Assembly (NCBI GenBank): GCA_030064835.1
Contig: JASJEE010000002.1
Location: 1-64,000 of the forward strand
Direction: 5' to 3'
Source of the DNA: Microcoleaceae cyanobacterium MO_207.B10
GTDB taxonomy: Bacteria; Cyanobacteriota; Cyanobacteriia; Cyanobacteriales; Microcoleaceae
Length of the DNA stretch: 64,000 nt
In this document: piece after piece, positions 1-64,000 of the stretch
Position numbering within the stretch: the stretch's first letter is position 1
How the letters are laid out: every line of letters starts with the position of its first letter
Notes under the pieces: generated by a model
The model's input: only the letters and a program-made list of their open reading frames with translations
Told to the model about the DNA's origin: nothing
Database searches by the model: none
Position numbers and translations under genes: made by a program

Positions 1-1650
1 TTGTTCTGATGGTTGGTCGAGGCTGAGTGTGAAGACTGCTGGTTGTCCTTCGGTGACTTGGGTGTCGTTGATGCTGATGTTGGGGGGGTTGTCGTTGTCG
101 ATGATGGTGCCTTCTGCTTCTCCATCATTAATTAGTGCTTTGGTAGGATTAAATAATTGAACGATGAAACTTTCATCTCCTTCATAAATTTCATCTTCTT
201 CTATCGCTATGGTAACAGTGGCTTCAGTTTGCCCTGTTGGTATAGTCACAATACCACTGCTTGCTAAATAGTCACTACCTGCTATTGCAATATCATTGTT
301 AGTAGTATATTCTACGGTAATATCTCCATCGACACTTCTAGACTTATCTAAAGTTACTGTAAATGTAGCAAGTCCTTCACTTTCATTAACGGTGACATCG
401 TTAATAGAAATTTCAGGAGCTGAGTCAAACTGAAAACCACTCAAAAGACCAGAACCATGTACTCCCAAAGATGTTTCATTCCCTTTAGGTTTAGCATCTT
501 CTCCATCACGGTAGGATATCTTTAAAGTATCAATAATTGTGTCAAATACAATGTTTACATTACCATTATTGCTATTATTGTTAGCATCTTTTCCAACTAT
601 ACCTTTAGCAATATAACCATCTAATAAATTAAATGTTGAATTTTCTGGATCATCGTCGTTACCATTTGTAAAACTGGTAGGCAATATCAACTCATTGTTA
701 AAAAAACTTTGAACTTTGATATCGTCCTGCCAGTTTCCGATCACAGGCGACCCATCGACATCAAATATAGAAAATGCACTATAGGCAATAGGTTTACTAA
801 ATTCTATAACTAGGCTAATTTCAGGTCTTGTTGTTGCATCTTCTGTCAATATATTGACAAATAAATTTTCTTCTTCCTTGCCACCAGTGAATTTTTTGGA
901 GTCATTAACTTCTACCAGTTTTACACCAGGCTCAATTTCAAACTGAAAGGTGAGATCAATTCCACTATTATCTAAATTCTGAAATATTACTGGGGGATTT
1001 GGATAGGGTGAATCTGCACTTGTAGCTAGACCGGAATATTCATCAGGCCAATCTAACTCGGCCCAATCTATGACTGCTATCAACACATACTTATATCTCT
1101 CTATTGCCTCCATTTCAAATACAGGAGGCAGATCAAATTTGCTTGTTGTAATTTCTAGATGCCAATCTCCACCTAAAGCACTATTACCTATCGGTTTGGC
1201 TGAAGCTGCTATTTCTGCTCTAGTTAGTTGGTGTAGTTGTGTGATGAACTCAGCCCCTTCATTACCCTGGGCAACATGACATCCATACAAAAGCAGATGA
1301 GAAACTGACCAATTTTGTAGTTGTTTTGCGTAATTTTTAATTGTATTCAGGTTCAGTTTACTATTGCCTAAATATAGGCAACCTGGTGAACCATGAGAAA
1401 CAATGTGTATAGAGGAGATAGTAGTGTATTTTTCTAAGGTTTCTGTAATTTGCTCAATACCATCTCTATCGGCTTTAATAATGACTAATTCTATTTCTGA
1501 CAACACTCCATTAGCAAGGATTTGATAATCTTTTACTTTGGAGTCAATAAATACAATTTGTTGTTGTTTTTTAAATTTCTTAGTAAAGAAGTTAGATATT
1601 TTCCTGGATTGACAAGTAGATCTATCCCTGATATTACTTACTGTATACAT
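1..1650 (-). CDS. DUF4347 / Calx-beta surface or secreted protein (3' part outside window)
   Basis: The frame is open from an ATG at 1650 to the left edge, so at least 550 codons are present and the C-terminus is missing. Residues about 30-190 form a DUF4347 domain (IVFIDSKV, SSIHIVSHGSPG, LLLYGCHVA, GGDWHLE). A middle region of no recognised family follows. The last 140 or so residues hold one complete Calx-beta repeat, from SINDVTVNESEGLATFTVTL to GTIIDNDNPP, and the start of a second. In cyanobacteria this architecture belongs to very large, calcium-binding, usually type I secreted or cell-surface proteins; no signal peptide is seen, which agrees with C-terminal secretion signals in that class. 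A Shine-Dalgarno-like GGAG lies 9 nt before the ATG. Substrate or role is unknown. Codons near the left edge become markedly C-rich (AAC, ATC, GAC) compared with the AT-rich start, suggesting recombining or recently acquired repeat units. Confidence 0.85.
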   Translation of the reverse strand, partial: MYTVSNIRDRSTCQSRKISNFFTKKFKKQQQIVFIDSKVKDYQILANGVLSEIELVIIKADRDGIEQITETLEKYTTISSIHIVSHGSPGCLYLGNSKLNLNTIKNYAKQLQNWSVSHLLLYGCHVAQGNEGAEFITQLHQLTRAEIAASAKPIGNSALGGDWHLEITTSKFDLPPVFEMEAIERYKYVLIAVIDWAELDWPDEYSGLATSADSPYPNPPVIFQNLDNSGIDLTFQFEIEPGVKLVEVNDSKKFTGGKEEENLFVNILTEDATTRPEISLVIEFSKPIAYSAFSIFDVDGSPVIGNWQDDIKVQSFFNNELILPTSFTNGNDDDPENSTFNLLDGYIAKGIVGKDANNNSNNGNVNIVFDTIIDTLKISYRDGEDAKPKGNETSLGVHGSGLLSGFQFDSAPEISINDVTVNESEGLATFTVTLDKSRSVDGDITVEYTTNNDIAIAGSDYLASSGIVTIPTGQTEATVTIAIEEDEIYEGDESFIVQLFNPTKALINDGEAEGTIIDNDNPPNISINDTQVTEGQPAVFTLSLDQPSEQ

Positions 1651-2211
1651 GGTAGAGGTCTCCAAATGTAGATGTGGCTGATTAATTGTCTGTTAAAATA
1701 AAAACTTGTTAGGGTTTTTCGTAAATTTATACCTAAAGTAAGAGTGAAAATTTTATTGTTAACACTAAGTAAGTTTTTATTTGCAGTTTTAACTACGTAC
1801 TAATACTATAGTTATGCATCCATATTGGCACAGTTTTTTTGAAATTGCCAAGATTATTAGAGTCCCAATATCATATCTTTACTAAATCTTTAAAAACACA
1901 GTCAATTTAATTTTTTAGGCGTTGCTGAAATGTAATGGTAAGTAGCTGAAGGTAAAATTGAAAAACTTATGTTTGACGTTGATACTTAATCTAAAAATCA
2001 TTACCATTCAGCAACGCCATTTTTTAAGTAAATCGGTATATACTTACTAACTTCTATATTTTCAAGGTTTTTGATAGAATAGAGTTGTTGGGAAAACACA
2101 TTTTATTAGCCTTCTTAAAGATTATAAAAAGTTACAGAAGATTACTCTGTGTAATCTCCTGAAAAAGTATATTTATTTAATGTAAGTATGATTGATTTTG
2201 GAATTAAGTAT
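1651..2211. other. Spacer holding a MITE
   Basis: No credible gene. It contains the 101-bp inverted-repeat element annotated separately at 1918-2018. The rest is AT-rich and probably holds the promoter of the Calx-beta gene. No terminator could be assigned. Confidence 0.6.
1918..2018. mobile_element. 101-bp MITE with perfect 8-bp target duplication
   Basis: The ends are GGCGTTGCTGAA and its exact complement TTCAGCAACGCC. The similarity extends inward imperfectly (AATGTAATGGTAA against AATGGTAATG). ATTTTTTA stands immediately before (1910-1917) and immediately after (2019-2026), an exact 8-bp direct repeat as expected for a transposition target duplication. There is no coding capacity. Eight to nine bp duplications are usual for IS1-type elements, and the end resembles the GGCGTTGGTGAAT end of the IS1 relic near 45.4 kb. 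Confidence 0.85.
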
Positions 2212-2742
2212 CTATGAAGAGGTTGTTAACCGTTTTCTCATAGATTCAGCGCGTCTTTTGGCAGTGTCATTTTCGGGGTCATATTTTAGAGCTGACTCAT
2301 AAGCTTCTAATGCCTGAGCGGTTAATTTTTTCCGTTCATAAGCGTGGCCTAAATTGTTATAAGCAGTTACATAGTTTGGCTCTGCTTTTAAAGCCTCTTT
2401 GTATTGCCTAATAGAAATGTCGTATTGTTCTTGAGCAAAGTAAGCAAAACCAAGGGCGTTATATATTTTGGAAATATATTCCCCGCTTTCTGAATCTTTT
2501 ACTCTGATAGCTTTTTGCAACAGTTCAACTGCTTGAACATATAATTTTTTTTCTAAATAAATACTACCAAGGTCATAATATTCTTTTACTGTTCCTTTTT
2601 CTTTGGTCAATTTGTTTTTTAACCGAGAAAGCTTGGTTTCTGTTTTTCTGGTCTTGGTAATTTGGAGAATTACGAATATAGCGGTTCCAGACAATAAAAG
2701 TAGCAATATTAACAGGTAAACAATTGGTAGATTTTCACTCAT
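2212..2742 (-). CDS. Ycf37-like TPR membrane protein
   Basis: A 176-aa protein with one N-terminal membrane segment (residues about 7-27, PIVYLLILLLLLSGTAIFVIL), a basic linker with LSRLKNKLTKEKGT, then three tetratricopeptide repeats from about residue 53 to 165 (YYDLGSIYLEKKLYVQAVEL; IYNALGFAYFAQEQYDISI; AYNNLGHAYERKKLTAQAL). This order and length match the Ycf37 family, which in cyanobacteria supports photosystem I assembly or stability at the thylakoid. The assignment to Ycf37 is by resemblance of the N-terminal part and could be a paralogous TPR protein. It is a single gene, divergent from nothing obvious, and followed downstream by the MITE-bearing spacer. Confidence 0.7.
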   Translation of the reverse strand: MSENLPIVYLLILLLLLSGTAIFVILQITKTRKTETKLSRLKNKLTKEKGTVKEYYDLGSIYLEKKLYVQAVELLQKAIRVKDSESGEYISKIYNALGFAYFAQEQYDISIRQYKEALKAEPNYVTAYNNLGHAYERKKLTAQALEAYESALKYDPENDTAKRRAESMRKRLTTSS

Positions 2743-3648
2743 AATCTTTTCCTAGAGCCTAGATTTAGTTCAAGTTTTATCTCTAGAATAACAGAGTTTG
2801 TACCTTAGTAAAATAATTGGAGCCAACAAAATTATCTATAGTAGCAATCTTTCTCAGTTAGCACTCTTCCTATGGTAAGAAACTGATTAATTACTATTCT
2901 CAACTTTAGATAGCTTGAGAATTAGATAGCTTGAGAATCAAAATTAAGGTATAGCAATTCCCATATTAGGTGAGGTACACTCATTCGTTTGTTTGAGGGA
3001 ACAGGGAACGCGGAACGGGAAAAGGAAACAGGGAATAAAAGACAATAAAGATAAATATACCTCACGAGCTTGAGAAACGCTATATTGTTTTTCTCAAACA
3101 AATTGAGTCGATTTCAGTGAAGCTGTTTTCACTGTAAATTAGCTCCAATAATTAAATTATTACTGGAACTAAAATAATCTTTATTTATATGACAAAGGTT
3201 TATTGATTATTGTCTATTTACTTACAATCTTTTTGTGAAACTTATAATTTGTCAACTAGTCCCACGAAGCCATAAAACTAATACCATTTTGATAAAAAAT
3301 CGCTGCATCTAACAGTTCTGTCTAATCTAATAAATATATTTGAATATCTCTATTTTGTCACTTTAGGTAGAGAATAAATACTACTAAAGTTGGAACCAAG
3401 TTTAACTAACTAAATCTACCCTAATCAGTTTCCATAAATATAAATTGCCATCGTTTAAAATACTCAATGTTACTAAGTCAAAAAATACGCTTAAGATAAC
3501 ACATCTTTGAATATACAGAAAATTAGGGGATTAAGGAGCCAGTGGCAGTGGCAAAACTATTTTTTTTAAGCTCTCTCTAGTACCTAAGATGCTATTAAAA
3601 GTCATAGTTTTTCTTTGCTTCGTGTACTCCCTACATCCTCTAGTTTGA
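2743..3648. other. Long spacer with family G repeat
   Basis: About 900 bases without a plausible gene. It contains a 16-bp tandem duplication (TAGATAGCTTGAGAAT, near 2908-2939) and an inverted-repeat element at 2951-3084. The remainder to 3648, the 3' side of rplT, is AT-rich and unremarkable. Confidence 0.6.
2951..3084. repeat. Family G inverted repeat, copy 1
   Basis: The ends are ATAGCAATTCCCA...GTGAGGTACAC on the left and TACCTCAC...GAGAAACGCTATA on the right. They match in outline the element at 46478-46680 (ATAGCATTTCCCAC...GTGAGGTACAC and GTACCTCACC...GAAAAACGCTATA). The interior differs completely: here it is a purine-rich GGGAACA/GGGAATA-like run. Conserved ends with a variable interior suggest a mobile or recombining palindrome. 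Confidence 0.6.
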
Positions 3649-4002
3649 TCATCCTTTGGCTTGACCTGCCAATTCTACCACTTTCGCAAAAGTTTCTGGA
3701 TCTAAGACTGCTAGCTGTGCCAACATTTTGCGGTTAATTACAATATTGGCCTTTTTCATATTGCCAATCAATTGACTATAGCTCATACCCTGTTGGCGAG
3801 ATGCAGCATTGATCCGGGTAATCCACAAACGACGAAAGTCCCGTTTGCGTTTCCGGCGATCGCAATAAGCATTGCGTAAAGCTTGCATTACTCTTTGGTT
3901 AGCGACCCGAAACAGTTTTGACTGCGCACCTCTCATCCCTTTTGCTAGTTTGAGAATTTTTTTACGGCGTTTACGGGCTACATTACCTCGTTTTACTCTC
4001 AT
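3649..4002 (-). CDS. rplT: 50S ribosomal protein L20
   Basis: A 117-aa basic protein with the usual L20 features: [22 protein letters not shown] at the N-terminus, [35 protein letters not shown] in the centre, and [16 protein letters not shown] near the C-terminus. The length is normal for bacterial L20 (about 117-120). It binds 23S rRNA early in large-subunit assembly. It lies 34 nt downstream of rpmI on the same strand, the classical rpmI-rplT pair. In other bacteria L20 represses its own operon through the leader; no specific leader structure could be established here. infC is not adjacent. Confidence 0.97.
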
Positions 4003-4036
4003 TTTTTTTCCTCTAAAATATTGATTTACATATAAT

Positions 4037-4234
4037 TTACATATATGGCAGCATTAAGCGTACATTTTCTTCGTTAGTCTCGTGGACAAGAGCCATTTTA
4101 GAGAGACGACTTTTACGCTCGGAGCCTTTGTGCTGTAACAAATGACTCTTGAATGCCTTGCGACGTTTAATTTTACCACTGCCTGTGGCTTTAAAGCGCC
4201 TAGCTGCTGATTTGCGAGTTTTCAGTTTTGGCAT
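4037..4234 (-). CDS. rpmI: 50S ribosomal protein L35
   Basis: A 65-aa basic protein beginning [20 protein letters not shown], with [13 protein letters not shown] and [20 protein letters not shown], the standard L35 sequence and length. It is the first gene of the rpmI-rplT unit, transcribed leftward. About 280 bases separate its start from the divergent scpB gene, so both promoters should lie in that gap. Confidence 0.97.
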
Positions 4235-4520
4235 GGACTTTTAGTAATTCGACACAAGCTTTTATAATACCACAATTTTTGGTATAATCAAAACTTTGAG
4301 TTTATATCTTCCTATAACTATAAAAATATAATTAAGATTAAACCTCTGGCAAACAGAGTTAAGCCTTATGCCATTATTCTTGGAGTATATAATATTAGCC
4401 TGGGACTTTGAACTTTGACGTGGCGACAACCTTGTGATACAAAATCCGGCTAGACCGCTTCGCTCTTGATTAATGGGTGAAGTTCTTGAAATTAAAATCA
4501 CTATAGGGTAATTGTACTAA

Positions 4521-5051
4521 ATGTTTAGTCTTCCTAGCAAAATCGAGGCAATTTTATACCTTAAGGGACAACCTCTTTCTATTTCTGAGATTGCTGAGAT
4601 TGCCAAATGCGATCGCGCTGAAGTAAAAGATGCTTTAATTGAGTTAATGTCTGAGTATGCCCATCGGGAAACTGCTTTGGAAGTTGTTGAAACAGAAAAA
4701 GGCTACAACCTGCAACTGAAAGAAATTTTTGCTGAATTGAGCGAAAGTTTAATTCAACCGGAGTTGGGAGTAGGGGCGTTGAGGACTTTAGCAGCGATCG
4801 CTCTTAAAGGAGGTATTGCCCAACCAGAATTAATAGATATCCGTGGTTCGGGAGCTTATCAGCACGTCCATGAACTGGTGGATCTGGGGTTTGTGCGTAA
4901 ACGTCGTCAACGGGAAGCTCGTTCTTATTGGCTACAGGTTACAGATAAATTTCACCAATATTTCCAACTAGACCAACTTCCCCATCAATTATCACTTAAT
5001 TTTAATAATTTGGCTGCTGAAGATGAAAATGAGCATTCGGATACAGCTTGA
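4521..5051 (+). CDS. scpB: Segregation and condensation protein B
   Basis: A 176-aa protein with the two winged-helix domains of ScpB: N-terminal KIEAILYLKGQPLSISEIA (helix-turn-helix 1), then LSESLIQPELGVGALRTLAAIAL and the signature-like IRGSGAYQHVHELVDLGFVRKRR. It is the kleisin-associated subunit of the SMC-ScpA-ScpB condensin that compacts and segregates the chromosome. Length fits the family (160-200 aa). scpA is not adjacent, which is common in cyanobacteria. Divergent from rpmI. A family J repeat begins 28 nt after the stop. Confidence 0.93.
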   Translation: MFSLPSKIEAILYLKGQPLSISEIAEIAKCDRAEVKDALIELMSEYAHRETALEVVETEKGYNLQLKEIFAELSESLIQPELGVGALRTLAAIALKGGIAQPELIDIRGSGAYQHVHELVDLGFVRKRRQREARSYWLQVTDKFHQYFQLDQLPHQLSLNFNNLAAEDENEHSDTA

Positions 5052-5079
5052 ATTTTGCCATTGTGGGAGTCTATAAATA

Positions 5080-5202
5080 TACATCTCCGGAAAAGAGAGA
5101 GTAGGGAGCAGAGAGCAGGGAGCAGGGAGCAGGGAGCAGGGATTAAGAATTTATGTTTTATTTATGATAATTGATTTGATGTTTTCTTATTAAAGATGTC
5201 TA
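5080..5202. repeat. Family J repeat, copy 1, with GGGAGCA heptamers
   Basis: Begins (TA)CATCTCCGGAAAAGAG and ends TTAAAGATGTCTA, giving an imperfect terminal inverted repeat around TAGACATCTCC. The interior has a run of four to six GGGAGCA heptamers followed by an AT-rich segment with GATAATTGATTTGATG. Three other copies (7561-7656 reversed, 31512-31608, and 60926-61231 interrupted) share ends and the AT-rich arm but differ in heptamer number. Confidence 0.7.
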
Positions 5203-5208
5203 ATGAGT

Positions 5209-5353
5209 AAACAATCCTATTTCAGTTGTCATATTCTGGTCGTAGGGACGAATGGCCATTTCTCTCACAGGAGTTAGTCGTCATAATTTTAGAGTTTTTT
5301 AGTTAAAATTAGCTGTTCTGAAATTTGTCACAATATATTTAGGATTGCTATAG
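5209..5353. repeat. Family M repeat, copy 1
   Basis: Left end ACAATCCTATTTCAGTTGT and right end TTTAGGATTGCTATA are inverted copies of TATAGCAATCCTA. The same ends occur at 29179, 36903-37022 and 46700. The interior here carries GTAGGGACGAATGGCCATTT, related to the family E palindromes. Confidence 0.55.
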
Positions 5354-5505
5354 TTATTTAAGGTCTTTTGCTTGATAAATTTCATGGTTAAATTTGACAA
5401 TATAGAAATTCGTTCGTGACTTATAAAAAATTACTAATCAAATATAGATAAAAAACTGAAACGATTTTATCGGGACCCCATTGCTTGTTGTTTTTAAAAC
5501 TATTA

Positions 5506-6081
5506 ATGAATAAAAAAGAGCTAAGACTCGCACTTTTGCAAAAACGTCAATCTATGTCTGAGGCAGAATGGAAAGCAAAAAGTAATCTTATTTGCCACCA
5601 TTTGCAAAATTTCTCCCACTTCCAAACAGCAAAAACTGTCTTGGCTTACTTTAGTTTTCGTCAAGAACCAGACCTACAATTACTATTTACAAATCCTGGA
5701 GAAAATTCTTTTTTTTATAATAAAGCTTGGGGTTTTCCCCGGTGTGTGGGAAAATCTTTATCTTGGCATATTTGGCAATGGGGCAATCCTTTACAAAAAG
5801 GTGCTTATGGTATTTTAGAACCAGATGTTAATTCACCAATATTAGAATCATCAGCAGTAGATTTAATCTTAGTTCCGGCTGTGGCTTGTGACGTAAATGG
5901 TTATAGATTAGGTTATGGTGGGGGCTTTTATGACCGAATGCTAAATTCTACAGAATGGGCATCAAAACCAACTATAGGAATTGTGTTTGAATTTGCTTAT
6001 TTACAACAGTTACCTATAGATTCTTGGGATAAACCTTTAAATGGGGTTTGTACTGAAAATGGTGTTCATTTGATGGTTTAA
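5506..6081 (+). CDS. 5-formyltetrahydrofolate cyclo-ligase
   Basis: Converts 5-formyl-THF to 5,10-methenyl-THF with ATP (MTHFS/YgfA family). Seen: an N-terminal basic helix (MNKKELRLALLQKRQSMSEAEW), VLAYFSFRQEPDLQLL, and the strongly conserved C-terminal GYRLGYGGGFYDRML glycine loop that binds phosphate. Length 191 aa from the ATG at 5506, normal for the family. An in-frame TTG 21 nt upstream would add MLFLKLL, but the family begins at the MNKKELR helix, so the ATG is chosen. Probably a single-gene unit. Confidence 0.92.
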   Translation: MNKKELRLALLQKRQSMSEAEWKAKSNLICHHLQNFSHFQTAKTVLAYFSFRQEPDLQLLFTNPGENSFFYNKAWGFPRCVGKSLSWHIWQWGNPLQKGAYGILEPDVNSPILESSAVDLILVPAVACDVNGYRLGYGGGFYDRMLNSTEWASKPTIGIVFEFAYLQQLPIDSWDKPLNGVCTENGVHLMV

Positions 6082-6170
6082 ATATAATTTTGCTATTAAA
6101 TTATCTGACTTAATCTTGAATTTAAGATTAGATAATTGCAGATAAAATTTTTGGCATAGCAAGCAAAATT

Positions 6171-6755
6171 ATGTTAAGTTTTAAAGTCAGAAAATTATTG
6201 TATGGTGGTATTCTACTATTTGTAGGATTGTTATTACCATATAAGCAGATATTTGTCAATAATCAGACATTAGCAATTGAGTTACAGGATGGCACTGTAT
6301 ATTTTGCCGAACCGCCACGCCTAGTCAAAGCGGTTACTACCCGTAGCGAAACCTATGTCTGGAGCGCAACTTATTATTTTACTCTGAGTTTATCCCCTGA
6401 TGCGGGAGTCCCACTCGAACGGGTGAGTATTACCAAAACTGAGGGCGGGGGCAAGATTCGGTATAACCCAGATCAAACAATAGCTTTTGAAGGAACTCAT
6501 CGAGATAAAGGTCAAAAGTTGACAGTAGGGGAAGTGGCGATCGCTGAGGATGCAGATACAGTCTCAGTTACCTTCAACCCACCATTAGCTCCGGGACAAA
6601 CGGTGACAATTGGTTTACGTCCGGTGCGTACTCCTAAATATGGTGGTATTTATTTGTTTGGGGTGACTGCTTTTCCGGCGGGAGAAAAATCTCACGGTCA
6701 TTTTCTTGGTTATGGTAGACTACATTTTTATGATGGTTCCGATCATTACGATTAA
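6171..6755 (+). CDS. DUF2808 domain protein, exported
   Basis: A 194-aa protein with an N-terminal hydrophobic segment (residues about 10-25, LLYGGILLFVGLLLPY) likely to act as signal or anchor, then a DUF2808 domain: VYFAEPPRLVKAVTTRSETYVWSATYYFTLSLSPDAGVPLERVSI, FNPPLAPGQTVTIGLRPVRTPKYGGIYLFGVTAFPAG and HGHFLGYGRLHFYDGS. DUF2808 is a cyanobacterial family of periplasmic or envelope proteins without an established function. queC begins 39 nt downstream on the same strand, so co-transcription is likely although no functional link is evident. Confidence 0.88.
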   Translation: MLSFKVRKLLYGGILLFVGLLLPYKQIFVNNQTLAIELQDGTVYFAEPPRLVKAVTTRSETYVWSATYYFTLSLSPDAGVPLERVSITKTEGGGKIRYNPDQTIAFEGTHRDKGQKLTVGEVAIAEDADTVSVTFNPPLAPGQTVTIGLRPVRTPKYGGIYLFGVTAFPAGEKSHGHFLGYGRLHFYDGSDHYD

Positions 6756-6794
6756 GCTTTATATTTGGTAAATAGATAAACGATAAAGAGAAAA

Positions 6795-7481
6795 GTGAAA
6801 GCAGTTATTTTATTATCAGGAGGATTAGATTCCTCAACGGTTTTGTATCAGGCAAAGGCTGATGGTTGCGAATGTTATGCGATTTCTTTTGACTACCAAC
6901 AACGTCATCGTCGAGAGTTAGACTCAGCAAAAAAAATTGCTGAGAGTGGGGGAGTAGCGGAACATCATGTGGTGAATTTCGATCTGAGACTTTGGGGTGG
7001 ATCTGCTTTGACTGATAATCAAATTGATTTACCAAGCGATCGCTCCCTGGCAGAAATGTCGGAAAATATTCCAATAACTTATGTTCCGGCGCGGAATACT
7101 ATTTTTATGAGTTTTGCCCTCGCTTATGCGGAAGCATTAAATGCGAGTCGAGTTTATATTGGGGTAAATGCTCTAGATTATTCTGGTTATCCTGACTGTC
7201 GTAGTGACTATATTCAGGCAATGCAGGAAGTGTATAGACTGGGAACAAAACAGGGGAGACAGGGAGAGGCGATCGCTATTATTTCTCCACTGATAGAGAT
7301 GAAAAAAACTGAAATTATTCAATTGGGGAATAGTTTGGGGGTACCTTGGGAGGAAACTTGGTCATGTTATGCAGGGGGAGAAAAAGCTTGTGGTGTTTGT
7401 GATTCTTGTCGGTTGCGGTTGGCTGCTTTTCAGGATTTGGGGTTAAGCGATCCATTGCCTTATGTTCAGAGAATGGGTTAA
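6795..7481 (+). CDS. queC: 7-cyano-7-deazaguanine synthase
   Basis: Ligates ammonia to 7-carboxy-7-deazaguanine using ATP, giving preQ0 for queuosine biosynthesis. Seen: the PP-loop AVILLSGGLDSSTVLYQA (residues about 3-20), YVPARNTIFMSFALAYAEA, GVNALDYSGYPDCRSDY, and the C-terminal zinc site CYAGGEKACGVCDSCRLR with four cysteines. Length 228 aa is typical. The start is GTG; it begins exactly at the conserved MKAVILLSGG. Confidence 0.96.
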   Translation: MKAVILLSGGLDSSTVLYQAKADGCECYAISFDYQQRHRRELDSAKKIAESGGVAEHHVVNFDLRLWGGSALTDNQIDLPSDRSLAEMSENIPITYVPARNTIFMSFALAYAEALNASRVYIGVNALDYSGYPDCRSDYIQAMQEVYRLGTKQGRQGEAIAIISPLIEMKKTEIIQLGNSLGVPWEETWSCYAGGEKACGVCDSCRLRLAAFQDLGLSDPLPYVQRMG

Positions 7482-7560
7482 CTTTTGCTGGTAAGATCGG
7501 GTTTGTTTTGATTTTAGATAATATTGATGCTCTTTTTTTCTATTGGCAGGTATTCTACAA

Positions 7561-7656
7561 TAGACATCTCCAATAATAAAAAATCAAATCAATTATCATA
7601 AAGAAAATATCAATTATTTCTCCCTGCTTCCTGCTCCCTCTTTTCGGGAGAGTTCT
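7561..7656. repeat. Family J repeat, copy 2 (reversed)
   Basis: Begins exactly at TAGACATCTCCAATAATAAA and ends CTCTTTTCGGGAGAGTTCTA. It is the reverse orientation of copy 1, with only about two GGGAGCA-type units (CTGCTTCCTGCTCCC). Lies upstream of the DUF4126 gene. Confidence 0.65.
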
Positions 7657-7700
7657 AATAACTTCAGGTTATTGATTATTTAAAATCAAAGGCGAAAAAA

Positions 7701-8297
7701 ATGGAAACCCTATTAGGCGTTTGTTTAGGTATCGGCTTAAGTGCAGCTTGTGGCTTTCGGATATTTGTGCCCCCACTGGTGATGAGTATTGCTGCTCAAT
7801 CTGGACATTTAGAATTATCACAGGATTTTACTTGGATGGGGACTCCAGTAGCAACAGTGGCTTTTGGAGTGGGCGCTGCTGTGGAGGTTGCTGGTTATTA
7901 TATTCCTTGGGTAGATGAGCTTCTGGATATTATTGCAACTCCCACAGCAGTTATTGCCGGAAGTATAATTACAGGTTCTTTTGTCAGCGATCTGAGCCCA
8001 ATGTTACAGTGGACTATTGGGGTAATTTTAGGTGGGGGTGCTGCGGGAACAGTTCAGGGGTTGACAGATATGACTCGGTTAGCTTCGACAAGTCTTACAG
8101 GAGGATTGGCAAATCCTGGGGTTTCGACAATGGAGCTACTGAGTTCTACAGTATTGTCTATTTTAGCAATATCTGTGCCAGTATTAGCTGCTTTAATTGT
8201 AATTTTGGTAATCGGGTTACTTTTATCGGCCGTGAAAGCTTTGCATCGTCGGTTGAAGAGAAAAAGTAGCTCAGAGATACCCACTCAAATCCAATAA
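7701..8297 (+). CDS. DUF4126 family membrane protein
   Basis: A 198-aa very hydrophobic protein with about four to five membrane segments (METLLGVCLGIGLSAACGFRIFVPPLV; ATVAFGVGAAVEVAGYYIPWVDELLD; AVIAGSIITGSF; WTIGVILGGGAAGTVQGLTD; VLSILAISVPVLAALIVILVIGLLL). The pattern, including ACGFRIFVPPL and a polar WVDELLD, matches DUF4126. Function is unknown. RBS is modest (AAAGGCGAAAAAAATG). The last 25 bases of the gene plus its 3' flank are duplicated at 10650-10713. Confidence 0.85.
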   Translation: METLLGVCLGIGLSAACGFRIFVPPLVMSIAAQSGHLELSQDFTWMGTPVATVAFGVGAAVEVAGYYIPWVDELLDIIATPTAVIAGSIITGSFVSDLSPMLQWTIGVILGGGAAGTVQGLTDMTRLASTSLTGGLANPGVSTMELLSSTVLSILAISVPVLAALIVILVIGLLLSAVKALHRRLKRKSSSEIPTQIQ

Positions 8298-8781
8298 AAC
8301 CTGGATATTTTATCGACAAAAAATTGTAGTGGACTGACACACCTTCCTTAAATGGTGCATTAGAAAATGGGGAGATGGGGAGATGGGGAGATGGGGGGAT
8401 GCGGTGTCAGTTATACAAAAACAGCTGCACAGTTTTAGCTGTGTCGGTCTACTAGAAACAAAAATCTATTTCTTTGTTTTTCCGATGATTTAACCACACC
8501 CCACACCCCACACCCCACACCCCACACCCAAGATTGATAATATTTGTAGCAAACATTGATCAATTTGGTATTATGAGGCACACAGCTAGCGGTCAAGATG
8601 CCCGCACTACAAGAGATTCAATTCATGCCTTGTACATCATAATCCCGAAGTATATGATAAATGATCAAACGCTTGACATCCTTGTTCTGTCAGGACTTTA
8701 AACTAAGATGCGTTTGCCCTGGTATCAACCCTAGTTTGATAGCGACTGGGTTAGTCAAAACTCAACGATAATCTCTATTTA
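8298..8781. other. Repeat-rich spacer
   Basis: No gene. Contents in order: a run of GGGGAGAT units (8369-8401); a partial reversed family B MITE (about 8441-8573) with about four CACCCCA heptamers in its centre (8502-8529); and a family D remnant (8572-8640, CTCATA/TGAGGCACAC...CGGTCAAGATGCCCGCAC). The rest is AT-rich. Confidence 0.55.
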
Positions 8782-9013
8782 AGGTTAGCTGAATAAAGCC
8801 AGGAGTTAGGATAGCTAAGGCTTCAGAGCTTTTTATCTTCAATTTATCTACTAGTTATTGGCCTCAAAATAGTGAAATTTGCTGCTGAAATTCCAGAAAA
8901 TTGATGCACATAAAATGCCCGAAACTGTCGCCTCTTCCCACCATCTCCGCGTCTGGTGCGTCTGGTGCGTCCCCGTGTCCTGCCCCTACCAACCAATTTT
9001 TTCAGCAGACCCT
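8782..9013. mobile_element. Family A MITE, copy 1, flanked by ATTTA
   Basis: Ends AGGTTAGCTGAATAAAG and TTTTTTCAGCAGACCCT are imperfect inverted repeats. The 5-bp ATTTA stands on both sides (8777-8781 and 9014-9018). The interior matches copies 20829-21071 and 60965-61176 along most of its length (GGATAGCTAAGGCTT, TTTTTATCTTCAATTTATCT, CCCCTACCAACCAATT). It has no ORF. Its right end overlaps the stop codon of the leftward gene at 9012. Confidence 0.85.
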
Positions 9014-10478
9014 ATTTACTGTTACGCTTTAATCTAGAGACTAAACCAAACAAACCTAAAATAGCAATGCTTGCTGTTGAGGCAGGTTCAGGAACTGATT
9101 TAGTTGGTAAGTCAGTTAGTTCAGTTAATCGATAAAAATCTCCAGTCGCTTCTAGCAAAACTCCCGCAGTTCCATCAGAAAAGGTGAAGAAACGTGGATC
9201 GGCTCGTCCGCCCGCCAATTCCAATAGCGATGTTTCATTTAACATCGAATCAAAAAGATTAACCCGAAAAACTGGAACATTTTTATCTGTAAGTGGTGCA
9301 GTTGTTGCAAACACTTCACTCCGGGAAAGATCGCCGAATAGTGAAGATATCAAATCAAAAGATAATGAACTAACAACAGGGCCACTAACAGCAGCAAAGT
9401 TTGCCCCTTCTCGCCCAAATTGGGCAAAGGGTTGTAGAAAACCTGATTCGGGTTCTGGAGCATTTGCAACTGCTATCGGCGCTGGTAGATCCAGGGCAAG
9501 ACCTGAACCTATGTAGAAAGTACCTTCGCGGGCTAACCCATCAGGATTACGTCCCCAGCCAAAGTTCTCAATTTCGTCTGTATTGTACAAGTCCAAAAAA
9601 GATACAAAGTTAACTTCCTCAGCAATAAAGCTACCGATATCAGCAAAGCCAAGTAAACTGGGTTCATCTAGCGTTGAATCAATAATTTGGAAGTGCTGGA
9701 CATTCCTCACACCTTTTGCGGCAACTTCAAACGATCCGTTGTCAGGGTTCACAATCAGAATTTTGCTCAGGTGAGAGTCATCATCTTGTGGGGCGAATCT
9801 GCCATCCAAACCAAAGGGAAGCGCATCTCCAGTCGCAAACAATAAACGACCATCTGGTAATACTTCTAATGCTCCCCCAACATGACCGCCGATAATTTGG
9901 GTTTCAAAGGCAGCGATCGCTTGCGGGTTCAAGAGCTTCTCCCCATCAAAATCGTATTCGTACATCACCTGGAAGTGTGACGGTATGAGCCGATACACGT
10001 CAGGTACTGGCCCATCAGGTGTTTCCCCAGGAAGCGGGTCTGGGAGGGTATATGTAGAATTTTGGCCGACTAATTCGGCTGGGACTGTAGAGGATGTATA
10101 GACTACAAAAACTTTGTTACCAGCAGCATTGGCAGCGACGTTGAGAATTGATTGTCTATTATCCAGTGTGAGTCCTGCTGGTGCCTCATCAATTTGAAGA
10201 ACCTCAGATATGTTATTGGTATCAACGCGATAAATAGCATCGTTCTGATCCAGCAAGAATAGCTCCTCTCCCACAGGTACTGGCGACCCTAAATTGGGAA
10301 CATCGCCAAAGAAACCAGGCCCAAGTACAAATGGCATCGTGCCCACATAATCTAGTTTAACGTTCAAATCTGAGTCACTAACGAGGTCTGGAGCTAATTC
10401 TATAGCAGTAGCTGCCGTACCTGAAACTAAAAAAGTACCTGCAATGGCAAGCACATTGGGAACAAATTTTTTGAGCAT
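9012..10478 (-). CDS. PEP-CTERM beta-propeller protein, PQQ/sorbosone dehydrogenase-like
   Basis: A 488-aa exported protein. Residues 1-26 are a signal peptide (VLAIAGTFLVSGTAATA). The body reads as blades of a six-bladed propeller like those of glucose/sorbosone dehydrogenases: GGALEVLPDGRLLFATGD, SKILIVNPDNGSFEVAAKGVRNVQHF, NFGWGRNPDG. The C-terminus is a PEP-CTERM sorting signal (VPEPASTASIAILGLFGL then RLKRNSK), which directs processing by an exosortase and export to the envelope or matrix. Enzymatic activity is not certain: the catalytic His and Arg of true PQQ dehydrogenases were not confirmed. The TAG stop is formed exactly at the junction with a family A MITE, so the natural C-terminus may once have been a few residues longer. 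Confidence 0.85.
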   Translation of the reverse strand: MLKKFVPNVLAIAGTFLVSGTAATAIELAPDLVSDSDLNVKLDYVGTMPFVLGPGFFGDVPNLGSPVPVGEELFLLDQNDAIYRVDTNNISEVLQIDEAPAGLTLDNRQSILNVAANAAGNKVFVVYTSSTVPAELVGQNSTYTLPDPLPGETPDGPVPDVYRLIPSHFQVMYEYDFDGEKLLNPQAIAAFETQIIGGHVGGALEVLPDGRLLFATGDALPFGLDGRFAPQDDDSHLSKILIVNPDNGSFEVAAKGVRNVQHFQIIDSTLDEPSLLGFADIGSFIAEEVNFVSFLDLYNTDEIENFGWGRNPDGLAREGTFYIGSGLALDLPAPIAVANAPEPESGFLQPFAQFGREGANFAAVSGPVVSSLSFDLISSLFGDLSRSEVFATTAPLTDKNVPVFRVNLFDSMLNETSLLELAGGRADPRFFTFSDGTAGVLLEATGDFYRLTELTDLPTKSVPEPASTASIAILGLFGLVSRLKRNSK

Positions 10479-10863
10479 AGAAAACTTTAGTGAACTGACT
10501 GCAAATATTTTAGTCAGATTGTTGATCGCTTTCTATTTTGATGTCAATGGTAAACAGTCAACTTCATCAAATCTTCATATAAGAAGGCGGAAATATAAGC
10601 TTCGTGTCTCTAGCTAAAGCGTTGTCAAGTTTTGTCAATAAAATATATAAAGTAGTTCAGAGATAGCCACTAAAACTCAATAAAATTTGGATATTTTATC
10701 GACAAGAAATGGTTGATAGAATTAGATTTATGATCGGTTTGGACATAGTTAAATTTTACCTCTAACCTCTCGCCTAGACTGGAGGCTAAACCTTAAAGCT
10801 TCTAACTTTGGTTTGGAAAGTTTGATATAATGCAGTATTAAATATCTAGATTATATAGTTAAC
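10479..10863. other. Divergent spacer with duplicated tail of the DUF4126 gene
   Basis: No gene. Positions 10650-10713 repeat, with roughly a dozen differences over 64 bases, the sequence at 8265-8327 that spans the last codons and 3' flank of the DUF4126 gene. The spacer should also hold the promoters of both flanking genes. Confidence 0.65.
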
Positions 10864-11817
10864 ATGACTCAACCAATATTATCAATTGTAGTACCCACAA
10901 GGGAAGGAATTCCTGAATATTGGCTCGAAAGTTTTTTAAAAATTAATGGAGATGTGGAGTTAATTTTAGCTCATCCTCCAGGAATGAAAAAAATCCCAAT
11001 TAGCGACCCTCGACTACAGCAAATAAATAGTTCTTTTCGAGGGGAAATTATTCAAAGAATGACGGGGCTAATGAATGCTTCGGGAGAATATGTTTTGACA
11101 GTAAATTGTGATGAACTTCTACATCCGGATATTGCTGAAATTACTCGAAAATATTTTACTAAGTTTCCTGATAGTTGGGTTTTAAGACTTAATCGAAAAG
11201 ATGTTAAATATGGTGATGAAGCTAGTTTAAAATCGCCTTGGAAATCAGTTTATCATGTTGATGAAATGAATACTTGTGGTGTCAGGACGGGCGACCAAAA
11301 CTTACAAAACCAGCCAAATTATATGGTGGAAATACCGATAGCTCCTTTACATAATAAATTCGACCCGTTATGTATGGTGAGAGGCAGAAAAGATCATCAA
11401 GGATGGCATACAGAAAATTTTGATAAAAAGGTTTGGAAAAATGAAATGGTACAAGCAACTTTGGCAGATATTAGAGATGCGATGATTTTGTCTGGACCGT
11501 TCAAATATTTTCCTTTTTGGTGTCTGGATAGGTTATTAGGGCTTTCGATTCAAGCAAAGTATTATGAGCCAGGAAAAATCATCGGTCATAAGTTGCCTAA
11601 GCCAGAACAAATTAGAATTGAAGATAATCCGCCTGAATATAGAAGAACTAAAAGATTTTATGTATTTGCGGAACTTTTGTTACTGAAAAATAACCCTCAA
11701 TACGGCTATATTTGGAATTTAATTATAGGTCAATTTGCAGATATTCCTATAAGAGCAGTTGCTTCTATTCGTCGGCGCTTATCTAACAAAAAAATGCAGA
11801 AAATTACGAATGGATAA
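10864..11817 (+). CDS. Glycosyltransferase-like protein (GT-A fold, family 2-like)
   Basis: A 317-aa protein starting ILSIVVPTREGIPEYWLESFLKI, the nucleotide-sugar-binding start of GT-A glycosyltransferases, followed by VELILAHPPG, MTGLMNASGEYVLTVNCDELLHPD (an acidic pair in the place of the DxD metal site) and later a positively charged C-terminus. No membrane segment is evident. The sugar and acceptor cannot be told. It stands alone between long spacers, so no polysaccharide operon context supports it. Confidence 0.65.
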   Translation: MTQPILSIVVPTREGIPEYWLESFLKINGDVELILAHPPGMKKIPISDPRLQQINSSFRGEIIQRMTGLMNASGEYVLTVNCDELLHPDIAEITRKYFTKFPDSWVLRLNRKDVKYGDEASLKSPWKSVYHVDEMNTCGVRTGDQNLQNQPNYMVEIPIAPLHNKFDPLCMVRGRKDHQGWHTENFDKKVWKNEMVQATLADIRDAMILSGPFKYFPFWCLDRLLGLSIQAKYYEPGKIIGHKLPKPEQIRIEDNPPEYRRTKRFYVFAELLLLKNNPQYGYIWNLIIGQFADIPIRAVASIRRRLSNKKMQKITNG

Positions 11818-12319
11818 ATCGGCAAATAATTCAAATAAATTTATGATTTAATGGGTGTAATACCATTTTTATAAAATGCTACATTGCTTGGTTATAGGTT
11901 TTAGGTGGTAGGTCTTAATAGAAGAAGTGTAAATGTTCCGATCCGAAGGGCAGATAATTTGTAACAAGATTTTTTGAGTTCGGTGTAAGATAGAGTGCAT
12001 AAATAGTGAATAAATTGGGAACTCAATCATTATTGGGTTCCTATTTATTTATCTCCAACTAAACCGGAAATGGGAATAGATAATTTGTAGTCATACTTTA
12101 AGATCGATGGTATTTTTCATAACTATCTAATACTAATTCACTGTTGCAGATGTCACAAATAGTGACGTTCCTAATGATGTAAAATAATTGCTGGCAATTA
12201 CTATTTGATGCCATAAAATCTAACTTTTAACTCCCGCGGAGGCGGGGACAAGCTTTTGTGAAACGGTATGAGATACCATGAATTTATCAGATCCCTAAAT
12301 TTTACAGAGGAATTCTGCC
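11818..12319. other. Spacer with family L and F repeats
   Basis: No gene. A family L element starts at 11858 (TAATACCATTTTTATAAAATG, then TTGGTTATAGGTTTTAGGTGGTAGGT). A single family F hairpin unit lies at 12229-12262 (CTCCCGCGGAGGCGGGGACAAGCTTTTG). A good Shine-Dalgarno (AGAGGAATT) precedes the following gene. Confidence 0.55.
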
Positions 12320-14515
12320 ATGGCTAATAGAGCTGAAACTATCAAAGATATTATTGAAAAGCGTCGCCCCCTTGCCCAAAATATTGAAACTACGGAAGCA
12401 AGTCTTAGGGAGCTTACCTCAGCCCTACAGGCCCTCGAATCTCAGCGCAATCAATTAATCACAAAGCTTGAAGAACCAACGCTTCGGGGTAAGTTGGCCG
12501 AAATAGATTTTTTGACCCTACACCTGAAAATTGCCACTGAGTCGGAGGCGTTGGCAAAACTTAAGGTGCGTTTTTCCCGCGATACTCTGAATATTGGCGT
12601 TGTGGGGCGTGCTAGGCAAGGTAAAAGTCGTCTGTTACAAAGCTTAACGGGCCTAACAACTACAGAAATTCCAGACGGCGATCGCCAACATTGTACGGGT
12701 GTCCGTAGCACTATTCGTCATAACCCTGGCGTTACAACTTATGGGGAGGTCTGGTTTCATTCGGAGCGATCGTTTATGGATGAGGTTATTGCCCCTTATT
12801 ATGAAAAGCTACGTCTAGGGGCTAAACCAAAGACTTTGGCTGAGTTTGCTTCTCAAAAGTTACCGTCCCTACCGCCAGAATTGCCTGGATATGCTGAACC
12901 GGGTGCGATGTACGAACATTTGAGTCGATATCACACAAATATTGATAAATATGTGGGGTTATTAAATTCACCTCCACGGCGTATTTCTAGTAATGAAATT
13001 CGGGAATATGTTGCTCAAGATACGCCGGACGGTCAGCGAATATTTTTTAATTATTTGGCAGTTAAAGAAGTTAAAATTACTTGCACTTTTCCTAATACTG
13101 AAGTGGGGCAAATTGCTTTAGTTGATATGCCGGGATTAGGTGATACTGGAATTGGGGATGAGGAGCGATTAATTAAAACATTAGGTCAGGATATTGATGC
13201 GGTTTTATTTGTGAGAATGCCAAGCGGGAAGGGTGACTATTGGGCAGATGTTGATGTGCGACTTTATGATATGGCTAGGGCGGCAATTGTAGATTTGCCT
13301 TTGGATTTATGGTCGTTTATGATTTTGAATCAAACTAATATTAATTCTGCCAATGGTGATAATTTGAATAATTGCCAAGATTTGGCGAATGAGATTGGGA
13401 AAAAACATCTTAAGTTGGTGGATTGTATTATTGCTAATTGTGCGGATTTGGAAGGAGCTAATACAAAAATATTAGATCGGGTTTTGGATTATTTGGCAAC
13501 TAAAATTCAAAGCTTAGATAGAGAATATGCTTCTTCTTGTCAGGAGAGGATGGTACAACTGCAAAAAATTGTGCAAACAGAGATAGAAAAAGCTCGTTTA
13601 GTTTTGGTTGGTACTGCTTCTAGTCAAAATGAAATGGGGGTTTTTCTACCTTTATATAATCAGTTTATGAGTAATTTGTCGGTGGGGTTGATGGAGGTGT
13701 TGGATAATTTTAAACAGCAGCGGAATGAGGTAGATGAGGACTTTTTTAAACCCCAGGTTGAGGCAGCTATTGCAGCTTGCAAAGAGAATACAGGAATTCC
13801 TTGTTTACAAGAGGTTAAGATTAGGCATCGGGAAAAAGGTTCTTGGGAAATTGTTTATGCTGAATATTTGCATAAGATTAGAACTCATTTAACTCGGCAT
13901 TTTAGTTCAATGGATAGTGGTTTGAAGCAAGTAATAGATGACGCTAAGTATCAGGTAACTCAGGTGTTGGTTGAAGCAGGAAATTTAGGTGGTTTGACTG
14001 CTGCACGGGGTTCTAAATTTTTGAAGGTTATGGCTGAGAATAAGGTTTCGCAAGAACAAGGTAATTTACAGAAAGCTTTTGGGAATTTATGGGATTTTGA
14101 AATGTCTTATGAGGTGAATTTTCATTATCGAATTAGACAGCATTTGGATGACTTGACTCCTGATGATACTTCTCTACGTTTATCTTCTAAACCTACTGCT
14201 GAAGAAGTGCTGGAAAATTTGGAGCAACTGCACCAAGAAACTGTTTATAAATGTCAAGAAGCTTTAGAAGATTTATATGCTGAACCTAAGTTAGCTGTGT
14301 TTGCTGCAGTGGAGGAATTTGTCGATCAAGTTTTGCGAGCTGAGGAAGTAAAAAATGAATGGCCCGTGTTTTTATATGAGGTGCGATCGCAAGTTTGGCC
14401 TGCTAATTTTAAACCAATGGGAGAGGGTTCTGATACTATTAGGGAATGGCAAAAATTAGTGGAAATAGTTGCTCAAACTAATCAATTAGAATTTCTACAA
14501 TTTATCAATTATTGA
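12320..14515 (+). CDS. Dynamin-like large GTPase
   Basis: A 731-aa protein. After an N-terminal coiled coil (about residues 5-55) comes a GTPase domain with P-loop GRARQGKS (96-103), switch-like TGVRS (126-130), DMPG (269-272, the Walker B/G3 motif) and NQTN (337-340) in place of the usual N/T-K-x-D of G4. The C-terminal 350 residues are helical with several coiled stretches, as in bacterial dynamin-like proteins. No clear transmembrane segment. The missing Lys/Asp of G4 may change nucleotide preference. It is the first of four genes on the same strand (with a second GTPase, an unrecognised protein and a vWA protein). A strong RBS precedes it. Bacterial dynamins remodel membranes or act in phage defence; which applies here is unknown. 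Confidence 0.8.
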   Translation: MANRAETIKDIIEKRRPLAQNIETTEASLRELTSALQALESQRNQLITKLEEPTLRGKLAEIDFLTLHLKIATESEALAKLKVRFSRDTLNIGVVGRARQGKSRLLQSLTGLTTTEIPDGDRQHCTGVRSTIRHNPGVTTYGEVWFHSERSFMDEVIAPYYEKLRLGAKPKTLAEFASQKLPSLPPELPGYAEPGAMYEHLSRYHTNIDKYVGLLNSPPRRISSNEIREYVAQDTPDGQRIFFNYLAVKEVKITCTFPNTEVGQIALVDMPGLGDTGIGDEERLIKTLGQDIDAVLFVRMPSGKGDYWADVDVRLYDMARAAIVDLPLDLWSFMILNQTNINSANGDNLNNCQDLANEIGKKHLKLVDCIIANCADLEGANTKILDRVLDYLATKIQSLDREYASSCQERMVQLQKIVQTEIEKARLVLVGTASSQNEMGVFLPLYNQFMSNLSVGLMEVLDNFKQQRNEVDEDFFKPQVEAAIAACKENTGIPCLQEVKIRHREKGSWEIVYAEYLHKIRTHLTRHFSSMDSGLKQVIDDAKYQVTQVLVEAGNLGGLTAARGSKFLKVMAENKVSQEQGNLQKAFGNLWDFEMSYEVNFHYRIRQHLDDLTPDDTSLRLSSKPTAEEVLENLEQLHQETVYKCQEALEDLYAEPKLAVFAAVEEFVDQVLRAEEVKNEWPVFLYEVRSQVWPANFKPMGEGSDTIREWQKLVEIVAQTNQLEFLQFINY

Positions 14516-14567
14516 AGAAGGTGGTAGGTGAATTAATAATTAATAATTAATAATTAATAATTAATAA

Positions 14568-14867
14568 TTACAGCATATTTCGCGCTGATGATGTACAAGG
14601 CGTGAATTGAAAATCTTGTAGTGCGGGTATCTTGCCCGCAAAGTATGTACCTCATAATACCGAATTGATAAATGTTTGCTACAAATATTATCAATCTTAG
14701 GTGTCGGGTGTGGGGTATAGAGTGTGGTTAAATCATAGGAAAAACAAAGAAAAAGGCTGGTTATCAAAGGGATAAAATGGAAAAAAATTATTAATTAGTT
14801 AATAGTTGAAGTTTGATTAAGCATAACATTCTTTTTTTTTATTGGTATAACATCGGAAAGCGCTGTA
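14568..14867. repeat. Family D element interrupted by a family B MITE
   Basis: Left end TTACAGCATATTTCGCGC and right end CATCGGAAAGCGCTGTA are imperfect inverted repeats (TACAGC/GCTGTA). Uninterrupted relatives at 21729-21819 and 36553-36642 (reversed) read straight through GTACCTCATAACAT or ATGTTATAAGGTAC where this copy is split. Confidence 0.75.
14655..14850. mobile_element. Family B MITE (TA-target type), copy 2
   Basis: Ends (TA)ATACCGAATTGATAAATGTTTGC and TTTTATTGGTAT(AA) are inverted copies of TTATACCAATT. The dinucleotide TA is present once in uninterrupted host elements and on both sides here, as expected for Tc1/mariner-IS630-type insertion. The interior contains GTGTCGGGTGTGGGGTA heptamer-like sequence. 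Further copies: 8441-8573 (partial), 25498-25682, 34632-34826. Confidence 0.8.
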
Positions 14868-15040
14868 TATTATTGATTATTTACTAATTAGTTTATTTGT
14901 AACATTCTCTCGCCGGATACCCGCGCGGGTACAAGGTTTATCTTCGTGTATACGGGGATGAGGGCATGGATTTTTTCACACCTGGTATTATTATCATTGA
15001 CAAAAAAGATTGACACAAAAATCGAGGAATTATTACTACT

Positions 15041-16009
15041 ATGAATGAACTAAAAATTACACTTTTAGGCCCTAGTGCTGTGGGTAAAACTAGCCTATTA
15101 ACTTCTATGTATGAACAGTTTAAAAGAATCAGTTTTCAGGGAAATTTGCAATTAATTCCAGAGCCAGAAAGTCAGGCTATTCTGAATAAACGTCTCCAGG
15201 AATTAAAAAGCATCACAGAAACTTTTAAAGTGCAACCCGGAGCAGGAATTCCGGGTTCTTCTGAGGTACGTTCGTTTATTTTTGATTTAGCTGAACGAGA
15301 AAAAAAGCCTTTTTTAAGACTTAATTTTTATGACTACCCAGGAGGTTATATTTCTGATAAAGCTAGCCCCAAAGAAAGAAAATTTGTGAGGGAATTAATG
15401 AATGATGCTGCTACAGTTGTGATTGCTATTGATACGCCAGCTTTGATGATGTCTAAGGGAAAATTTAATGAATATGTGAATAAACCAAAACAAATTACGG
15501 CGATGTTTAAGGAAGCTTATACTAATATAGCTGAACCTCGTTTAGTAATATTTGCTCCAGTTAAATGTGAGATGGAAATGAGAAAAGGAGAGAGAGCAGC
15601 GAAACAATTATTAGAACAGATAAAAAAAGAATATGCTGATTTACTAAACTTTTTATCATCTCCATCTTTAAATTCTCAAGTTGCTGTAGCTATTACTCCG
15701 GTGCAAACTTTAGGATGTGTAGTTTGTACAATGATTTCAGAGCCAAAAAAAGATTATTTACCTACTTTTGGGTTTAGGAAAATTAGTCGCGATGCTGAAT
15801 ATAATCCCCAGGATAATGACCAACCTTTACGTTATTTATTGCGGTTTTTATTGAAAATTCACCAGGAGCAACGCACACCTAAATTTTTACAAGCTGTGGT
15901 GGGTTGGATGGGTTTAGATGCTCATCTGAAAAATGCCGTAAGTCAGTTTGCTAAGGGTTGTAAAAATACAGGAGGTTTTGCAGTATTACAGGGTCAAGAT
16001 TTATTATGA
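15041..16009 (+). CDS. P-loop GTPase of double-GTPase / TRAFAC type
   Basis: A 322-aa protein with P-loop GPSAVGKT (residues 10-17), a G3-like motif YDYPGGY (97-103) and a strand VVIAIDTP in the position of the core beta-strand before G4; no canonical NKxD is obvious. It resembles small predicted TRAFAC-class GTPases of the double-GTPase (DO-GTPase2-like) group described in predicted conflict systems, but this placement is by eye. It has no membrane segment. The second gene of the four-gene cluster, 525 nt after the dynamin-like gene and separated from it by repeats. Start supported by GAGGAATT some 15 nt upstream. Confidence 0.65.
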   Translation: MNELKITLLGPSAVGKTSLLTSMYEQFKRISFQGNLQLIPEPESQAILNKRLQELKSITETFKVQPGAGIPGSSEVRSFIFDLAEREKKPFLRLNFYDYPGGYISDKASPKERKFVRELMNDAATVVIAIDTPALMMSKGKFNEYVNKPKQITAMFKEAYTNIAEPRLVIFAPVKCEMEMRKGERAAKQLLEQIKKEYADLLNFLSSPSLNSQVAVAITPVQTLGCVVCTMISEPKKDYLPTFGFRKISRDAEYNPQDNDQPLRYLLRFLLKIHQEQRTPKFLQAVVGWMGLDAHLKNAVSQFAKGCKNTGGFAVLQGQDLL

Positions 16010-16247
16010 ATAAGCTGTTAGGTTTTGGTCTAATACCATTTTTATAAAATATTCTTACATTGCTTGGTTATAGGTTTTAGGTGGTAGGTGGTAGGTATTA
16101 GGTCTTAATAGAAGAAGTGTAAATATTCCGATTCTATTGAGCTTCTGAATTTTACTGTAATAATATTTTTGAATTTGCTATTCCTTGGTAGATATAGCAA
16201 TTAGAAATGATTTGTAAAAATGTGAAAAATTCACAAAGGAGATTACT
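16010..16247. repeat. Family L repeat, copy 2
   Basis: Starts at 16031 with TAATACCATTTTTATAAAATATT, runs through TTGGTTATAGGTTTTAGGTGG and two or three GGTAGGT units, and continues with AATAGAAGAAGTGTAAATATTCCG, as in copies at 11858 and 40723. The right end is less clear here. An AGGAG Shine-Dalgarno precedes the next start. Confidence 0.6.
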
Positions 16248-17033
16248 GTGGAAATATATATTGAAAGTCGAGGTTTTTCTCAAGATGATGATTACCGTTG
16301 GTTAAAGGTTACTGAACAAAGTCAAACTAGGATAGATAAAGAAGATTTGCCAGGCATTATCCAAAAGGCTAATCAATTAATTGATACTGAGTCTGAGTCG
16401 GTAGTTTTAGCTAGGAATAATAATAAATTGCTATTATTAATAACAGGGATTAAGGCTGTCGGAAGAGTTGATTTTGCCGACCGTCAAATTCGGATTGCTG
16501 CTGCTTGGTTAATTGCAGATTGTCTGGATAATGAAATAGTTTTACGAATGTTAGCTACTACTGCTTTAAATCCAGAATCAAGACAATATTTAGCAGCAGA
16601 AATGAGTCAAGCTGTTAGTTTCGGAGGTGAAACGGGCTTTCAAGTTAATTTTGAGCATATACACAGATTAACTGATGTTAATAAAGCAAAAAATTCAGTG
16701 CAAAATAACTTGCCAAGTACAAGTAAAAAAATTGCCAAACTTTCACCAAAGCGCCAAGTAGAATTAGTGTCTGAACTCCTACAATATCGCTTACCTACTC
16801 AAAAGGGTTTAATAGTAGTTGTGACGGGAATTAAAAAAGCAGAAACTTTAATAAATGCTGGTATATGGCGCGGTTTATCTAGTTTAGTTATATCTGAAGA
16901 TTGGCAGATTATTCCGCATAATTTATCAGAGAATAATCAGTCGAATAAATTTTCCAACTATTTTAATCGTTTAATGATTATTCTGGGAATTATTGGTACA
17001 GTTTCTTTATTGGTTAAAACCTGCAATTTTTGA
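16248..17033 (+). CDS. Unrecognised GTPase/vWA-cluster protein with C-terminal anchor
   Basis: A 261-aa protein starting with GTG (residues MEIYIESRGFSQDDDYRWL), preceded by a clear AAAGGAG. The first 140 residues look like one alpha/beta domain (SVVLARNNNKLLLLITGI, RIAAAWLIADC); the middle is polar with K/S-rich linker; a second short segment LPTQKGLIVVVTGIKKAETL follows; residues about 240-258 are a membrane segment (LMIILGIIGTVSLLVK). It does not match a family I recognise with confidence. The N-terminus is reminiscent of GTPase-associated proteins (GAP1-like) that accompany predicted double-GTPase conflict systems, but this is inference mainly from context. Confidence 0.7.
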   Translation: MEIYIESRGFSQDDDYRWLKVTEQSQTRIDKEDLPGIIQKANQLIDTESESVVLARNNNKLLLLITGIKAVGRVDFADRQIRIAAAWLIADCLDNEIVLRMLATTALNPESRQYLAAEMSQAVSFGGETGFQVNFEHIHRLTDVNKAKNSVQNNLPSTSKKIAKLSPKRQVELVSELLQYRLPTQKGLIVVVTGIKKAETLINAGIWRGLSSLVISEDWQIIPHNLSENNQSNKFSNYFNRLMIILGIIGTVSLLVKTCNF

Positions 17034-17158
17034 TTATTTAACTAAAAGTTAAAACTATTAATTATTAGCTAAAATCGGCGGATTTAAGTCACCCACGCTG
17101 ATTTGAAAAAGCGCGACCTGAAGTGCCTTGTCTTGAATATCCACCATTATACGTCTTA

Positions 17159-17212
17159 AGAGCTGATGGCTGACCGCTGTTTGCGGAGCATTCCATCAGG
17201 AAGTGCTATTTC
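17159..17212. repeat. Family E palindrome
   Basis: Contains GCTGTTTGCGGAGCATTCCATCAGGAAGTGC. The core GCxxAGCATTCCG recurs many times in this window (18440, 36318, 38050, 46775, 49083, 50120, 58430, 58785), usually next to a GGAAATC-like inverted arm. Confidence 0.5.
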
Positions 17213-17341
17213 AACTTGTGAGTTATGATCATATCTTTCTTAGTGGCAAAGTCTAGTAAAATATTAGATATTGTAGACAAAATATGCAAAAATATATTCA
17301 ACTACAAATCTGTTGAATTAATCTCAAAAAGGAAAGAAAAA

Positions 17342-18073
17342 ATGCCTATTCCACAAATTTATAATCGGGATGTTTTTATTCTGATAGACCGTAGTGGTTC
17401 GATGACAATATCTGATAGCACTACAGGAAACAAAAATCGTTGGCAATATCTTCAAGAAACTGTACAAGGTCATGTATTTGAAATTCTATCTGAACAAGAT
17501 GATGATTATGGTATAATTTGTGATGAAGTAACTCTATATTTTTTCAATCGAAATCAACAACCGACTAAAACTATTTATCTGAGAGATGCTGTTCAAGTGC
17601 AAGGTGCTTTTAAGGAAAATAAACCAGGTGGAGCGACTTATATTGCACCTACTTTAAATGAAGCAATCTCTCAGTGGTTTTCCAATAGAACTGATGATAA
17701 AGGTGCTTTTATAATTATTTATACTGATGGGCAAATTGATGATAGTAAAGAATTTATTAATGTTATTGGTAAAACTTGTTCTAGTATAAATAGTCAAGAG
17801 GAAATTAAAATTTTAATGATTGGTGTAGGAAGTGATATTGAAACAGAAGGATCGATAGATTTTTACTTAGGAATTGATTTGAATGCGAATAAGTTTCAAT
17901 CTAGACGGGGAGAAGATTGTAATATCTTTATCTTTGATTTAATAGATGAAGTTATGGATGAGGGTATTATCGCTGCTCTAGAACGTCAGCTTGAAGGAGA
18001 CCCTAGAAAAGGATTAGGTACTTGGATTAAAGAAAAATATCCAGCTTTATATGGTAAATATTTTGGCTCTTAA
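17342..18073 (+). CDS. von Willebrand A domain protein (TerY-like)
   Basis: A 243-aa single-domain vWA protein. The metal-ion-dependent adhesion site is complete: DRSGS (residues 16-20), a Thr in PGGATYIAPTL, and Asp in IIYTDGQ. The last 30 residues (ERQLEGDPRKGLGTWIKEKYPALYGKYFGS) are not typical vWA and may be a partner-binding tail. The start MPIPQIYN is chosen because AAAGGAAAG lies just before it and it aligns with the domain edge; a start at 17225 would add 39 residues without recognisable sequence. The last gene of the GTPase/vWA cluster. vWA proteins act as scaffolds or signal switches with P-loop NTPases. Confidence 0.85.
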   Translation: MPIPQIYNRDVFILIDRSGSMTISDSTTGNKNRWQYLQETVQGHVFEILSEQDDDYGIICDEVTLYFFNRNQQPTKTIYLRDAVQVQGAFKENKPGGATYIAPTLNEAISQWFSNRTDDKGAFIIIYTDGQIDDSKEFINVIGKTCSSINSQEEIKILMIGVGSDIETEGSIDFYLGIDLNANKFQSRRGEDCNIFIFDLIDEVMDEGIIAALERQLEGDPRKGLGTWIKEKYPALYGKYFGS

Positions 18074-19036
18074 TCTAGAATTTATCTGATTATTTATAGT
18101 TATCTTTACTTGTAGTTATAAATCAACACAAAAAATCCAAAACCCGTTTTTTTGACATTAGTGATGCAGATATTTAGTCATTGATTTAAAAAGAAATTAG
18201 TAAGACATCTTTCTGACTTTTTACTATCCTTTTATCATCCTTGATTTTTGATGTTGCTGTCTCACTCCTGTGAAAAATACGGGGCTTTTGAGTTTTTTAA
18301 AAAAACATTATACCAAATATTATACATTTTGTACGATGATTCGTCTTAAATCACATATACTTGATAGTATGAATTACATTTGCCGAAAAATTATGGGTAT
18401 GCGCCTCACATTTTAAGGGGATAAAAAGCAGTCGTTAACGTTTGCAGAGCATTCCGTTAGGAAAGTTTCCCGTAGGGTGGGATGGCGGAATGCTATCGCA
18501 AAGCTTCCCTAAACCCGTTTGCGACAGCATTCCGCAAGAAAAGCGTCCCAGAGGGAAAGGTTTCCCACTCTTGCAGAGCCGCTCCAAAGCATGGCCATAT
18601 CCAATCGACCAAGAGAAAAGAGAATATTCCAAATTTCAAGCCTCCTTATTGCAGAGGTACTGATAACTGATAAGTGATAACTGATAACTGTTAACTGAAA
18701 TGACCCGATAATTAAAATTACTGCTATAACTGCAAAAGTACAGAAAAATATAACCATAAATTTGACAGTAATCCGAAATTTTCAGTTCCCATAGTGAAGC
18801 ACAATATTATAGGTAATCAGTAAGAATCATGTCCATTAGTCTCATTTGTGTAAACACTAGTGCAATATCTATCCAAATTCCTGACCTACAACACTTAGAA
18901 TGTATAGGACTTGATATAAATTCTTTGTCTACCAAAACCCAACACCGATCTTCTCAATTAAGTAATTACCCTAACCGGATTTAGAAGTAGATTTGCTGAA
19001 AGGTATATTAGTGTCTAAAATAGCCGATAAAAAATT
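18074..19036. other. Long spacer with family K/E palindromes and heptamers
   Basis: No gene. A family K/E block at about 18395-18660 begins CGCCTCACATTTTAAGGGGATAAAAAGC, contains three GCATTCCG hairpins and ends CCATATCCAATCGACCAAGAG...GAATATTCC; a related block is at 36715-36870. It is followed by CTGATAA heptamers (18660-18700). Small ORFs on both strands inside it are palindrome artefacts. Confidence 0.6.
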
Positions 19037-19207
19037 ATGAAATCTAATCAAATAAGTGAAAAAATTAATCAGGAAAAATTAGAGCAGTTAAACGCCTTAA
19101 CTAAAGTCATGCTTGTTAGTCTTCTTTGGCAAGGTTCCGGTTTAATGGAAACAAAAAAGTCTACTCAAACTGATAGTAAAGCTGATAGATATTCAGCCAA
19201 AAAATAG
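19037..19207 (+). CDS. Small hypothetical protein, 56 aa
   Basis: Reads MKSNQISEKINQEKLEQLN, then a short hydrophobic stretch (ALTKVMLVSLLWQGSGLM) and a polar K/S/T-rich tail. Amphipathic rather than membrane-spanning. No good Shine-Dalgarno. It ends 41 nt before the 3' end of the convergent sigma-factor gene. Family not recognised; it may not be expressed. Confidence 0.35.
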   Translation: MKSNQISEKINQEKLEQLNALTKVMLVSLLWQGSGLMETKKSTQTDSKADRYSAKK

Positions 19208-19247
19208 TAATAATTCTGGTGTTGCAGCGCCGACACCACATCATTTT

Positions 19248-20756
19248 CTAATGAATATATCCTTTCAAAATACGATGACGTTTTGGGTCTTCTAACTTCT
19301 TCAAAGCTTTAACCTCTATTTGGCGAATTCTTTCCCTGGTTAAATTAAATGTCTCACCAATTTCTTTAAGAGTTTTTTCCTGACCATCATCTAAACCAAA
19401 TCGCATTCGCAAAACATTTCTTTCCCGATCAGTTAAAGTTTTCAATACAGTTTCTATATCTTCTTTTAAACAATTTTTAAATACATATTCTGCTGGTGTT
19501 TCCCCTTGAAATTCAATTTCTTGTTGTTCGATGCGATGTTTCCCTTTGCTGATAGGGTAGTCCAAAGATAAAGTTCCTTGAGCGCATTCGACAATAAACC
19601 GCAACTTTTCCGTTGTCATTTCCATGCGTGTAGCTACTTCCTCTGCAGTTAGAGGACAACATTCAACTGATATCTGGTTGACTATTTTCTTAATTTGGGA
19701 AACACTTTCATACAGGTAAACTGGCAACCGAATGATGCGAGAATAGTCGCAAATAGCTCTAGTAATAGCTTGGCGAATCCACCAAATGCCGTAAGTAGAA
19801 AATTTATAGCCTTTGGTGCGATCAAATTTTTCTGTGGCACGAATTAGCCCTAAACTTCCTTCTTGAATTAAGTCTTGGTAGTCCAACCCACGTCCCTGAT
19901 ATCGTTTGGCAATTGATGTTACTAGTCGCAGGTTAGCTGTGACCATTTTATTTTTTGCTCTTCTGCCTTTTTGCAGGCGATCGCTTAATTCTGATACACT
20001 GATTTTTGCTGCTGTTGCCCATTCTGCTTCATCAACTTCTTGCTGTAGTTTTTTCTCTAGTTTTTCACGACTTCTAATTAATACTAATAATTCATCAATT
20101 TGACAAGCTAAATTGCTTTCTTCTTCGGCACGTAAACGGGAAATTTTATTAATTTCTTGTTGATAAAATATAATTGAATCTTCAGTAAATGTTGCTTCTG
20201 GTGGCTCTTCATCTAGGTTATAGCCTGGTTGATAATTATACTGATTTGTGAATATTTGCTGAGATTTTGATTGTTTTGTGTGAGCTGCTGTTTCTAGCCA
20301 ATAAGTATCGTAAGAATTAGGATTTTTACAGTCAATTAACCACCATTTGGCTCTGAGATTAATATTGTCTAATTTATTATTTATTTTCTCTGGGGTAACT
20401 ATTACTAATTGATGATAATTTTTTGTGCCAATTAATAAAAAATTATCTGTACTTTCGTAGAGAGTGTGAGCTATACCTCTCATTAGGTTGTAAAGTTTAC
20501 AATCTTTTTGAAATTTTTCTGGTCGTAACTCGAATAGTAATACTTGTAAATTATCTTTTTCGTCATCATAAATTTTGTAAGCATCACAGATAGCTTCATC
20601 ACACTCCGTCGGTAATTTTAATTGTTCAATATTTAATTGTTCGGCTTGGAAATTATAACCAAGTTTTTCAAACAAAGCCACTATTTGCTTCGGGCTACTG
20701 ATTTGTTTTATGTCGTTTAAATCTAATGACTGCCCTATCATTTTAGCTGTCTCCAA
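19248..20756 (-). CDS. Sigma-70 family factor with extra N-terminal domain
   Basis: A 502-aa protein in two parts. Residues about 195-502 are a group 2-like sigma-70: region 1.2 (DSIIFYQQEINKISRLRAEEE), region 2 (LVTSIAKRYQGRGLDYQDLIQEG, KFSTYGIWWIRQAITRAI), region 3 (LTAEEVATRMEMTTEKLRF), region 4 (LTDRERNVLRMRFGLDDG, TLKEIGETFNLTRERIRQIE). Residues 1-190 are not sigma: KQIVALFEKLGYNFQAEQLNI, VLLFELRPEKFQ, HLVIVTPEK and similar strands recall the N-terminal regulatory or nuclease-like domain of some restriction/methylase proteins. This suggests a ligand- or DNA-state-regulated alternative sigma factor, which is inference. It is convergent with the GTPase cluster side; its own upstream spacer carries a family A MITE. 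Confidence 0.85.
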   Translation of the reverse strand: METAKMIGQSLDLNDIKQISSPKQIVALFEKLGYNFQAEQLNIEQLKLPTECDEAICDAYKIYDDEKDNLQVLLFELRPEKFQKDCKLYNLMRGIAHTLYESTDNFLLIGTKNYHQLVIVTPEKINNKLDNINLRAKWWLIDCKNPNSYDTYWLETAAHTKQSKSQQIFTNQYNYQPGYNLDEEPPEATFTEDSIIFYQQEINKISRLRAEEESNLACQIDELLVLIRSREKLEKKLQQEVDEAEWATAAKISVSELSDRLQKGRRAKNKMVTANLRLVTSIAKRYQGRGLDYQDLIQEGSLGLIRATEKFDRTKGYKFSTYGIWWIRQAITRAICDYSRIIRLPVYLYESVSQIKKIVNQISVECCPLTAEEVATRMEMTTEKLRFIVECAQGTLSLDYPISKGKHRIEQQEIEFQGETPAEYVFKNCLKEDIETVLKTLTDRERNVLRMRFGLDDGQEKTLKEIGETFNLTRERIRQIEVKALKKLEDPKRHRILKGYIH

Positions 20757-20828
20757 AATTAGTTTATGTTAATGTTTCTGGGGCTTTAGTATTTGCATGA
20801 AAAACATCGTTTTTTTTGTTTTCTAATT

Positions 20829-21071
20829 AGGGTTTGCTGAATAAAGGTATAAGTTAGGATAGCTAAGGCTTTTAGAGCTTTTTATCTTCAATTTATCTCC
20901 TAGTTATTGGCTCTTATTGGCCTCAAAATACGAAAATCTTCTGCTGAAATTCAAGAAAATTTCTGCACATAAAATGGCCGAAACCATTGCCTGTTAACCC
21001 CATCTCCGCGTCTGGTGCGTCCCCCCGTCCCCGTGTCTTACCCCTATCAACCAATTTTTTCAGAAGACCCT
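20829..21071. mobile_element. Family A MITE, copy 2, flanked by AATT
   Basis: Begins AGGGTTTGCTGAATAAAGG and ends AATTTTTTCAGAAGACCCT; AATT stands directly before and after. The interior is shared with copy 1 along its length, including TCTCCGCGTCTGGTGCGTCC. No coding capacity. Confidence 0.85.
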
Positions 21072-21728
21072 AATTAGGGTTTGCCAAATAACTGTTTTTA
21101 TGGAGAGTAGGGACTATTTTCTACGGAATACTCTGCAAACGAGTTTGCGACAGCACGAAATCGCCTGTACAGGATTCATGGCAATTACAGCGGAAATAAG
21201 GAGAATAATCATCTGCTATTTTTAGCTTTTAGCCGCCAAAAACTTGTACTTTTTTGACATCAAAAATAGCATAGCCTTATCTATAAATGCTTTTAGATTT
21301 AATCACTATACTCTCATTAATTTGATTAATAAGTGTAAGTTTTGAGAAACATTTATTGATTTGTTTCCTGAATAATTTTTATGAAATTTAAGTAGGTTAT
21401 AGAGAACCTTAAAATTAGCAAAAATTTACACCTGTTGACAAGCAGTTTTGCTAATCAGTGGCGATCGCACTGAAAAATTTATAGGTATAACTACCCCTGA
21501 ATTTGTCCTAATTTACTCAACTTTTTTATATTTTTCTATTTAATTTACCATTTTTTTTCAAAACTGTCAATACTTTTCGTCAAAATATATTTAAATAGTG
21601 GGATTAATGATGTAGTATTTGAGTCTGAAGATAAATTTATAGCTTACCATATTTAAAATATTATGTCAAAAATTAAGTATATGAGACTTAGTAAGCGATA
21701 GTCCCGAAGACCTCTTAGCGATCGCTCT

Positions 21729-21819
21729 TACAGCATATTGGGCTGATTATGTACAAGGCGTGAATATTGCCCGCTAGGTGTGTACCTCATAACATTGGGA
21801 AGCAATGAAAACCGCTGTA
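21729..21819. repeat. Family D element, uninterrupted copy
   Basis: Runs from TACAGCATATTGGGC to GAAAACCGCTGTA and contains ATTATGTACAAGGCGTGAATATTGCC and GTGTACCTCATAACATTGGG. This is the empty-site reference for the interrupted copy at 14568-14867. Confidence 0.7.
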
Positions 21820-21985
21820 TCTTCACTTGCTCTTAATATTTTGTACTCACAAGATTACCTTGCGTTACAATTAAACTACAACACCTCTGTTTAGGAAACT
21901 ATTAGACACCTACAAGTTTAAAGTCTGTCCAAAATTAGCTAATTGAATACATACAAACCATCATCAACCAAATTTCTGAGGATGA

Positions 21986-22141
21986 AAAACCTTTGAGGAA
22001 ATTCTTGAAGACTACGATGATTTAGAAAAAGACGATATCCTCGCTGCTTTGCAGTTTGCTACTCGCTTAACTCAAGTAAAAAGTATTTACAGTATAGAAC
22101 AAAAACTAGGGACGCTGCATCCAACGTCCCTTTTTAGCTGA
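21986..22141 (+). pseudogene. DUF433 antitoxin-like gene fragment
   Basis: The frame reads TFEEILEDYDDLEKDDILAA then LQFATRLTQ, the typical C-terminal half of DUF433 proteins, which are thought to be antitoxins of PIN-like toxins. In the same frame two TGA codons lie just upstream (21977-21985), and there is no start or N-terminal half, so it is a remnant. No toxin partner follows. The last codons run into a hairpin (22108-22131). Confidence 0.7.
22108..22135 (+). terminator. Hairpin terminator after the DUF433 remnant
   Basis: AGGGACG (22108-22114) pairs with CGTCCCT (22125-22131), followed by TTTTT, a rho-independent terminator shape. The same arms form the palindrome near 56854-56884, so it may be a repeat-derived terminator. 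It faces the end of hupL. Confidence 0.6.
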
Positions 22142-22172
22142 CTGCTGACCGCTAATAGCTGAAAGCTAATAA

Positions 22173-23777
22173 TTATGAAGTCCTAAACCGCACTAACTCT
22201 TCCCCAGTCTTAGCATCGTGAGCGTGAACAGTACACACCAAACAAGAATCAAAAGACCGAGCTACATGACCTACCTCCACAGGATCATTCACATCAGCGA
22301 TCGGAATACCTACTAACGCTTCCTCAATTGGTCCGCGCACACCCTCACCGTCGCGGGGTCCGACATTCCAAGTAGTCGGCGCAATAACTTGATAGTTATA
22401 AATTTTGCCATCCTCTATATCAACCCAATGACAAAGGGAACCACGACTAGCATCAGTGGCACCCCAACCCCGACCATCTCTTTCTTGAGGCTTAATATAC
22501 CAAGGGTCACGCAGTTTAAATTCCCGCAAACAATGTTCAACTTGCCGATATAACTTTGTCAGTTCGTGCATCCTGGCAAACACGCGCAAATGTACGCTCG
22601 GTCCGCCCATTTTCTTAAACATATCTAAAACTAAACCGTCTTTATGCTGCCAACTTTCTCCATGGTCGCCACCTGCTACCAATTCCCGTGCCAAAGCACC
22701 TACTTCCATCCGACCAAAATCTTGGTGAGATACAGCAGTTGACCAAGAATAAGCACCATCAAAGTCAACGTGGTTATTCGGAGTAGGAATAGTAAAACGA
22801 CTAAAAGGATGTATATTGCCCTCACCTTCGTTATACCAAGCGTGACTAGTATTCTCCCGTGCAAAACTATGATCCATCAAATGATGAGTATCTGTAGCAC
22901 TATCGTATACTCCACTCTTCATTATTAAGGCAGCATTCCGACCTTCAATAGTGGGAAACTGATATCTGTCTTCATGGGGCAAGTATCCCCAAGTCATATA
23001 TTTGTCTACACCCGCACCATATTTATCCAAACCAATATTGAGACCCATGCGCCAATAAAACCCAAGGTCTGAGTTAGCATGATTAGGATTTTCATCTAAC
23101 CATTCTAGGAATTCTTCATAAGTTTGAATTTGTTCAAACCTGTCAATAGAACAACCCAACCATATCGGTTCTAACCAGTTAGTGCGATAATATTCTAACA
23201 TCGCCCAAGCGCGGGTGACATCTGTAAGAGTGGGAGTACACATGACTCCACCAGGAACCATGAAACTAGAGTGAGGCCACTGACCGCCGAATAGAGCGTA
23301 TATTTCTACAGGTTTGGCTGCAACAGTTATGCCTGGTTCGTAGGAACTACCTGTGAATGGCGCGAAACGTTTGCAGGCTTCTTCGTAGAAGGGGCTGTTT
23401 TGATATTTTTTGTTAGTTAGGTCGATTGCATATAACCCATAAAAGTAGCGCGGATGACTTTGCAGGGTTTCTACTAGTTGACCGAGGTTACGAGCAAGGA
23501 TAGCGTTGCGCGGTACTTCTGTCATCCAAGCTGTATCTAACGCCCAAGATGCACAGGTTAGGTGAGAAGCGCCACAAATACCACATATTCTGGGGGTGAC
23601 AATGAGTCCTGCTTTTGGGTCTTTTCCTCGTAGAATGACTTCAAAACCGCGAAACATTTGCGCTTGTGTCCAAGCGTTGATTACTTGTCCATCTTGAATA
23701 TCAACTCTTACGTCTAAGTCTCCTTCTACGCGACCTACTGGGGAAATATCTAATGTTTGTACTCTAGTTTGAACCAT
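22173..23777 (-). CDS. hupL: Uptake [NiFe]-hydrogenase large subunit
   Basis: A 534-aa catalytic subunit that oxidises H2 formed by nitrogenase. The N-terminal nickel motif RICGICGASH (Cys65, Cys68) and the C-terminal motif DSCLVCTVH (Cys512, Cys515, His518) are intact. Sixteen residues follow His518 (AHDAKTGEELVRFRTS); in this family they are removed by the protease HupW after nickel insertion. Note Ser at position 511 in place of the common Pro (DPCxxC), a feature of cyanobacterial HupL. Downstream of hupS with a 320-nt gap, as usual in cyanobacteria. hupW and hyp genes are not in the window. Confidence 0.97.
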   Translation of the reverse strand: MVQTRVQTLDISPVGRVEGDLDVRVDIQDGQVINAWTQAQMFRGFEVILRGKDPKAGLIVTPRICGICGASHLTCASWALDTAWMTEVPRNAILARNLGQLVETLQSHPRYFYGLYAIDLTNKKYQNSPFYEEACKRFAPFTGSSYEPGITVAAKPVEIYALFGGQWPHSSFMVPGGVMCTPTLTDVTRAWAMLEYYRTNWLEPIWLGCSIDRFEQIQTYEEFLEWLDENPNHANSDLGFYWRMGLNIGLDKYGAGVDKYMTWGYLPHEDRYQFPTIEGRNAALIMKSGVYDSATDTHHLMDHSFARENTSHAWYNEGEGNIHPFSRFTIPTPNNHVDFDGAYSWSTAVSHQDFGRMEVGALARELVAGGDHGESWQHKDGLVLDMFKKMGGPSVHLRVFARMHELTKLYRQVEHCLREFKLRDPWYIKPQERDGRGWGATDASRGSLCHWVDIEDGKIYNYQVIAPTTWNVGPRDGEGVRGPIEEALVGIPIADVNDPVEVGHVARSFDSCLVCTVHAHDAKTGEELVRFRTS

Positions 23778-24097
23778 TTTTTATTAAAGCTCCAGAATAA
23801 TACAGTTATCAGTTATCAGTTATCAGTAGCTACAGTTTAATTTCTTGAGTAGGTTGGGTTAAGCGAAAGCGCAACCCAACAACAATATCTAAGTAGCTAG
23901 GTGTAATTAAATGTCTAAAGCAAATGAGGATGTATGTTTCTGATGACTTAGAAAAGCAATTATTGTCATTATCAATGGGAAGAAAGCAGAAATGACGGAG
24001 GACTTATTTTTTTTGGTTACCCTATCGGAAGCAAGCTACGTTTCCATGCTTTGCAACGCTAACGCAAAAACCCAATTGACAAAGCTATTTCCTTGTT
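23778..24097 (-). promoter_or_regulatory. hupS-hupL intergenic region with stem-loop and heptamers
   Basis: A 320-nt gap between the two hydrogenase genes. GTTGGGTT (23853-23860) pairs with AACCCAAC (23873-23880) with a small GC inner stem, giving a strong hairpin without a T-tract. TCAGTTA heptamers lie at 23806-23830. Similar spacers with hairpins are known between hupS and hupL of other cyanobacteria and are thought to stabilise or tune the mRNA. Confidence 0.6.
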
Positions 24098-25060
24098 TTA
24101 AACTGTAAAAAAGTCTTCTTCTGCCCAAGCTGGAGTCGAGTCTTTGGCAACGATACTGAGCAAGGCATAATCTTTCCGGTTGACTCCGATTGGCAATTCT
24201 TTGGGAACTCCCATTACTGTTTGAGTTTTGAATACTGTTCCCGGTACGAGGTCGTGGAATGGAAATTCTGGTTCTGTACAACCTAAGCATGGCATTCCAG
24301 CACGAGTTTTTGAGGAAACTCGATTCCACAAAATTCGGTTGCATGAGGAGTGAGTCATGGGTCCGCGACAACCTAAGTCATAGAATAGACATCCTTTGCG
24401 TTGCCCAAAATCTGATGTTGAGGCTTTGTAGGCAAAATGAACGTTGCGAGTACAACCTGTTTGAGTAAAGCTTTTGAAGAATGTTTCTGGGCGATGAAAT
24501 TCGTCTAAGGTAATGTCGTCTAGTCTCCCCATAGCGATCGCCACTAATATTTGGGAAATCCAATCTGGGTGTGCGGGGCAACCAGGAATATTGATGACTG
24601 GATATCCGGCTTTACTTTTGTAGTCGTCTCCTAAAAGTCCGCCTTTTTTCCGCTTCAAAAATTGCAAGCCTTGAGATTCACTGGGATTTGGTTCCATTGC
24701 TGGAATACCACCATAAGTAGCGCAGTCTCCCACCGCTACTACAAAACCCGCTACTTCTGCTAATTCTGTTACCCAATCTTTCATCGGCCGATCGGCAAAA
24801 CGATTCCATTCTCCTGTACCATAAGGAGCGTTAATTACTGTGCCTTCGTATACAAAAACATCTAAATGTATTTTTCCAGAAATACAGTCTTCTAATAGTT
24901 GTTTAACGTTTGTACCAAGTTCAAATCCTAGAGAAGGATGCCAGAGTATATTGATGCCGAAGTCTGTGATTAGGTCACAAATATTTGGTTCTTCAGCATT
25001 GAGAAATGAGATAGTATTGCCAGAACAGGCTCCGCCTTGGAGCCAGAGTAGATTTATCAT
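24098..25060 (-). CDS. hupS: Uptake [NiFe]-hydrogenase small subunit
   Basis: The 320-aa electron-transfer subunit carrying three iron-sulfur clusters. Seen: LLWLQGGACSGNT at the N-terminus (first cluster Cys), GDCATYGGIPA, INIPGCPAHPDW, and the distal cluster cysteines TGCTRNVHF, KGCLFYDLGCRGP, CNRILWNR, CLGCTEPEFPF. There is no twin-arginine signal peptide, typical for cyanobacterial HupS, which faces the cytoplasmic side of the membrane. The start MINLLWLQGG is preferred over an in-frame TTG three codons upstream because the family begins here. Confidence 0.97.
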   Translation of the reverse strand: MINLLWLQGGACSGNTISFLNAEEPNICDLITDFGINILWHPSLGFELGTNVKQLLEDCISGKIHLDVFVYEGTVINAPYGTGEWNRFADRPMKDWVTELAEVAGFVVAVGDCATYGGIPAMEPNPSESQGLQFLKRKKGGLLGDDYKSKAGYPVINIPGCPAHPDWISQILVAIAMGRLDDITLDEFHRPETFFKSFTQTGCTRNVHFAYKASTSDFGQRKGCLFYDLGCRGPMTHSSCNRILWNRVSSKTRAGMPCLGCTEPEFPFHDLVPGTVFKTQTVMGVPKELPIGVNRKDYALLSIVAKDSTPAWAEEDFFTV

Positions 25061-25232
25061 TTTCCCCAATTCTGTTCTTTTTTATATGAGGTTGAGAGCA
25101 AATTCACAATGAGATTTTGTCGCGCTCTGCTTCAACCTTTATGGAATTATAAACGCCATATAATGCTAAGTTTGTATTTATTTATAAAATTTTTTATTAT
25201 TGATTAATTGTTGGTTTGATTACAGAGTTTAT

Positions 25233-25246
25233 GTTATTTTATATAC
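25233..25246. promoter_or_regulatory. Possible NtcA-like site upstream of hupS
   Basis: GTTATTTTATATAC fits the NtcA consensus GTA-N8-TAC with one mismatch and lies about 175 nt before hupS. Hydrogenase genes of N2-fixing cyanobacteria are commonly NtcA-regulated. AT-rich DNA produces such matches by chance, so this is weak. Confidence 0.25.
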
Positions 25247-25497
25247 TTTTTTTTGAATATTTTATTGCTAGTAAAATCTTAAACAAATCTAAAATTAAGT
25301 TGTGCTAAATTTGCTGAAATTATCATAGATGAAGGAATTTTGATTATTCCTAACTTTAACTTCCTTCCTTGAATATTTTATAGCAATCCTATTTAGGTTG
25401 TGGCTTCAGAAAAGTTTTCCTTCTCTATGCACAACCTAGAGCAGATAGCTCTAGGTAAGAGACAGATTAACCGACTCTCTCTCAACAAAAGCCACTT

Positions 25498-25682
25498 ATA
25501 CTAAATTGATAAATGTTGGCTATACATATTATCAATATTGGGTTTAGGGTGTGGGCTGTGGTGAAATAATAGGAAAAAAAAAGAAAAAGGCTGATAAAAG
25601 GGATAAAGTGGAAAACCTTGATTAATTAGTTAATAGTTGAAGTTTTCTCAAGCATCACATTATTTTTTTTAAGTGGTATTAT
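25498..25682. mobile_element. Family B MITE, copy 3
   Basis: Starts TATACTAAATTGATAAATGTTGGC and ends TTTTTTTTAAGTGGTATTATA, with interior GGGTTTAGGGTGTGGGCTGTGG and AAGAAAAAGGCTGATAAAAGGG as in copies 14655 and 34632 (reversed). Confidence 0.75.
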
Positions 25683-25691
25683 ATTTGATAT

Positions 25692-25805
25692 TGCGTTGGT
25701 GAATTAAGCTATGAAATCTAAATAGCGTCAAAGATAAAATGCTTTTAAATTAGAAGTTAGGCAATCCCCATTTCAATAAAAATCATAGCCAAAATCACCA
25801 ACGCC
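25692..25805. mobile_element. IS1-end MITE with near 8-bp target duplication
   Basis: Ends TGCGTTGGTGAATTAAGCTATGA and TCATAGCCAAAATCACCAACGCC are imperfect inverted repeats. Flanks are TTTGATAT (left) and TTTGATGG (right), six of eight matching. The end GGCGTTGGTGAAT is the same as the right end of the IS1 relic at 45400-45411, so the IS1-type transposase is the likely mobiliser. Confidence 0.75.
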
Positions 25806-26186
25806 TTTGATGGGATACAAATGTTTTAGCTGTAAATAGAAAACATTTTTTTTCAACTTACTTTTAAAAGTTTTCTTGATTTGATCTAAAATTGAAGTTA
25901 GCGATCGCTACACGATTAAGTTATTCTCACTCACTAATATCATTTCCAGTCAATTAGCGCTTTTCGCTCTTGATGAACCACATCGCCATCAACCAAACCT
26001 TGTAAGAACGTTCCATGCAACCTCCCTACTATCGAAATGAAAACCGCTGTAGTATTAACCCAACTAGGGTGGGCAAATATTACCTTTGTTTAGCATTGAT
26101 TTTAATAATCACATTTGCCCACCCTGCTCGCGCGTCTGTATTAGCAGATACAATTAGTAAATAAAATGTAAATTGGAGTGATCAAT

Positions 26187-26786
26187 ATGGCGGCCAAAAA
26201 AATTTTGATGTTAGTCGGTGACTATGTGGAAGACTACGAAGTAATGGTGCCGTTCCAAGCACTGCAAATGGTTGGTCACACCGTACACGCTGTTTGCCCT
26301 GACAAAACTTCCGGCCAAACCATCAAAACGGCTGTCCACGATTTTGAAGGTGACCAAACCTACAGCGAAAAACCAGGTCACAACTTCGTCTTAAATGCTA
26401 CTTTCGATCAAATTAACCCCACTGACTATGATGCTTTAGTTATTCCTGGTGGACGTGCACCCGAATATATTCGCCTCAACGACAAAGTGCTGAAAATATG
26501 TCGCCATTTTGCAGACAATCATAAAGCGATCGCTTCTATCTGTCATGGTTTACAGGTGCTTGCTGCTGCTGGGGTTTTGGAGGGAAAACGTTGTACTGCT
26601 TATCCTGCTTGTAGTCCTGATGTTTTGAGGTCTGGTGGCAAATATGTGGAAGTTCCCCCAGACCAAGCAGTGGTGGATGGTAATTTTGTCACAGCTCCAG
26701 CTTGGCCAGCTCATCCCCAATGGTTGGCAGAATTTTTGAAGGTATTGGGAACTAAAATTGAACATCTAGATATGGCGATTGTTTAG
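26187..26786 (+). CDS. DJ-1/PfpI family protein
   Basis: A 199-aa protein of the PfpI/DJ-1 superfamily: [22 protein letters not shown] at the start, [16 protein letters not shown], and the nucleophile elbow [15 protein letters not shown] with the conserved Cys. HGNNVTAPAW-like ending ([16 protein letters not shown]). Members are glyoxalases, deglycases, chaperones or proteases; a specific activity cannot be told. The start MAAKK is chosen because GGAG stands 8 nt before it. Codon use here is more GC-rich than the surroundings. Confidence 0.9.
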
Positions 26787-27124
26787 GATTTACAGCAGAT
26801 TTCGGACAAATGATGTACAAGGTGTTAATATTAATACCCTTTTAGTGGCAGGGCTAATTCTTTGTCGTCACAGAATATTTGCAACCCTATATTTTTTGAG
26901 TCCTATACTTCCCACTCTTCCCACCCTTCCCACACTCCCCACTCTCTCCTCCTTTTTTCTAAGCGTGACAATAAATAGACTCTGCTTTTAGTGCGGGCAT
27001 TTGGCCAGCGATCAGGTGTATCTAATCACAGTGGGAAGTGCTGTAAGATTAAATTTGAGAGTGCCAAGCTAAGATTTTCTTCATTCTCAGCAGCACTCCA
27101 ATTTTTTTCAAGTCGCTGACTAAA
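26787..27124. repeat. Family D element, enlarged, with pyrimidine heptamers
   Basis: Runs from TACAGCAGATTTCGGAC (26791) to AAGTGCTGTA (27045). Compared with other D copies it has an insert of CTTCCCACTCTTCCCACCCTTCC type pyrimidine repeats (26910-26955). No gene. The rest of the gap to 27124 has nothing nameable. Confidence 0.6.
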
Positions 27125-27574
27125 TTATCCACAGCAACTACCACAGTCTGGGGTAGAATCTAATCGACAACTACCACAATCTAATTCTGGAAAAGTACAA
27201 TCACTACACTCCAGCATTTCTAAGTAGCAACAATCAATATTTTGTATAGTACGATTACAATTTAATCTCTTCTGAGAGGCATCTTTTACTTTTTTTGTTT
27301 TTACTTTACGGGGTTGATTTTTGCCTGATTTTTCTGATTTTTCCGAATTACTAATTGCCTGTAATTTGATAATCTGATTAGCTTTTTTGCAAGCTTTAAA
27401 TCTGTGATTTGCTGCTTTAATTGCTCTTGATAAATCTTGTTCTATAAACATACGTTTTATGTATTCAGAACAAGATTCACCATTATACAAAACTCTATAA
27501 GCACAAGCAAATCCTTTTCTCTGCGAAATATATTTTTGATACCCACTAATTAAAACCACAGCAATTTTATTCAT
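27125..27574 (-). CDS. YidD-like protein with cysteine-rich C-terminus
   Basis: A 149-aa protein. Residues 1-70 resemble the membrane protein insertion efficiency factor YidD: ISGYQKYISQRKGFACAYRV, NGESCSEYIKRMF, AIKAANHRFKAC. The middle is a Lys-rich linker. The last 45 residues carry about ten cysteines in CxxC and CGSC patterns (LECSDCTFPELDCGSC, PDCGSCCG), which ordinary YidD proteins lack; they could bind zinc or an iron-sulfur cluster. The YidD family helps membrane insertion with YidC. It is a free-standing gene here. Confidence 0.75.
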   Translation of the reverse strand: MNKIAVVLISGYQKYISQRKGFACAYRVLYNGESCSEYIKRMFIEQDLSRAIKAANHRFKACKKANQIIKLQAISNSEKSEKSGKNQPRKVKTKKVKDASQKRLNCNRTIQNIDCCYLEMLECSDCTFPELDCGSCRLDSTPDCGSCCG

Positions 27575-27714
27575 ATCTGTATTTTTATAGATGTTTATGT
27601 AGGCTGTTTAGCAAGTCTATTCATTAGGGTCTACTAGATTTTTATGTAGGCTTTTTAGCAATTATATTCATTAGGCTTTGCGGAAAAAGTCTTTTTGTAG
27701 AAGGTTATTTCAGT

Positions 27715-27785
27715 TATCAGTTATCAGTTATCAGTTATCAGTTAACAGTTATCAGTTAACAGTTAACAGTTAACAGTTATCAGTT
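27715..27785. repeat. Heptanucleotide tandem array (TCAGTTA type)
   Basis: About ten consecutive 7-bp units alternating TCAGTTA and ACAGTTA. Such short tandem heptamers are a known cyanobacterial repeat class. Shorter runs of the same unit occur at 18660, 23806, 34376 and 55464. Confidence 0.9.
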
Positions 27786-27899
27786 ATATCATGTCCGGTT
27801 GAATAGTTATAAATAAAGATCGAAGAGTCAGTAGTCAGGAGGGAAGAAGAGAATGAAAATGAGAAAGTTTTTTTATCACTAATTATCCGGACATAATAT
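27786..27899. mobile_element. Family H MITE, copy 1
   Basis: Ends ATATCATGTCCGGTTGAATAG and ATTATCCGGACATAATAT are imperfect inverted repeats. The same ends bound the insertion at 47729-47894 inside a broken gene. The interior has GTCAGGAGGGAAG. Confidence 0.75.
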
Positions 27900-28288
27900 T
27901 AACAGTTAATAGTTATAGAGTTTCCCAGACTAATGAGGTACAAATATCTTGATTTCTATTGTATTCCCAGATGCGTTGTTCCCGAAAACAAAGGAATGAG
28001 CATAGCAAACCCAATATAGGAATTGCTACGCGAAATAAATAATATTCACCTACAACCTACAACCTACAACCTGCCACCGACCCCAATCTCTCTATCAGAA
28101 AAAGGTTTCAGGAGTTGCTTATTAAGAGATAGCTTAAAATGGGAGGCTTTAGACAATAATTTTTCGGTAATTGAGAAATAATAAAAAATTACAGCTAAAG
28201 TTAACTTTCATAACCTTAGAAGTAATGATTCATAACTAATTGCTGATACTGACCGCTAATAGCTGAATGGTGACAAGCTGACAATAAG

Positions 28289-28876
28289 TTATTCTTTGAG
28301 AGCTGCTTCAACAAATATCAAACGGTCATTACCCCAATACATATTATCCCCAACAAAAAATGTAGGAACTCCAAATACTCCTCTTTTAGCAGCAGCTTCT
28401 GCTTCTGCATCTACTTCTTTTAGTACAATCGGGTCATTAATTGCAGCAATAATATTTTCACCATTTAGCCCTATCTCCTGAGCAATTTTTCCCAAAACTT
28501 CAGCATCAGCAATATCTAAGTCATTAATGTAATAAGCCTCCATTACAGCGTCAATAAAATCTCTTAATTTTCCTTCTTTTTTAGCAACTATACCTGCAGC
28601 ACTAGCCGGACGATTATCCATAGGAAATCGGGAAGGCATATTTAAAGTGACATTATAATATTTCTGCCAATTTTCGATATCTTTGATCAAATATTTCAAT
28701 TTGCTTGGGATAGTTCCTGGCCCCGGATTACCTGTTAATTCCCACAGTTTTCTTAGGTCAATTAAATGATAGTTTAAGTTGCATTTTGTTCGTTCTACTA
28801 AAGCAGGTATTTGGGTTTGAGCTAAATAAGCAAAAGGACTGCTAAAGCTGTAGTATATATCGAGGGTTTTGCTCAT
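28289..28876 (-). CDS. DsbA-family / 2-hydroxychromene-2-carboxylate isomerase-like protein
   Basis: A 195-aa thioredoxin-fold protein: LDIYYSFSSPFAYLAQTQIPAL at the N-terminus (Ser in place of the DsbA CxxC), NRPASAAGIVAKKEGK, ADAEVLGKIAQEIGL, and the cis-Pro loop RGVFGVPTFFVGDNMYWGNDRL at the C-terminus. This matches the kappa-class GST / HCCA isomerase branch (glutathione-dependent isomerases). Substrate unknown. Full length for the family; single gene. Confidence 0.88.
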   Translation of the reverse strand: MSKTLDIYYSFSSPFAYLAQTQIPALVERTKCNLNYHLIDLRKLWELTGNPGPGTIPSKLKYLIKDIENWQKYYNVTLNMPSRFPMDNRPASAAGIVAKKEGKLRDFIDAVMEAYYINDLDIADAEVLGKIAQEIGLNGENIIAAINDPIVLKEVDAEAEAAAKRGVFGVPTFFVGDNMYWGNDRLIFVEAALKE

Positions 28877-30284
28877 ATTTTTTAATCAGTTTATAGGGGG
28901 TTAAGAGTATATCTATAAAATAAAATATTAAATCCTAGTTTAGCAAAATTTTAGGGTGCGTTAGACGGCTTAAATTCAGACTATTAAAAAGAGATTGAGT
29001 AATCTGTCGTAACTCAGCATTTTCGATGTGTCAATCAAGTAGGGTGGGTTAGGCGCTGTTCAACTGAATAGGTTATTCCTAACTTGCCGTAACTTACCAA
29101 GAATTTTTCTTCAACCATCTCTTAATATTTGTTTTACAGATATTTTATGAGAGAGATTTTGATAATGCTAAAAATAGCTATAGCAATCTTGTTTCAGTTG
29201 TAATATTCTGGTGGTAGTCTGGAGTCATAATTTTAGATAGTGTTTTTCAGCAATTAATTAATCATGATCCCTTCTTAAAATAAGTGCATTGACTCAAAGG
29301 AAAATTTGGAATTTTTACCCCTGAAAAAGCTATCCTTGATCAGCAACTCCTGAAACCCTGTGGATAGGGGGGTGGGGAGATGGGGAGGTGGGGGGAGCAA
29401 AGCATCTAATTAAATAGGTTTACTCTCCTTTGAATACCCATTAAATCGCAAATACATAACTTCTATCTAACTGTGTACATTTTATGTTAATAAAGATGTT
29501 TATAAAGCATAGCTTAAAAAGGGAGGTTTTTAACCTGAATTGTTGAATTAATAATTATTAACTATCGACTCTTAATAATTAATAATTAATTATTAATTAT
29601 TAATTATTCGGCAAAGCTAAAGATTAAGACACCTAGAGTGATTAATATTCGGTATGTTCGGTGGATTACGGCGGACAGTTAAGATTGTGGTAAGTCAGCA
29701 TCAGTATTGCCGCCTAATACCATTTTGATAAATGTTTGCTACAAATAAATAGGGGATTTTTTAGGAGTCAGGAGTCAGGAGTCAGGAGTCGCATAGGAAT
29801 TCCTTTAATACCATGTTTTAGGTCATAAATAATCTTTTTTGTCAAAGGGACATCTTATTAAAAGTCTTTTTATTCCCCTTACCATTCGTAACATTCTTTT
29901 TTTTAATTGGTATAAGACACCCTAAAGTAGGATTTAATATTCCTTTTACAAAGAGTATCTTAGAGATTGTTAGTTACTATTATTAACTGTAATCACAATT
30001 TTCCCAACCAACTTAGGATTGCTATAGTAATTATTTTACTGTTTTTTGTGCGATAACTCCCCAAAAAAGCTCCCAAAAAAAGCAAATAATCCTAATTCAT
30101 TTAAACAAAATTTTTTTTTGAGTTTTGATTTTTAATAAAAAAGTCCATTTATTCATGGTTTAGTATCGAAGTGTTAAGCTCTGTTGCAATTTCTTCATAT
30201 ATCCTCAGAAAATCAACCACAACACCCAAGTCCGTGATAACATCCCATTTTGTAAGTATATAGAAAAAATTTAGGAGAAAACCT
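28877..30284. other. 1.4-kb spacer upstream of chlP
   Basis: No plausible gene. Contents: a GGGTGGGTTAGGCG hairpin remnant (29041), a family M left end (29179), GGGGAGAT/GGGGAGGT runs (29366-29397), TAATTAA runs (29575-29610), a family B-like element (29716-29914) and the M right end TAGGATTGCTATAG (30014). The chlP promoter should lie in the last 250 bases. Confidence 0.55.
29716..29914. mobile_element. Family B-variant MITE, copy 1
   Basis: Ends TAATACCATTTTGATAAATGTTTGC and TTTTTTTTAATTGGTATAA; the interior has four GGAGTCA heptamers (29768-29792) and TTTAATACCATGTTTTAGGTC. A second copy at 58702-58945 shares the interior but carries an extra family E palindrome at the heptamers. Confidence 0.75.
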
Positions 30285-31505
30285 TTGACTTTAAGGGTTG
30301 CTGTTGTTGGTTCTGGCCCAGCAGGCTCATCTGCTGCTGAGACCCTAGTAAAAGCAGGGATTGAAACTTATTTATTTGAACGCAAACTCGACAATGCTAA
30401 ACCTTGCGGTGGAGCTATTCCACTGTGCATGGTCAGTGAGTTTGACTTGCCACCAGAAATTATTGATCGCCGCGTTAGAAATATGAAAATGATATCTCCC
30501 TCTAATGTAGAGGTAGATATTCATATAGAAAAACAAGATGAATATATAGGTATGTGCCGTCGGGAAGTTTTAGATGGCTTCCTCAGAGATCGGGCAGCTT
30601 CTTTGGGAGCTAACTTGATTAATGGCACGGTTTATAAACTTGATATTCCTAATAATGATAGAGACCCCTATACTATTCACTACTCAGACCATTCTGAAGC
30701 TGGTGTCCAGGGAATAGCTAAAACTCTGAAAGTGGATTTAGTAATTGGGGCAGATGGGGCTAACTCTCGTGTGGCCAAGGCTATTGATGCTGGAGATTAT
30801 AACTATGCGATCGCTTTCCAAGAACGCATCCGTCTCTCTGACCATTTAATGGCCTACTACGACGACTTGGCAGAAATGTATGTGGGCGATGATGTGTCCC
30901 CAGATTTCTATGCTTGGGTATTCCCTAAATATGACCACGTTGCTGTGGGTACTGGTACAATGAAACCTAATCAGGCCAGAATTAAACAGTTACAAGCAGG
31001 TATAAGGGCCCGTGCTGCGAAGCGTCTTGAAGGTGGAGAAATTATTAAGGTAGAAGCTCACCCAATTCCTGAACATCCTCGTCCTCGTCGGGTACGCGGT
31101 AGAGTTGCTTTAGTTGGAGATGCTGCTGGTACTGTTACTAAGTCTTCTGGCGAGGGTATATATTTTGCAGCTAAGTCTGCTCGGATGTGTGCTGAGACTA
31201 TTGTTGAGACTTCTAATAATGGTGCTACTATCCCTACGGAAGCAGATTTGAAGCTTTATTTGAAGCGCTGGGATAAGAAGTATGGCATGACTTACAAAGT
31301 GTTAGACATTTTGCAAAGAGTGTTCTATCGTTCTGATGCTACTCGCGAAGCTTTTGTGGAAATGTGTGCTGACCTGGATGTACAGAAGCTAACTTTTGAT
31401 AGTTATTTGTACAAAACTGTTGTGCCTGCTAATCCTTTGGTTCAAATGAAGATTACTGCTAAGACTATTGGTAGTTTGCTCAGAGGTAATGCTTTAGCAC
31501 CTTAA
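30285..31505 (+). CDS. chlP: Geranylgeranyl reductase
   Basis: Reduces geranylgeranyl (diphosphate or chlorophyllide ester) to phytyl for chlorophyll and tocopherol synthesis, using NADPH and FAD. Seen: FAD-binding VAVVGSGPAGSSAAETL (residues about 5-20), KPCGGAIPLCMVSEF, VDLVIGADGANSRVAKAI, GDDVSPDFYAWVFPKYDHVAVGTG and RVRGRVALVGDAAGTVTKSSGEGIYFAAKSAR. Length 406 aa matches cyanobacterial ChlP. The start is TTG, fixed by AGGAG seven bases before it and by the conserved TLRVAVVGSGPAG. A family J repeat begins 6 nt after the stop. Confidence 0.96.
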   Translation: MTLRVAVVGSGPAGSSAAETLVKAGIETYLFERKLDNAKPCGGAIPLCMVSEFDLPPEIIDRRVRNMKMISPSNVEVDIHIEKQDEYIGMCRREVLDGFLRDRAASLGANLINGTVYKLDIPNNDRDPYTIHYSDHSEAGVQGIAKTLKVDLVIGADGANSRVAKAIDAGDYNYAIAFQERIRLSDHLMAYYDDLAEMYVGDDVSPDFYAWVFPKYDHVAVGTGTMKPNQARIKQLQAGIRARAAKRLEGGEIIKVEAHPIPEHPRPRRVRGRVALVGDAAGTVTKSSGEGIYFAAKSARMCAETIVETSNNGATIPTEADLKLYLKRWDKKYGMTYKVLDILQRVFYRSDATREAFVEMCADLDVQKLTFDSYLYKTVVPANPLVQMKITAKTIGSLLRGNALAP

Positions 31506-31511
31506 ATAAAT

Positions 31512-31608
31512 TAGACCTCTCCGAAAAATAGAGAGTAGGGAGTAGGGAGCAGGGAGCAGGGAGCAGGGAGAAATAATTGATTTGATTTTTGATTATTGGA
31601 GATATCTA
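31512..31608. repeat. Family J repeat, copy 3
   Basis: Begins TAGACCTCTCCGAAAAATAGAG, has about five GGGAGCA/GGGAGTA heptamers, and ends GATTATTGGAGATATCTA. Lies six bases after chlP, so it could also act in the 3' untranslated region. Confidence 0.65.
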
Positions 31609-31734
31609 TTTATGACAGAGATATCAACGCTTTTCATAATTTGCTTGAATTTTCTGAGGGATATATAGGGCAGGAAGTGTCCAAATATACGCCTAACCAA
31701 GCTGTTGAAATTCAGTGTATTAAGAGCGTTAGTT

Positions 31735-31784
31735 CTTGAGGGTAGGAAGCCCCACCCTACTTTGTTGAAGGTGGGGTACTTCAC
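31735..31784. mobile_element. IS200/IS605-like right-end hairpin remnant
   Basis: TTGAGGGTAGGAAGCCCCACC...GAAGGTGGGGTACTTCAC contains the stem CCCCACC (31750-31756) / GGTGGGG (31770-31776) typical of the sequence downstream of cyanobacterial tnpB genes. No tnpA or tnpB reading frame adjoins, so it is an orphan end or a palindrome-associated derivative. Confidence 0.45.
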
Positions 31785-31826
31785 TTACTTGCTGTTGGTC
31801 AAAAACCAAAAGCTTGTCCCCGCCCC

Positions 31827-31960
31827 AGTTGTAGTCTACCCTCGTGTAGGCGAGAGCGAGGATAGACCTTGTGCCCTTCCCTACCTATGTGAGGATAAAC
31901 CTTGTACCCGTGCAGGCGGATGCCCCGCAGGTCTCAGGCAGGGGTCAAAAGTTACAAATT
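31827..31960 (-). repeat. Family F GC-rich tandem hairpin array
   Basis: Read on the minus strand it is three or four degenerate units of about 35 bp of the form GGGTACAAGGTTTATCCTCG + CATAGGCGGGG, each with a GC-rich half-palindrome. Related blocks: 12229, 14911-14990, 40851-40885, 53232-53335. GC-rich against an AT-rich background. Confidence 0.6.
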
Positions 31961-32234
31961 ACTTTTGTGTTGATTGAAATAGTACCTCAGTAGTCAGCTA
32001 TCAGCTATCAGCTTTCAAGGGTTATGATGGTGGTTTTAATCCCTCATCAATGTACACCACTAATTTTTCTAATTTATAGTGGGGCAACTTAAACCTACCG
32101 ATTTTAGCTAATAGCTGAAGCGCTGAAACGCTGATAGCTTGTTAAGTTAATATTAAAATCCTGGGTAATGCTTAGTGCAGGATTTTAATATTGTTCAGTG
32201 CTGAATTTATCAGTTGCTATACTAAGAAAACCTT

Positions 32235-32555
32235 GGGGCTGTGGCTCAGATGGATAGAGCAAGCGCCTCCTGAAGTGTCGGGCACCATGTGAGGAAACTC
32301 TGTGAGTGAATGTGGTCAAACTCAAGGAAGCCTAAGTCTTAATATTGAAGGATATGGTAATCTTGAGCCAAGCTTTATCAACAAAGTTGGTAAAGAAGGT
32401 GCAGAGACTAGGTTTTAAGGGACAAGTAAGTTCTCCTTAAACATTAGGCCACCACCTAAAGCTATTGGAGCTATGGTGAAGGGATAGTCCAGAGAGTGGG
32501 GAAACTCACACAAATCTGAAGCGCTAGGTCGCCGGTTCGAATCCGGCCAGTCCCG
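32235..32555 (+). tRNA. tRNA-Arg(CCU), interrupted by a group I intron
   Basis: The 5' exon is 32235-32271 and the 3' exon 32519-32555, joining to a 74-nt tRNA. Acceptor arms GGGGCTG/CAGTCCC pair (one G-U) with discriminator G; D stem GCTC/GAGC; anticodon stem AGCGC/GCGCT; loop CT-CCT-AA with anticodon CCU; T arm GCCGG-TTCGAAT-CCGGC. CCA is not encoded. The intron follows the third anticodon base. No other tRNA was found in the window. TATACT at 32218-32223 is a possible -10. Confidence 0.95.
32272..32518 (+). ncRNA. Group I (IC3-like) self-splicing intron in tRNA-Arg
   Basis: 247 nt. Core elements are readable: ATGGTAATCTTGAGCCAAGC (P/Q region), GGTGCAGAGACTAGG (R, exact for tRNA introns) and AAGGGATAGTCCAGAG (S, forming P7 with R: GACTA/TAGTC). 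The 5' splice site follows a U (CCU), able to form a U-G pair in P1 with GGG about nine bases into the intron. The last base is G (omega-G) before AAGCGCT. No homing endonuclease ORF. Confidence 0.93.
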
Positions 32556-32815
32556 TTGAGAATTCAAAAGTCATAAGCTTTTTTTTCAGCTTAAGTTTAT
32601 TTCTACAGCAGATTTAAAGTTAATAAAGTACAGACACTAGCTCTAAAAGCTTAGTATAAAAGCTATTTGACTTTTATAACTTATGCTAATATTTTTGCTG
32701 TAATTTTGTATGGGGGGTCGCCTTCTCCGGATGGCGGGTTGTGCCTGCTGAATATTTAATTGAAGCTGTTCCCATCTGTAAGACTACGGATGGTTTTTTG
32801 ATTATTTTTAAAAAT

Positions 32816-33406
32816 ATGGTGTTGAGGATAGTTTCAACTAAGGAATTATATAAAGGTCTCAAAATTTCCCGCATTTTCTGGTTTTTAGTGGGATTTATGC
32901 TAACTTTTTGGGTTGGTTATCAGAAGTTTGCAGGTAGTGTTGAACCACCTCAAGCTTTATTGGTACTTGGTGGGGCGATAGAAAGAGAGGCGTTTGCTGC
33001 TGAATTTGCCCGCCAACATCCTAATTTACATATTTGGGTCTCTTCTGGTACTAATCCAGAATATGCTGAGTGGTTATTTTCTGAGGCTGGCATTTCACAG
33101 AACCGCTTACATTTGGACTATGATGCAGTGGATACTGTAACTAATTTTACTACGATAGTGGATAAACTACAGTCTGAAGGGATTACGAGTATTTATCTGA
33201 TTACTTCTGATGACCATATGCGTCGCGCTAGAGTAATTGGGGAGATTGTTTTGGGCAGTCGGGGCATTAATTTAAAGCCCCTACCTGTGCCTTCTGGGCG
33301 ATCGCCTGAACCAATTGAAAAAGCAATTCGGGATGGTGCGAGAGCGATTTTGTGGTTAACTACTGGTTATACTGGTGAAGATTTGCTCAATCAATTTTCT
33401 TCTTGA
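32816..33406 (+). CDS. YdcF/ElyC family (DUF218) membrane protein
   Basis: About 196 aa from the ATG at 32816. One N-terminal membrane segment (IFWFLVGFMLTFWVGY) then a DUF218 domain: ALLVLGGAIEREAFAAEFARQHPNLHIWVSSG, LDYDAVDTVTNFTTIVDKL, IYLITSDDHMRRARVIGEI. The family has a role in envelope biogenesis in Escherichia coli; biochemical function is not settled. An earlier in-frame GTG at 32741 would add 25 residues (MPAEYLIEAVPICK...) without a Shine-Dalgarno; neither start is well supported. The 3' end overlaps the convergent DUF2288 gene by 16 nt. Confidence 0.85.
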   Translation: MVLRIVSTKELYKGLKISRIFWFLVGFMLTFWVGYQKFAGSVEPPQALLVLGGAIEREAFAAEFARQHPNLHIWVSSGTNPEYAEWLFSEAGISQNRLHLDYDAVDTVTNFTTIVDKLQSEGITSIYLITSDDHMRRARVIGEIVLGSRGINLKPLPVPSGRSPEPIEKAIRDGARAILWLTTGYTGEDLLNQFSS

Positions 33407-33699
33407 GTAGCAGCAGATTCTTGTACTAATACAAATGGTTGTACTATTAAAGCATTAAATTTTTTCTTATCATCACTATTCCAAATAGATAACTGTTCGG
33501 CTGAGGGCTTAGAAATAAGTTCTCGGCTAATCCAGTTTTGTACAGAAGATGTCTGATCGGAAGCGATCGCAACTCCCGCATCCAACAAATCTAATTCTTG
33601 GTCTATGATTACTACAGCATCACGCTTCACATGAGGTACTAGCCAATTCCATTCAGCTACATCTAAATTTTCTGCTAATTGTGCTCTAATATCTTCCAT
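33391..33699 (-). CDS. DUF2288 family protein
   Basis: A 102-aa soluble protein matching DUF2288: MEDIRAQLAENLDVAEWNWLVPHVKRDAVVIID, LLDAGVAIASDQTSSVQNWIS and KKKFNALIVQPFVLVQ. Function unknown. It begins 27 nt after the end of plsC on the same strand and is probably co-transcribed with it. Ends tail to tail with the YdcF gene. Confidence 0.88.
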   Translation of the reverse strand: MEDIRAQLAENLDVAEWNWLVPHVKRDAVVIIDQELDLLDAGVAIASDQTSSVQNWISRELISKPSAEQLSIWNSDDKKKFNALIVQPFVLVQESAATQEEN

Positions 33700-33726
33700 T
33701 ATCTTTACTTTAAATTAATTAATTTC

Positions 33727-34362
33727 TCAACGTCCTAAGTCGTGCATTTTGTTTATTATATCGGCACATTTTTGACTAACAGTTTCTAACTCTTTTTTAT
33801 TTGTCGATTCAGGTGGTGGTATTATTTCTCCAATCCTGACAGTAAGAGGTACAGGATTAGGTATTATACCTTGACGTTTGACTGCATGAGTACCCCAAAG
33901 CGATACTGGCAATAATGGTACTTTTGCCTTGGCAGCAATTAAGGCTGCCCCCAATTTCGGTTCTGTAATTCTACCATCTGGAGTCCGAGTTCCTTGTAGA
34001 AATATACCTGCTGCCCATCCCTCTGCCAAAGAATTTAGCGCTGATCGAATAGCGCTCCTGTCTGCAGAACCTCTTTTAACTGGATAAGCACCATAAAGAG
34101 AGATAAATTCCTTTAAAAAAGGTACCTGAAATAATTCTTCTTTGGCCATAAAAGCTAAAGGTCTTCTCATACAGACAGATACAATGGGTGGATCTAGGTC
34201 ACTAGCATGATTACTAACTACAACTAATGGGCCTTCTAAGGGGACATTTTCTTGACCGTAGACGCGACACCGAAAATAAAAGCGGAGAATAGGAACTATG
34301 ACAGACCACTTTAGTAAGCGGTAGAGAACTAAACTTTCTACAGGTTCACGATTTCTAGTCAC
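33727..34362 (-). CDS. plsC: 1-acyl-sn-glycerol-3-phosphate acyltransferase
   Basis: A 211-aa acyltransferase making phosphatidic acid from lysophosphatidic acid. The catalytic HX4D motif is NHASDLDPPIV (His and Asp intact), and the second motif is FLQGTRTPDGR, in place of the common FPEGTRS, binding the glycerol phosphate. IPVSLWGTHAVKR is the proline-strand motif region (LLPVSLWGT). Partner of the plsX-fabH-fabD genes 3 kb further on the same strand; in many cyanobacteria these are contiguous, here a PstS-like gene and repeats intervene. Confidence 0.92.
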   Translation of the reverse strand: MTRNREPVESLVLYRLLKWSVIVPILRFYFRCRVYGQENVPLEGPLVVVSNHASDLDPPIVSVCMRRPLAFMAKEELFQVPFLKEFISLYGAYPVKRGSADRSAIRSALNSLAEGWAAGIFLQGTRTPDGRITEPKLGAALIAAKAKVPLLPVSLWGTHAVKRQGIIPNPVPLTVRIGEIIPPPESTNKKELETVSQKCADIINKMHDLGR

Positions 34363-34967
34363 AGGATATTATTGAGTTATCTGTTATCTGTTATTCAGTT
34401 ATCAGTAAATAAGCAAAATTACTTTTAGATATACTGCTAAACTACACAAGTATACAGCAAATTTCATCTCAATGAGGCACTCCTATGCCGAGCAAGATGA
34501 CTGCACCACAAAGGTTTTATGTTACACAGATTTTTAAATTGATGAACCACATCACCATCGAGCGCTTTTAACCTGAGTAGACCACAAGTTCAGCCTTCTT
34601 GGAATTCGCAGCCCTCGTTTCACCTAAAACCTAACACCAATTAAAAAAAATAATTTGATGCTTGAGCAAACTTCAACTATTAACTAATTAATCAAGTTTT
34701 TCCACTTTATCCTTTTGATAACCAGCCTTTTTCTTTGTTTTTCCTCTGATTTCACCACACCCAACACCCCACAGCCAAAACCCAAGATTGATAATATTTG
34801 TAGCCAAAATTTCTTGATTTGGTATAATACCTACTACCTAGACTTTTAACTGTGGTTTACTCATATAAAAACTGCTGTAATATTTGTACCTCATAACTTA
34901 GTCAACAGTTGTATTTTTAGTTTGTTTTTACCTTCTTAAAAATGTTCAATTTATTTGGCATAGATAC
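34363..34967. other. Spacer with nested D/B repeats
   Basis: No gene. Family D sequence runs from TACAGCAAATTTCATC (34453) to AAAACTGCTGTA (34879), and a reversed family B MITE (34632-34826) lies inside it. TTATCTG/TCAGTTA heptamers stand at 34376-34410. Confidence 0.55.
34632..34826. mobile_element. Family B MITE, copy 4 (reversed)
   Basis: Starts TAACACCAATTAAAAAAAATAA and ends TTTCTTGATTTGGTATAA; the interior has CCACACCCAACACCCCACAGCC and TTATCCTTTTGATAACCAGCC, the complement of copy 2. Confidence 0.7.
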
Positions 34968-35951
34968 TTAGTTTATTGATATAAAATCTGCTTGTTCTAT
35001 AAGTTGCTGACCTTGATTTGATAAAGCAAATTCTAGGAAATTTTGTACTGCTGGGCTGATTGGATTTTGCACTGCTAAAAATACATTCCGACTCAGAACA
35101 TAATTCTGATTATTAATAGCAGTTTGGTCTAGAGGTGAAACTCCATTAATAGGTATAATTCTTACTGTTGTTTGATTTTTGGCTTGAGCTACTGTTGTAT
35201 AGCTAATTCCGTTACTCTTTAGTTCTCGTAAAATAGGGGTAGTAACATCTCTTTCATAAGTAATAAAATTAGAACTATCAGGAGCAAAAGATTCTCCTAA
35301 TAATACAACATCTTGGAAGAAACTATAAGTGCCACTTTTAGGAGAGCGATTAATAACTTTAATTGGTAAATCAGGGCCTCCTATTTCTGACCAGTTAGTA
35401 ATTTTTCCCTGATAAATATCTTTAAGTTGGTCTAAAGTTAAATCTCCTGTATAAAGATTTTCTATCCCTACAACTATTGCTAGAGAATCTTGAGCAATTG
35501 GAATTAATTTGATTCCTGCTTCAGCTTCTTCTGGTTCTAATGGTCGAGATATTGCTGCTATTTGTACTTTATTTGCCAGTAAGTTTTTCATACCTTGATT
35601 TGAACCGTTTGGTAAACCTTCTGGCACTCCATAAGTGACGGGAATATTAGGATATTTTTGTTGGTAAGAATTTTCTAAAAGCTTGATCAATTTTACCATT
35701 GTTACACTACCATCCATTGCTAATACATTAGGATTTGGTAGGGAAGTATCAAGGTTAGAAACTATTTGATTCGCTTGTTCTGTCAAGCTGAGTTTTGGGG
35801 GTGGGTTATTCTGGTTATTAAGTGTATTGGGAATATTATTGGTAGTATTTTCTGGCTGATTTTTATTTAAGAAAAACCAATAGCCTGCACCAGCAAATAG
35901 CAGAAATAATATAATAAAAACAATTAGTGGTGGTCTATTACTTTGAGCCAT
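34968..35951 (-). CDS. PstS-like phosphate-binding (substrate-binding) protein
   Basis: About 327 aa from MAQSNRPPLIV. One N-terminal membrane anchor (LIVFIILFLLFAGAGYWFFL), an Asn/Pro linker, then a PBP-like-2 domain: VLAMDGSVTMVKLIKLLENSYQQKYP, VQIAAISRPLEPEEAEAGI, DLTLDQLKDIYQGKITNWSEIGG, INRSPKSGTYSFFQDVVL. The DGSVT and SGTYSFF loops are in the places that bind phosphate in PstS. It is anchored rather than free periplasmic, and no pstC/pstA/pstB follow, so it may be a sensor or scavenger. An open frame continues 43 codons upstream but is built from GGGAATA heptamers and is not used. Confidence 0.85.
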   Translation of the reverse strand: MAQSNRPPLIVFIILFLLFAGAGYWFFLNKNQPENTTNNIPNTLNNQNNPPPKLSLTEQANQIVSNLDTSLPNPNVLAMDGSVTMVKLIKLLENSYQQKYPNIPVTYGVPEGLPNGSNQGMKNLLANKVQIAAISRPLEPEEAEAGIKLIPIAQDSLAIVVGIENLYTGDLTLDQLKDIYQGKITNWSEIGGPDLPIKVINRSPKSGTYSFFQDVVLLGESFAPDSSNFITYERDVTTPILRELKSNGISYTTVAQAKNQTTVRIIPINGVSPLDQTAINNQNYVLSRNVFLAVQNPISPAVQNFLEFALSNQGQQLIEQADFISIN

Positions 35952-37019
35952 GATTACTGAAGTTTTGTTTTGATTAAAAATTTTTCTGATATAGTGTCTG
36001 ACAGATTGTTTGTAAAGGAAATATAAAAATGAGATAGGCAACAGGGAATAGGGAATAGGGAATAGGGAATAAGAAATCAAGACAATTATTTCTCACTTAA
36101 AAATCTAGGAATATATTTACCTCAAATCTCTCTATCTACAGGATTTTAATCCTTTGAAGTATAATCACTTTGGGATTTTAGTAACTATTCCTTCTCTTGA
36201 TACTTATTTTACCAAAAAATTCTGGTCTAAATCCTCGCCTTTTAAGGGGATAAAAAAAGAGAATATTCCTGATGTCAAGCTTCTTACTTGAGTTAGACTT
36301 ACTGATAACTGTTAAAGTTTGCGTAGCATTCCGGAGGAAAGTTCCTCCGCAGGAGCCTAACTAATAACTGAAATTACAAACACTCTTTGATATAGGGAGT
36401 ATTTTTGTAGGATAAATGGTATTAAAGAGGGGGTAATCGAAAAAAATGTCGCTCAATTTTTCCACTCTTACTCTGCAAAAAATACTCACATTTTTCCCAA
36501 CTTAGTTGCTAAAAAATAGCACTTTTTTTTCCATACAAAAGGCTTGAATCTTTACAGCGCTTTCCGATGTTATAAGGTACACACCTACCGGGAAAGATGC
36601 CTGCACTACAAGACATCAAATTCACGCCTTGTATATGCTGTATCTGTAATTTTTTTGAGACTTAATCAGCAAGCCCTACCTAAGCACTTACCGAATTATT
36701 AATAATTAATAATTCTGGTTGAAAGCCGACCCTTTTAAGGGGAAAAAAGCGGTCGAGGGATGGCGAGGTCTCCTTTCCCTCCGGGACGCTACGCGAACGC
36801 CATATCCAATCGACCAAGAGAAGAAATAATATTTCCTGATATTCAATTCCGTAACGGTTTTAACCAGAGGTAATTATCAATTAATGAATAAATTAGGATA
36901 CCTATATAAATAACATTCCTATTTTAGTTGTGAAAAAAATATCCTAGAAAAAGGTAACAGAGGTAAAAGTTTCAGGATTTTTGTCTGTTTTTTGATTTTT
37001 TACAAATGATTTAGGATTG
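35952..37019. other. 1-kb repeat spacer between fabD and the PstS-like gene
   Basis: No gene. Contents: GGAATAG heptamers (36044-36070), a short family K/E block (36225-36360, TTTTAAGGGGATAAAAAAAGAG and GCATTCCGGAGGAAAG), a reversed family D (36553-36642), a second K/E block (36715-36870), and family M (36903-37022), which reaches the fabD stop codon. Confidence 0.6.
36553..36642. repeat. Family D element, uninterrupted (reversed)
   Basis: TACAGCGCTTTCCGATGTTATA to TTGTATATGCTGTA, with AAGGTACACACCTACC between. It serves as an empty-site reference for the split D element at 14568-14867. Confidence 0.7.
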
Positions 37020-37022
37020 CTA
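36903..37022. repeat. Family M repeat abutting fabD
   Basis: Left end TATAAATAACATTCCTATTTTAGTTG and right end GATTTAGGATTGCTA. The last three bases (CTA) are the complement of the fabD TAG stop codon. Confidence 0.6.
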
Positions 37023-37895
37023 GATTTCCTCTATACTACTCACATTTTTTAATTCTAATTCTGGGCAAGTTCGTTTAATTAAACCTGTCAAAACTTTTCC
37101 AGGACCAATTTCTACAACTTTTTCTATTCCCATTTCTGGTAATTTTAAAGATGTTTCTCGCCACCGTACACCGTTTGTCATTTGTTGAGCAAGACGTTGT
37201 TTGATTGTAACTGCATCAGTAGTAGGAGTAGGTTCAAAATTAGAAATAACTGGAACTTTTGCATCAGCAAATTTTACTGATTCTAATATTTGTTGAAATT
37301 CACTAGATGCTGACTGCATGAATCGAGAATGGAACGCCCCAGAAACATTTAGTTTGACTCCACGTTTAGCTTTTACTGTATTTAGAATAGTTTCTACTGA
37401 CTCTGGTGTTCCAGATATTACAACTTGAGCAGAACTATTATCATTTGCTAGGACTACATCAGCAGTTTGCTGTAGTTGTTCTTGAAGTTGTTTTTGATCA
37501 AATCCAATTAAAGCTGCCATTTGACCACCCGCAGTTTTACTCATTAATTCGGCGCGTTTTTTTACTAATTTTAATCCTGTTTCAAAGTCAAATATTCCTG
37601 CCACATAGAGAGCAACATATTCTCCTAAACTGTGACCTGCAACAATATTTGGTTCTAGTGAACGAGCAAACATTTCGTCTGCTAAGATACTTTCTACTGT
37701 ATATAAACAGGGTTGAGTATAGAGAGTTTGAGATAATTTTTCTGCTTCGTTTTGGCAAATTTCTGTTACAGACCAACCTAAAATTTGGTCTGCTTGTTCA
37801 ATTTTTGCTTTGGCAGATGGCAAGTTTAATAAATCTACTCCCATGCCAATTTTTTGAGAACCTTGCCCCGGAAACACCCATGCTGTTTTTGTCAT
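37020..37895 (-). CDS. fabD: Malonyl-CoA:ACP transacylase
   Basis: A 291-aa enzyme loading malonyl onto acyl carrier protein. Seen: TAWVFPGQGSQKIGMG at the N-terminus, the active-site serine loop IVAGHSLGEYVALYVAG, and SGAFHSRFMQSA with the catalytic His, followed by EIGPGKVLTGLIKRT. Length is normal. It lies about 480 nt downstream of fabH on the same strand (plsX-fabH-fabD order). The TAG stop overlaps the terminus of a family M repeat. Confidence 0.96.
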   Translation of the reverse strand: MTKTAWVFPGQGSQKIGMGVDLLNLPSAKAKIEQADQILGWSVTEICQNEAEKLSQTLYTQPCLYTVESILADEMFARSLEPNIVAGHSLGEYVALYVAGIFDFETGLKLVKKRAELMSKTAGGQMAALIGFDQKQLQEQLQQTADVVLANDNSSAQVVISGTPESVETILNTVKAKRGVKLNVSGAFHSRFMQSASSEFQQILESVKFADAKVPVISNFEPTPTTDAVTIKQRLAQQMTNGVRWRETSLKLPEMGIEKVVEIGPGKVLTGLIKRTCPELELKNVSSIEEI

Positions 37896-38374
37896 TTTTC
37901 TATTATTTGATTTTTCTAATCTAATGTTTGTTTAATGGTTTAATTGTTACTAAGAAAAATTTTATATCTAAAATTAGTTAATACCAATTTCATGTAGTTT
38001 AGTTACTCAGGTTTAGAATAGTCATTAGCCAGTAGGGGTGATTTCCTACTGAATGCTCTGCAAACGCGTTTACGAAGTATTCCGGAACGGAAATCACACG
38101 TACAGTAGTCAGAAATTATGGTGAGTAGCGTTACTTTTTGAATTTGCTATAAATTTATTCTTGGAAGTAGAGGAAAAATTTTTAGGATAACAACTTTTAA
38201 CATATAAAAAGTATTTAGGAGTCGTGTAAAAATAAACTGAACAGTTTTTTTAGGTAAGCTAAATTCCAGAATCTATTTAAGATAACATTTGTACAAATTA
38301 TTTTTACATGATGCCTTAATGCCGGAAAAATCTAAATTGATTTGATAACTTTTTTTTCCTTCCTCTTTCTTTAA
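37896..38374. other. fabH-fabD spacer with family E palindrome
   Basis: No gene. A family E palindrome lies at 38035-38105 (CTACTGAATGCTCTGCAAACGCGTTTACGAAGTATTCC, then GGAACGGAAATCAC). The rest is AT-rich. The unusual length of this gap within an otherwise compact pathway cluster is due mostly to repeat and AT-rich DNA. Confidence 0.55.
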
Positions 38375-39367
38375 CTAAACCCCCCACTCAAAAATTGCAG
38401 CTCCCCAAGTTAAGCCAGCACCAAAACCAGAAGCAGCAATAATATCTCCTGGTTTAACTTTGCCTTCTCTAACTGCTTCATCTAAAGCTAGGGGTATAGA
38501 AGCAGCAGAAGTATTGCCATAATTACGAAGATTACTGATTACTTTTTCTGGGGGAATTTCTAATCTTTTGGCAACAGCATCAATAATTCTTTGATTGGCT
38601 TGATGTAGTAGTAACCAGTCAACTTTTTCCACTCCAATATTAGCTCTGAACAAAGATTTTTCTATCACTTCTGGTACTTTTTGTACAGCAAAACGATAGA
38701 CTTCTTTTCCATTCATACTAATCGGTTTATAAGTACCTTGACTAACAGTTACTCCCTCTATTATTTGTTTTGGTTGAGGTTGGTAAGACAAATTTAAACA
38801 GTCATTTTGACTACCATCACTACGAAGTTCAAATCCTAAGAGGCGATCGCGATTTGATGCTTGTAAAATTACAGCACCTGCTCCATCTCCAAATAAAACA
38901 CAGGTGCGTCGGTCTTCCCAATCTACCCACCTGGAGAGAATATCAGCCCCAATCAATAATATATTCTGATATACTCCGGTGCGGATAAACTGTGCTGCCG
39001 TGACCAAACCAAATATAAAACCAGAACAAGCCGCAGTCATATCAAAGGCCACTGCTTTGACGGCCCCTAATTCTCCTTGAATTTGACTAGCAGTGCCAAA
39101 TAGGTCATCTGGGGTAGATGTTGCTAGAATAATTAGGTCAATATCTGTAGCAGTAATATTTGCTTGGGCGAGCGCTGCTAGGGATGCTTGAGTCGCCATC
39201 GAGCATAATGATTCGGCTGTATTTGCCAGTTTTCGTTGATGAATCCCGGTGCGAGAACTTATCCATTCGTCGGAAGTCTCTACTATCTGAGATAATCCTT
39301 GATTATCTAGAGAAACTTTTGGGGTGGCCGAGCCAATTGCTGTAATAGCAATACCAATATTTGTCAT
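38375..39367 (-). CDS. fabH: Beta-ketoacyl-ACP synthase III
   Basis: A 330-aa condensing enzyme that starts fatty-acid chains from acetyl-CoA and malonyl-ACP. Catalytic triad visible: Cys in AFDMTAACSGFIFGL, His in WLLLHQANQRII, Asn in NLRNYGNTSAASIPLAL. N-terminal SDEWISSRTGIHQRK and C-terminal ASGFGAGLTWGAAIFEW are also typical. Follows plsX by 168 nt on the same strand. Confidence 0.97.
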   Translation of the reverse strand: MTNIGIAITAIGSATPKVSLDNQGLSQIVETSDEWISSRTGIHQRKLANTAESLCSMATQASLAALAQANITATDIDLIILATSTPDDLFGTASQIQGELGAVKAVAFDMTAACSGFIFGLVTAAQFIRTGVYQNILLIGADILSRWVDWEDRRTCVLFGDGAGAVILQASNRDRLLGFELRSDGSQNDCLNLSYQPQPKQIIEGVTVSQGTYKPISMNGKEVYRFAVQKVPEVIEKSLFRANIGVEKVDWLLLHQANQRIIDAVAKRLEIPPEKVISNLRNYGNTSAASIPLALDEAVREGKVKPGDIIAASGFGAGLTWGAAIFEWGV

Positions 39368-39535
39368 GTCAGTTTTAGTTTATCTATTTCCTACTACTAT
39401 TTAGTTTTCATGCACCATTCGTGAATCAATAAAATATTTGGGTTAATTATTTCAGAAATATTGCTGCCAATTGGTTTTTTGCTGAATGACTGTTTCCCAC
39501 TGACAGTAAGTCAACCGATAAATTTCCACGAACTA

Positions 39536-40570
39536 CTACTGACCACTAACTGTTGACTCCTTTGTGTCAGCAGCATAATTAGAACTAATTCGTTCAAGCA
39601 CTCTATTTTCGACCGCTTCTTTTGCCGAACGAACTGCATTATATATAGTGGCAGCTTGGGAAGATCCATGACTAATAATACAAACTCCTGCTACGCCTAA
39701 TAATAGTCCCCCTCCATGTTCAACATGGTCTATTCTTTGCTTCATCCGTTTCAAATTTGGTCGCAATATTGCAGTACCTATTTTGCCAGTTAGCCCTGGT
39801 GTCAATTCTTCTTTCATCATTTGCAAGACTACATCACCCACCGCCTCAGCAAACTTTAACAAAATATTCCCGGCAAAACCATCACAGACTATCACATCAA
39901 ATCTACCTGAGAGGACATCTCGACCTTCTGCATTACCAATAAATCTAATTTGATGATTGTCTTGCAACATTTGGTGAGTACGTACTGCCAAATCATTACC
40001 TTTAGATGGCTCTTCCCCAATATTCAGCAGTCCCACTTTTGGCTCAGAAATACCTAAAACATATTCACTGTAAACTGTCCCCATGACTGCAAACTGTTCC
40101 AAAAATTTGGGACGGCAGTCTACATTGGCCCCAACATCAAGAATCAAAACTGGTTTTTTGGGTATGAGAGTGGGTAAAACTGCCCCTATAGCAGGTCGGT
40201 CTATACCCTTGAGTCGTCCTAAACGAAGCAAAGCTGAGGCCATAGCTGCTCCTGAGTGACCAGCAGAGACTACGGCATCAGCCTGCTTTTGTTTTACTAA
40301 GTCCATCGCTACGTTAATTGATGCTTTGGACTTGCGCCTGATGGCTGTCAGAGGTTCTTCGTGCATTTCTACTATGTCCTCCGCAGAGACTATCTCTGGT
40401 AGAGGTTGGTGTGAATTTTGATGGATACAAGCTTTAATTTGCTGAGGGTCTCCGACTAGTATTACTTTGACACCAAAAGCTTCTTGTGCTTTTAGTGCCC
40501 CCTCAACAACTTCTGATGGGGCATGGTCCCCACCCATTGCGTCTATTGCGATTGTAGGTATTGTTCCCAT
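39536..40570 (-). CDS. plsX: Phosphate acyltransferase PlsX
   Basis: A 344-aa enzyme converting acyl-ACP to acyl phosphate. Seen: IAIDAMGGDHAPSEVVEGAL at the N-terminus, RRKSKASINVAMDLVKQKQADAVVSAGHSGAAMA, ILDVGANVDCRPKFLEQFAVMG, LLNIGEEPSKGNDL, IGNAEGRDVLSGRFDVIVCDGFAGNI and GGGLLLGVAGVCIISHGSS. First gene of plsX-fabH-fabD. Confidence 0.97.
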   Translation of the reverse strand: MGTIPTIAIDAMGGDHAPSEVVEGALKAQEAFGVKVILVGDPQQIKACIHQNSHQPLPEIVSAEDIVEMHEEPLTAIRRKSKASINVAMDLVKQKQADAVVSAGHSGAAMASALLRLGRLKGIDRPAIGAVLPTLIPKKPVLILDVGANVDCRPKFLEQFAVMGTVYSEYVLGISEPKVGLLNIGEEPSKGNDLAVRTHQMLQDNHQIRFIGNAEGRDVLSGRFDVIVCDGFAGNILLKFAEAVGDVVLQMMKEELTPGLTGKIGTAILRPNLKRMKQRIDHVEHGGGLLLGVAGVCIISHGSSQAATIYNAVRSAKEAVENRVLERISSNYAADTKESTVSGQ

Positions 40571-40722
40571 TGACCAAAGTTAAATAAACCTTCAAGATTT
40601 TAACAGTTTATTGATATTTGTTTACTTTTGATTTTTGAATATCTAAAATTTGCTTTAGGAGAATTTGATTATTTTAAGTATATTCAGGCCAAAAAAACAA
40701 TTCCTATCTTGACGCTGGTACA

Positions 40723-40894
40723 ATACCATTTTTATCAAATATTGCTACATTGCTTGGTTGTAGGTTTTAGGTGGTAGGTGGTAGGTGGTAGGTATTAATA
40801 GAAGAAGTGTAAATATTCCGCTCCTTTTCTGCCCAGATTTTACTGTAATAATCCCCCGCGAAGGTGGGGGCAAGCTTTATTGAATTTGGTATAA
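40723..40894. mobile_element. Family L MITE, copy 3 (most complete)
   Basis: Starts ACAATACCATTTTTATCAAATATTG and ends AGCTTTATTGAATTTGGTATA, an imperfect inverted pair of TTATACCAAATTxAATAAA type. Inside are four GGTAGGT heptamers (copies at 11858 and 16031 have one and about two) and a family F unit (CCCCCGCGAAGGTGGGGGCAAG). Confidence 0.65.
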
Positions 40895-40939
40895 ATTAAG
40901 TATCCTCTTCCAACTTCTTTGTTTAAATATTTAAAGGAG

Positions 40940-41250
40940 CGTCATCGGGTTTTTCCCTTCCCTATTAGTCGCAAAAGTCCAATTATCGTTACCAAGCTTT
41001 TGGAAGTATTTAAGCTAAACCCATTTTTTTCCTTAATGTCTAAAACCTGTTTTTTGGGGTTGATTCTTCCAAAAATCATCAAACTTTTGACACCATCTTT
41101 TGAAGCAAGGGTGCATAGCAGCAGGAGTTGTTTCTCTGATGTCAAACATCCTGAATTGACAAGTATTATAGTCTGCTTTTGCCAGTTAAGTTGTGTAAGT
41201 CCTATAGAAATAATGGCAATGTAATTAATCTGTTGAGTTTTGCACATCAA
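40940..41250 (-). pseudogene. Possible DDE transposase N-terminal remnant
   Basis: On the minus strand one frame reads MHPCFKRWCQKFDDFWKNQP then QKTGFRHY before a stop, which recalls the N-terminus of IS4/IS701-type transposases (xxRFDDxFxxxxQxxxFRxY). Other frames are open but senseless. No terminal repeats found. Weak. Confidence 0.3.
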
Positions 41251-41256
41251 TTCAAA

Positions 41257-42450
41257 TTAACTTTCATCTAACTCATTAGCGATCGCTCTAAATAAAACCA
41301 CAGTTTCTAAATCATCTATACTTCTCAAAATACTATTACTTGAACCAGTTTTTACCCCAACAAAATTTTTCTCAGGATTAATATAAATGTATTGACCCCA
41401 GGCTCCTGTTGCACAATAATCACCATTTGAACCTTCAGGAATCCACCAATGATATTGATAACCCCATCTAAAATACATCTCATCTGTTGCTCCAGGTTGT
41501 AAATAAGAACTATCGGGTATTATTGACTCTTTTACCCAACTTTTAGGGATGATTTGTTTGCCGTTAAAATAGCCATTATGTAGATAGACTAAACCAAACT
41601 TGGCATAATCTCTTAAAGTACAATTCATGCCACAAAAAGTCACTTCTGTTCCATACATATCTGTCAACCAATAAGCATCTGATTCGGCTCCCATTGGTTG
41701 CCATAATTTCTTTTCTAAATAACTGACAATATCTTCTCCAGTCACTCGTCTCAACAATAAACCTAAAATTTGAGTATTTAAACTAACATATTCAAAATAT
41801 TCTCCTGAAGCTCGTTTAGCAGAATAATTTAAAATAACTTTTTCCATCGGTCGCATATACAAAAATAATTTATATAAAAGTTCGTTAATATCAGAACTTT
41901 TATCCTCATAAGCTTCACTAAAATTTATCCCAGATGACATTTGTAGAATATGTTTAATCGGTACATTGTTATATCCCGATACTTTTAACTCTGGCATATA
42001 TTTAGTAATCGGGTCGTTAATACTTTCAATATAACCCTCATTAACAGCAATCCCAATCAACGCAGAAATAAAACCTTTTGCTACCGACCAAGAAGTTTTT
42101 TTATCAGATTTTTTATAGCCTAGAGAATATTTTTCATAAACAATAATATCATTTTTAACAATCAAAAAGCCCGTATTGCCAGTGCGTTGTAAAAAGTCTG
42201 CCATCCTCCGAGTTTCATCCTGAAAATTATAGGATATATTCAGGTCTCGTAAATTTTCCTGAAAATTATAAGGTTTAACAGGACGATGAATAACTTTACT
42301 GGGAAAAACCTTATCCATACTGCGGAAATTTTTCACCCTTTTATCATCATCAAACATAGTGATTTTAGGTGCGAGATAGAAACGTAAAATAATCAAACAA
42401 ATAATAATTAGAGGCACAATAAAAATCAGGATAAAATTGATAATATTCAT
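41257..42450 (-). CDS. Serine hydrolase, class C beta-lactamase / NylB-like
   Basis: A 397-aa protein with one N-terminal membrane segment (FILIFIVPLIIICLIILRFYLA) and a beta-lactamase-fold domain. The SxxK motif is SWSVAKG (about residue 140); the second motif region is YFEYVSLNTQILGLLL (Tyr); the third is a WGQYIYINP region near the C-terminus in place of HTG/KTG. Wording such as NTQILGLLLRRVTG and GPYWLTD-like ESDAYWLTD fits the 6-aminohexanoate-dimer hydrolase branch. Likely an esterase or amidase of the outer side of the cytoplasmic membrane; substrate unknown; antibiotic resistance is not implied. Confidence 0.85.
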   Translation of the reverse strand: MNIINFILIFIVPLIIICLIILRFYLAPKITMFDDDKRVKNFRSMDKVFPSKVIHRPVKPYNFQENLRDLNISYNFQDETRRMADFLQRTGNTGFLIVKNDIIVYEKYSLGYKKSDKKTSWSVAKGFISALIGIAVNEGYIESINDPITKYMPELKVSGYNNVPIKHILQMSSGINFSEAYEDKSSDINELLYKLFLYMRPMEKVILNYSAKRASGEYFEYVSLNTQILGLLLRRVTGEDIVSYLEKKLWQPMGAESDAYWLTDMYGTEVTFCGMNCTLRDYAKFGLVYLHNGYFNGKQIIPKSWVKESIIPDSSYLQPGATDEMYFRWGYQYHWWIPEGSNGDYCATGAWGQYIYINPEKNFVGVKTGSSNSILRSIDDLETVVLFRAIANELDES

Positions 42451-42550
42451 AGTTATAATCTGAGTGGTAGATAGTTATACTGCTGATGCAACAGTCCGCA
42501 AACCCTGTTTATGTTATCATCTGAGGTAAAAATTGACTAGGGGCTAAAAA

Positions 42551-42661
42551 ATGCCAGATGATTTAATCCCATTTCTGATTGGTGTAAGTCTTTTGATTAT
42601 TTACTTAGTCTTCTCAGCTATGACTGAAATGGGAACAAAATTGCCGTGGAGAAAAAAATGA
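42551..42661 (+). CDS. Small membrane protein, 36 aa, coupled to Uma2 gene
   Basis: Reads MPDDLIPFLIGVSLLIIYLV then FSAMTEMGTKLPWRKK, that is, one membrane segment followed by a positively charged cytoplasmic tail. The stop TGA overlaps the ATG of the next gene (ATGA), a classic sign of translational coupling. A short non-random protein with start, TM helix and basic end in 36 codons is unlikely to be chance. Family not recognised. Confidence 0.6.
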   Translation: MPDDLIPFLIGVSLLIIYLVFSAMTEMGTKLPWRKK

Positions 42662-43293
42662 TTAATACTGTTGCTCCAACTATTCCGGAAAAAAGAATTG
42701 TTTTTTATAATCTAAATTGGCAAAAATACCAAACAATTATCGAAGCTTTGGGAGAAAGTCGCCTGGCTAGAATTATATATGACCGCGGAGTATTAGAAAT
42801 TACTATGCCTCTAGAAGAGCATGAATTTGCCAGAGAAATAATTGGTTTATTTATCAGAATTTTAGTTTTAGAAATGGGGCTGAAAATTAAAACTTTGGGT
42901 TCGACAACTTTGAATTATCCAGAATTAGACAGAGGTGCCGAACCAGATAATTGTTATTACATTCAAAATCAATCAAAAGTAGCAGGAAAAAAAATTGATT
43001 TAACTAAAGACCCACCACCAGATTTAGTGGTAGAAGTTGATATTACTCATACCGATATTGATAAAATTAATCTCTATGCCAGTATGAAAATTTCAGAATT
43101 TTGGCGCTACAATGGAGAAGTTTTACAAATTTATCAACTGCAAAATCAAGAATATGTTGAAGTGGAAAATAGCCCCACATTTCCTCAGATAGAAAAAGCA
43201 AGATTTTATGAATTTATCACAGAATCAAAAGTTGATGAAATAGAAGCAGAGAAAAGATTAAGAACAGATTTAAAACGGCTCAAAGGGTTGTAA
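42658..43293 (+). CDS. Uma2 family (DUF820) endonuclease-like protein
   Basis: About 211 aa. PD-(D/E)XK-fold family very abundant in cyanobacteria. Seen: RIIYDRGVLEITMPLEEHEFA, GAEPDNCYYIQN (Asp), PPDLVVEVDITH (Asp and Glu of the core), YASMKISEFWRYNG. Biological role is debated (mobile-element-like nuclease or regulator). The start at 42658 is chosen because it overlaps the upstream stop; a GTG at 42646 would add four residues. Confidence 0.9.
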   Translation: MINTVAPTIPEKRIVFYNLNWQKYQTIIEALGESRLARIIYDRGVLEITMPLEEHEFAREIIGLFIRILVLEMGLKIKTLGSTTLNYPELDRGAEPDNCYYIQNQSKVAGKKIDLTKDPPPDLVVEVDITHTDIDKINLYASMKISEFWRYNGEVLQIYQLQNQEYVEVENSPTFPQIEKARFYEFITESKVDEIEAEKRLRTDLKRLKGL

Positions 43294-43326
43294 AATACAA
43301 AAGTTGAAACTGAATAAATCAGAAAA

Positions 43327-44478
43327 ATGAACATTCCTGAAGAGACAAAAAAACAACAAAATAAAATTCAGCGAGTGGGTGTTATTGGTGGCGGGCAGTT
43401 AGCATGGATGATGGCGGATGCTGCGAAAAAATTAGGAGTAGATTTAATTATTCAAACTCCTCAGAAAAATGATCCGGCTGTATCTATTGCTCAAGAGATT
43501 ATTTTGGCAGAAATTGATGATGCAAAAGCAACGGTTCAGTTGGCAAGTATTTGTGATGTAATTACTTTTGAGAATGAGTTTATTAATATAGATGAGTTAT
43601 TATCTATGACTCAACACGATGTAATTTTTCGTCCGAGTTTATCTGTCTTAAAACCATTGTTAGATAAATATCAGCAATTGTGTTATTTGCGAGATATGGG
43701 TTTACCAGTTCCTAAGTTTTGGGAGTGGAAAACAGAAATTGATGGTTTATCTTTTCCTCTAGTATTGAAAGCTCGTCGTCATGGTTATGATGGGCAAGGA
43801 ACTTTTATTGTTAAGGATATTGATAATTTAAAATATTATGGAAATAAGGATATTTTAGTACAAGAATTTATTCCCTTTGAGCGGGAAGTTGCGGTTATTG
43901 CTGCTCGTTCTTTTGCTGGTGAAATTAAAGTTTATCCAGTAGTAGAAACTCAACAAGAAAACCAAGTTTGTCGGCGGGTTTTTGTGTCTGATGAAAATCG
44001 GGAATTAGTGAAACAAATAGAAGCGATCGCTCAAACTCTTCTGAACAGTTTGGAAGTAGTGGGAGTATTTGGAATTGAAATGTTTATTACTAAAGAGAAC
44101 AATGTTTTAATTAATGAAATTGCCCCTAGAACTCATAATTCTGGTCATTACACTTTGGATGCTTGTGAGACTTCCCAATTTGAACAGCATTTGCGGGCAG
44201 TTTGTGGTTTACCTTTGGGTAGTACCGCTCTCAAAACCAAAGGTGCGGTGATGGTCAATTTATTGGGTTATGAATTTGCAGAAAATAACTACTTGACAAA
44301 AAGACAACAGTTAGCCCAGATTTCCAATGCTTCAGTTTGGTGGTACGGCAAAACTGAGTCTCGGCCAGGACGAAAATTAGGCCATGTGACGATTTTGGTG
44401 GACGAGGAAAATTCGGCCAAATGTCGTCAGGAGGCTGAGGCGATCGCCTACCTAGTTGAGAATATCTGGTATGGCTAA
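43327..44478 (+). CDS. purK: 5-(carboxyamino)imidazole ribonucleotide synthase
   Basis: The ATP-grasp enzyme of purine biosynthesis that makes N5-CAIR from AIR, bicarbonate and ATP. Seen: RVGVIGGGQLAWMMADAAKKLG, DVITFENEFI, VLKARRHGYDGQGTFIV, VQEFIPFEREVAVIAARS, VEVVGVFGIEMF-like EVVGVFGIEMFITKENNVLINEIAPRTHNSGHYT. 383 aa is normal. The 6S RNA gene follows, the arrangement known from other cyanobacteria. The start is 33 nt after Uma2. Confidence 0.96.
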   Translation: MNIPEETKKQQNKIQRVGVIGGGQLAWMMADAAKKLGVDLIIQTPQKNDPAVSIAQEIILAEIDDAKATVQLASICDVITFENEFINIDELLSMTQHDVIFRPSLSVLKPLLDKYQQLCYLRDMGLPVPKFWEWKTEIDGLSFPLVLKARRHGYDGQGTFIVKDIDNLKYYGNKDILVQEFIPFEREVAVIAARSFAGEIKVYPVVETQQENQVCRRVFVSDENRELVKQIEAIAQTLLNSLEVVGVFGIEMFITKENNVLINEIAPRTHNSGHYTLDACETSQFEQHLRAVCGLPLGSTALKTKGAVMVNLLGYEFAENNYLTKRQQLAQISNASVWWYGKTESRPGRKLGHVTILVDEENSAKCRQEAEAIAYLVENIWYG

Positions 44479-44530
44479 TTAATTAGTATTAAATACTCTT
44501 GGTAACTTTGTAGCAGTCAAAATTCGCTTA

Positions 44531-44567
44531 AAAACTTCTAACTTCTAACTTCTGACTTCTGACTTCA
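44531..44567. repeat. ACTTCTA/ACTTCTG heptamer run between purK and 6S RNA
   Basis: Five consecutive 7-bp units of AACTTCT/GACTTCT. It lies immediately upstream of the 6S promoter. A similar run is at 56946-56990. Confidence 0.85.
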
Positions 44568-44575
44568 AGAAAGGG

Positions 44576-44603
44576 GTGACAGAAAAAAAATAATCGTTAT
44601 AAT
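44576..44603 (+). promoter_or_regulatory. 6S RNA promoter
   Basis: GTGACA (44576-44581) and TATAAT (44598-44603) are spaced by 16 nt, a near-consensus sigma-70 promoter. The expected start, seven or eight bases on, coincides with the 5' side of the RNA closing stem. Confidence 0.75.
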
Positions 44604-44610
44604 GATCAAC

Positions 44611-44796
44611 AGGTTCACTACGACGTTGGTGACTGCCAAAAATGTTTTTTTGACCTACAAATCAAAAAACATGGGAATTTAGATGTTCGAGTGGCAGTAA
44701 ACCGGGCTTGTACCCGGAAACTTAAAACTTGGGCCGAGATACCCACCTGGTATTTTCCAGGTCAAAAGCTGAGGCAAGACGGCGTTGCGGTGGACT
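44611..44796 (+). ncRNA. ssaA: 6S RNA
   Basis: About 186 nt. GTTCACTACGACG at the 5' end (44613-44625) pairs over 13 positions, with three G-U pairs and one mismatch, with CGTTGCGGTGGAC at the 3' end (44783-44795). Internal stems CCGGG/CCCGG and ACCTGG/CCAGGT are readable, as is GTTTTTTTGA/TCAAAAAAC. Position directly downstream of purK, length near 185 nt and rod-like pairing match cyanobacterial 6S RNA, which binds RNA polymerase by imitating an open promoter. No significant ORF should be called here. Confidence 0.88.
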
Positions 44797-44805
44797 ATTT
44801 TTTTT
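44783..44805 (+). terminator. 3' end / terminator of 6S RNA
   Basis: The 3' arm of the closing stem is followed by TATTTTTTTTT, a strong U-tract. The IS1 relic begins at once after this tract. Confidence 0.65.
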
Positions 44806-45411
44806 GGGGTTGGTGGGTGCAGATTCCTGTAAAATCTAAAGAGTCACAAGTTTGCTTACAGCAATCCACTGTCCCAAATGTCTATCATCTCTCGCTTGAA
44901 AAAAAATGGTTTTCGTCGCGAGAAACAATGCCATCAATGTAAAAATTGTGGCCATTAATTTGTTGAATCTCCAAGTAATAAGGCTGATCATCCAGAAGTA
45001 AAAAAACTCTCTCTCAAAATGTATCTCAACGGTATAGGATTTTGAGCCATCGCAAGAGTGAGAGAAAGTGATTATACTACCACTATCAATTGGGTAAAAG
45101 AATCGGCACAACAGTTATCAGATTAACCACTGATGAACTACAGACGTTTGTGGGAAATAAAAAACAGAAAGTTGGGATTTTGGAGTCTGGTTAATCATTG
45201 GAAACCGGGAATTATCCTTTGGGAAATTGGCGATCGCGATAGGGATGCGGAGCATTATCACTCCTGGGCAAACTGTTGAGAGGTTATGGTAAGTTATCCA
45301 GTGTTGGCATAGCTTTTGGTATGTCAGTGACGGTTATCCAATTGCTGCTACATTACTTGAAATTCAAGACTGTGCAAGTTATTCTCTAAGCATTATGTAT
45401 TCACCAACGCC
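44806..45411 (+). mobile_element. IS1-family insertion sequence relic
   Basis: Left end GGGGTTGGTGGGTGCA and right end (complement) GGCGTTGGTGAATACA are imperfect inverted repeats, 606 bp apart. Between them a broken transposase is readable: CPKC (44870), a frame change, then KKNGFRREKQCHQCKNCGH, in-frame stop, FVESPSNKADHPEVKKLSLK, MYLNGIGF, stop, AIARVRESDYTTTINWVKES (InsA-type zinc ribbon and helix-turn-helix), then DELQTFVGNKKQKVGIWSLV of the DDE part. Several stops and a missing C-terminal section make it inactive. Confidence 0.8.
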
Positions 45412-45429
45412 ATCAGGGAAAAATTAATT

Positions 45430-46425
45430 ATGAAAGCAGTTGTAATGACATCGCCAGGAGCGCCCGAAGTTTTGCAAGTACAGCAAGTTCCTGACCCGAT
45501 AATTGAAAATGACCAAGAAATATTGGTGCGTTTGAAAGCTGCGGGAGTTAATCCTATCGATACAAAATTACGCACGCGAGGCACTTTTTTCTCAGATAAA
45601 ATGCCCGCTATTTTAGGATGTGATGGTGCAGGTATTGTGGAAGCTGTTGGTAAAAATGTGCATAATTTTCAAGTGGGAGATGAGGTTTATTTTTGTAATA
45701 GTGGCATAGGAAATACTCCTGGAAATTATGCAGAATTAGCTGTAGTTGACGAAAAGTTTGTCGCCAAAAAACCTATTTCTTTAAGCTTTGTTGAAGCTGC
45801 TGCTGCACCGTTAGTTTTAATTACGGCTTGGGAATCTTTATATGACCGAGGAAATTTACAAGCTGGCAGGAAAGTATTAATTCATGGTGGTGCAGGTGGG
45901 GTCGGTCATGTAGCTATTCAGTTAGCAAAGTTACAAGGTGCTGAGGTTGCTACTACTATTAGTTCCCAAGAAAAAGCAGATTTTGTCAAAAGTTTAGGTG
46001 CAGATTTAGCAATTTTTAAAAATACAGATTTTGTGCAAGCTGTCTTAGATTGGACGAATGGAGAAGGTGTAGATTTAGCGTTTGATACTATTGGGGGAAA
46101 AGTTTTTTATGATACTATTCCAGCAGTGAAAGTTTACGGTGATATAGTAACAATTTTAGAACCAGATACTAGCTTGGGAAATTTAAAAGTTGCGAGGCAA
46201 AGAAATCTGCGGATAGGATTAGAATTAATGTTAACTCCAATGATGAAAGGATTAACAGAAGCTCAGGTAGATCAAGCTAAGATTTTGCAGCAATGTGGGC
46301 GGTTATTTGAGCAAGGAAATTTGAAAATTCATGTGAATAAAAGTTTTGCTTTGGATGATGCAATAGAAGCGCATCGAATGTTAGAAGCAGGTTCGATGAT
46401 TGGTAAGATTGTTTTAACTATTTAA
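45430..46425 (+). CDS. Zinc-independent alcohol dehydrogenase / quinone oxidoreductase
   Basis: A 331-aa medium-chain dehydrogenase/reductase of the quinone oxidoreductase type. Seen: MKAVVMTSPGAPEVLQVQQV, KAAGVNPIDTKLRTRG, PAILGCDGAGIVEAVG, the NADPH-binding loop VLIHGGAGGVGHVAIQLAKL and the C-terminal DDAIEAHRMLEAGSMIGKIVL. The zinc ligands of alcohol dehydrogenases are absent. Full length. Its start lies 19 nt after the IS1 relic, so its native promoter may have been displaced or supplied by the insertion. Confidence 0.9.
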   Translation: MKAVVMTSPGAPEVLQVQQVPDPIIENDQEILVRLKAAGVNPIDTKLRTRGTFFSDKMPAILGCDGAGIVEAVGKNVHNFQVGDEVYFCNSGIGNTPGNYAELAVVDEKFVAKKPISLSFVEAAAAPLVLITAWESLYDRGNLQAGRKVLIHGGAGGVGHVAIQLAKLQGAEVATTISSQEKADFVKSLGADLAIFKNTDFVQAVLDWTNGEGVDLAFDTIGGKVFYDTIPAVKVYGDIVTILEPDTSLGNLKVARQRNLRIGLELMLTPMMKGLTEAQVDQAKILQQCGRLFEQGNLKIHVNKSFALDDAIEAHRMLEAGSMIGKIVLTI

Positions 46426-46866
46426 TGTTGAAAAAAGAATACTATAAAAAGCAAAGGTCTAAATGTTTAGTGAACAATATAGCATTTCCCACCTTTTGTG
46501 AGGTACACCGCTTTCGATCCCCCCTAACCCCCGTTTAACAAAAAGCGCAGTATCCTCTGGCTTCCCCCTTCCCAAGGGGGACGGGAGGGGGATATGCGGG
46601 GGGGAAATGGAAGTCCCCCTTGAGAAGGGGGATGCGCGGGGGATTGTTGATGTACCTCACCAGACTGAAAAACGCTATAGCTTTTATAATTCCTTTTAGA
46701 TATAGCAATCCTAAATGGGTTGTGAAAATTTTGATAACAGTAACTGAAAACCTTTAAAATTATCAATTCTGTAGGGGCGATTTCCGTTCCGGAATGCTCC
46801 TAATTACGCGAATCGCCCCTACAATCATTTCTTTTTTTATTTATTCTTCTCTCTTCCTGCTGAAAA
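46426..46866. other. Spacer with family G, E and M repeats
   Basis: No gene. Family G copy 2 (46478-46680) carries a C-rich/G-rich interior with CCCCCTT...AAGGGGG hairpins. A family M left end follows (about 46700, TATAGCAATCCTAAATGGGTTGTG), then a family E palindrome (46771-46825). Confidence 0.6.
46478..46680. repeat. Family G inverted repeat, copy 2
   Basis: TATAGCATTTCCCACCTTTTGTGAGG at the left and GTACCTCACCAGACTGAAAAACGCTATAG at the right. The interior is a different sequence from copy 1: GC-rich hairpins (CTTCCCCCTTCCCAAGGGGGACGGG). Confidence 0.65.
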
Positions 46867-49046
46867 ATGAATCGATTTTTTTGTATAGTTATTTGTTTAT
46901 TATTACTTTTTATCCCCCAACCTGTATTAGCAAATGATACCCCACCAGAAGCAATACCTTTAACTCTATAACTATTACAACAACGCCTTAAATATCCTGT
47001 AAATAGTGATGGAATTCCTACTGTAGACTTACAAAATTTAATTATTGATTTAACTCCTGAAAATTCGGAATTCAGAGACCAATTTTATCAACAACTACAA
47101 ACTACTCTCAATCAACCTGGAAAAACTATTGGTTTAGACCTAAGTAACTCCCTAATTAAAGGAGAATTTATGGGCAGTAAATTAGGATTACGCGCCCCTT
47201 TAGTCGGAGATTCATTATCACCTTTATTCACACAAGCAGAACTTGAAAAATTTCAACAAGACCAAGTTCTGATTTCTCAACTTAGACAATTTCCAGTTAT
47301 TATGGAAAGTTCGTTAGTCATTCCTAGACAAATCACAATTTTCCAGGGTCTTTTGAAGTTAGAAAAAGTCAAATTTACTGATGCTATTAATTTTACTAAT
47401 ACTTTTTTTCTAAATCGCGTTGAAGCTACAGGGATAATTATTGCTACTGATGCTAAATTTTCTGGCAGTAGATTTCGAGATATAGTAAATTTTACTGATG
47501 GATTTGTTGGTGGCAAAGTGCTATTTGAAAATAGTATCTTTTTTGAGAAAGCTAGGTTGAACCATCTGCAATTTTTGGGGGAAGTTAAATTTCAAAATAG
47601 TAGATTTGAGAATGTGACTAATTTTCATCAAAGTTTGTTTCGTAAGGAAGCAAATTTTCAACAAGTTAAGTGGCAGGATAATGTGAATTTTAACGAATGT
47701 AAGTTGGAATAAAGAGGATTTTTCTCTAATATCATGTTCGGATAATCAGTTATAATAAAATTTAAGGACTGACAGTACCGACAGTACCAAAGAAATACTG
47801 AAATTATCTTTACTTTTCTCCTTTCTTCCCTCCTGAGGACTGAGGACTGACTCCTCACAACAGTTATTTATAAGTATTCAACCGAACATGATATAAGTCT
47901 CGGTTCGCTAAGTCTTGATTTTTAACTCATGTATATTTTGCAAATTCCGTAACTTTTAGAGAAACTTTTTTCCAGGAACAAGTAGATTTAAAGGGGGCAA
48001 GTATTGAAAATTATTTTGATTTTAGTGACGCTAAATTTGCTGTAAATTCTTATCTAAATATACCGGAGTTAAGTTTTGATTCTGACCAAGCAAAAATTAT
48101 TGGAGATGTTGGTCAAATAGGCAAAATTATTTCTTGACCTGCTTTACAAGGTAATGATAATTTATTACGGAATTTAGTCAAAAATTTTCGTCTACAGGAA
48201 CAAGTTTCAGATGCTAATCAAGTAGAATATTTGCGGGCAAGATTACAGTTAAGAGATTTGAAAGATTGTTTATTCAGTTTAACTTTTTCTCCAAAAGTTG
48301 ATAGTCAAGCTAGAAAAGTCTGTCCGCAAAAATCTGCTTCTACTTATAATTTATTTGCTATTGGTTGGCACTGGTTATGGTTAAATTTATTATTGTTATT
48401 GAGTGGATATGGTACGAGTTTTTGGTTGGTTTTTGGAGTAGGTTTAATCGCGATCGCTTATTTTGGTTTATTATTTTGGTTTGTGGATAAATGGCGACGC
48501 AGACTACCTAAACCTATTCTTCCTACTGTTGAGGAAACCGGGTGGATGTTGGGTAGTTTTAGTATTTTTTGTCTGGTTAGTTTAACAGCTATTTTTAATA
48601 CTTCTGTTCAACCTTTTTTAACTCTTGCTTGTTTAGCAACAGTGATTTTGGCTTTTCCAATGATTATATTGGGGCGAATTTATTGGCAGGGTCGTTATCA
48701 CAATTTAATGAATGTTTCTTACTTTACTGAAGAGGGAGATATGGGACAGTTAAGATTAATGATTTGCAGATTGCCAATCATTCCTAGAACTCCATTTTTT
48801 CGCGATCGCTATATGTCTATTTTATGGGAACGTCGTTGGAATTGGTTAAATTATTATGATTTTAGTCTCAATAACTTACTTAAATTTGGCTTTAATGATT
48901 TACGTCTCCGGGATGAATATTTACCCGGTTTAATTTCTACTTTGGTTTGGTATCAGTGGATATTAGGAATGTTTTATTTAGTCTTTTTATTTTGGACTTT
49001 ATCTCGGACTATCCCTGGATTAAATCTATTAATTTATTTGAAATAA
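46867..49046 (+). pseudogene. Pentapeptide-repeat membrane protein, disrupted
   Basis: A once single gene in pieces. It starts MNRFFCIVICLLLLFIPQPV (signal peptide), meets TAA at 46969, then continues in the same frame through DLQNLIIDLTPENSEF and pentapeptide-like repeats (VKFTDAINFTNTFF, VKFQNSRFENVTNF, NVNFNECKL) to 47712. A family H MITE (47729-47894) follows. The reading resumes in another frame (VTFRETFFQEQVDLKGASIENYF), meets TGA at 48135, and ends in a domain with four or five membrane segments (WLNLLLLLSGYG; FGVGLIAIAYFGLLFWFV; FSIFCLVSLTAIFN; ACLATVILAFPMIILG). Pieces at 47170-47712 and 48231-49046 remain open and could still make fragments. Confidence 0.85.
47729..47894. mobile_element. 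Family H MITE, copy 2, inside a gene
   Basis: Ends ATATCATGTTCGGATAATCAG and TATTCAACCGAACATGATAT form an imperfect inverted repeat like copy 1 (27786-27899). Flanked by TA-like dinucleotides (TCTA/ATAAG), consistent with a TA target. The interior has GAGGACT/AGTCCTC-like heptamers. Confidence 0.8.
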
Positions 49047-49052
49047 AGCTCT

Positions 49053-49125
49053 GTAGGGGTGGTTCTCTGTAGGGGTGGTTTCGCCTTTGCGGAGCATTCC
49101 GGAACGGAAACCACACCTACTTTTC
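49053..49125. repeat. Family E palindrome
   Basis: CTGTAGGGGTGGTT appears twice, then GCGGAGCATTCCGGAACGGAAACCACACCTAC. The arms GTAGGGGTGGTTT and AAACCACACCTAC are complementary, forming a long hairpin between two convergent genes; possible bidirectional terminator. Confidence 0.6.
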
Positions 49126-49156
49126 AACACAACCAATAAATAATCATTTTAACTAA

Positions 49157-49852
49157 TTAAAATTTCGGAATAACTGCAGTTATCAACCAATATAGTTTAT
49201 GCTTAACACTTTTCTTTTCTACTTTTGTTTCTACACTTGTAGGTTGTTTCATTACTTGTAATAAAGAACTTAAAGCATAATCCTCAGAGGAATTAACTTG
49301 TCGATCCAAAAGAGCAATATTCATAGCTAAAGGAAGAGCGATCGCTGCCACATCTGGCTCTAATTCTTCAATTAATAAATCGATAGATTGAGGCACTCTA
49401 ACTGCAGAACGAATTCCTTGCAACATCTGTTCATTTAATCCTAAATCTTGCAAATTAGGGGAAATTTCTTCCCACTTAATTTTTTGATTTGGCTCCCCTG
49501 CTTGAATAACATAAGCTAGCAACCTTTGGAGTTTTCCTTGTTGCTTAGTTGTCATGCTTTCAATAGGTTCATTTGCAGTTATTTCTTGAGAATTATTTTG
49601 ATATTCTTCTGATTTAACACCATCGACAATTTTTTGCCAATCTTGATGATCACAAGATTCTGGTTGTTCTACAGTTAAAGAAATAGTTATTTTTTTGTCT
49701 GCACTAGAATCAAGTTGCGTTACTTCTGCTTTTACTCCCAGGAAACCTAGCCATTTAGCAATAGTATGAATTAATGTTAGACGGGTTGCCTGACAGTTTG
49801 CTAATAATCGGACTTGAGTCCGAACCATAGGGCGAACTATTTGTGTCAGCAT
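49157..49852 (-). CDS. Hypothetical protein, 231 aa
   Basis: Not recognised. The first 60 residues look like a small alpha/beta module (LANCQATRLTLIHTIAKWLGFLGVKAEVTQL, KKITISLTV), followed by a polar linker and a helical C-terminal half (KLQRLLAYVIQAGE, GLNEQMLQGIRSAVRVPQSIDLLIEEL, DVAAIALPLAMNIALLDRQVNSSEDYALSSLL). The end, VKHKLYWLITAVIPKF, is mildly hydrophobic. The helical half recalls TerB-like acidic helical domains only loosely. Codon pattern matches neighbours, so it is likely a true gene. Confidence 0.7.
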   Translation of the reverse strand: MLTQIVRPMVRTQVRLLANCQATRLTLIHTIAKWLGFLGVKAEVTQLDSSADKKITISLTVEQPESCDHQDWQKIVDGVKSEEYQNNSQEITANEPIESMTTKQQGKLQRLLAYVIQAGEPNQKIKWEEISPNLQDLGLNEQMLQGIRSAVRVPQSIDLLIEELEPDVAAIALPLAMNIALLDRQVNSSEDYALSSLLQVMKQPTSVETKVEKKSVKHKLYWLITAVIPKF

Positions 49853-50159
49853 AAAATAAATGTACTGTCTTAACTAGAAATTTACCTATTTATAGGATAG
49901 CTAATTTTTCTGTATAAAATAGCAGTTTTAGCTACCAATTTTTTCTAAGCTTGAAGTAGGATAGTCCGATTAAATTTACAACGGTGAAGATTTTGTAAAT
50001 AGCGGGAGCTATGGCAAAAATAAATTATTTTTTCTTTTTGTCAATTACATCTTGTTAAAATTTATCTAAAATTTTTAACAATAATTTAGAAGTATAAAGG
50101 CTAAAAAAGCTGATAGCTGTTGGCGCAGCATTCCGTAGGAAATGCTTACTATTTTTTAT
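49853..50159. other. Short spacer, no gene
   Basis: AT-rich, with a family E core at 50120-50150 (GTTGGCGCAGCATTCCGTAGG) next to the 3' end of the STAND gene. Should contain the promoter of the 231-aa protein. Nothing else visible. Confidence 0.5.
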
Positions 50160-53087
50160 TCAAGGCATTCTGGCAAAATGTTCTAACAATAGTCGGTGAA
50201 TAAAAATATAGCCACCACCAACTTTTTGGAGGAAAATTAATTGTGTAGCGTAGTCGAGAAAACGAGCATAATTCCAAGGAATATAACCACTCAAATATAA
50301 AATAACTCGTAAAATAAAATGTTTGACACAAGCCTCTCCACCTCCCACCGCCAATCCAAAAATTAATCCATATTGACCCCAAGTTATGAAGTACCAGTCT
50401 AATAATTTAGCAGTTAAACTCATTACTATTGCACCAACTAAACCAAAAATAAAAGCATTTTTAGTTGACTGCCAAATTCCTTGATTAGGAACAGTTACTT
50501 CTTCTATTCCCGGACCCGTCATACCACGAACTATTCCTAAAATTAGTCCTAAACTTAATCCAGCCATTGCTAATCTAATTATCAAATCAGTGAGATAACT
50601 AGGAATTTTGAAATTAGACAGAAAAATAGCTTTTGATATAATTATACATATGAATAATATACCAGAAATTATTCCTACAGTCATGCCAATAATTACTCGG
50701 TTGATAGTATATTTTCCCAACCATCTTAAAGTAGTGACTGTTTGAATACTTTTAAATCCAAAAAAACGCCAAAAATATATAAAACAAAATATTACAAGTA
50801 ACACCATTACAGGCAATCTTAATACTCGATAAAATAGATTCCATAATAAGAGGAAGATTATCGTTAAAAGAGTAATAAGATAAGCGATACTAGAAATTTT
50901 ATTTCGTAGCCAAGTTGGCTGAATTCTTTCAATTAAAAATACAGTTTCTGACTCCCTAACCATCTGTTTTGCCAACCAACTTAGCCAACTTTTTACTTTC
51001 TCTTGAGAATAGGGAATATTAACTGCTCGACGTTTGAAAATTCGGTCAATATAAGCATTAAATAAATGTTCTCTCAGTTCACTATTACTTCGACTTGGTA
51101 ATTCTGTAATTGAAATTCCTTGATAAGCCAAACTAATAATACTTAAGATTAAAGGAGACTGAGCAAATTCTTGTAATTTCACATCAGATTCTAATGCTTT
51201 TCTCACCGCAGCTAAATCAGCACCAGCAGTTTTTAAATACTCTTGAACCTGCTCCAAACTTAACGGCTGTAAATAGATAGCAGCTTGAAATATCAAATTC
51301 CCAGAAAGTGCTTCATAATCGCGAATTCGACTACAAACTATCATTTCTGTTTGTCCATATTCTTGACAAAAATTATTCAAACTATCCACACAATCTTCTC
51401 GTTTATCCCTACTAACTTCATCTAAACCATCTAATAATAAAAGTAATTTTTGCCCTTGTATCCAACTTTTCCCAATCTGTTGAGAAACTTGATATTTAGT
51501 ATGTAATTCCAGCACCAACCAATCAGCGATCGCTTGTTTTTTTCCCTGCCAAGAAGAAAGGTTAAAAACAACAGGTATAGACTGACTTAAATCAGCTTCC
51601 GTTCTATTAATTAAATCTCGCGCTAACTCTAATAAACTTGTAGTTTTCCCAGAACCAGGTTCACCTAAAATTAATAAAGTACGTCCTGCACCTAACTCAT
51701 CAAATTTATCAATAATTCGAGTACCAGGCGGTAATTCTGCTTGCGGATTTTCTAAATCTTGCCATACCAAACCCCAAGGACGAGTTACTGCATCTTTTCG
51801 TTCTGCTAATCCCAGTTCAATTAATACTTTGCCATGCAAAGAAGTTTCTAAAACACCCTTCACCCAATAATTTTTTACCTTGTTCAGCAATATCTGACAA
51901 TTCCGATATTCTTGCTGACTCATTAATGATTTCGTCTCTGATTTAACAGATGAATTCTTATCTGCTAATATTCCCGCTTCTGCTAAAGCATTATTTATCC
52001 AATTTTGATTAAAAATAGCTTCATAAATGCGGTTATAAACTTTTAGCTTACCTCGCTGCTGCACAACCAAACCAGTTAAGCGTAATTCTAATTCTTCTGA
52101 ATTTTGATTAACTTTTACTCCCTTACTCTGCCAAATTTTTTGATATAACAATAATAACTTCTGCCGTTGAATACTTAATAATAAGCGGTCACGAATAGTT
52201 CTTAAATGTTGTGGGTCATCCTGGCTTTCCCAATTATTTATGATCATAGTTTGTACCAAATCTTCGACCCATACTATTTCTTTATCAGTAGTAATAGAAG
52301 ACTCATATTTGAGGGCAAGTTGACACAGTTTTTGAGTCAGAAAAGGTTGCCCATTCGTCCAATTTAATATTGCCTGTAATAATGCTTGACTATTAACAGA
52401 TACTGTTGCTAATCCTGTGACTAAAGGTTGAGCTTCCTTAAAAGTAAAACCAGTTAATTCAATTGCACGACCAATATTAAACGGACTATTAAATTTATTT
52501 TTAATTAAATCTGCGGGAGTAACTACACCTAAAAAAGTAAAAGCCAAACGTTTGTAATCCTGATTGTCTGCCCTTTTATCATAACAAGACCGAATTACCG
52601 TAAAAAAATCATCTACTTGAAAATTCAAACTGAGAATACTATCAATTTCATCAATAAAAATTACAATTTTTTGGGGAATTAACTTGAGAATAGTTGATTG
52701 AATAAACTTACTGAAACGCTGCCCATAAGATAAATTATGATGCTCAAACCACCAACTTGTTAAATCAAAGCGATCGTACAAATTTAAACTACTAACAATA
52801 CTATCAATTACTCCAGCATACCATTGTTCAGGAGTAATATCCAAATTACCAATCGCACTCAAATCAATAGCCGCACAAATAACACCTTCAGACTGTAACT
52901 GTTGCATAATTTGTACCCGCAAACTAGACTTACCCATCTGTCGAGAATTTAAAACATAACAAAATTCTCCCCCTTTTAAACCCCGGTATAAATCTAAATC
53001 TGCTTGACGTTTAACATAAGTGGGAGCATCAACTGGTAAACACCCACCGACGTGATATTTATAGTAATAATTATGTGATTTACTCAT
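50160..53087 (-). CDS. Tandem AAA-like + NACHT STAND NTPase with membrane C-terminus
   Basis: A 975-aa protein. Residues 20-370 are an AAA-like (AAA_35-type) domain: [20 protein letters not shown], Walker [10 protein letters not shown] (47-55), Walker [10 protein letters not shown] (141-149). Residues about 440-720 are a NACHT domain: Walker A GEPGSGKT (475-482), Walker [12 protein letters not shown] (548-558), sensor ICSRIRDYE-like [11 protein letters not shown]. From about 735 to 950 there are five to six membrane segments ([72 protein letters not shown]). No WD40 or TPR sensor. Signal-transducing NTPases of this kind act in regulated cell death or defence; the transmembrane part could be the effector, which is inference. 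Upstream start ATG with divergent kinase gene 450 bases away. Confidence 0.9.
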
Positions 53088-53541
53088 TGATTTAAACTAA
53101 AGCAAATAATCCCAATTATACAACTATTTGCTACAAATAATTCTCTATGTTTGAGGTTGTAGGTGAATTAATAATTCATAGTTAATAATTAATAATTAAT
53201 AATTTACTAGTTAGTTTATTTGTAACATTCTCCCGCCGGATAGCCACCGGATATTCACTTGCGCAAGTATAAGATTTATCATCGCATCAGCGGGGATGGG
53301 TACAAGGTTTATTCTTCCGTAGGTGGGGAAGAGAGCAAGATTTTTTCAATTTGGTATATTAGTATAATACACATCTAAATTTGAATAAAAATTTTTGCCC
53401 TAACAATGGCCTTTTTTCCGCTTAATATAAATATTTGTCAGGCAATTAATAATTAAGAAAAATTATTTTTAACTGAAACTGTCGCTCAATCCTAATTAAT
53501 CGGGTATCCTAGAAATTACATCTTAGAAACAATCACTAATT
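53088..53541. other. Divergent spacer with family F array
   Basis: No gene. TAATTAA runs (53170-53200), then TTACTAGTTAGTTTATTTGTAACATTC and a family F array at 53232-53335 ending TTTCAATTTGGTATA. The same order (AGTTTATTTGTAACATTCTC then F units) occurs at 14885-14990. Confidence 0.55.
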
Positions 53542-55386
53542 ATGATGAATCTGCCAGAATTTGTTAACCAACGTTATCAAATAAAACAAGAACTAGGTTG
53601 TAATCAAACTGGAGGTCGAATTACTTATCTGACAACTGATACTACCACTCAGACACCAGTAGTTACTAAACAGTATCAATTTGCTAACTGGGCAGAATAT
53701 GATAGCTACCACAGAGAAATAGAACTATTACAACAATTAAATCATCCCTCTATTCCCCGTTATCTAGATTCATTTGAGACCGAAAACGGCTTTTGTTTAG
53801 TACAAGAATATAAAAACGCTCCCTCTCTTGCACAAACCCAACTTTGGACAATAGAAGAAATCAAATTTATTGCCAAATCAGTATTACAAGTCTTGGTATA
53901 CCTACAAAAACAAGTACCACCCATAATTCATCGGGATATTAAACCCGAAAATATCCTAGTAGAACGCAACACTACTCAACTAAAAGTTTACCTTGTAGAC
54001 TTTGGTTTTGCTCGCAGTGGTTATGGTAATGTAGCAGTTAGCAGCGCCGTCAAAGGTACTCTAGGATTTATGCCACCAGAACAGTTATTCAACCGCGAAC
54101 TCACCGAAGCATCAGATTTATATAGTTTAGGTGCAACCTTAATCTGTCTCTTAACCAATACTAAATCAAACGATATCGGGAAACTAATTGATGAGAACTA
54201 CCGAATTAATTTTAAAAAATTGATTCCTAATCTAGAACCTGCTTTTGTTAAATGGCTAGAAAAAATGGTCGAACCAAAACTGCAACACCGTTTTCCGAAT
54301 GCTGAAACCGCTTTGAAAGTGCTTGATTGTCTAGAATACCCCGAAAATAATTTTACAACTCAGCCCATCGACTCAAGCAACAAAAAACCGAAAAAGATAT
54401 TTGCCAAAGTTACAATAGCTAGTCTATCTCTAATAGCACTTTACACCACAATAGCAGCCCTAAAAACCTGGGGAGAAAATAAATGGTTAAATTCTCGCAT
54501 CGAGTTAGAAATGTCTCGCTCTAGCGCTAGAAAAAAGCATTTGCAGCAAGTATTACTGCAAACAGGTCAATGTCCTCGGTGTGACTTAAGCAATGTTAAC
54601 TTAACCTATGCCAACTTAGAGAGTGTTAACCTTAAAGATGCCACTCTTGAAGGTGCTGTTCTCAATAATGCCAATCTTCATCATGCCAAACTTTGGAAAA
54701 CCAATCTCGCAGGTGCTGACCTAACATCTGCTAAGTTGTCAGAAACAGATTTAAGGGGCGCTAAACTCAGGTATGCAGATTTACATTCTGCCAATCTCTT
54801 GGGGGCAAATCTCGGATATGCAAATCTAGAAAATGCCAGTCTCTCAGATGGTAACCTTCAAGACGCTAACTTATGGGGAGCAAACCTGGCTTATGCCAAA
54901 CTACAAAATGCTAATCTTAAAAATGCTAATCTCTGGGGAGTAGATTTATTGAGAGCTGAGTTAGAGAATGCAAATCTGGAAAATGCTAACTTGGAAAATG
55001 TAAAGTTAGATGGTGTTAACCTCAAGGGTGCTAACTTAAAAGAGGCTAATCTTAAAGATGCTGTGATCAAGCTAGACAAAAGGTATAACTATCGCAATAT
55101 TAATTTAGAAAATGCTGACCTCGAAGGTGCTAATCTGGAAGGCATTCATCTCGAAGATGCTAATATGTTGGGTGCTTACTTAAAAAATGCTAATCTCAGG
55201 GAAGCTTCTCTAGAGGGTGCGGACTTGCGAGGTGCTAATTTGGCTAACAGTAATCTGAGTAAGGCATTTTTACGAGGTGCAAATCTTCGGGGTGTTAACC
55301 TTCGCGGTGCTAATATTGAAGGTGCTAACTTCCGAGATAGTGACCTCAAGGGAGCCATTCTACCTGACGGTACTATTCATCCCTAA
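53542..55386 (+). CDS. Ser/Thr protein kinase with pentapeptide repeats
   Basis: A 614-aa protein. Residues 10-275 are a Hanks-type kinase domain: VVTKQYQ (catalytic Lys43), HRDIKPENIL (130-139, Asp132), DFGFAR (153-158), KGTLGFMPPEQL. A membrane segment lies near 288-308 (VTIASLSLIALYTTIAAL). From about 345 to 608 there are about 45 pentapeptide repeats (ANLxx, e.g. ANLKNANLWGVDLL, GANLRGVNLRGANI) that fold as a right-handed beta-helix. This fusion is well known in cyanobacteria. The target is unknown. A second ATG (53545) is equally possible. Divergent from the STAND gene and followed by the DUF89 gene on the same strand. Confidence 0.95.
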   Translation: MMNLPEFVNQRYQIKQELGCNQTGGRITYLTTDTTTQTPVVTKQYQFANWAEYDSYHREIELLQQLNHPSIPRYLDSFETENGFCLVQEYKNAPSLAQTQLWTIEEIKFIAKSVLQVLVYLQKQVPPIIHRDIKPENILVERNTTQLKVYLVDFGFARSGYGNVAVSSAVKGTLGFMPPEQLFNRELTEASDLYSLGATLICLLTNTKSNDIGKLIDENYRINFKKLIPNLEPAFVKWLEKMVEPKLQHRFPNAETALKVLDCLEYPENNFTTQPIDSSNKKPKKIFAKVTIASLSLIALYTTIAALKTWGENKWLNSRIELEMSRSSARKKHLQQVLLQTGQCPRCDLSNVNLTYANLESVNLKDATLEGAVLNNANLHHAKLWKTNLAGADLTSAKLSETDLRGAKLRYADLHSANLLGANLGYANLENASLSDGNLQDANLWGANLAYAKLQNANLKNANLWGVDLLRAELENANLENANLENVKLDGVNLKGANLKEANLKDAVIKLDKRYNYRNINLENADLEGANLEGIHLEDANMLGAYLKNANLREASLEGADLRGANLANSNLSKAFLRGANLRGVNLRGANIEGANFRDSDLKGAILPDGTIHP

Positions 55387-55492
55387 TTCACAGATACTTC
55401 TACTTCTGCTGAAATTATCCAATGATTAATTACTGATTATTAATTATTTGGTCCGGAGGAGGCTAACTGATAACTGATAACTGATAACTGAA
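55387..55492. repeat. CTGATAA heptamers running into a start codon
   Basis: GGAGGAGG (55455-55462) is followed by ACTGATAACTGATAACTGATAACTG heptamers, then AAATGACAG, whose ATG starts the next gene. The sequence AACTGAAATGAC also occurs at 18690 in non-coding repeat DNA, so the ATG itself seems repeat-derived. Confidence 0.75.
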
Positions 55493-56764
55493 ATGACAGA
55501 ATCTGAAACTGCTGAATTCCTAATTCCTTCCCCTGTAATGCCTTCAGAGGAAAATACATTTGCCCACTATACGTTAGTCAACAGACTACCTGCTGTCATC
55601 GAAAGAGTCATCAAAGAAAATGATTTTCCTCCAGATATTGTAGAAGAGTTAGAAATTATCATTGAAGAATTATTTGAGGGTTTGGTGCGACCGATAGCAG
55701 ATGACGAGGGACCAGATGTCCCTGCTTGGGCATCATATCTGATACCTTTCGAGGGCAAAAGTTGGTTTGATGTACCATTTTTTTTTGCTGAAGCTTATTT
55801 CTTCCGACGTTTGTTAGAAGCAACAGGTTACTTTGTACCAAGTTTGTGGCAAGGAATAGACCCTTTTGGCTATCAAAAACGCTTAAGTTTAGAAAAGTCA
55901 ATGGATGCTATCCGAAAAATTAGCGATAGTGTATTCGCACCACTTCGCGAATGCATTCAACCTTTAGATACCGACCAACCACAACCACAATGGTATCAAA
56001 CCTGTCTCACGGCTCTGCTGCAAAATGCTTTGTGGGGCAATAGAGCTGATTTAAGCTTATGGCCAGTTGATGCCGGGGATGGCAATACTCAAGACTTTCA
56101 GCAACAACAAAGTAATATTTTGGTGGATGATACCGACGACTTGCTCAACTATTTAAGTAATATTCAGGGACAACGAATCGATTTAATTATAGATAATGCC
56201 GGTTTTGAATTGGTTTGTGATTTATTTCTTATAGATTTTCTGCTGTCTACTAATACTGCTAATATTGTTTATTTACATCTAAAAGCACATCCCACATTTG
56301 TCTCTGATGCCATGAGTCAGGATGTTTTTTACACTTTGGAAATGTTGGGTAATGACATCTCAGAAAATGTCCGAATGTTGGCAGGTAGGTTGCAAGAATA
56401 TATTTCTGTCGGTCGTCTAATATGTCGAGATAGCTTTTTTTGGAATGCACCTCTAGCTTTTTGGGAAATGCCAAAGTCTTTAAAGGAGGAGTTAGCAAAA
56501 GCAAGTCTAATTTTAATTAAAGGTGATGCTAACTATCGGCGGATATTGGGCGATCGCCACTGGTTATTTACCACACCTTTATCGGATATTGGTTATTATT
56601 TTCCTACACCATTTGTCGCTTTGCGTACCCTCAAGTCGGAAGTAGCTACAGGACTTGAACCAGATCAAATTGAAATATTAAATGAGGAAGACCCTTTTTG
56701 GTTAACTAACGGTCAGTGGGGTGTGATTCAGTTTGTCATTCCAGACAAAGGCGATGGGGTTTGA
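55493..56764 (+). CDS. DUF89 (ARMT1-like) damage-control phosphatase family protein
   Basis: A 423-aa protein of the DUF89 metal-dependent phosphatase family. Characteristic motifs: LLQNALWGNRADLSLWP, LIIDNAGFELVCDLFLID (the metal-binding Asp and Asn), and LILIKGDANYRRILGDRHW. The N-terminal 150 residues are helical (IVEELEIIIEELFEGL). Family members dephosphorylate damaged phosphometabolites; the substrate here is not predictable. The start codon sits at the end of a heptamer repeat; an internal ATG at 55541 (MPSEENTFAHY) is an alternative start. Follows the kinase gene by 106 nt. Confidence 0.88.
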   Translation: MTESETAEFLIPSPVMPSEENTFAHYTLVNRLPAVIERVIKENDFPPDIVEELEIIIEELFEGLVRPIADDEGPDVPAWASYLIPFEGKSWFDVPFFFAEAYFFRRLLEATGYFVPSLWQGIDPFGYQKRLSLEKSMDAIRKISDSVFAPLRECIQPLDTDQPQPQWYQTCLTALLQNALWGNRADLSLWPVDAGDGNTQDFQQQQSNILVDDTDDLLNYLSNIQGQRIDLIIDNAGFELVCDLFLIDFLLSTNTANIVYLHLKAHPTFVSDAMSQDVFYTLEMLGNDISENVRMLAGRLQEYISVGRLICRDSFFWNAPLAFWEMPKSLKEELAKASLILIKGDANYRRILGDRHWLFTTPLSDIGYYFPTPFVALRTLKSEVATGLEPDQIEILNEEDPFWLTNGQWGVIQFVIPDKGDGV

Positions 56765-56782
56765 CTTTTGAGCAAAAAACTT

Positions 56783-56828
56783 AGAGGAGGTAAATATCAT
56801 GTTAGCATTACAGCGCTTTTCAAATTGA
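56783..56828 (+). pseudogene. Orphan Shine-Dalgarno and start codon cut by family D repeat
   Basis: AGAGGAGGT (56783-56791) stands 7 nt before ATG (56799), an excellent initiation site, but the frame (MLALQRFSN) stops after nine codons because a family D element begins at 56809. Probably the 5' end of a gene lost by insertion or deletion. Confidence 0.5.
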
Positions 56829-56913
56829 TGAACCACATCGCCATAACCAAAAGCTTGTAGGGACGTTGCATGCAACGTCCCTACTGTGGTCTACTGAAAT
56901 GAAAACCGCTGTA
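56809..56913. repeat. Family D element with central palindrome
   Basis: TACAGCGCTTTTC to GAAAACCGCTGTA. In the centre GTAGGGACGTTGCATGCAACG continues to a perfect self-complement (GTAGGGACGTTGCA/TGCAACGTCCCTAC, 28 bp). The same 28-bp palindrome in decayed form is at 22107, 26004 and 63027. Confidence 0.8.
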
Positions 56914-57124
56914 ATGAAATGACGAACCCACAAATTTCTTTTTTCGTACTCAGACTTCATAACTTCTGACTTATAACTTCTGACTTCTGACTTTTTAACA
57001 CATATCCGCTACATCTGTTACTAAATTGATAGCTATGAATGTCATTATTTCCTAATAGTCTAGGTTGAACCCAATCATTGTCCAACCTAAAATGGAAAAT
57101 TCAATAACTCAAAGAGATATAAAG

Positions 57125-58291
57125 ATGAAACTGGCAGCACGAGTTGGCAAAGTACCACCTTCCCTAACCTTGGCTATCTCCGCTAAAGCTAAAGCAATGA
57201 AAGCTGAGGGAATAGATGTCTGTAGTTTTAGTACCGGGGAGCCTGACTTTGACACCCCACAGCACATAAAAGCAGCAGCTCAAAAAGCTCTGGACGCAGG
57301 TAAGACAAAATATGGTCCAGCAGCGGGAGAACCAAAACTCAGAGAAGCGATCGCCCAGAAGCTTTCGAGAGAAAATGGCCTAAACTACAAACCTGAAAAT
57401 ATTATTGTCACTAATGGGGGGAAACATTCTCTATTTAATTTAATGTTGGCATTGATCGAAGCGGGAGATGAAGTGATCATTCCGGCACCCTACTGGTTAA
57501 GTTATCCAGAAATGGTCAAACTTGCAGGTGGGGAACCAGTAATTTTAAGTACGGATGTTCAAACTGGTTATAAAATTACACCAGAGCAACTGCGTCAAGC
57601 TATTACAGATAAGACTAAATTGTTGGTGCTTAATTCTCCATCTAATCCTACTGGGATGGTTTACAAACCAGAGGAAATTAAAGCATTGGCAGAGATAATA
57701 GTTGAGAAAGATATTTTGGTGGTTTCTGATGAAATTTACGAAAAGATTATCTATGATGGGGCTGAACATCTGAGTATTGGGGCGGTTAATTCAGATGTTT
57801 TTAACAATACTATTATTAGTAATGGGTTTGCTAAAGCTTTTTCAATGACAGGTTGGCGAATTGGCTATTTGGGAGCGCCTGTAGAATTAATTAAGACTAT
57901 AGCAAAAATTCAAAGTCATAGTACGTCGAATGTTTGTACTTTTGCTCAGTATGGGGCGATCGCTGCCTTGGAATCATCCCAAGACTGTGTTGAAGAGATG
58001 CGTCAAGCTTTTGCTAAACGTCGGCAAGCAATTTATGATTTACTTCATGCTATACCTGGTCTAACTTGTAGCAAACCCGAAGGTGCTTTCTATATGTTCG
58101 TCAATATTAGTAAGGTTAGTAATAGCTCCCTCGAATTTTGTAACGCTTTACTAGAAGAGCAAAAAGTAGCTGTTATTCCTGGTGTGGTTTTCGGTGCTGA
58201 TGACCACATTAGAATATCTTATGCTACTGACTTAGCAACTATAGAGAAAGGGATGGCAAGGTTAGATAAATTTGTGCGTTCCCAGAGCTAA
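57125..58291 (+). CDS. Aspartate aminotransferase (class I)
   Basis: A PLP-dependent aminotransferase, about 388 aa. Seen: [99 protein letters not shown] (Asp and Tyr binding PLP), [20 protein letters not shown] (PLP Lys in the FAKAF segment) and DHIRISYA (carboxylate Arg). The start MKLAARV is chosen as in homologues; open frame continues to a TTG at 57065. Spacer upstream carries ACTTCTG heptamers. Confidence 0.93.
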
Positions 58292-59094
58292 ACACAAAAA
58301 ATGACGGGAGAAAGCACACAGCGCCGGTTTTAACGGCTGCTTGAATAATGACACGCGGATTTAATCAAATTCCGAAGATTGGTATAATCAGATAGTTAAT
58401 TAGGAGTCAGTAGGGGCGATTCGCGCTTGCAAAGCATTCCGAAGAAAATCGCCCATACAGACTAACCTCACGGGGTGACAAACAAGCTGAAAAGTAGGCA
58501 AGGTGTTGGGTGTTGGGAAGAATTGAACCATTAAAAAGCCTTCTTTATTATAGCGCTGCACGACACAGGTGTTCACTTATGTATTTTCCCCAATCTATTG
58601 TTAAAAAAGGTGTCAATAAGTATCGTTAGATCGGGGAATATAATCGAGTGAAAACCTCGCGGGTATTAGGCTTTTACCTGCTTGTCACCCCTTGAGCAGA
58701 CTAATACCATTTTGATAAATGTTTGCTACAAATGAATAGGGGATTTTTTAGGAGTCAGGACTCGTCGGGGCGAAGAGCGTAATTAGGAGCATTCCGCAGG
58801 AAATCGCCCGTACAGGAGTCGCATGGGAATTCCTTTAATACCATGTTTTAGGTCGGAAATCATCTTTTTTGTCAAAGGGACATCTTATTAAAAGTCTTTT
58901 TATCGCCCTTACCATTCGTAACATTCTTTTTTTTAATTGGTATAACACTAAATCCGGTTTAGACGATAGCTTTATTATTATACCTTTATAAATCAGTTTT
59001 CATTTTGGTAAGCTACGCTAAAGACCTTCCATACAAACTCCCTACTGGATTATCATTTTTTTAGATGGTTAATTGACCTGAAAACTGCTGTAGA
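58292..59094. other. Spacer with B-variant MITE and hairpins
   Basis: No gene. A family E palindrome (58405-58460), then a long imperfect inverted repeat around 58460-58690 (CGGGGTGACAAACAAGC ... CTGCTTGTCACCCC, arms of about 15 bp), then the family B-variant MITE (58702-58945). The 58460-58690 inverted repeat encloses about 200 bases and could be a further MITE. Confidence 0.55.
58702..58945. mobile_element. Family B-variant MITE, copy 2, with family E inserted
   Basis: Ends TAATACCATTTTGATAAATG and TTTTTTTTAATTGGTATAA. Compared with copy 1 (29716-29914) it is identical over long stretches but has, in the GGAGTCA heptamers, an extra segment CGGGGCGAAGAGCGTAATTAGGAGCATTCCGCAGG...CGCCCGTACAGG of family E type. 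Confidence 0.8.
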
Positions 59095-59394
59095 TTAATA
59101 ACGAATAATTTCAAAACCTTTAATTCCTTCAGGTTTCTCGTACTCTACTTTTACATCCTTAACTACAGCATAAGTCGGCCCTTGTTCACACCATTTAATC
59201 ATCTTTTCAACAGATTCTTTACTCCCCTCAAAAATAGCTTCCACCCTACCATCAGATAAATTTTTTACCGTACCATTTACACTCATTTTAAGTGCTTTTT
59301 CTAATGTATAAAAACGATAACCAACTCCCTGAACTTTTCCTGAGATAAATACATGAGCGCGAGTCATTTCCAAAGATTTTGATTGGTGTTCCAT
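59095..59394 (-). CDS. acyP: Acylphosphatase
   Basis: A 99-aa enzyme hydrolysing acyl phosphates. The signature GKVQGVGYRFYTLEKA (Arg in VGYR binds the phosphate) and the second motif NGTVKNLSDGRVEAIFEG (Asn in VKN positions water) are intact. The first nine residues (MEHQSKSLE) precede the usual start; MTRAHVFISG ten codons in may be the true one. Single gene. Confidence 0.93.
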   Translation of the reverse strand: MEHQSKSLEMTRAHVFISGKVQGVGYRFYTLEKALKMSVNGTVKNLSDGRVEAIFEGSKESVEKMIKWCEQGPTYAVVKDVKVEYEKPEGIKGFEIIRY

Positions 59395-59805
59395 TGCTAT
59401 CTACTACAAGTATTTGCTTTAAGTCTACATCATAATTTTACACAAAATTTAGAGTAATTCATCTTTCATATTTGCTATAACAATATTTTTATAGTAGATA
59501 TTTTGCTATTAATATCAGACTCACTATAAGTATGCCAAAACATTTTTTTCTACTTAATTTGCCGATTTAGTTTGCAGATTTTAACTACTACGACCTACAA
59601 TCCACAAGCAACATAAATTTGCAACTTAAATATAATTACTATGGTAGTTTAACTGTTATGATTGAAAGACTGCTTTGTCTTTAATATTTATCATATTTAC
59701 CAGGGAAAGTGGACAATGAATAATTATTCATGGATGAATGCTCATTAATAATTCTATATTTTTGATTAATTCAAATTTTTTTCAAATCAGGAGGTAGCTA
59801 AAATT
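59395..59805. other. AT-rich spacer, no gene
   Basis: Nothing repeated or coding was recognised. A good Shine-Dalgarno (CAGGAGGTAG) lies just before the following start. Confidence 0.6.
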
Positions 59806-60966
59806 ATGCTTACAGCATCATTTTTTGTAATTACAATTGTCAGTTTAATGGCCGGAACAGGTTTTGCTTATTCCTTGTTTGCAAAACGATTAAAAAAGCA
59901 AAACAAATTTCATAATCAACAAATACTAGAAGCTCAGGAACGTATCTCCTATCTTCAGGAAAAAAATGAAAATTTACAACAGGAATATCAACAAGAAATT
60001 CAGGCGTTAGATATTCAAATTGCCAAATATATAGAGGAAATTAAACAAAAAAGCTTATTAGAAAACGACCTCAAAAATACTGTAGAAGAAATCGAAATAA
60101 ATATTTTCCTTGCCCATATACAAAATCAAAATAAAATTCAGGAACTAGAGCAACTTCATCAAGCAAATAAACAACAAGCAATTCAAAAATTAAAAGCTGA
60201 ATACCAGAAAAAACTGAGACATAAAATTGAATTGCAAAATCAATTAAAAACAAAGAATGAGCAACTACAAGGGAGTATTAAATCCTTAAAAGATAAATAT
60301 AAAAAACGGGTTAAGCAACTAGAAATAAGTTATCGGCAAAAGCAGGAAGAAGCAGTAAAATCTTTGAAACTAGAACATCAAAGTCATATCCAAAAATTAG
60401 AATCAATCCAGGCACAACTGCAACAGAAAAATCAGCTATTGAAAGATAAATATGAGCATGAATTAGCAGATAGGGAGCAAGTACATCAACAAAAAATAGA
60501 AAATATTAGTAAATATTGGCAAGCAGAATTTCAAAACAAAATTCAAGAGCTAGAGGCAGATAATTCTCAAAAAATCGAAGAAGTTGTTAAATCCTTAGAG
60601 AAAAATCATCGAATTCAAACTAAAAATTTAGAGTCTAATCACGATAAAAAGCTGCAAGATACAATTAAAGGATTAGAAAAAAAATATCAAACAAAGCTGA
60701 AAACTCAAATAAAAGAATTAGAAGAAATTCATCAAGAATCAATGCTTGAAACCATGATATCAATGACTAGTCAAAATCAGACTCAGTTAAAGCAAAAAAC
60801 TGAGCAACTGAAACAAACTTATGAGTTTCAACTCCAACAGACTGTGAAATCTCTTAAAGCTGAACATCAACGTCAAATTAAGCAACTTACTCAACAATTA
60901 GAGTTACATAATAATATTTCAGCATTAGATGTCTCCGGAAAAGAGGGAGCCAGGAGAAATAATTAG
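59806..60966 (+). CDS. Membrane-anchored coiled-coil protein
   Basis: A 386-aa protein with an N-terminal membrane helix (ASFFVITIVSLMAGTGFAYSLF) and then some 340 residues of nearly unbroken Gln/Lys/Glu-rich coiled coil, with a recurring motif VKSLKxEHQxxIKxLE (about residues 185, 260, 290, 345). No known domain. Could be a structural or tethering protein. The last 13 codons (after SALDV) and the TAG stop come from a family J repeat and the end of a family A MITE, so the natural C-terminus has been replaced. Confidence 0.8.
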   Translation: MLTASFFVITIVSLMAGTGFAYSLFAKRLKKQNKFHNQQILEAQERISYLQEKNENLQQEYQQEIQALDIQIAKYIEEIKQKSLLENDLKNTVEEIEINIFLAHIQNQNKIQELEQLHQANKQQAIQKLKAEYQKKLRHKIELQNQLKTKNEQLQGSIKSLKDKYKKRVKQLEISYRQKQEEAVKSLKLEHQSHIQKLESIQAQLQQKNQLLKDKYEHELADREQVHQQKIENISKYWQAEFQNKIQELEADNSQKIEEVVKSLEKNHRIQTKNLESNHDKKLQDTIKGLEKKYQTKLKTQIKELEEIHQESMLETMISMTSQNQTQLKQKTEQLKQTYEFQLQQTVKSLKAEHQRQIKQLTQQLELHNNISALDVSGKEGARRNN

Positions 60967-61231
60967 GGTATGCTGAAAAAATTGGTTGGTAGGGGTAGGA
61001 TATCGGGGGAACAGGCGACGGTTTCGGCAATTTTATGTGAAAAAATTTTCTTGAATTTCAGCATAAAATTTTAGTATTTTGAGGCTAATAAGAGCCAATA
61101 ACTAGGAGGTAAGTTGAAGATAAAAAGCTCTAAAAACCTTACCAATTATAAGTTTTAGCTTCATTCAGACAGCCATAATTAATATTTTATATATGATAAT
61201 TGACTTGATTTTTTATTATTAGAGATGTCTA
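60926..61231. repeat. Family J repeat, copy 4, split by a family A MITE
   Basis: Left part TAGATGTCTCCGGAAAAGAGGG to AAATAATT, right part AATTAATATTTTATATATGATAA to GAGATGTCTA. Removing 60965-61176 and one AATT restores a J element like those at 5080 and 31512. Confidence 0.8.
60965..61176. mobile_element. Family A MITE, copy 3, nested in family J
   Basis: Begins AGGGTATGCTGAAAAAATTGG and ends CTTCATTCAGACAGCCAT, flanked by AATT on both sides. Same orientation relative to the upstream gene as copy 1 has to its gene. The interior matches copies 1 and 2 (GGTTGGTAGGGGTAGGA; GGCTAATAAGAGCCAATAACTAGGAG). Confidence 0.85.
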
Positions 61232-61388
61232 TTAGATACTACTAATTATGCTCAAGTTAAACAAGTAAAAAAAACAGCAAATATATAGAGGATTCCAGCT
61301 TTTTTAGGTACAGGTTTTGCGGGCAAGATGCCCGCAGTACAAATATTCAATTGTTAATATCTGGACTTCATCTACTAGGAATTCAGTA
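61232..61388. other. Spacer with family D fragment
   Basis: Contains GCGGGCAAGATGCCCGCAGTAC (61319-61340), a hairpin piece of family D. No gene. Confidence 0.5.
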
Positions 61389-62612
61389 TTAGCTATTTAA
61401 TTTTTTAATTAAATCCAGAGTATTTTGATAAGATTTAATCCTCCCACCTTGCTGATAAAGTTCGGCAGCTTTTTCAAAGTCTTTAATAGCCTGTTCAAGT
61501 TGCTGATTTGCTTTTTGATTATCTCCTAATTGTTGATAGCTAAGACTATTTTGATAATAGGCACTAGCACGATTATAATAAGCATCAGCATAGCCAGGAT
61601 TAAGTTCAATTGCCTTACTATAATCCTTAATCGGATTTGGGCCTCTTGTAGGTTCATAGGGGTTTACTAACATACTGCGAGCAATACCCATATTAAAGTA
61701 AATTTCTGGACTCTGAGGATTTTTTTCTAAAGCACGATTAAAATTAGCGATCGCCTCCCAAGCATCCCCCTGGTCTAAATAAGTTATACCTCTAAAATGT
61801 AAAGCTTCAGCACTTTGAGGATTAATAGTTGAAACAGGAGTGCTAGCTGCAGGAGTATCATCTAAAATTAAATCAGCAGGATTAATTCCAGCATCAGATA
61901 ATTTTCTGATAAAACTATTAATTGGAACTGCTGCATTAAACCCAGTTTTGATCGGCGCAACATCTCCCGAATTAGTTTGTGCAAAACCAAATTCACCTTG
62001 TCCGTGTAAACCAACAACTCGACCATCAGCATCAAAAACCGGACCGCCACTCATCCCACTCCAAGTAACAGCTTGATAACGTAAAGTGTAACCTTCTGGA
62101 CGACTTTTCGGACGACTTGTTACTAACCCCGGTGATAATTCTGGCGCTCTATCTGTACCAAATAAACCTCCTGTTGCGGGATAACCAAATACATAAATTT
62201 GAGCGCCAATAACTGATTGTTCAGAATTACCTAAAGTTGCCACCGGATATGTTTCTAAACTTTCAAATTGAAGTATGGCTAAATCTGGTTCTTCTTCCGT
62301 TTTTTGGAGATTAATTACATTAGTTACTTGATAATCTTTTTCCAAGTAAGTTCTAATACTATATTTAGTTTCAGAATCTTCTACCACATGATTAACAGTT
62401 AAGACAGTATAAACATTACCATTTTTAGAAATTATTACACCAGAACCATCTCCTAAATTACTATTAATTTGAACTGTAATTGGTGTAGCTATTTCTGCTA
62501 CTTGTTGAGCTGTTTTAGCAACTGCCACTGTAGGAATAGTAATGACAATTGCTGCTGTGGTGGCAGTACCTAATAAAAGGCTATTTAGAGAATCAGAACG
62601 AGAAAAAATCAT
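61389..62612 (-). CDS. Trypsin-like serine protease with TPR repeats
   Basis: A 407-aa exported protein. Signal peptide residues about 12-32 (LLLGTATTAAIVITIPTVAVA). A chymotrypsin-fold protease follows: GSGVIISKNGNVYTVLTVNHVV (catalytic His), EPDLAILQFES (Asp), WSGMSGGPVFDADGRVVGLHG (Ser). After a Pro/Thr linker come three or four TPRs (ALHFRGITYLDQGDAWEAI; EIYFNMGIARSM; DAYYNRASAYYQNSL; QAIKDFEKAAELYQQ). No PDZ domain, so not a standard DegP/HhoA. The fusion of S1 protease and TPR is common in filamentous cyanobacteria; substrate unknown. Confidence 0.92.
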   Translation of the reverse strand: MIFSRSDSLNSLLLGTATTAAIVITIPTVAVAKTAQQVAEIATPITVQINSNLGDGSGVIISKNGNVYTVLTVNHVVEDSETKYSIRTYLEKDYQVTNVINLQKTEEEPDLAILQFESLETYPVATLGNSEQSVIGAQIYVFGYPATGGLFGTDRAPELSPGLVTSRPKSRPEGYTLRYQAVTWSGMSGGPVFDADGRVVGLHGQGEFGFAQTNSGDVAPIKTGFNAAVPINSFIRKLSDAGINPADLILDDTPAASTPVSTINPQSAEALHFRGITYLDQGDAWEAIANFNRALEKNPQSPEIYFNMGIARSMLVNPYEPTRGPNPIKDYSKAIELNPGYADAYYNRASAYYQNSLSYQQLGDNQKANQQLEQAIKDFEKAAELYQQGGRIKSYQNTLDLIKKLNS

Positions 62613-62715
62613 AGGTTTTAAGATTTCAGATAGAGTAAATATTTAGATGGCTATTTTCTCTCTAGACGTAAATTAGATAAATTTGTTCTCAGTTAATTTT
62701 AGGAGATTGGAAATT

Positions 62716-62920
62716 ATGGACTCTTTTACTAAGGCGACTGCTACAGCAGTGGCAGTTGCTACAATGCTCAGTAAAAGCAAGCTTAGGGGAAATTGGCAGG
62801 GGTAATGAGAAAGCAATTGATGCTTTGTTGGTGCAATTGTTCGAGTCAAATTCTAATAATGATACTTTTACTTTTAAGCAAGTCATAGAAAGCTTAGATA
62901 AAATTTTAATTGAGGAATAG
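62716..62920 (+). pseudogene. Frameshifted HEAT-repeat-like fragment
   Basis: The start frame reads MDSFTKATATAVAVATMLSK before a stop at 62803. The adjacent frame reads ASLGEIGRGNEKAIDALLVQ then LFESNSNNDTF and VIESLDKILIEE to 62920, a HEAT-like helix pair ending in a normal stop. The two halves probably belonged to one larger protein, now with an internal deletion and frameshift. Confidence 0.5.
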
Positions 62921-62987
62921 GAGTTTAGCAATTGTTAAATTCTAACTTCCAGGGACATTTAATAGAAAACATTCAAATATTTTTACC

Positions 62988-63065
62988 ATGAAAAAATTAA
63001 TCTTGGCATTGCTAACACCATTAGTAGGGACATTGCATTTAACCTCCCTACAGAATAATTGTTAA
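62988..63065 (+). pseudogene. Signal-peptide start truncated by a palindrome
   Basis: MKKLILALLTPLVGTLHLTS then LQNNC and stop. The first half is a signal peptide; from 63027 on it is the decayed 28-bp palindrome (GTAGGGACATTGCATTTAAC). The gene body is gone. Confidence 0.45.
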
Positions 63066-63072
63066 TTGTTAA

Positions 63073-64000
63073 TTACTGAAAGTTTCTTGCTTCAGCGATA
63101 ATTTTCATTGGATAAGAATCTGCAATTAATTTATTTGCTTCCTGCATTACTTTAATATCTGGAATAAAAGTTGATTTCTCGACACACTCATCAAAATCAA
63201 TCAGAGTTTTAATGCGTTGATAAGCTGGGAATGCTACAGTTGGGAAAAACGAAAATTTACCTGGCAAAACACATAAATAGTTACTCTGAGGATTTGACTC
63301 TATCCAATAACTATAACGTCGTTTTTGTTCTTCCTGACTAATAAATTCTGTTTTTACACACTCATAACTAAAGAGTTTACGACTGTAAAGTTGATCTTTG
63401 CCGAAATACCGCTCTGCTGATTCCAAAATTGCCTCGATATCTACTTCCTCTTCTTGATTTATTGGTTCGTCGTTAGTATAACTAGAATCAGCAAGCATTG
63501 AGTATACAAATTTTTCTTCCCCTCTTTCCCAGTTATGCACAAAATGATTAAAGTGAAATTTTCTCTTAGTAGACATCCGCACAAAATTAGTATCGGTGAG
63601 AGCAGGTTCAGCTACCACCATTGCACTACGACTACGTTTGAGTTTTGCCCGAATTTGTAACTCAGACAAAAATGGTTCAAAACCTTTTCCTACTGCAAAG
63701 ACAAATAATTTGGCTTTTAGACGTTTAGCAAAACCCTTTTCTGTCCGACATAACAAACTTTTGATTTGCAGGGGACCATAACGATCTATAAAAAGTTTAT
63801 CAATAATTACCCCTGTCTCAAATGTCACCCCTTGACTCAAAGCACTCGCAACCAAAGTTCTAATTATGCTATGAGTATTCATGGAAGAATCTAAGGTTTT
63901 GATAATCTCATAGTTGGAATTTTCCAAACCATAAGATTTATCAAATTGACGACAAAGGTTATTGATAGTTGCTGTAGAGTGACGCAAAGAACAATTTAAA
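63073..64000 (-). CDS. FAD-dependent oxidoreductase, C-terminal part (start outside window)
   Basis: The frame is open through the right edge; 309 codons are visible. Seen: SLRHSTATINNLCRQF, MNTHSIIRTLVASALSQGVTF and LKAKLFVFAVGKGFEPFLSEL (strand and Gly pattern of the FAD domain of DAO-like oxidoreductases), ALTDTNFVRMSTKRKFHFNH and a C-terminal helical region (MQEANKLIADSYPM). The N-terminal FAD-binding GxGxxG lies beyond the window. Substrate unknown. Confidence 0.6.
   Translation of the reverse strand, partial: LNCSLRHSTATINNLCRQFDKSYGLENSNYEIIKTLDSSMNTHSIIRTLVASALSQGVTFETGVIIDKLFIDRYGPLQIKSLLCRTEKGFAKRLKAKLFVFAVGKGFEPFLSELQIRAKLKRSRSAMVVAEPALTDTNFVRMSTKRKFHFNHFVHNWERGEEKFVYSMLADSSYTNDEPINQEEEVDIEAILESAERYFGKDQLYSRKLFSYECVKTEFISQEEQKRRYSYWIESNPQSNYLCVLPGKFSFFPTVAFPAYQRIKTLIDFDECVEKSTFIPDIKVMQEANKLIADSYPMKIIAEARNFQ

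What the first reader, a model, noticed from the sequence alone, without database searches (positions are those of the whole stretch)
12320..18073. Four-gene cluster: dynamin-like GTPase, second GTPase, unknown anchored protein, vWA protein
Seen: four co-oriented genes, two with P-loops (GRARQGKS and GPSAVGKT) but neither with a standard NKxD, one unrecognised protein with a C-terminal membrane segment, and a vWA protein with an intact metal site (DRSGS...TDG). Known: vWA proteins pair with P-loop NTPases (MoxR, TRAFAC double GTPases with GAP1-like partners) in predicted conflict systems described by comparative genomics, and bacterial dynamins occur in phage defence. Inference: this set may be a membrane-directed defence or stress module in which the vWA protein and the small GTPase gate the dynamin. 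I have not seen this exact combination named. Repeats fill the gaps between the genes, so they may not be one transcript.
Basis: partly seen in the sequence, partly recalled or inferred. Interest (0 to 1): 0.75.

Follow-up and report, generated by a model that had tools for sequence, protein, structure and literature searches.

The report
Conserved dynamin and switch-GTPase membrane module
Three of the four genes (a dynamin-like membrane GTPase, a small switch GTPase and a membrane-anchored adaptor) form a real, recurring gene set found across cyanobacteria and in two actinobacteria, and a fourth protein has joined it repeatedly; it looks like an undescribed membrane signalling or defence module, but no function has been shown.

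Summary
In detail: all four genes are at the stated places, and the grouping is not chance. Dynamin, GTPase and 261-aa protein (P3) form a conserved, usually tightly spaced gene set (60 of 80 dynamin loci; median gaps 18 and 14 bp). It is widespread but patchy in cyanobacteria, occurs on plasmids, and is present in two actinobacteria. All 31 genomes with P3 also have the dynamin (Fisher p = 6e-18). The vWA gene follows P3 in at least 11 other genomes and three dynamin clades, so it is a recurrent add-on.
Protein 1 has the fold of BDLP-type bacterial dynamins. Protein 2 is a DO-GTPase2. P3 matches no family; it is a tail-anchored protein, its cytoplasmic part confidently modelled with longin-like strand order (weak matches to FNIP2, FLCN, NPRL2/3), and its outside tail varies (Ig-like, peptidoglycan-binding, WD40, coiled coil). 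Relatives fuse these parts to HEPN, AAA_35 and caspase domains.
Best reading: a membrane-bound GTPase switch that recruits or releases a dynamin, resembling the DO-GTPase/GAP1 conflict systems but lacking GAP1. A conflict role is inferred only. In this genome the set is loosened by repeats, and in Okeania by insertions and by relocation of the vWA gene.

The parts
12320..14515 (+). Dynamin-like GTPase (731 aa) of BDLP type: N-terminal neck helices, G domain (G1 GRARQGKS 96-103, G2 T126, G3 DMPGLGDT 269-276), long helical trunk
   Evidence: Dynamin_N below cut-off; AF2 pLDDT 87.8, Foldseek best BDLP 2j69 E 9.8e-13, SynDLP, IniA; motif conservation
15041..16009 (+). Small TRAFAC GTPase, DO-GTPase2 family (322 aa); G1 GPSAVGKT, G3 DYPG, G4-like VKCE, G5-like TPVQT
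   Evidence: PF19993 E 1.5e-7 above gathering cut-off; 25 of 25 homologues match; motif table
16248..17033 (+). P3 (261 aa): cytoplasmic longin-like domain (about 1-122) plus a small alpha/beta part, then one C-terminal transmembrane helix (242-260); tail-anchored, N-terminus inside
   Evidence: No family match; AF2 pLDDT 95.2; weak longin/DENN-type matches; TM and charge analysis
17225..18073 (+). vWA protein (282 aa), MIDAS intact; the N-terminal 39 residues are an in-frame extension also kept in Okeania, core starts at 17342
   Evidence: PF00092 above cut-off; MIDAS alignment; extension kept without indel in seven sequences
14516..15040 (.). 525-bp gap between dynamin and GTPase, with AT-rich short repeats; median gap in relatives is 18 bp
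16020..16140 (+). Copy of a dispersed repeat of about 121 bp, in the gap between GTPase and P3; about 40 partial copies in this genome, another at 11854-11942

Best explanation
This is one member of a conserved three-gene module (dynamin, DO-GTPase2, P3), here with an accessory vWA gene. P3 sits in the membrane by a C-terminal helix; its longin-like cytoplasmic domain binds the small GTPase and acts as platform or regulator, while in many relatives a variable outside tail could sense the envelope. When the membrane or envelope is disturbed (for example by a phage or a competitor), P3 changes the nucleotide state of the DO-GTPase2, which recruits or releases the BDLP-type dynamin to oligomerise on the membrane, to seal or remodel it or to kill the compromised cell. 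The vWA protein binds a peptide or protein ligand through its metal site and adds a second control; in relatives this role is coupled to AAA_35 ATPases. Shown by computation: gene set, folds, motifs, membrane topology (predicted), co-occurrence, domain fusions. Inferred: direct binding, order of signalling, trigger, conflict role.
For: Conserved order with operon-like gaps in 60 of 80 dynamin loci, 31 of 31 P3 genomes with dynamin, same three genes in Nonomuraea and probably Streptomyces. BDLP fold. DO-GTPase2 in 25 of 25. P3 tail anchor, N-in charge bias 44 to 3, variable outside domains He_PIG, PG_binding_1, WD40. Longin strand order in a confident model, weak matches to GTPase-regulating longin proteins; longin domains bind GTPases (PMC3521125). 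Gene doubling of GTPase, mostly together with P3 (L138, L166, L167, L178). Fusions of the same dynamin to AAA_35 and HEPN_Swt1, of the same vWA to caspase C14 and AAA_35. Patchy distribution, plasmid copies, decayed copies. A bacterial dynamin (DynA) delays phage infection (PMC9950537).
Against: No functional data for any member. No phage or viral record carries the dynamin and PADLOC gives no real hit. The longin assignment rests on topology and Foldseek E-values no better than 0.007. In this genome the genes are 191-525 bp apart, and in Okeania insertions separate them and the vWA gene lies elsewhere. No tests of physical interaction were possible. Downstream genes vary and many are housekeeping.
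Confidence: 0.5

Rival explanations
1. Housekeeping membrane maintenance: the set remodels or repairs plasma or thylakoid membrane under light or osmotic stress, with P3 placing the dynamin, and has nothing to do with conflict.
For: Dynamins such as SynDLP bind thylakoid lipids (PMC9950537); the dynamin is well conserved (58% mean column identity); the vWA is 95% identical to that of Okeania, which points to strong purifying selection; some neighbouring genes are housekeeping.
Against: P3 in only 31 and dynamin in 40 of 99 related genomes; plasmid copies; two actinobacteria without thylakoids hold the core; fusions to HEPN, caspase and AAA_35 domains; several decayed copies.
Confidence: 0.25
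2. It is a GAP1-less member of the DO-GTPase conflict systems of Kaur et al. 2020, P3 being a shortened or diverged GAP1.
For: DO-GTPase2 domain; P3 sits directly downstream of the GTPase as GAP1 does, has a C-terminal TM and variable outside domains as GAP1-N2 proteins do (PMC7159879); a sister branch pairs the same dynamin with a DO-GTPase1/2-type protein and a roughly 1000-aa protein in the GAP1 position.
Against: No P3 homologue matches any GAP1 model; GAP1-N2 occurs in 0 of 292 cyanobacterial genomes although the control genome Corynebacterium glutamicum is hit; the roughly 1000-aa protein has no Pfam GAP1 match either; Walker B glutamate, zinc ribbon, FNIII and GASH are missing.
Confidence: 0.15
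3. The vWA gene is an unrelated neighbour in the window; only the other three belong together.
For: vWA follows P3 in only 5 of the 60 dynamin loci that hold the core; in five Okeania genomes it lies on another contig.
Against: P3-vWA adjacency in at least 11 other genomes, in three separate dynamin clades with 5 changes against 8.8 in shuffles, 0 of 500 as low; both dynamin and vWA are fused to AAA_35 in the same loci.
Confidence: 0.1

Closest known systems
DO-GTPase/GAP1 GTPase-centric conflict systems (Kaur et al. 2020, PMC7159879)
   Same: TRAFAC GTPase of the DO-GTPase2 family, partner gene directly downstream, membrane anchoring, variable extracytoplasmic and effector domains, patchy spread
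   Different: No GAP1, no FNIII or GASH protein, no zinc ribbon, Walker B glutamate missing in the window; a dynamin is the constant third part; those systems were reported nearly absent from cyanobacteria
Bacterial dynamin-like proteins (BDLP, SynDLP, IniA, Cj-DLP1/2, DynA)
   Same: Fold, P-loop, G2 and G3 motifs, helical neck and trunk; one member delays phage infection
   Different: Separate sequence family (best PDB sequence match only mitofusin FZO1, E 1e-4); degenerate G4; constant small-GTPase and P3 partners rather than a second dynamin
Longin/DENN and Roadblock GTPase regulators (FLCN-FNIP, NPRL2/3, DENN; MglB in bacteria; PMC3521125)
   Same: Strand and helix order of P3 1-122, encoded next to a small GTPase, weak Foldseek matches
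   Different: No sequence link; P3 is tail-anchored; GTPase partner is DO-GTPase2, not Rab, Rag or MglA
MoxR-vWA ternary systems (PMC7159879)
   Same: vWA with intact metal site; vWA fused to AAA-type and caspase effectors in relatives
   Different: No MoxR; the AAA partner, where present, is AAA_35
LeoABC dynamins
   Same: Bacterial dynamin gene set
   Different: Only a chance-level PADLOC match (E 0.018); no small GTPase or P3 in that system as far as I know (from memory)

Membership tests
DO-GTPase/GAP1 system | DO-GTPase domain | tested here: met
   PF19993 above gathering score in the window; 25 of 25 homologues match at E <= 0.01
DO-GTPase/GAP1 system | GAP1 protein (GAP1-N, -M, -C) | tested here: not met
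   P3 and its homologues match no GAP1 model; GAP1-N2 in 0 of 292 cyanobacteria, control positive
DO-GTPase/GAP1 system | Conserved glutamate in the Walker B motif | tested here: not met
   Assuming it is the residue after DxxG: G102 in the window; Glu in 8 of 25 homologues
DO-GTPase/GAP1 system | Two paralogous GTPases (only 38% of systems) | tested here: not met
   One in the window; doubled in L138, L166, L167, L178
DO-GTPase/GAP1 system | FNIII-repeat or GASH partner | tested here: not met
   None among the four proteins in Pfam
Bacterial dynamin-like protein | G1, G2 and G3 motifs of a dynamin G domain | tested here: met
   Invariant GKS, T126 and DxPGLGDT in 30 sequences
Bacterial dynamin-like protein | BDLP-type fold with helical neck and trunk | tested here: met
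   AF2 model; Foldseek 2j69 E 9.8e-13, probability 1.00; global TM-scores are low (0.3) as expected for a flexible two-part protein
Bacterial dynamin-like protein | G4 (T/N)KxD | tested here: not met
   N337 invariant, rest variable
Bacterial dynamin-like protein | Membrane binding and GTP hydrolysis | not testable with these tools
   Needs purified protein and liposomes
Longin-domain protein (P3) | beta-beta-alpha-beta-beta-beta-alpha-alpha topology (standard longin order, from memory) | tested here: met
   DSSP of the pLDDT 95 model: E2-7 E17-21 (+E26-29) H36-42 E51-57 E60-74 E80-90 H93-107 H109-122
Longin-domain protein (P3) | Significant structural match to known longin domains | tested here: inconclusive
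   FNIP2 E 0.007, then TagF, FLCN, DENND10, GATOR1 entries, LOV; none below 0.001, TM-scores near 0.2-0.3
vWA with MIDAS | DxSxS ... T ... D metal site | tested here: met
   DRSGS, T, TDG in the window; degenerate in L077 and L088
MoxR-vWA ternary system | MoxR AAA+ ATPase gene beside the vWA gene | tested here: not met
   The neighbouring ORFs scanned show no AAA protein
Known anti-phage defence system | Match to a PADLOC model | tested here: not met
   Only chance-level matches
Known anti-phage defence system | Protection against phage | not testable with these tools
   Needs plaque assays

The most novel reading that the evidence does not exclude
A previously unnamed, phylum-crossing bacterial signalling module in which a tail-anchored longin-type receptor controls a small GTPase that in turn switches a dynamin at the membrane: a prokaryotic counterpart of the longin/DENN, small GTPase and dynamin logic of eukaryotic membranes, used in immunity.
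Probability: 0.22. Interest if true: 0.85.

Novelty: new variant of a known kind. Interest (0 to 1): 0.62.

Why it matters
DO-GTPase conflict systems were reported to be nearly absent from cyanobacteria; here a DO-GTPase2 is constant in a widespread cyanobacterial gene set with a dynamin, and the core also occurs in two actinobacteria. The role of bacterial dynamins is an open question; a defined switch GTPase and a membrane-anchored partner give it testable parts. If P3 is a longin protein, the pairing of longin regulator, small GTPase and dynamin would be a bacterial parallel to eukaryotic membrane control.

Tried and rejected
P3 as Frag1/DRAM (Pfam E 0.046, matching mainly the C-terminal hydrophobic part): rejected. 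P3 as GAP1: no match. P3 against solved structures by sequence: nothing. P3 against viral structures: nothing below 0.001. Idea that vWA-linked P3 proteins lack the outside tail: not significant (p = 0.15). Promoters and terminators in the window: numbers as in shuffles, so they do not decide whether it is one transcript. Literature: no paper in the held library names this combination; most subscription papers are not held. Shorter vWA start at 17342 considered; the upstream 39 codons are kept open without indels in seven sequences, so 17225 is more likely.
Full report
1. Observation. The four ORFs are at the stated places and on one strand. Pfam places protein 2 in DO-GTPase2 (E 1.5e-7, above the curated cut-off) and protein 4 in VWA; protein 1 reaches Dynamin_N only below cut-off; protein 3 (P3) matches nothing. 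PADLOC gives only chance-level matches.

2. Is the grouping real? In 99 related genomes P3 occurs in 31 and the dynamin in 40; every P3 genome has the dynamin (Fisher p = 6e-18). These genomes are related, so the p-value overstates independence, but the hits are also physically linked: most of the extended loci read dynamin-GTPase-P3 in that order. A scan of one genome per species gave 191 loci encoding the dynamin; of the best 80, 60 have GTPase and P3 downstream on the same strand, with median gaps of 18 and 14 bp. Most exceptions are short contigs, Okeania loci with insertions, or dynamin paralogues. Titles cover many cyanobacterial families; a few MAGs are labelled Chloroflexota, Pseudomonadota or Bacillota and may be misassigned or transferred. 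Ten records of the plasmid collection hold the dynamin (one of them, Nonomuraea, is chromosome-sized). In two actinobacteria, Nonomuraea gerenzanensis and a Streptomyces aurantiacus plasmid, dynamin and GTPase are adjacent and the third gene is a P3 homologue (E 4e-18) or a protein of the same position and build (E 0.055; inconclusive by sequence). No viral or phage record matches.

3. The vWA gene. It follows P3 in five of those 80 loci (Argonema, Oscillatoria, two Symploca, Coleofasciculus) and in six further genomes of the relatives set (G002, G004, G013, G014, G019, G031; the copy in G004 is decayed). Coleofasciculus sp. LEGE 07092 (L171) has the same four separate genes. On a tree of 101 dynamins the vWA-linked loci fall in three separate places, 5 changes against 8.8 in shuffled labels, none of 500 as low (quick method). 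Thus vWA is a repeated partner, not a constant part. In five Okeania-type genomes a 95%-identical vWA lies on another contig, although the dynamin there is 82-83% and P3 65-67% identical to the window's.

4. Larger versions. Where vWA is linked, three further features are common: an AAA_35 gene of about 440-460 aa upstream, a dynamin fused behind an AAA_35 domain (in L088 also HEPN_Swt1), and a vWA fused behind AAA_35. The same vWA family is fused elsewhere to a caspase C14 domain and to a LuxR-type HTH. Dynamin paralogues stand next to a CHAT and an nSTAND1 gene (L095), or next to a DO-GTPase1/2-type gene and a roughly 1000-aa protein in the position of GAP1 (L097, Stanieria plasmid). Such partners are typical of conflict systems; this is the main ground for a conflict role.

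5. The parts. The dynamin model (pLDDT 87.8) has a helical neck, a G domain and a long helical trunk; its best solved matches are BDLP (9.8e-13), SynDLP, IniA and Campylobacter DLPs. The GTPase keeps G1, G3 and an invariant K-C-E in the place of NKxD. P3 has a TM helix in 58 of 66 homologues, with 2.9 basic residues on the N side against 1.1 on the C side (44 against 3 proteins), so the N-domain is predicted to be cytoplasmic. Beyond the TM some homologues carry Ig-like, peptidoglycan-binding, WD40 or coiled-coil-like extensions. The P3 model (pLDDT 95.2) has the order beta-beta-alpha-beta-beta-beta-alpha-alpha of a longin domain; the Foldseek list has no match below 0.001 but is rich in longin- or PAS-type proteins (FNIP2 0.007, FLCN, DENND10, GATOR1 subunits, LOV). 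Longin domains bind GTPases and have a PAS-like fold (PMC3521125). I treat this as a lead.

6. State in this genome. Gaps are 525, 238 and 191 bp and hold repeats; one 121-bp element has about 40 partial copies genome-wide. Promoter- and terminator-like sites are no more frequent than in shuffles. The vWA N-terminal extension (17225-17341) is kept open and without indels in Okeania while the sequence before it is not alignable, so the longer start is likely and gives a hydrophobic or amphipathic N-terminus.

7. Mechanism. Most likely P3 is a membrane platform for the DO-GTPase2, the GTPase is the switch, and the dynamin is the membrane-acting output, with vWA as a ligand-binding control. Gene set, folds, motifs and topology are computed; binding, direction of signal and trigger are inferred. 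A conflict role is favoured over housekeeping because of patchy and plasmid-borne occurrence, decayed copies and effector fusions, but it is not shown. My separate estimates: conserved gene set 0.95; membrane-anchored P3 partnering the GTPase 0.75; longin fold 0.5; conflict rather than housekeeping 0.6.

8. Known or new. The nearest described systems are the DO-GTPase/GAP1 systems (PMC7159879), which are defined by GAP1 and were said to be nearly absent from cyanobacteria; GAP1-N2 is absent from 292 cyanobacterial genomes here. The present set fails several defining features, so it is not filed there; it works in a similar style. No paper naming the combination was found in the held library.

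Noticed in passing
window 17225-17341: The vWA reading frame has a 39-residue N-terminal extension (MIISFLVAKSSKILDIVDKICKNIF...) that is conserved without indels in Okeania and looks hydrophobic or amphipathic, so the vWA protein may also touch the membrane.
   Followed up: partly
L211-L214, L229 (Okeania-type genomes): A vWA 95% identical to the window's lies on a different contig from the dynamin set, far more conserved than P3 (65-67%) or the dynamin (82-83%); in several of these genomes large genes, one a 1770-aa Ser/Thr kinase-AAA-GAF-histidine kinase, separate dynamin and GTPase.
   Followed up: partly
L097:11460-15778 and L233:9173-13378: A sister branch pairs the same dynamin family with a DO-GTPase1/2-type protein and a roughly 1000-aa protein in the GAP1 position that no Pfam model recognises; the two copies are related to each other (E 2e-32).
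   Followed up: partly
L217, L218, L219: The vWA family of this cluster is the C-terminal part of 712-809 aa proteins; the one scanned (L218) carries a caspase C14 domain, which suggests a recruitment domain shared between several effector systems.
   Followed up: partly
L088:5606-9526: One protein joins AAA_35, a HEPN_Swt1 domain and the dynamin.
   Followed up: partly
window 16020-16140 and 11854-11942: Dispersed repeat of about 121 bp with about 40 partial copies in this genome, mostly 77-95% identical.
   Followed up: partly
window 22173-25069: Genes for large and small subunits of a NiFe hydrogenase on the minus strand, near a 502-aa sigma-70-type protein (19248-20756) with a long N-terminal extension.
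   Followed up: no

Follow-up and report, generated by a model that had tools for sequence, protein, structure and literature searches.

Two MITE families inserted one within the other at the 3' end of a cyanobacterial coiled-coil gene, the second without effect on the protein

The window, a stretch of 64,000 nucleotides, comes from the genome of a filamentous cyanobacterium related to Okeania. It contains a coiled-coil gene whose product matched no family in a Pfam search. The gene stands in a conserved order (aminotransferase, acylphosphatase, coiled-coil gene and a convergent S1-type protease with a TPR-like tail), and its orthologues are found in two related genera, g7 and g8, most of them Okeania-type. 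Its 3' end runs into a copy of one repeat, family J, which is itself interrupted by a copy of another, family A (Table 1). An Rfam search gave no match at the locus. Elsewhere in the window there are a Group I intron (32259–32511; RF00028, 68.1 bits) and a 6S RNA (44612–44797; RF00013, 111 bits).

Table 1. Features of the coiled-coil locus and further family A copies, in window coordinates (TIR, terminal inverted repeat; TSD, target site duplication)
Feature	Position	Strand	Basis
Coiled-coil gene, 386 aa, N-terminal hydrophobic segment	59806..60966	+	ORF
Left 3-bp J target duplication, ATT	60924..60926	.	sequence; family TSD
Left part of J MITE, TIR AGATGTCTCC (family AGACATCTCC), through left TAATTA	60927..60965	+	alignment
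Left 6-bp A target duplication TAATTA, J sequence before insertion	60960..60965	.	alignment
Stop codon TAG, TSD TA plus first G of A; TAA in J-only reconstruction	60964..60966	+	
Family A MITE at the gene, 210 bp, left TIR GGGTATGCTGAA, right end degenerate (TTCAGACAGCCA)	60966..61175	+	alignment
Right 6-bp A target duplication, TAATTA	61176..61181	.	sequence
Right part of J MITE, end GAGATGTCT	61182..61230	+	alignment
Right 3-bp J target duplication, ATT	61231..61233	.	sequence
Predicted former CDS end (ATTAGATACTACTAATTATGCTC... to TATAG), in frame without J and A	61234..61284	+	reconstruction, weak
Second family A copy, TSD TAAATA, native stop TAG retained	8776..9012	-	alignment, empty-site reading
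Third family A copy in the window	20824..21076	-	alignment

Family J is a MITE family. An alignment of 28 sequences with 60-base flanks has sharp ends, AGACATCTCC ... GGAGATGTCT, which form terminal inverted repeats, and the flanks are all different. The copies are short, about 88–105 bp and up to about 150 bp, and carry no transposase gene; at least 41 further matches are present in this genome, counted within the 40 places scored. Among the 28 copies with identical flanking triplets the TSD is AAT in 14 and ATT in 12, the rest being AGG or TTA. Length differences between copies are multiples of a 7-bp unit, GGGAGYA, and each unit shifts the reading frame through the element by one base. The RNA fold of the consensus pairs its TIRs (z = -2.95), as is expected because they are inverted repeats. 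Among 62 genomes of the taxonomic family, J was found only in this genome and in g7 and g8.

Family A is also a MITE family. Aligned with their flanks, 38 copies have sharp ends, with GGGTCTGCTGAAAAAATTGGTTGG at the start and TTCAGCCAGCCC at the end; their interior includes a variable, GC-rich stretch, and the terminal inverted repeats are imperfect (GGGTCTGCTGAA ... TTCAGCCAGCCC). The multiple copies, mostly 200–260 bp and without a transposase gene, number at least about 40 scored among 253 first-look candidates in this genome, and no open reading frame was seen in the one at the coiled-coil gene. That copy matched itself with an E-value of 6.5e-158 and, among the matches listed, 39 other elements with values of 1.6e-71 to 8e-41, which excludes chance similarity. 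The RNA folding of A alone is unremarkable (z = -1.84). Across the 62 genomes, well-conserved family A copies are confined to this genome, g7 and g8; g5 has one weak partial match. For the tests below, family A was pooled with a related set that has GGGTTTGCTGAAAAAG starts and common ends and target. This A-type set comprises 95 non-redundant elements from this genome and relatives with matching 6-bp flanks, one mismatch allowed; the copies examined are part of the total, the genome itself being a draft that is 83% complete. The A-type TSD is a 6-bp TANNTA, with an exact pair in 75 of the 95 elements; the TANNTA form was itself part of their selection, and the unselected 38-copy alignment gives the same pattern. 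Most are TAATTA, TATTTA, TACTTA, TAAATA or TAGTTA.

At the coiled-coil gene, J spans 60927–61230 and is interrupted by A between two copies of TAATTA, a sequence internal to J. After removal of A and one TAATTA, the J halves align to the family end to end. As A interrupts J and J interrupts the reading frame, the order is gene, then J, then A. The original prediction had proposed both the nesting and this order; the first is borne out by the ends and TSDs of both elements, and the second by the interrupted J copy and the reading frame. It had also seen AATT on both sides of A. A duplication is indeed present, but AATT is only the core of the 6-bp TAATTA. Could the nesting have arisen from misassembly or as a repeat chimera? 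The draft assembly consists of 465 contigs and many contig ends lie within A-type elements, yet both target duplications are intact and site-specific, and the flanks keep the conserved gene order from aminotransferase and acylphosphatase through the coiled-coil gene to the protease, which leaves an artefact highly improbable. Nesting of the two families occurs both ways and is uncommon. Only one of the 95 A-type elements, that at the gene, restores a J copy across the joint on removal. The reverse was seen in a single case (L064), where a J copy lies within a 327-bp A-type element.

Three reading frames were reconstructed in silico: the present gene, the gene with J only, and the empty site. 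The present gene ends in ...SALDVSGKEGARRNN* (longer: ...LELHNNISALDVSGKEGARRNN, TAG), of which the last 12 residues (DVSGKEGARRNN) are encoded by J. The J-only frame has residues identical to these, followed by TAA. The empty-site frame ends in ...SALDTTNYAQVKQVKKTANI* (longer: ...LELHNNISALDTTNYAQVKQVKKTANI, TAG) and would give 391 residues. The new C-terminal tail is supplied by J, not by A, and the reconstruction in this respect agrees with the earlier view of a J-encoded C-terminus. The J family stop in this frame is TGA; in the copy at the gene, a G to A variant within the target has made it TAA.

Alignment with ten relatives shows conservation up to about ...QRQIKQLTQ, some 10–11 residues upstream of the J site, and the relatives' proteins terminate right at the end of this conserved block (RELMQ, LTNLD, LTELD). 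The J site therefore lies in a lineage-specific tail and no conserved part was lost. What the tail was before J is predicted from the empty site. Its 18-codon extension is open by chance in 25% of shuffled flanks (P = 0.25), so the former tail is best regarded as putative, and alignment with relatives gave no homologue of it. Alternatively, the gene's own stop, at or before the J site, may have been lost by point mutation, in which case J replaced nothing and translation simply entered it. The compared orthologues, ending at least 10 residues before the J site or just beyond the conserved part (LTNLD*, RELMQ*), and the unconserved nature of the former tail would suit such a history. It is nevertheless unlikely, given that in the reconstructed empty site the frame is open across the J boundary and for 18 codons further, with no extra change needed.

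Replacement of a former tail by J, which we prefer, can also be set against the relatives. The present C-terminus might have recurred in genomes without J or A; it is absent from the relatives, which lack both at the site, and neither the present nor the reconstructed former tail was found in any that were compared. No J or A was found at the 3' end of the Okeania orthologues, and the J matches in those loci are kilobases away. No J-only or empty sister allele was found, the genus being represented by this one genome, and the nearest relative among the GTDB contigs and family genomes was at 40–50% identity.

The TAG at 60964–60966 includes the start of the MITE, as had been stated from the letters alone: it consists of TA from the TSD and the first G of A. 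It had been concluded from this that A ended the coiled-coil gene, and that a second gene was ended in the same way at 9012. Neither conclusion survives excision of the element. At the coiled-coil gene the excised sequence has TAA at the same codon. Since the J-only allele already stops there, the end of the gene was not created by A; the insertion of A in J is neutral for the protein and changes TAA to TAG only. At 9012, on the minus strand, A follows a gene with the same geometry, and the excised sequence again reads TAG at the same codon (AGT AAA TAG). Both genes keep a stop at the same position without A, and both insertions therefore hit existing stop codons. Rebuilding the empty site thus reverses the account in which the element ends the gene: the stop predates the element.

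Both ends of every A-type element were scanned, in three frames inward, for ORFs with at least 90 codons upstream. Such ORFs reach an element in 18 cases, though perhaps not all of the smaller ones (99, 110 and 140 codons) are genes. In seven the stop is the first target codon, a TAA or TAG within TANNTA that is preserved by the duplication, and in 11 it lies at the junction TA/G. The remaining two frames, in which the left end would supply TGA at +8 and TAG at +24, account for none of the 18 stops. Equal shares of the frames should be seen if coding-end insertions were kept regardless of frame; a one-frame outcome at ten independent sites has a chance of (1/3)^10, or about 2e-5. Among the 11 junction cases, the empty site stops at the same codon in seven, two (L227 and L235) abut another GGG element that confounds the empty-site stop, and two (L215 and L175) are true truncations that cost about 6 and 32 codons. 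L215 and L227 represent one gene in two genomes. The shortened proteins of L215 and L175 show that A-type neutrality is not universal.

A-type elements occupy stop codons about four times above expectation. The sequences had been obtained around elements, but the background of 219,537 bases was drawn from the window, the J loci and the single-end loci after removal of the elements. TANNTA sites were counted as tolerated if they fell in no ORF or hit a stop codon in either harmless register. There, 40 of 1033 tolerated sites are on a stop (3.9%), against 10 of the 58 A-type elements in tolerated sites of this genome (17%, p = 7e-5). With relatives added, some of whose elements are shared by descent, the count is 14/90 (p = 1e-5). 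The earlier suggestion to test whether A forms TAG more often than chance is borne out in part, by this over-representation of stop sites; the TAG itself is present at every intact A end, as follows from a TANNTA target and a GGG start of the element. It is the TANNTA target, together with a GGG start that regenerates TAG, that causes the stop-site pattern. More generally, of 167 element sides 116 are turned towards a gene 3' end and 51 towards a 5' end, and the 72 two-sided A-type cases include 37 in convergent and 5 in divergent context. The stop-codon sites are therefore partly the extreme of a general 3'-end preference. Because insertions within genes are nearly absent, selection after insertion is a simpler assumption than target choice, and we infer that the enrichment at stops reflects tolerance by selection.

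A preferred orientation of A after genes had also been raised, and the evidence for A-type elements at gene 3' ends, from several tests without correction, is only suggestive. Within 10 bp of a gene 3' end, the pooled elements present 15 left and 4 right ends (p = 0.019, uncorrected), but the excess is 8 versus 3 in this genome alone (p = 0.23). Between co-directional genes there are 22 left and 8 right ends (p = 0.016, uncorrected; 17 versus 5 in this genome, p = 0.017). The effect is absent from the Okeania set over all flanks (26 versus 25), and family A by itself gives p = 0.09. A stronger proposal would make A ends selected stop cassettes, with three-frame stops and a preferred orientation that ended the genes they entered, including the coiled-coil gene. 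The left end does close three frames within 27 bases (TAG, TGA, TAG) and the excess of 15 versus 4 points the same way. Against this, the stops at 60964 and 9012 persist without A, the other two stop frames end no observed gene, and the orientation effect shrinks in this genome and in family A alone, all of which makes the cassette very unlikely. Less remote, though doubtful, is that A-type MITEs exploit stops as harmless landing sites, the TANNTA/GGG match and the orientation being favoured by selection on the element.

We give a probability of about 0.88 to the reading that two unrelated MITE families, J and then the stop-neutral A, inserted successively at the 3' end of the coiled-coil gene. 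J, probably moved by an IS5-like transposase, inserted at an ATT eleven residues past the conserved part, and would have put 12 J-encoded residues and a stop within J in place of a predicted, unconserved tail of 18 residues. Later, A inserted at the TAATTA within J that overlapped the J-supplied TAA stop, and its GGG start, with the duplicated TA, turned TAA into TAG and left the protein the same. In general, a stop that spans the last two target bases and the next base, whether TAA or TAG, would be rewritten as TAG, and one at the start of TANNTA would be duplicated intact; in either case an A-type insertion on a stop codon should therefore cost the protein nothing.

MITEs at gene 3' ends are already known; families A and J and the stop-regenerating target are new. 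QMITE1 and QMITE2 of Coxiella burnetii are described as reaching a few bases into functional genes at their 3' ends, and EnhC carries a MITE-encoded C-terminal extension (PMC5896051). They are MITEs at gene 3' ends like A and J, a likeness of description and not of sequence. They differ in that their insertion differences are given as indels and variable direct repeats, and a stop-regenerating target was not found in the available parts of that paper (PMC5896051). Nor was one found in the parts available of the wider literature on MITEs at stop codons, where 3'-end insertions are described. All affected annotated functional genes of Coxiella have the insertion at the 3' end, a preference for which the account gives no reason (PMC5896051). 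A target that overlaps stops, with an element end that restores them, is a countable reason for MITE clustering at gene 3' ends, and the A-type target offers it in concrete form for some bacterial MITEs.

Other systems resemble single aspects of the locus. Nezha and the type II MITEs of Anabaena sp. 90 are reported as multi-copy short elements with TIRs that lie for the most part between genes, while some disrupt genes (PMC3542288; PMC10969869); Nezha is likened to A and J by description, not by TIR or TSD. The Anabaena sp. 90 MITEs are described as having no IS with matching ends (PMC3542288), whereas J has a candidate IS partner. The pneumococcal RUP, BOX and SPRITE elements are reviewed as inserting into each other (PMC10969869), which resembles the nesting of A in J.

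The one candidate for an autonomous IS with J ends is an IS-like element of 1158 bp (L252:1286-2443), with J-type ends and the TSD ATT on both sides. Its transposase, with HTH_Tnp_4 and DDE_Tnp_4 domains, is like those of IS5-like insertion sequences in its domains, and differs in that the gene is broken into two frames. J is probably a MITE of the L252-type element, which is the probable source of its mobility. For A, a non-exhaustive search of all fetched loci for matching ends 550–3200 bp apart, including the PF01609 and PF13701 transposase loci of three genomes, found no autonomous partner, which would be an IS with GGGTNTGCTGAA ends and a 6-bp TANNTA TSD. Candidate end pairs were composite or without an ORF and were rejected; one further pair (L124) encloses a TnpB-like gene but has non-identical TSDs, and was taken for an IS200/605-type insertion nested in an element.

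A-type ends can be amplified in tandem. Five A left ends, matched over about 37 bp, lie in tandem at 98–100 bp spacing at G013:C112:56581-57014, and several A right ends stand 86 or more bases apart in G034:C321 and C401.

In one relative (L017, G012:C340) short repeats of the GAAGGCAGAAGGCAGAAGG type follow an orthologue of the coiled-coil gene that stops early (KTKHH*), a further C-terminus of this gene altered by repeats. A third repeat family, about 170 bp with ends TATCATGTCCGG ... CTGGACATGATA and very many copies, begins at the stop codon of the orthologue in two g7 genomes (L010, G006:C203:37689-37857; L011, G027:C20:195615-195747). Independent repeats have thus hit the same gene end in separate lineages, as is expected of a convergent, unconserved 3' end. 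First-look candidates of this third family number more than 1400 in each g7 genome, and a copy in the present genome lies at 27786–27902 of the window.
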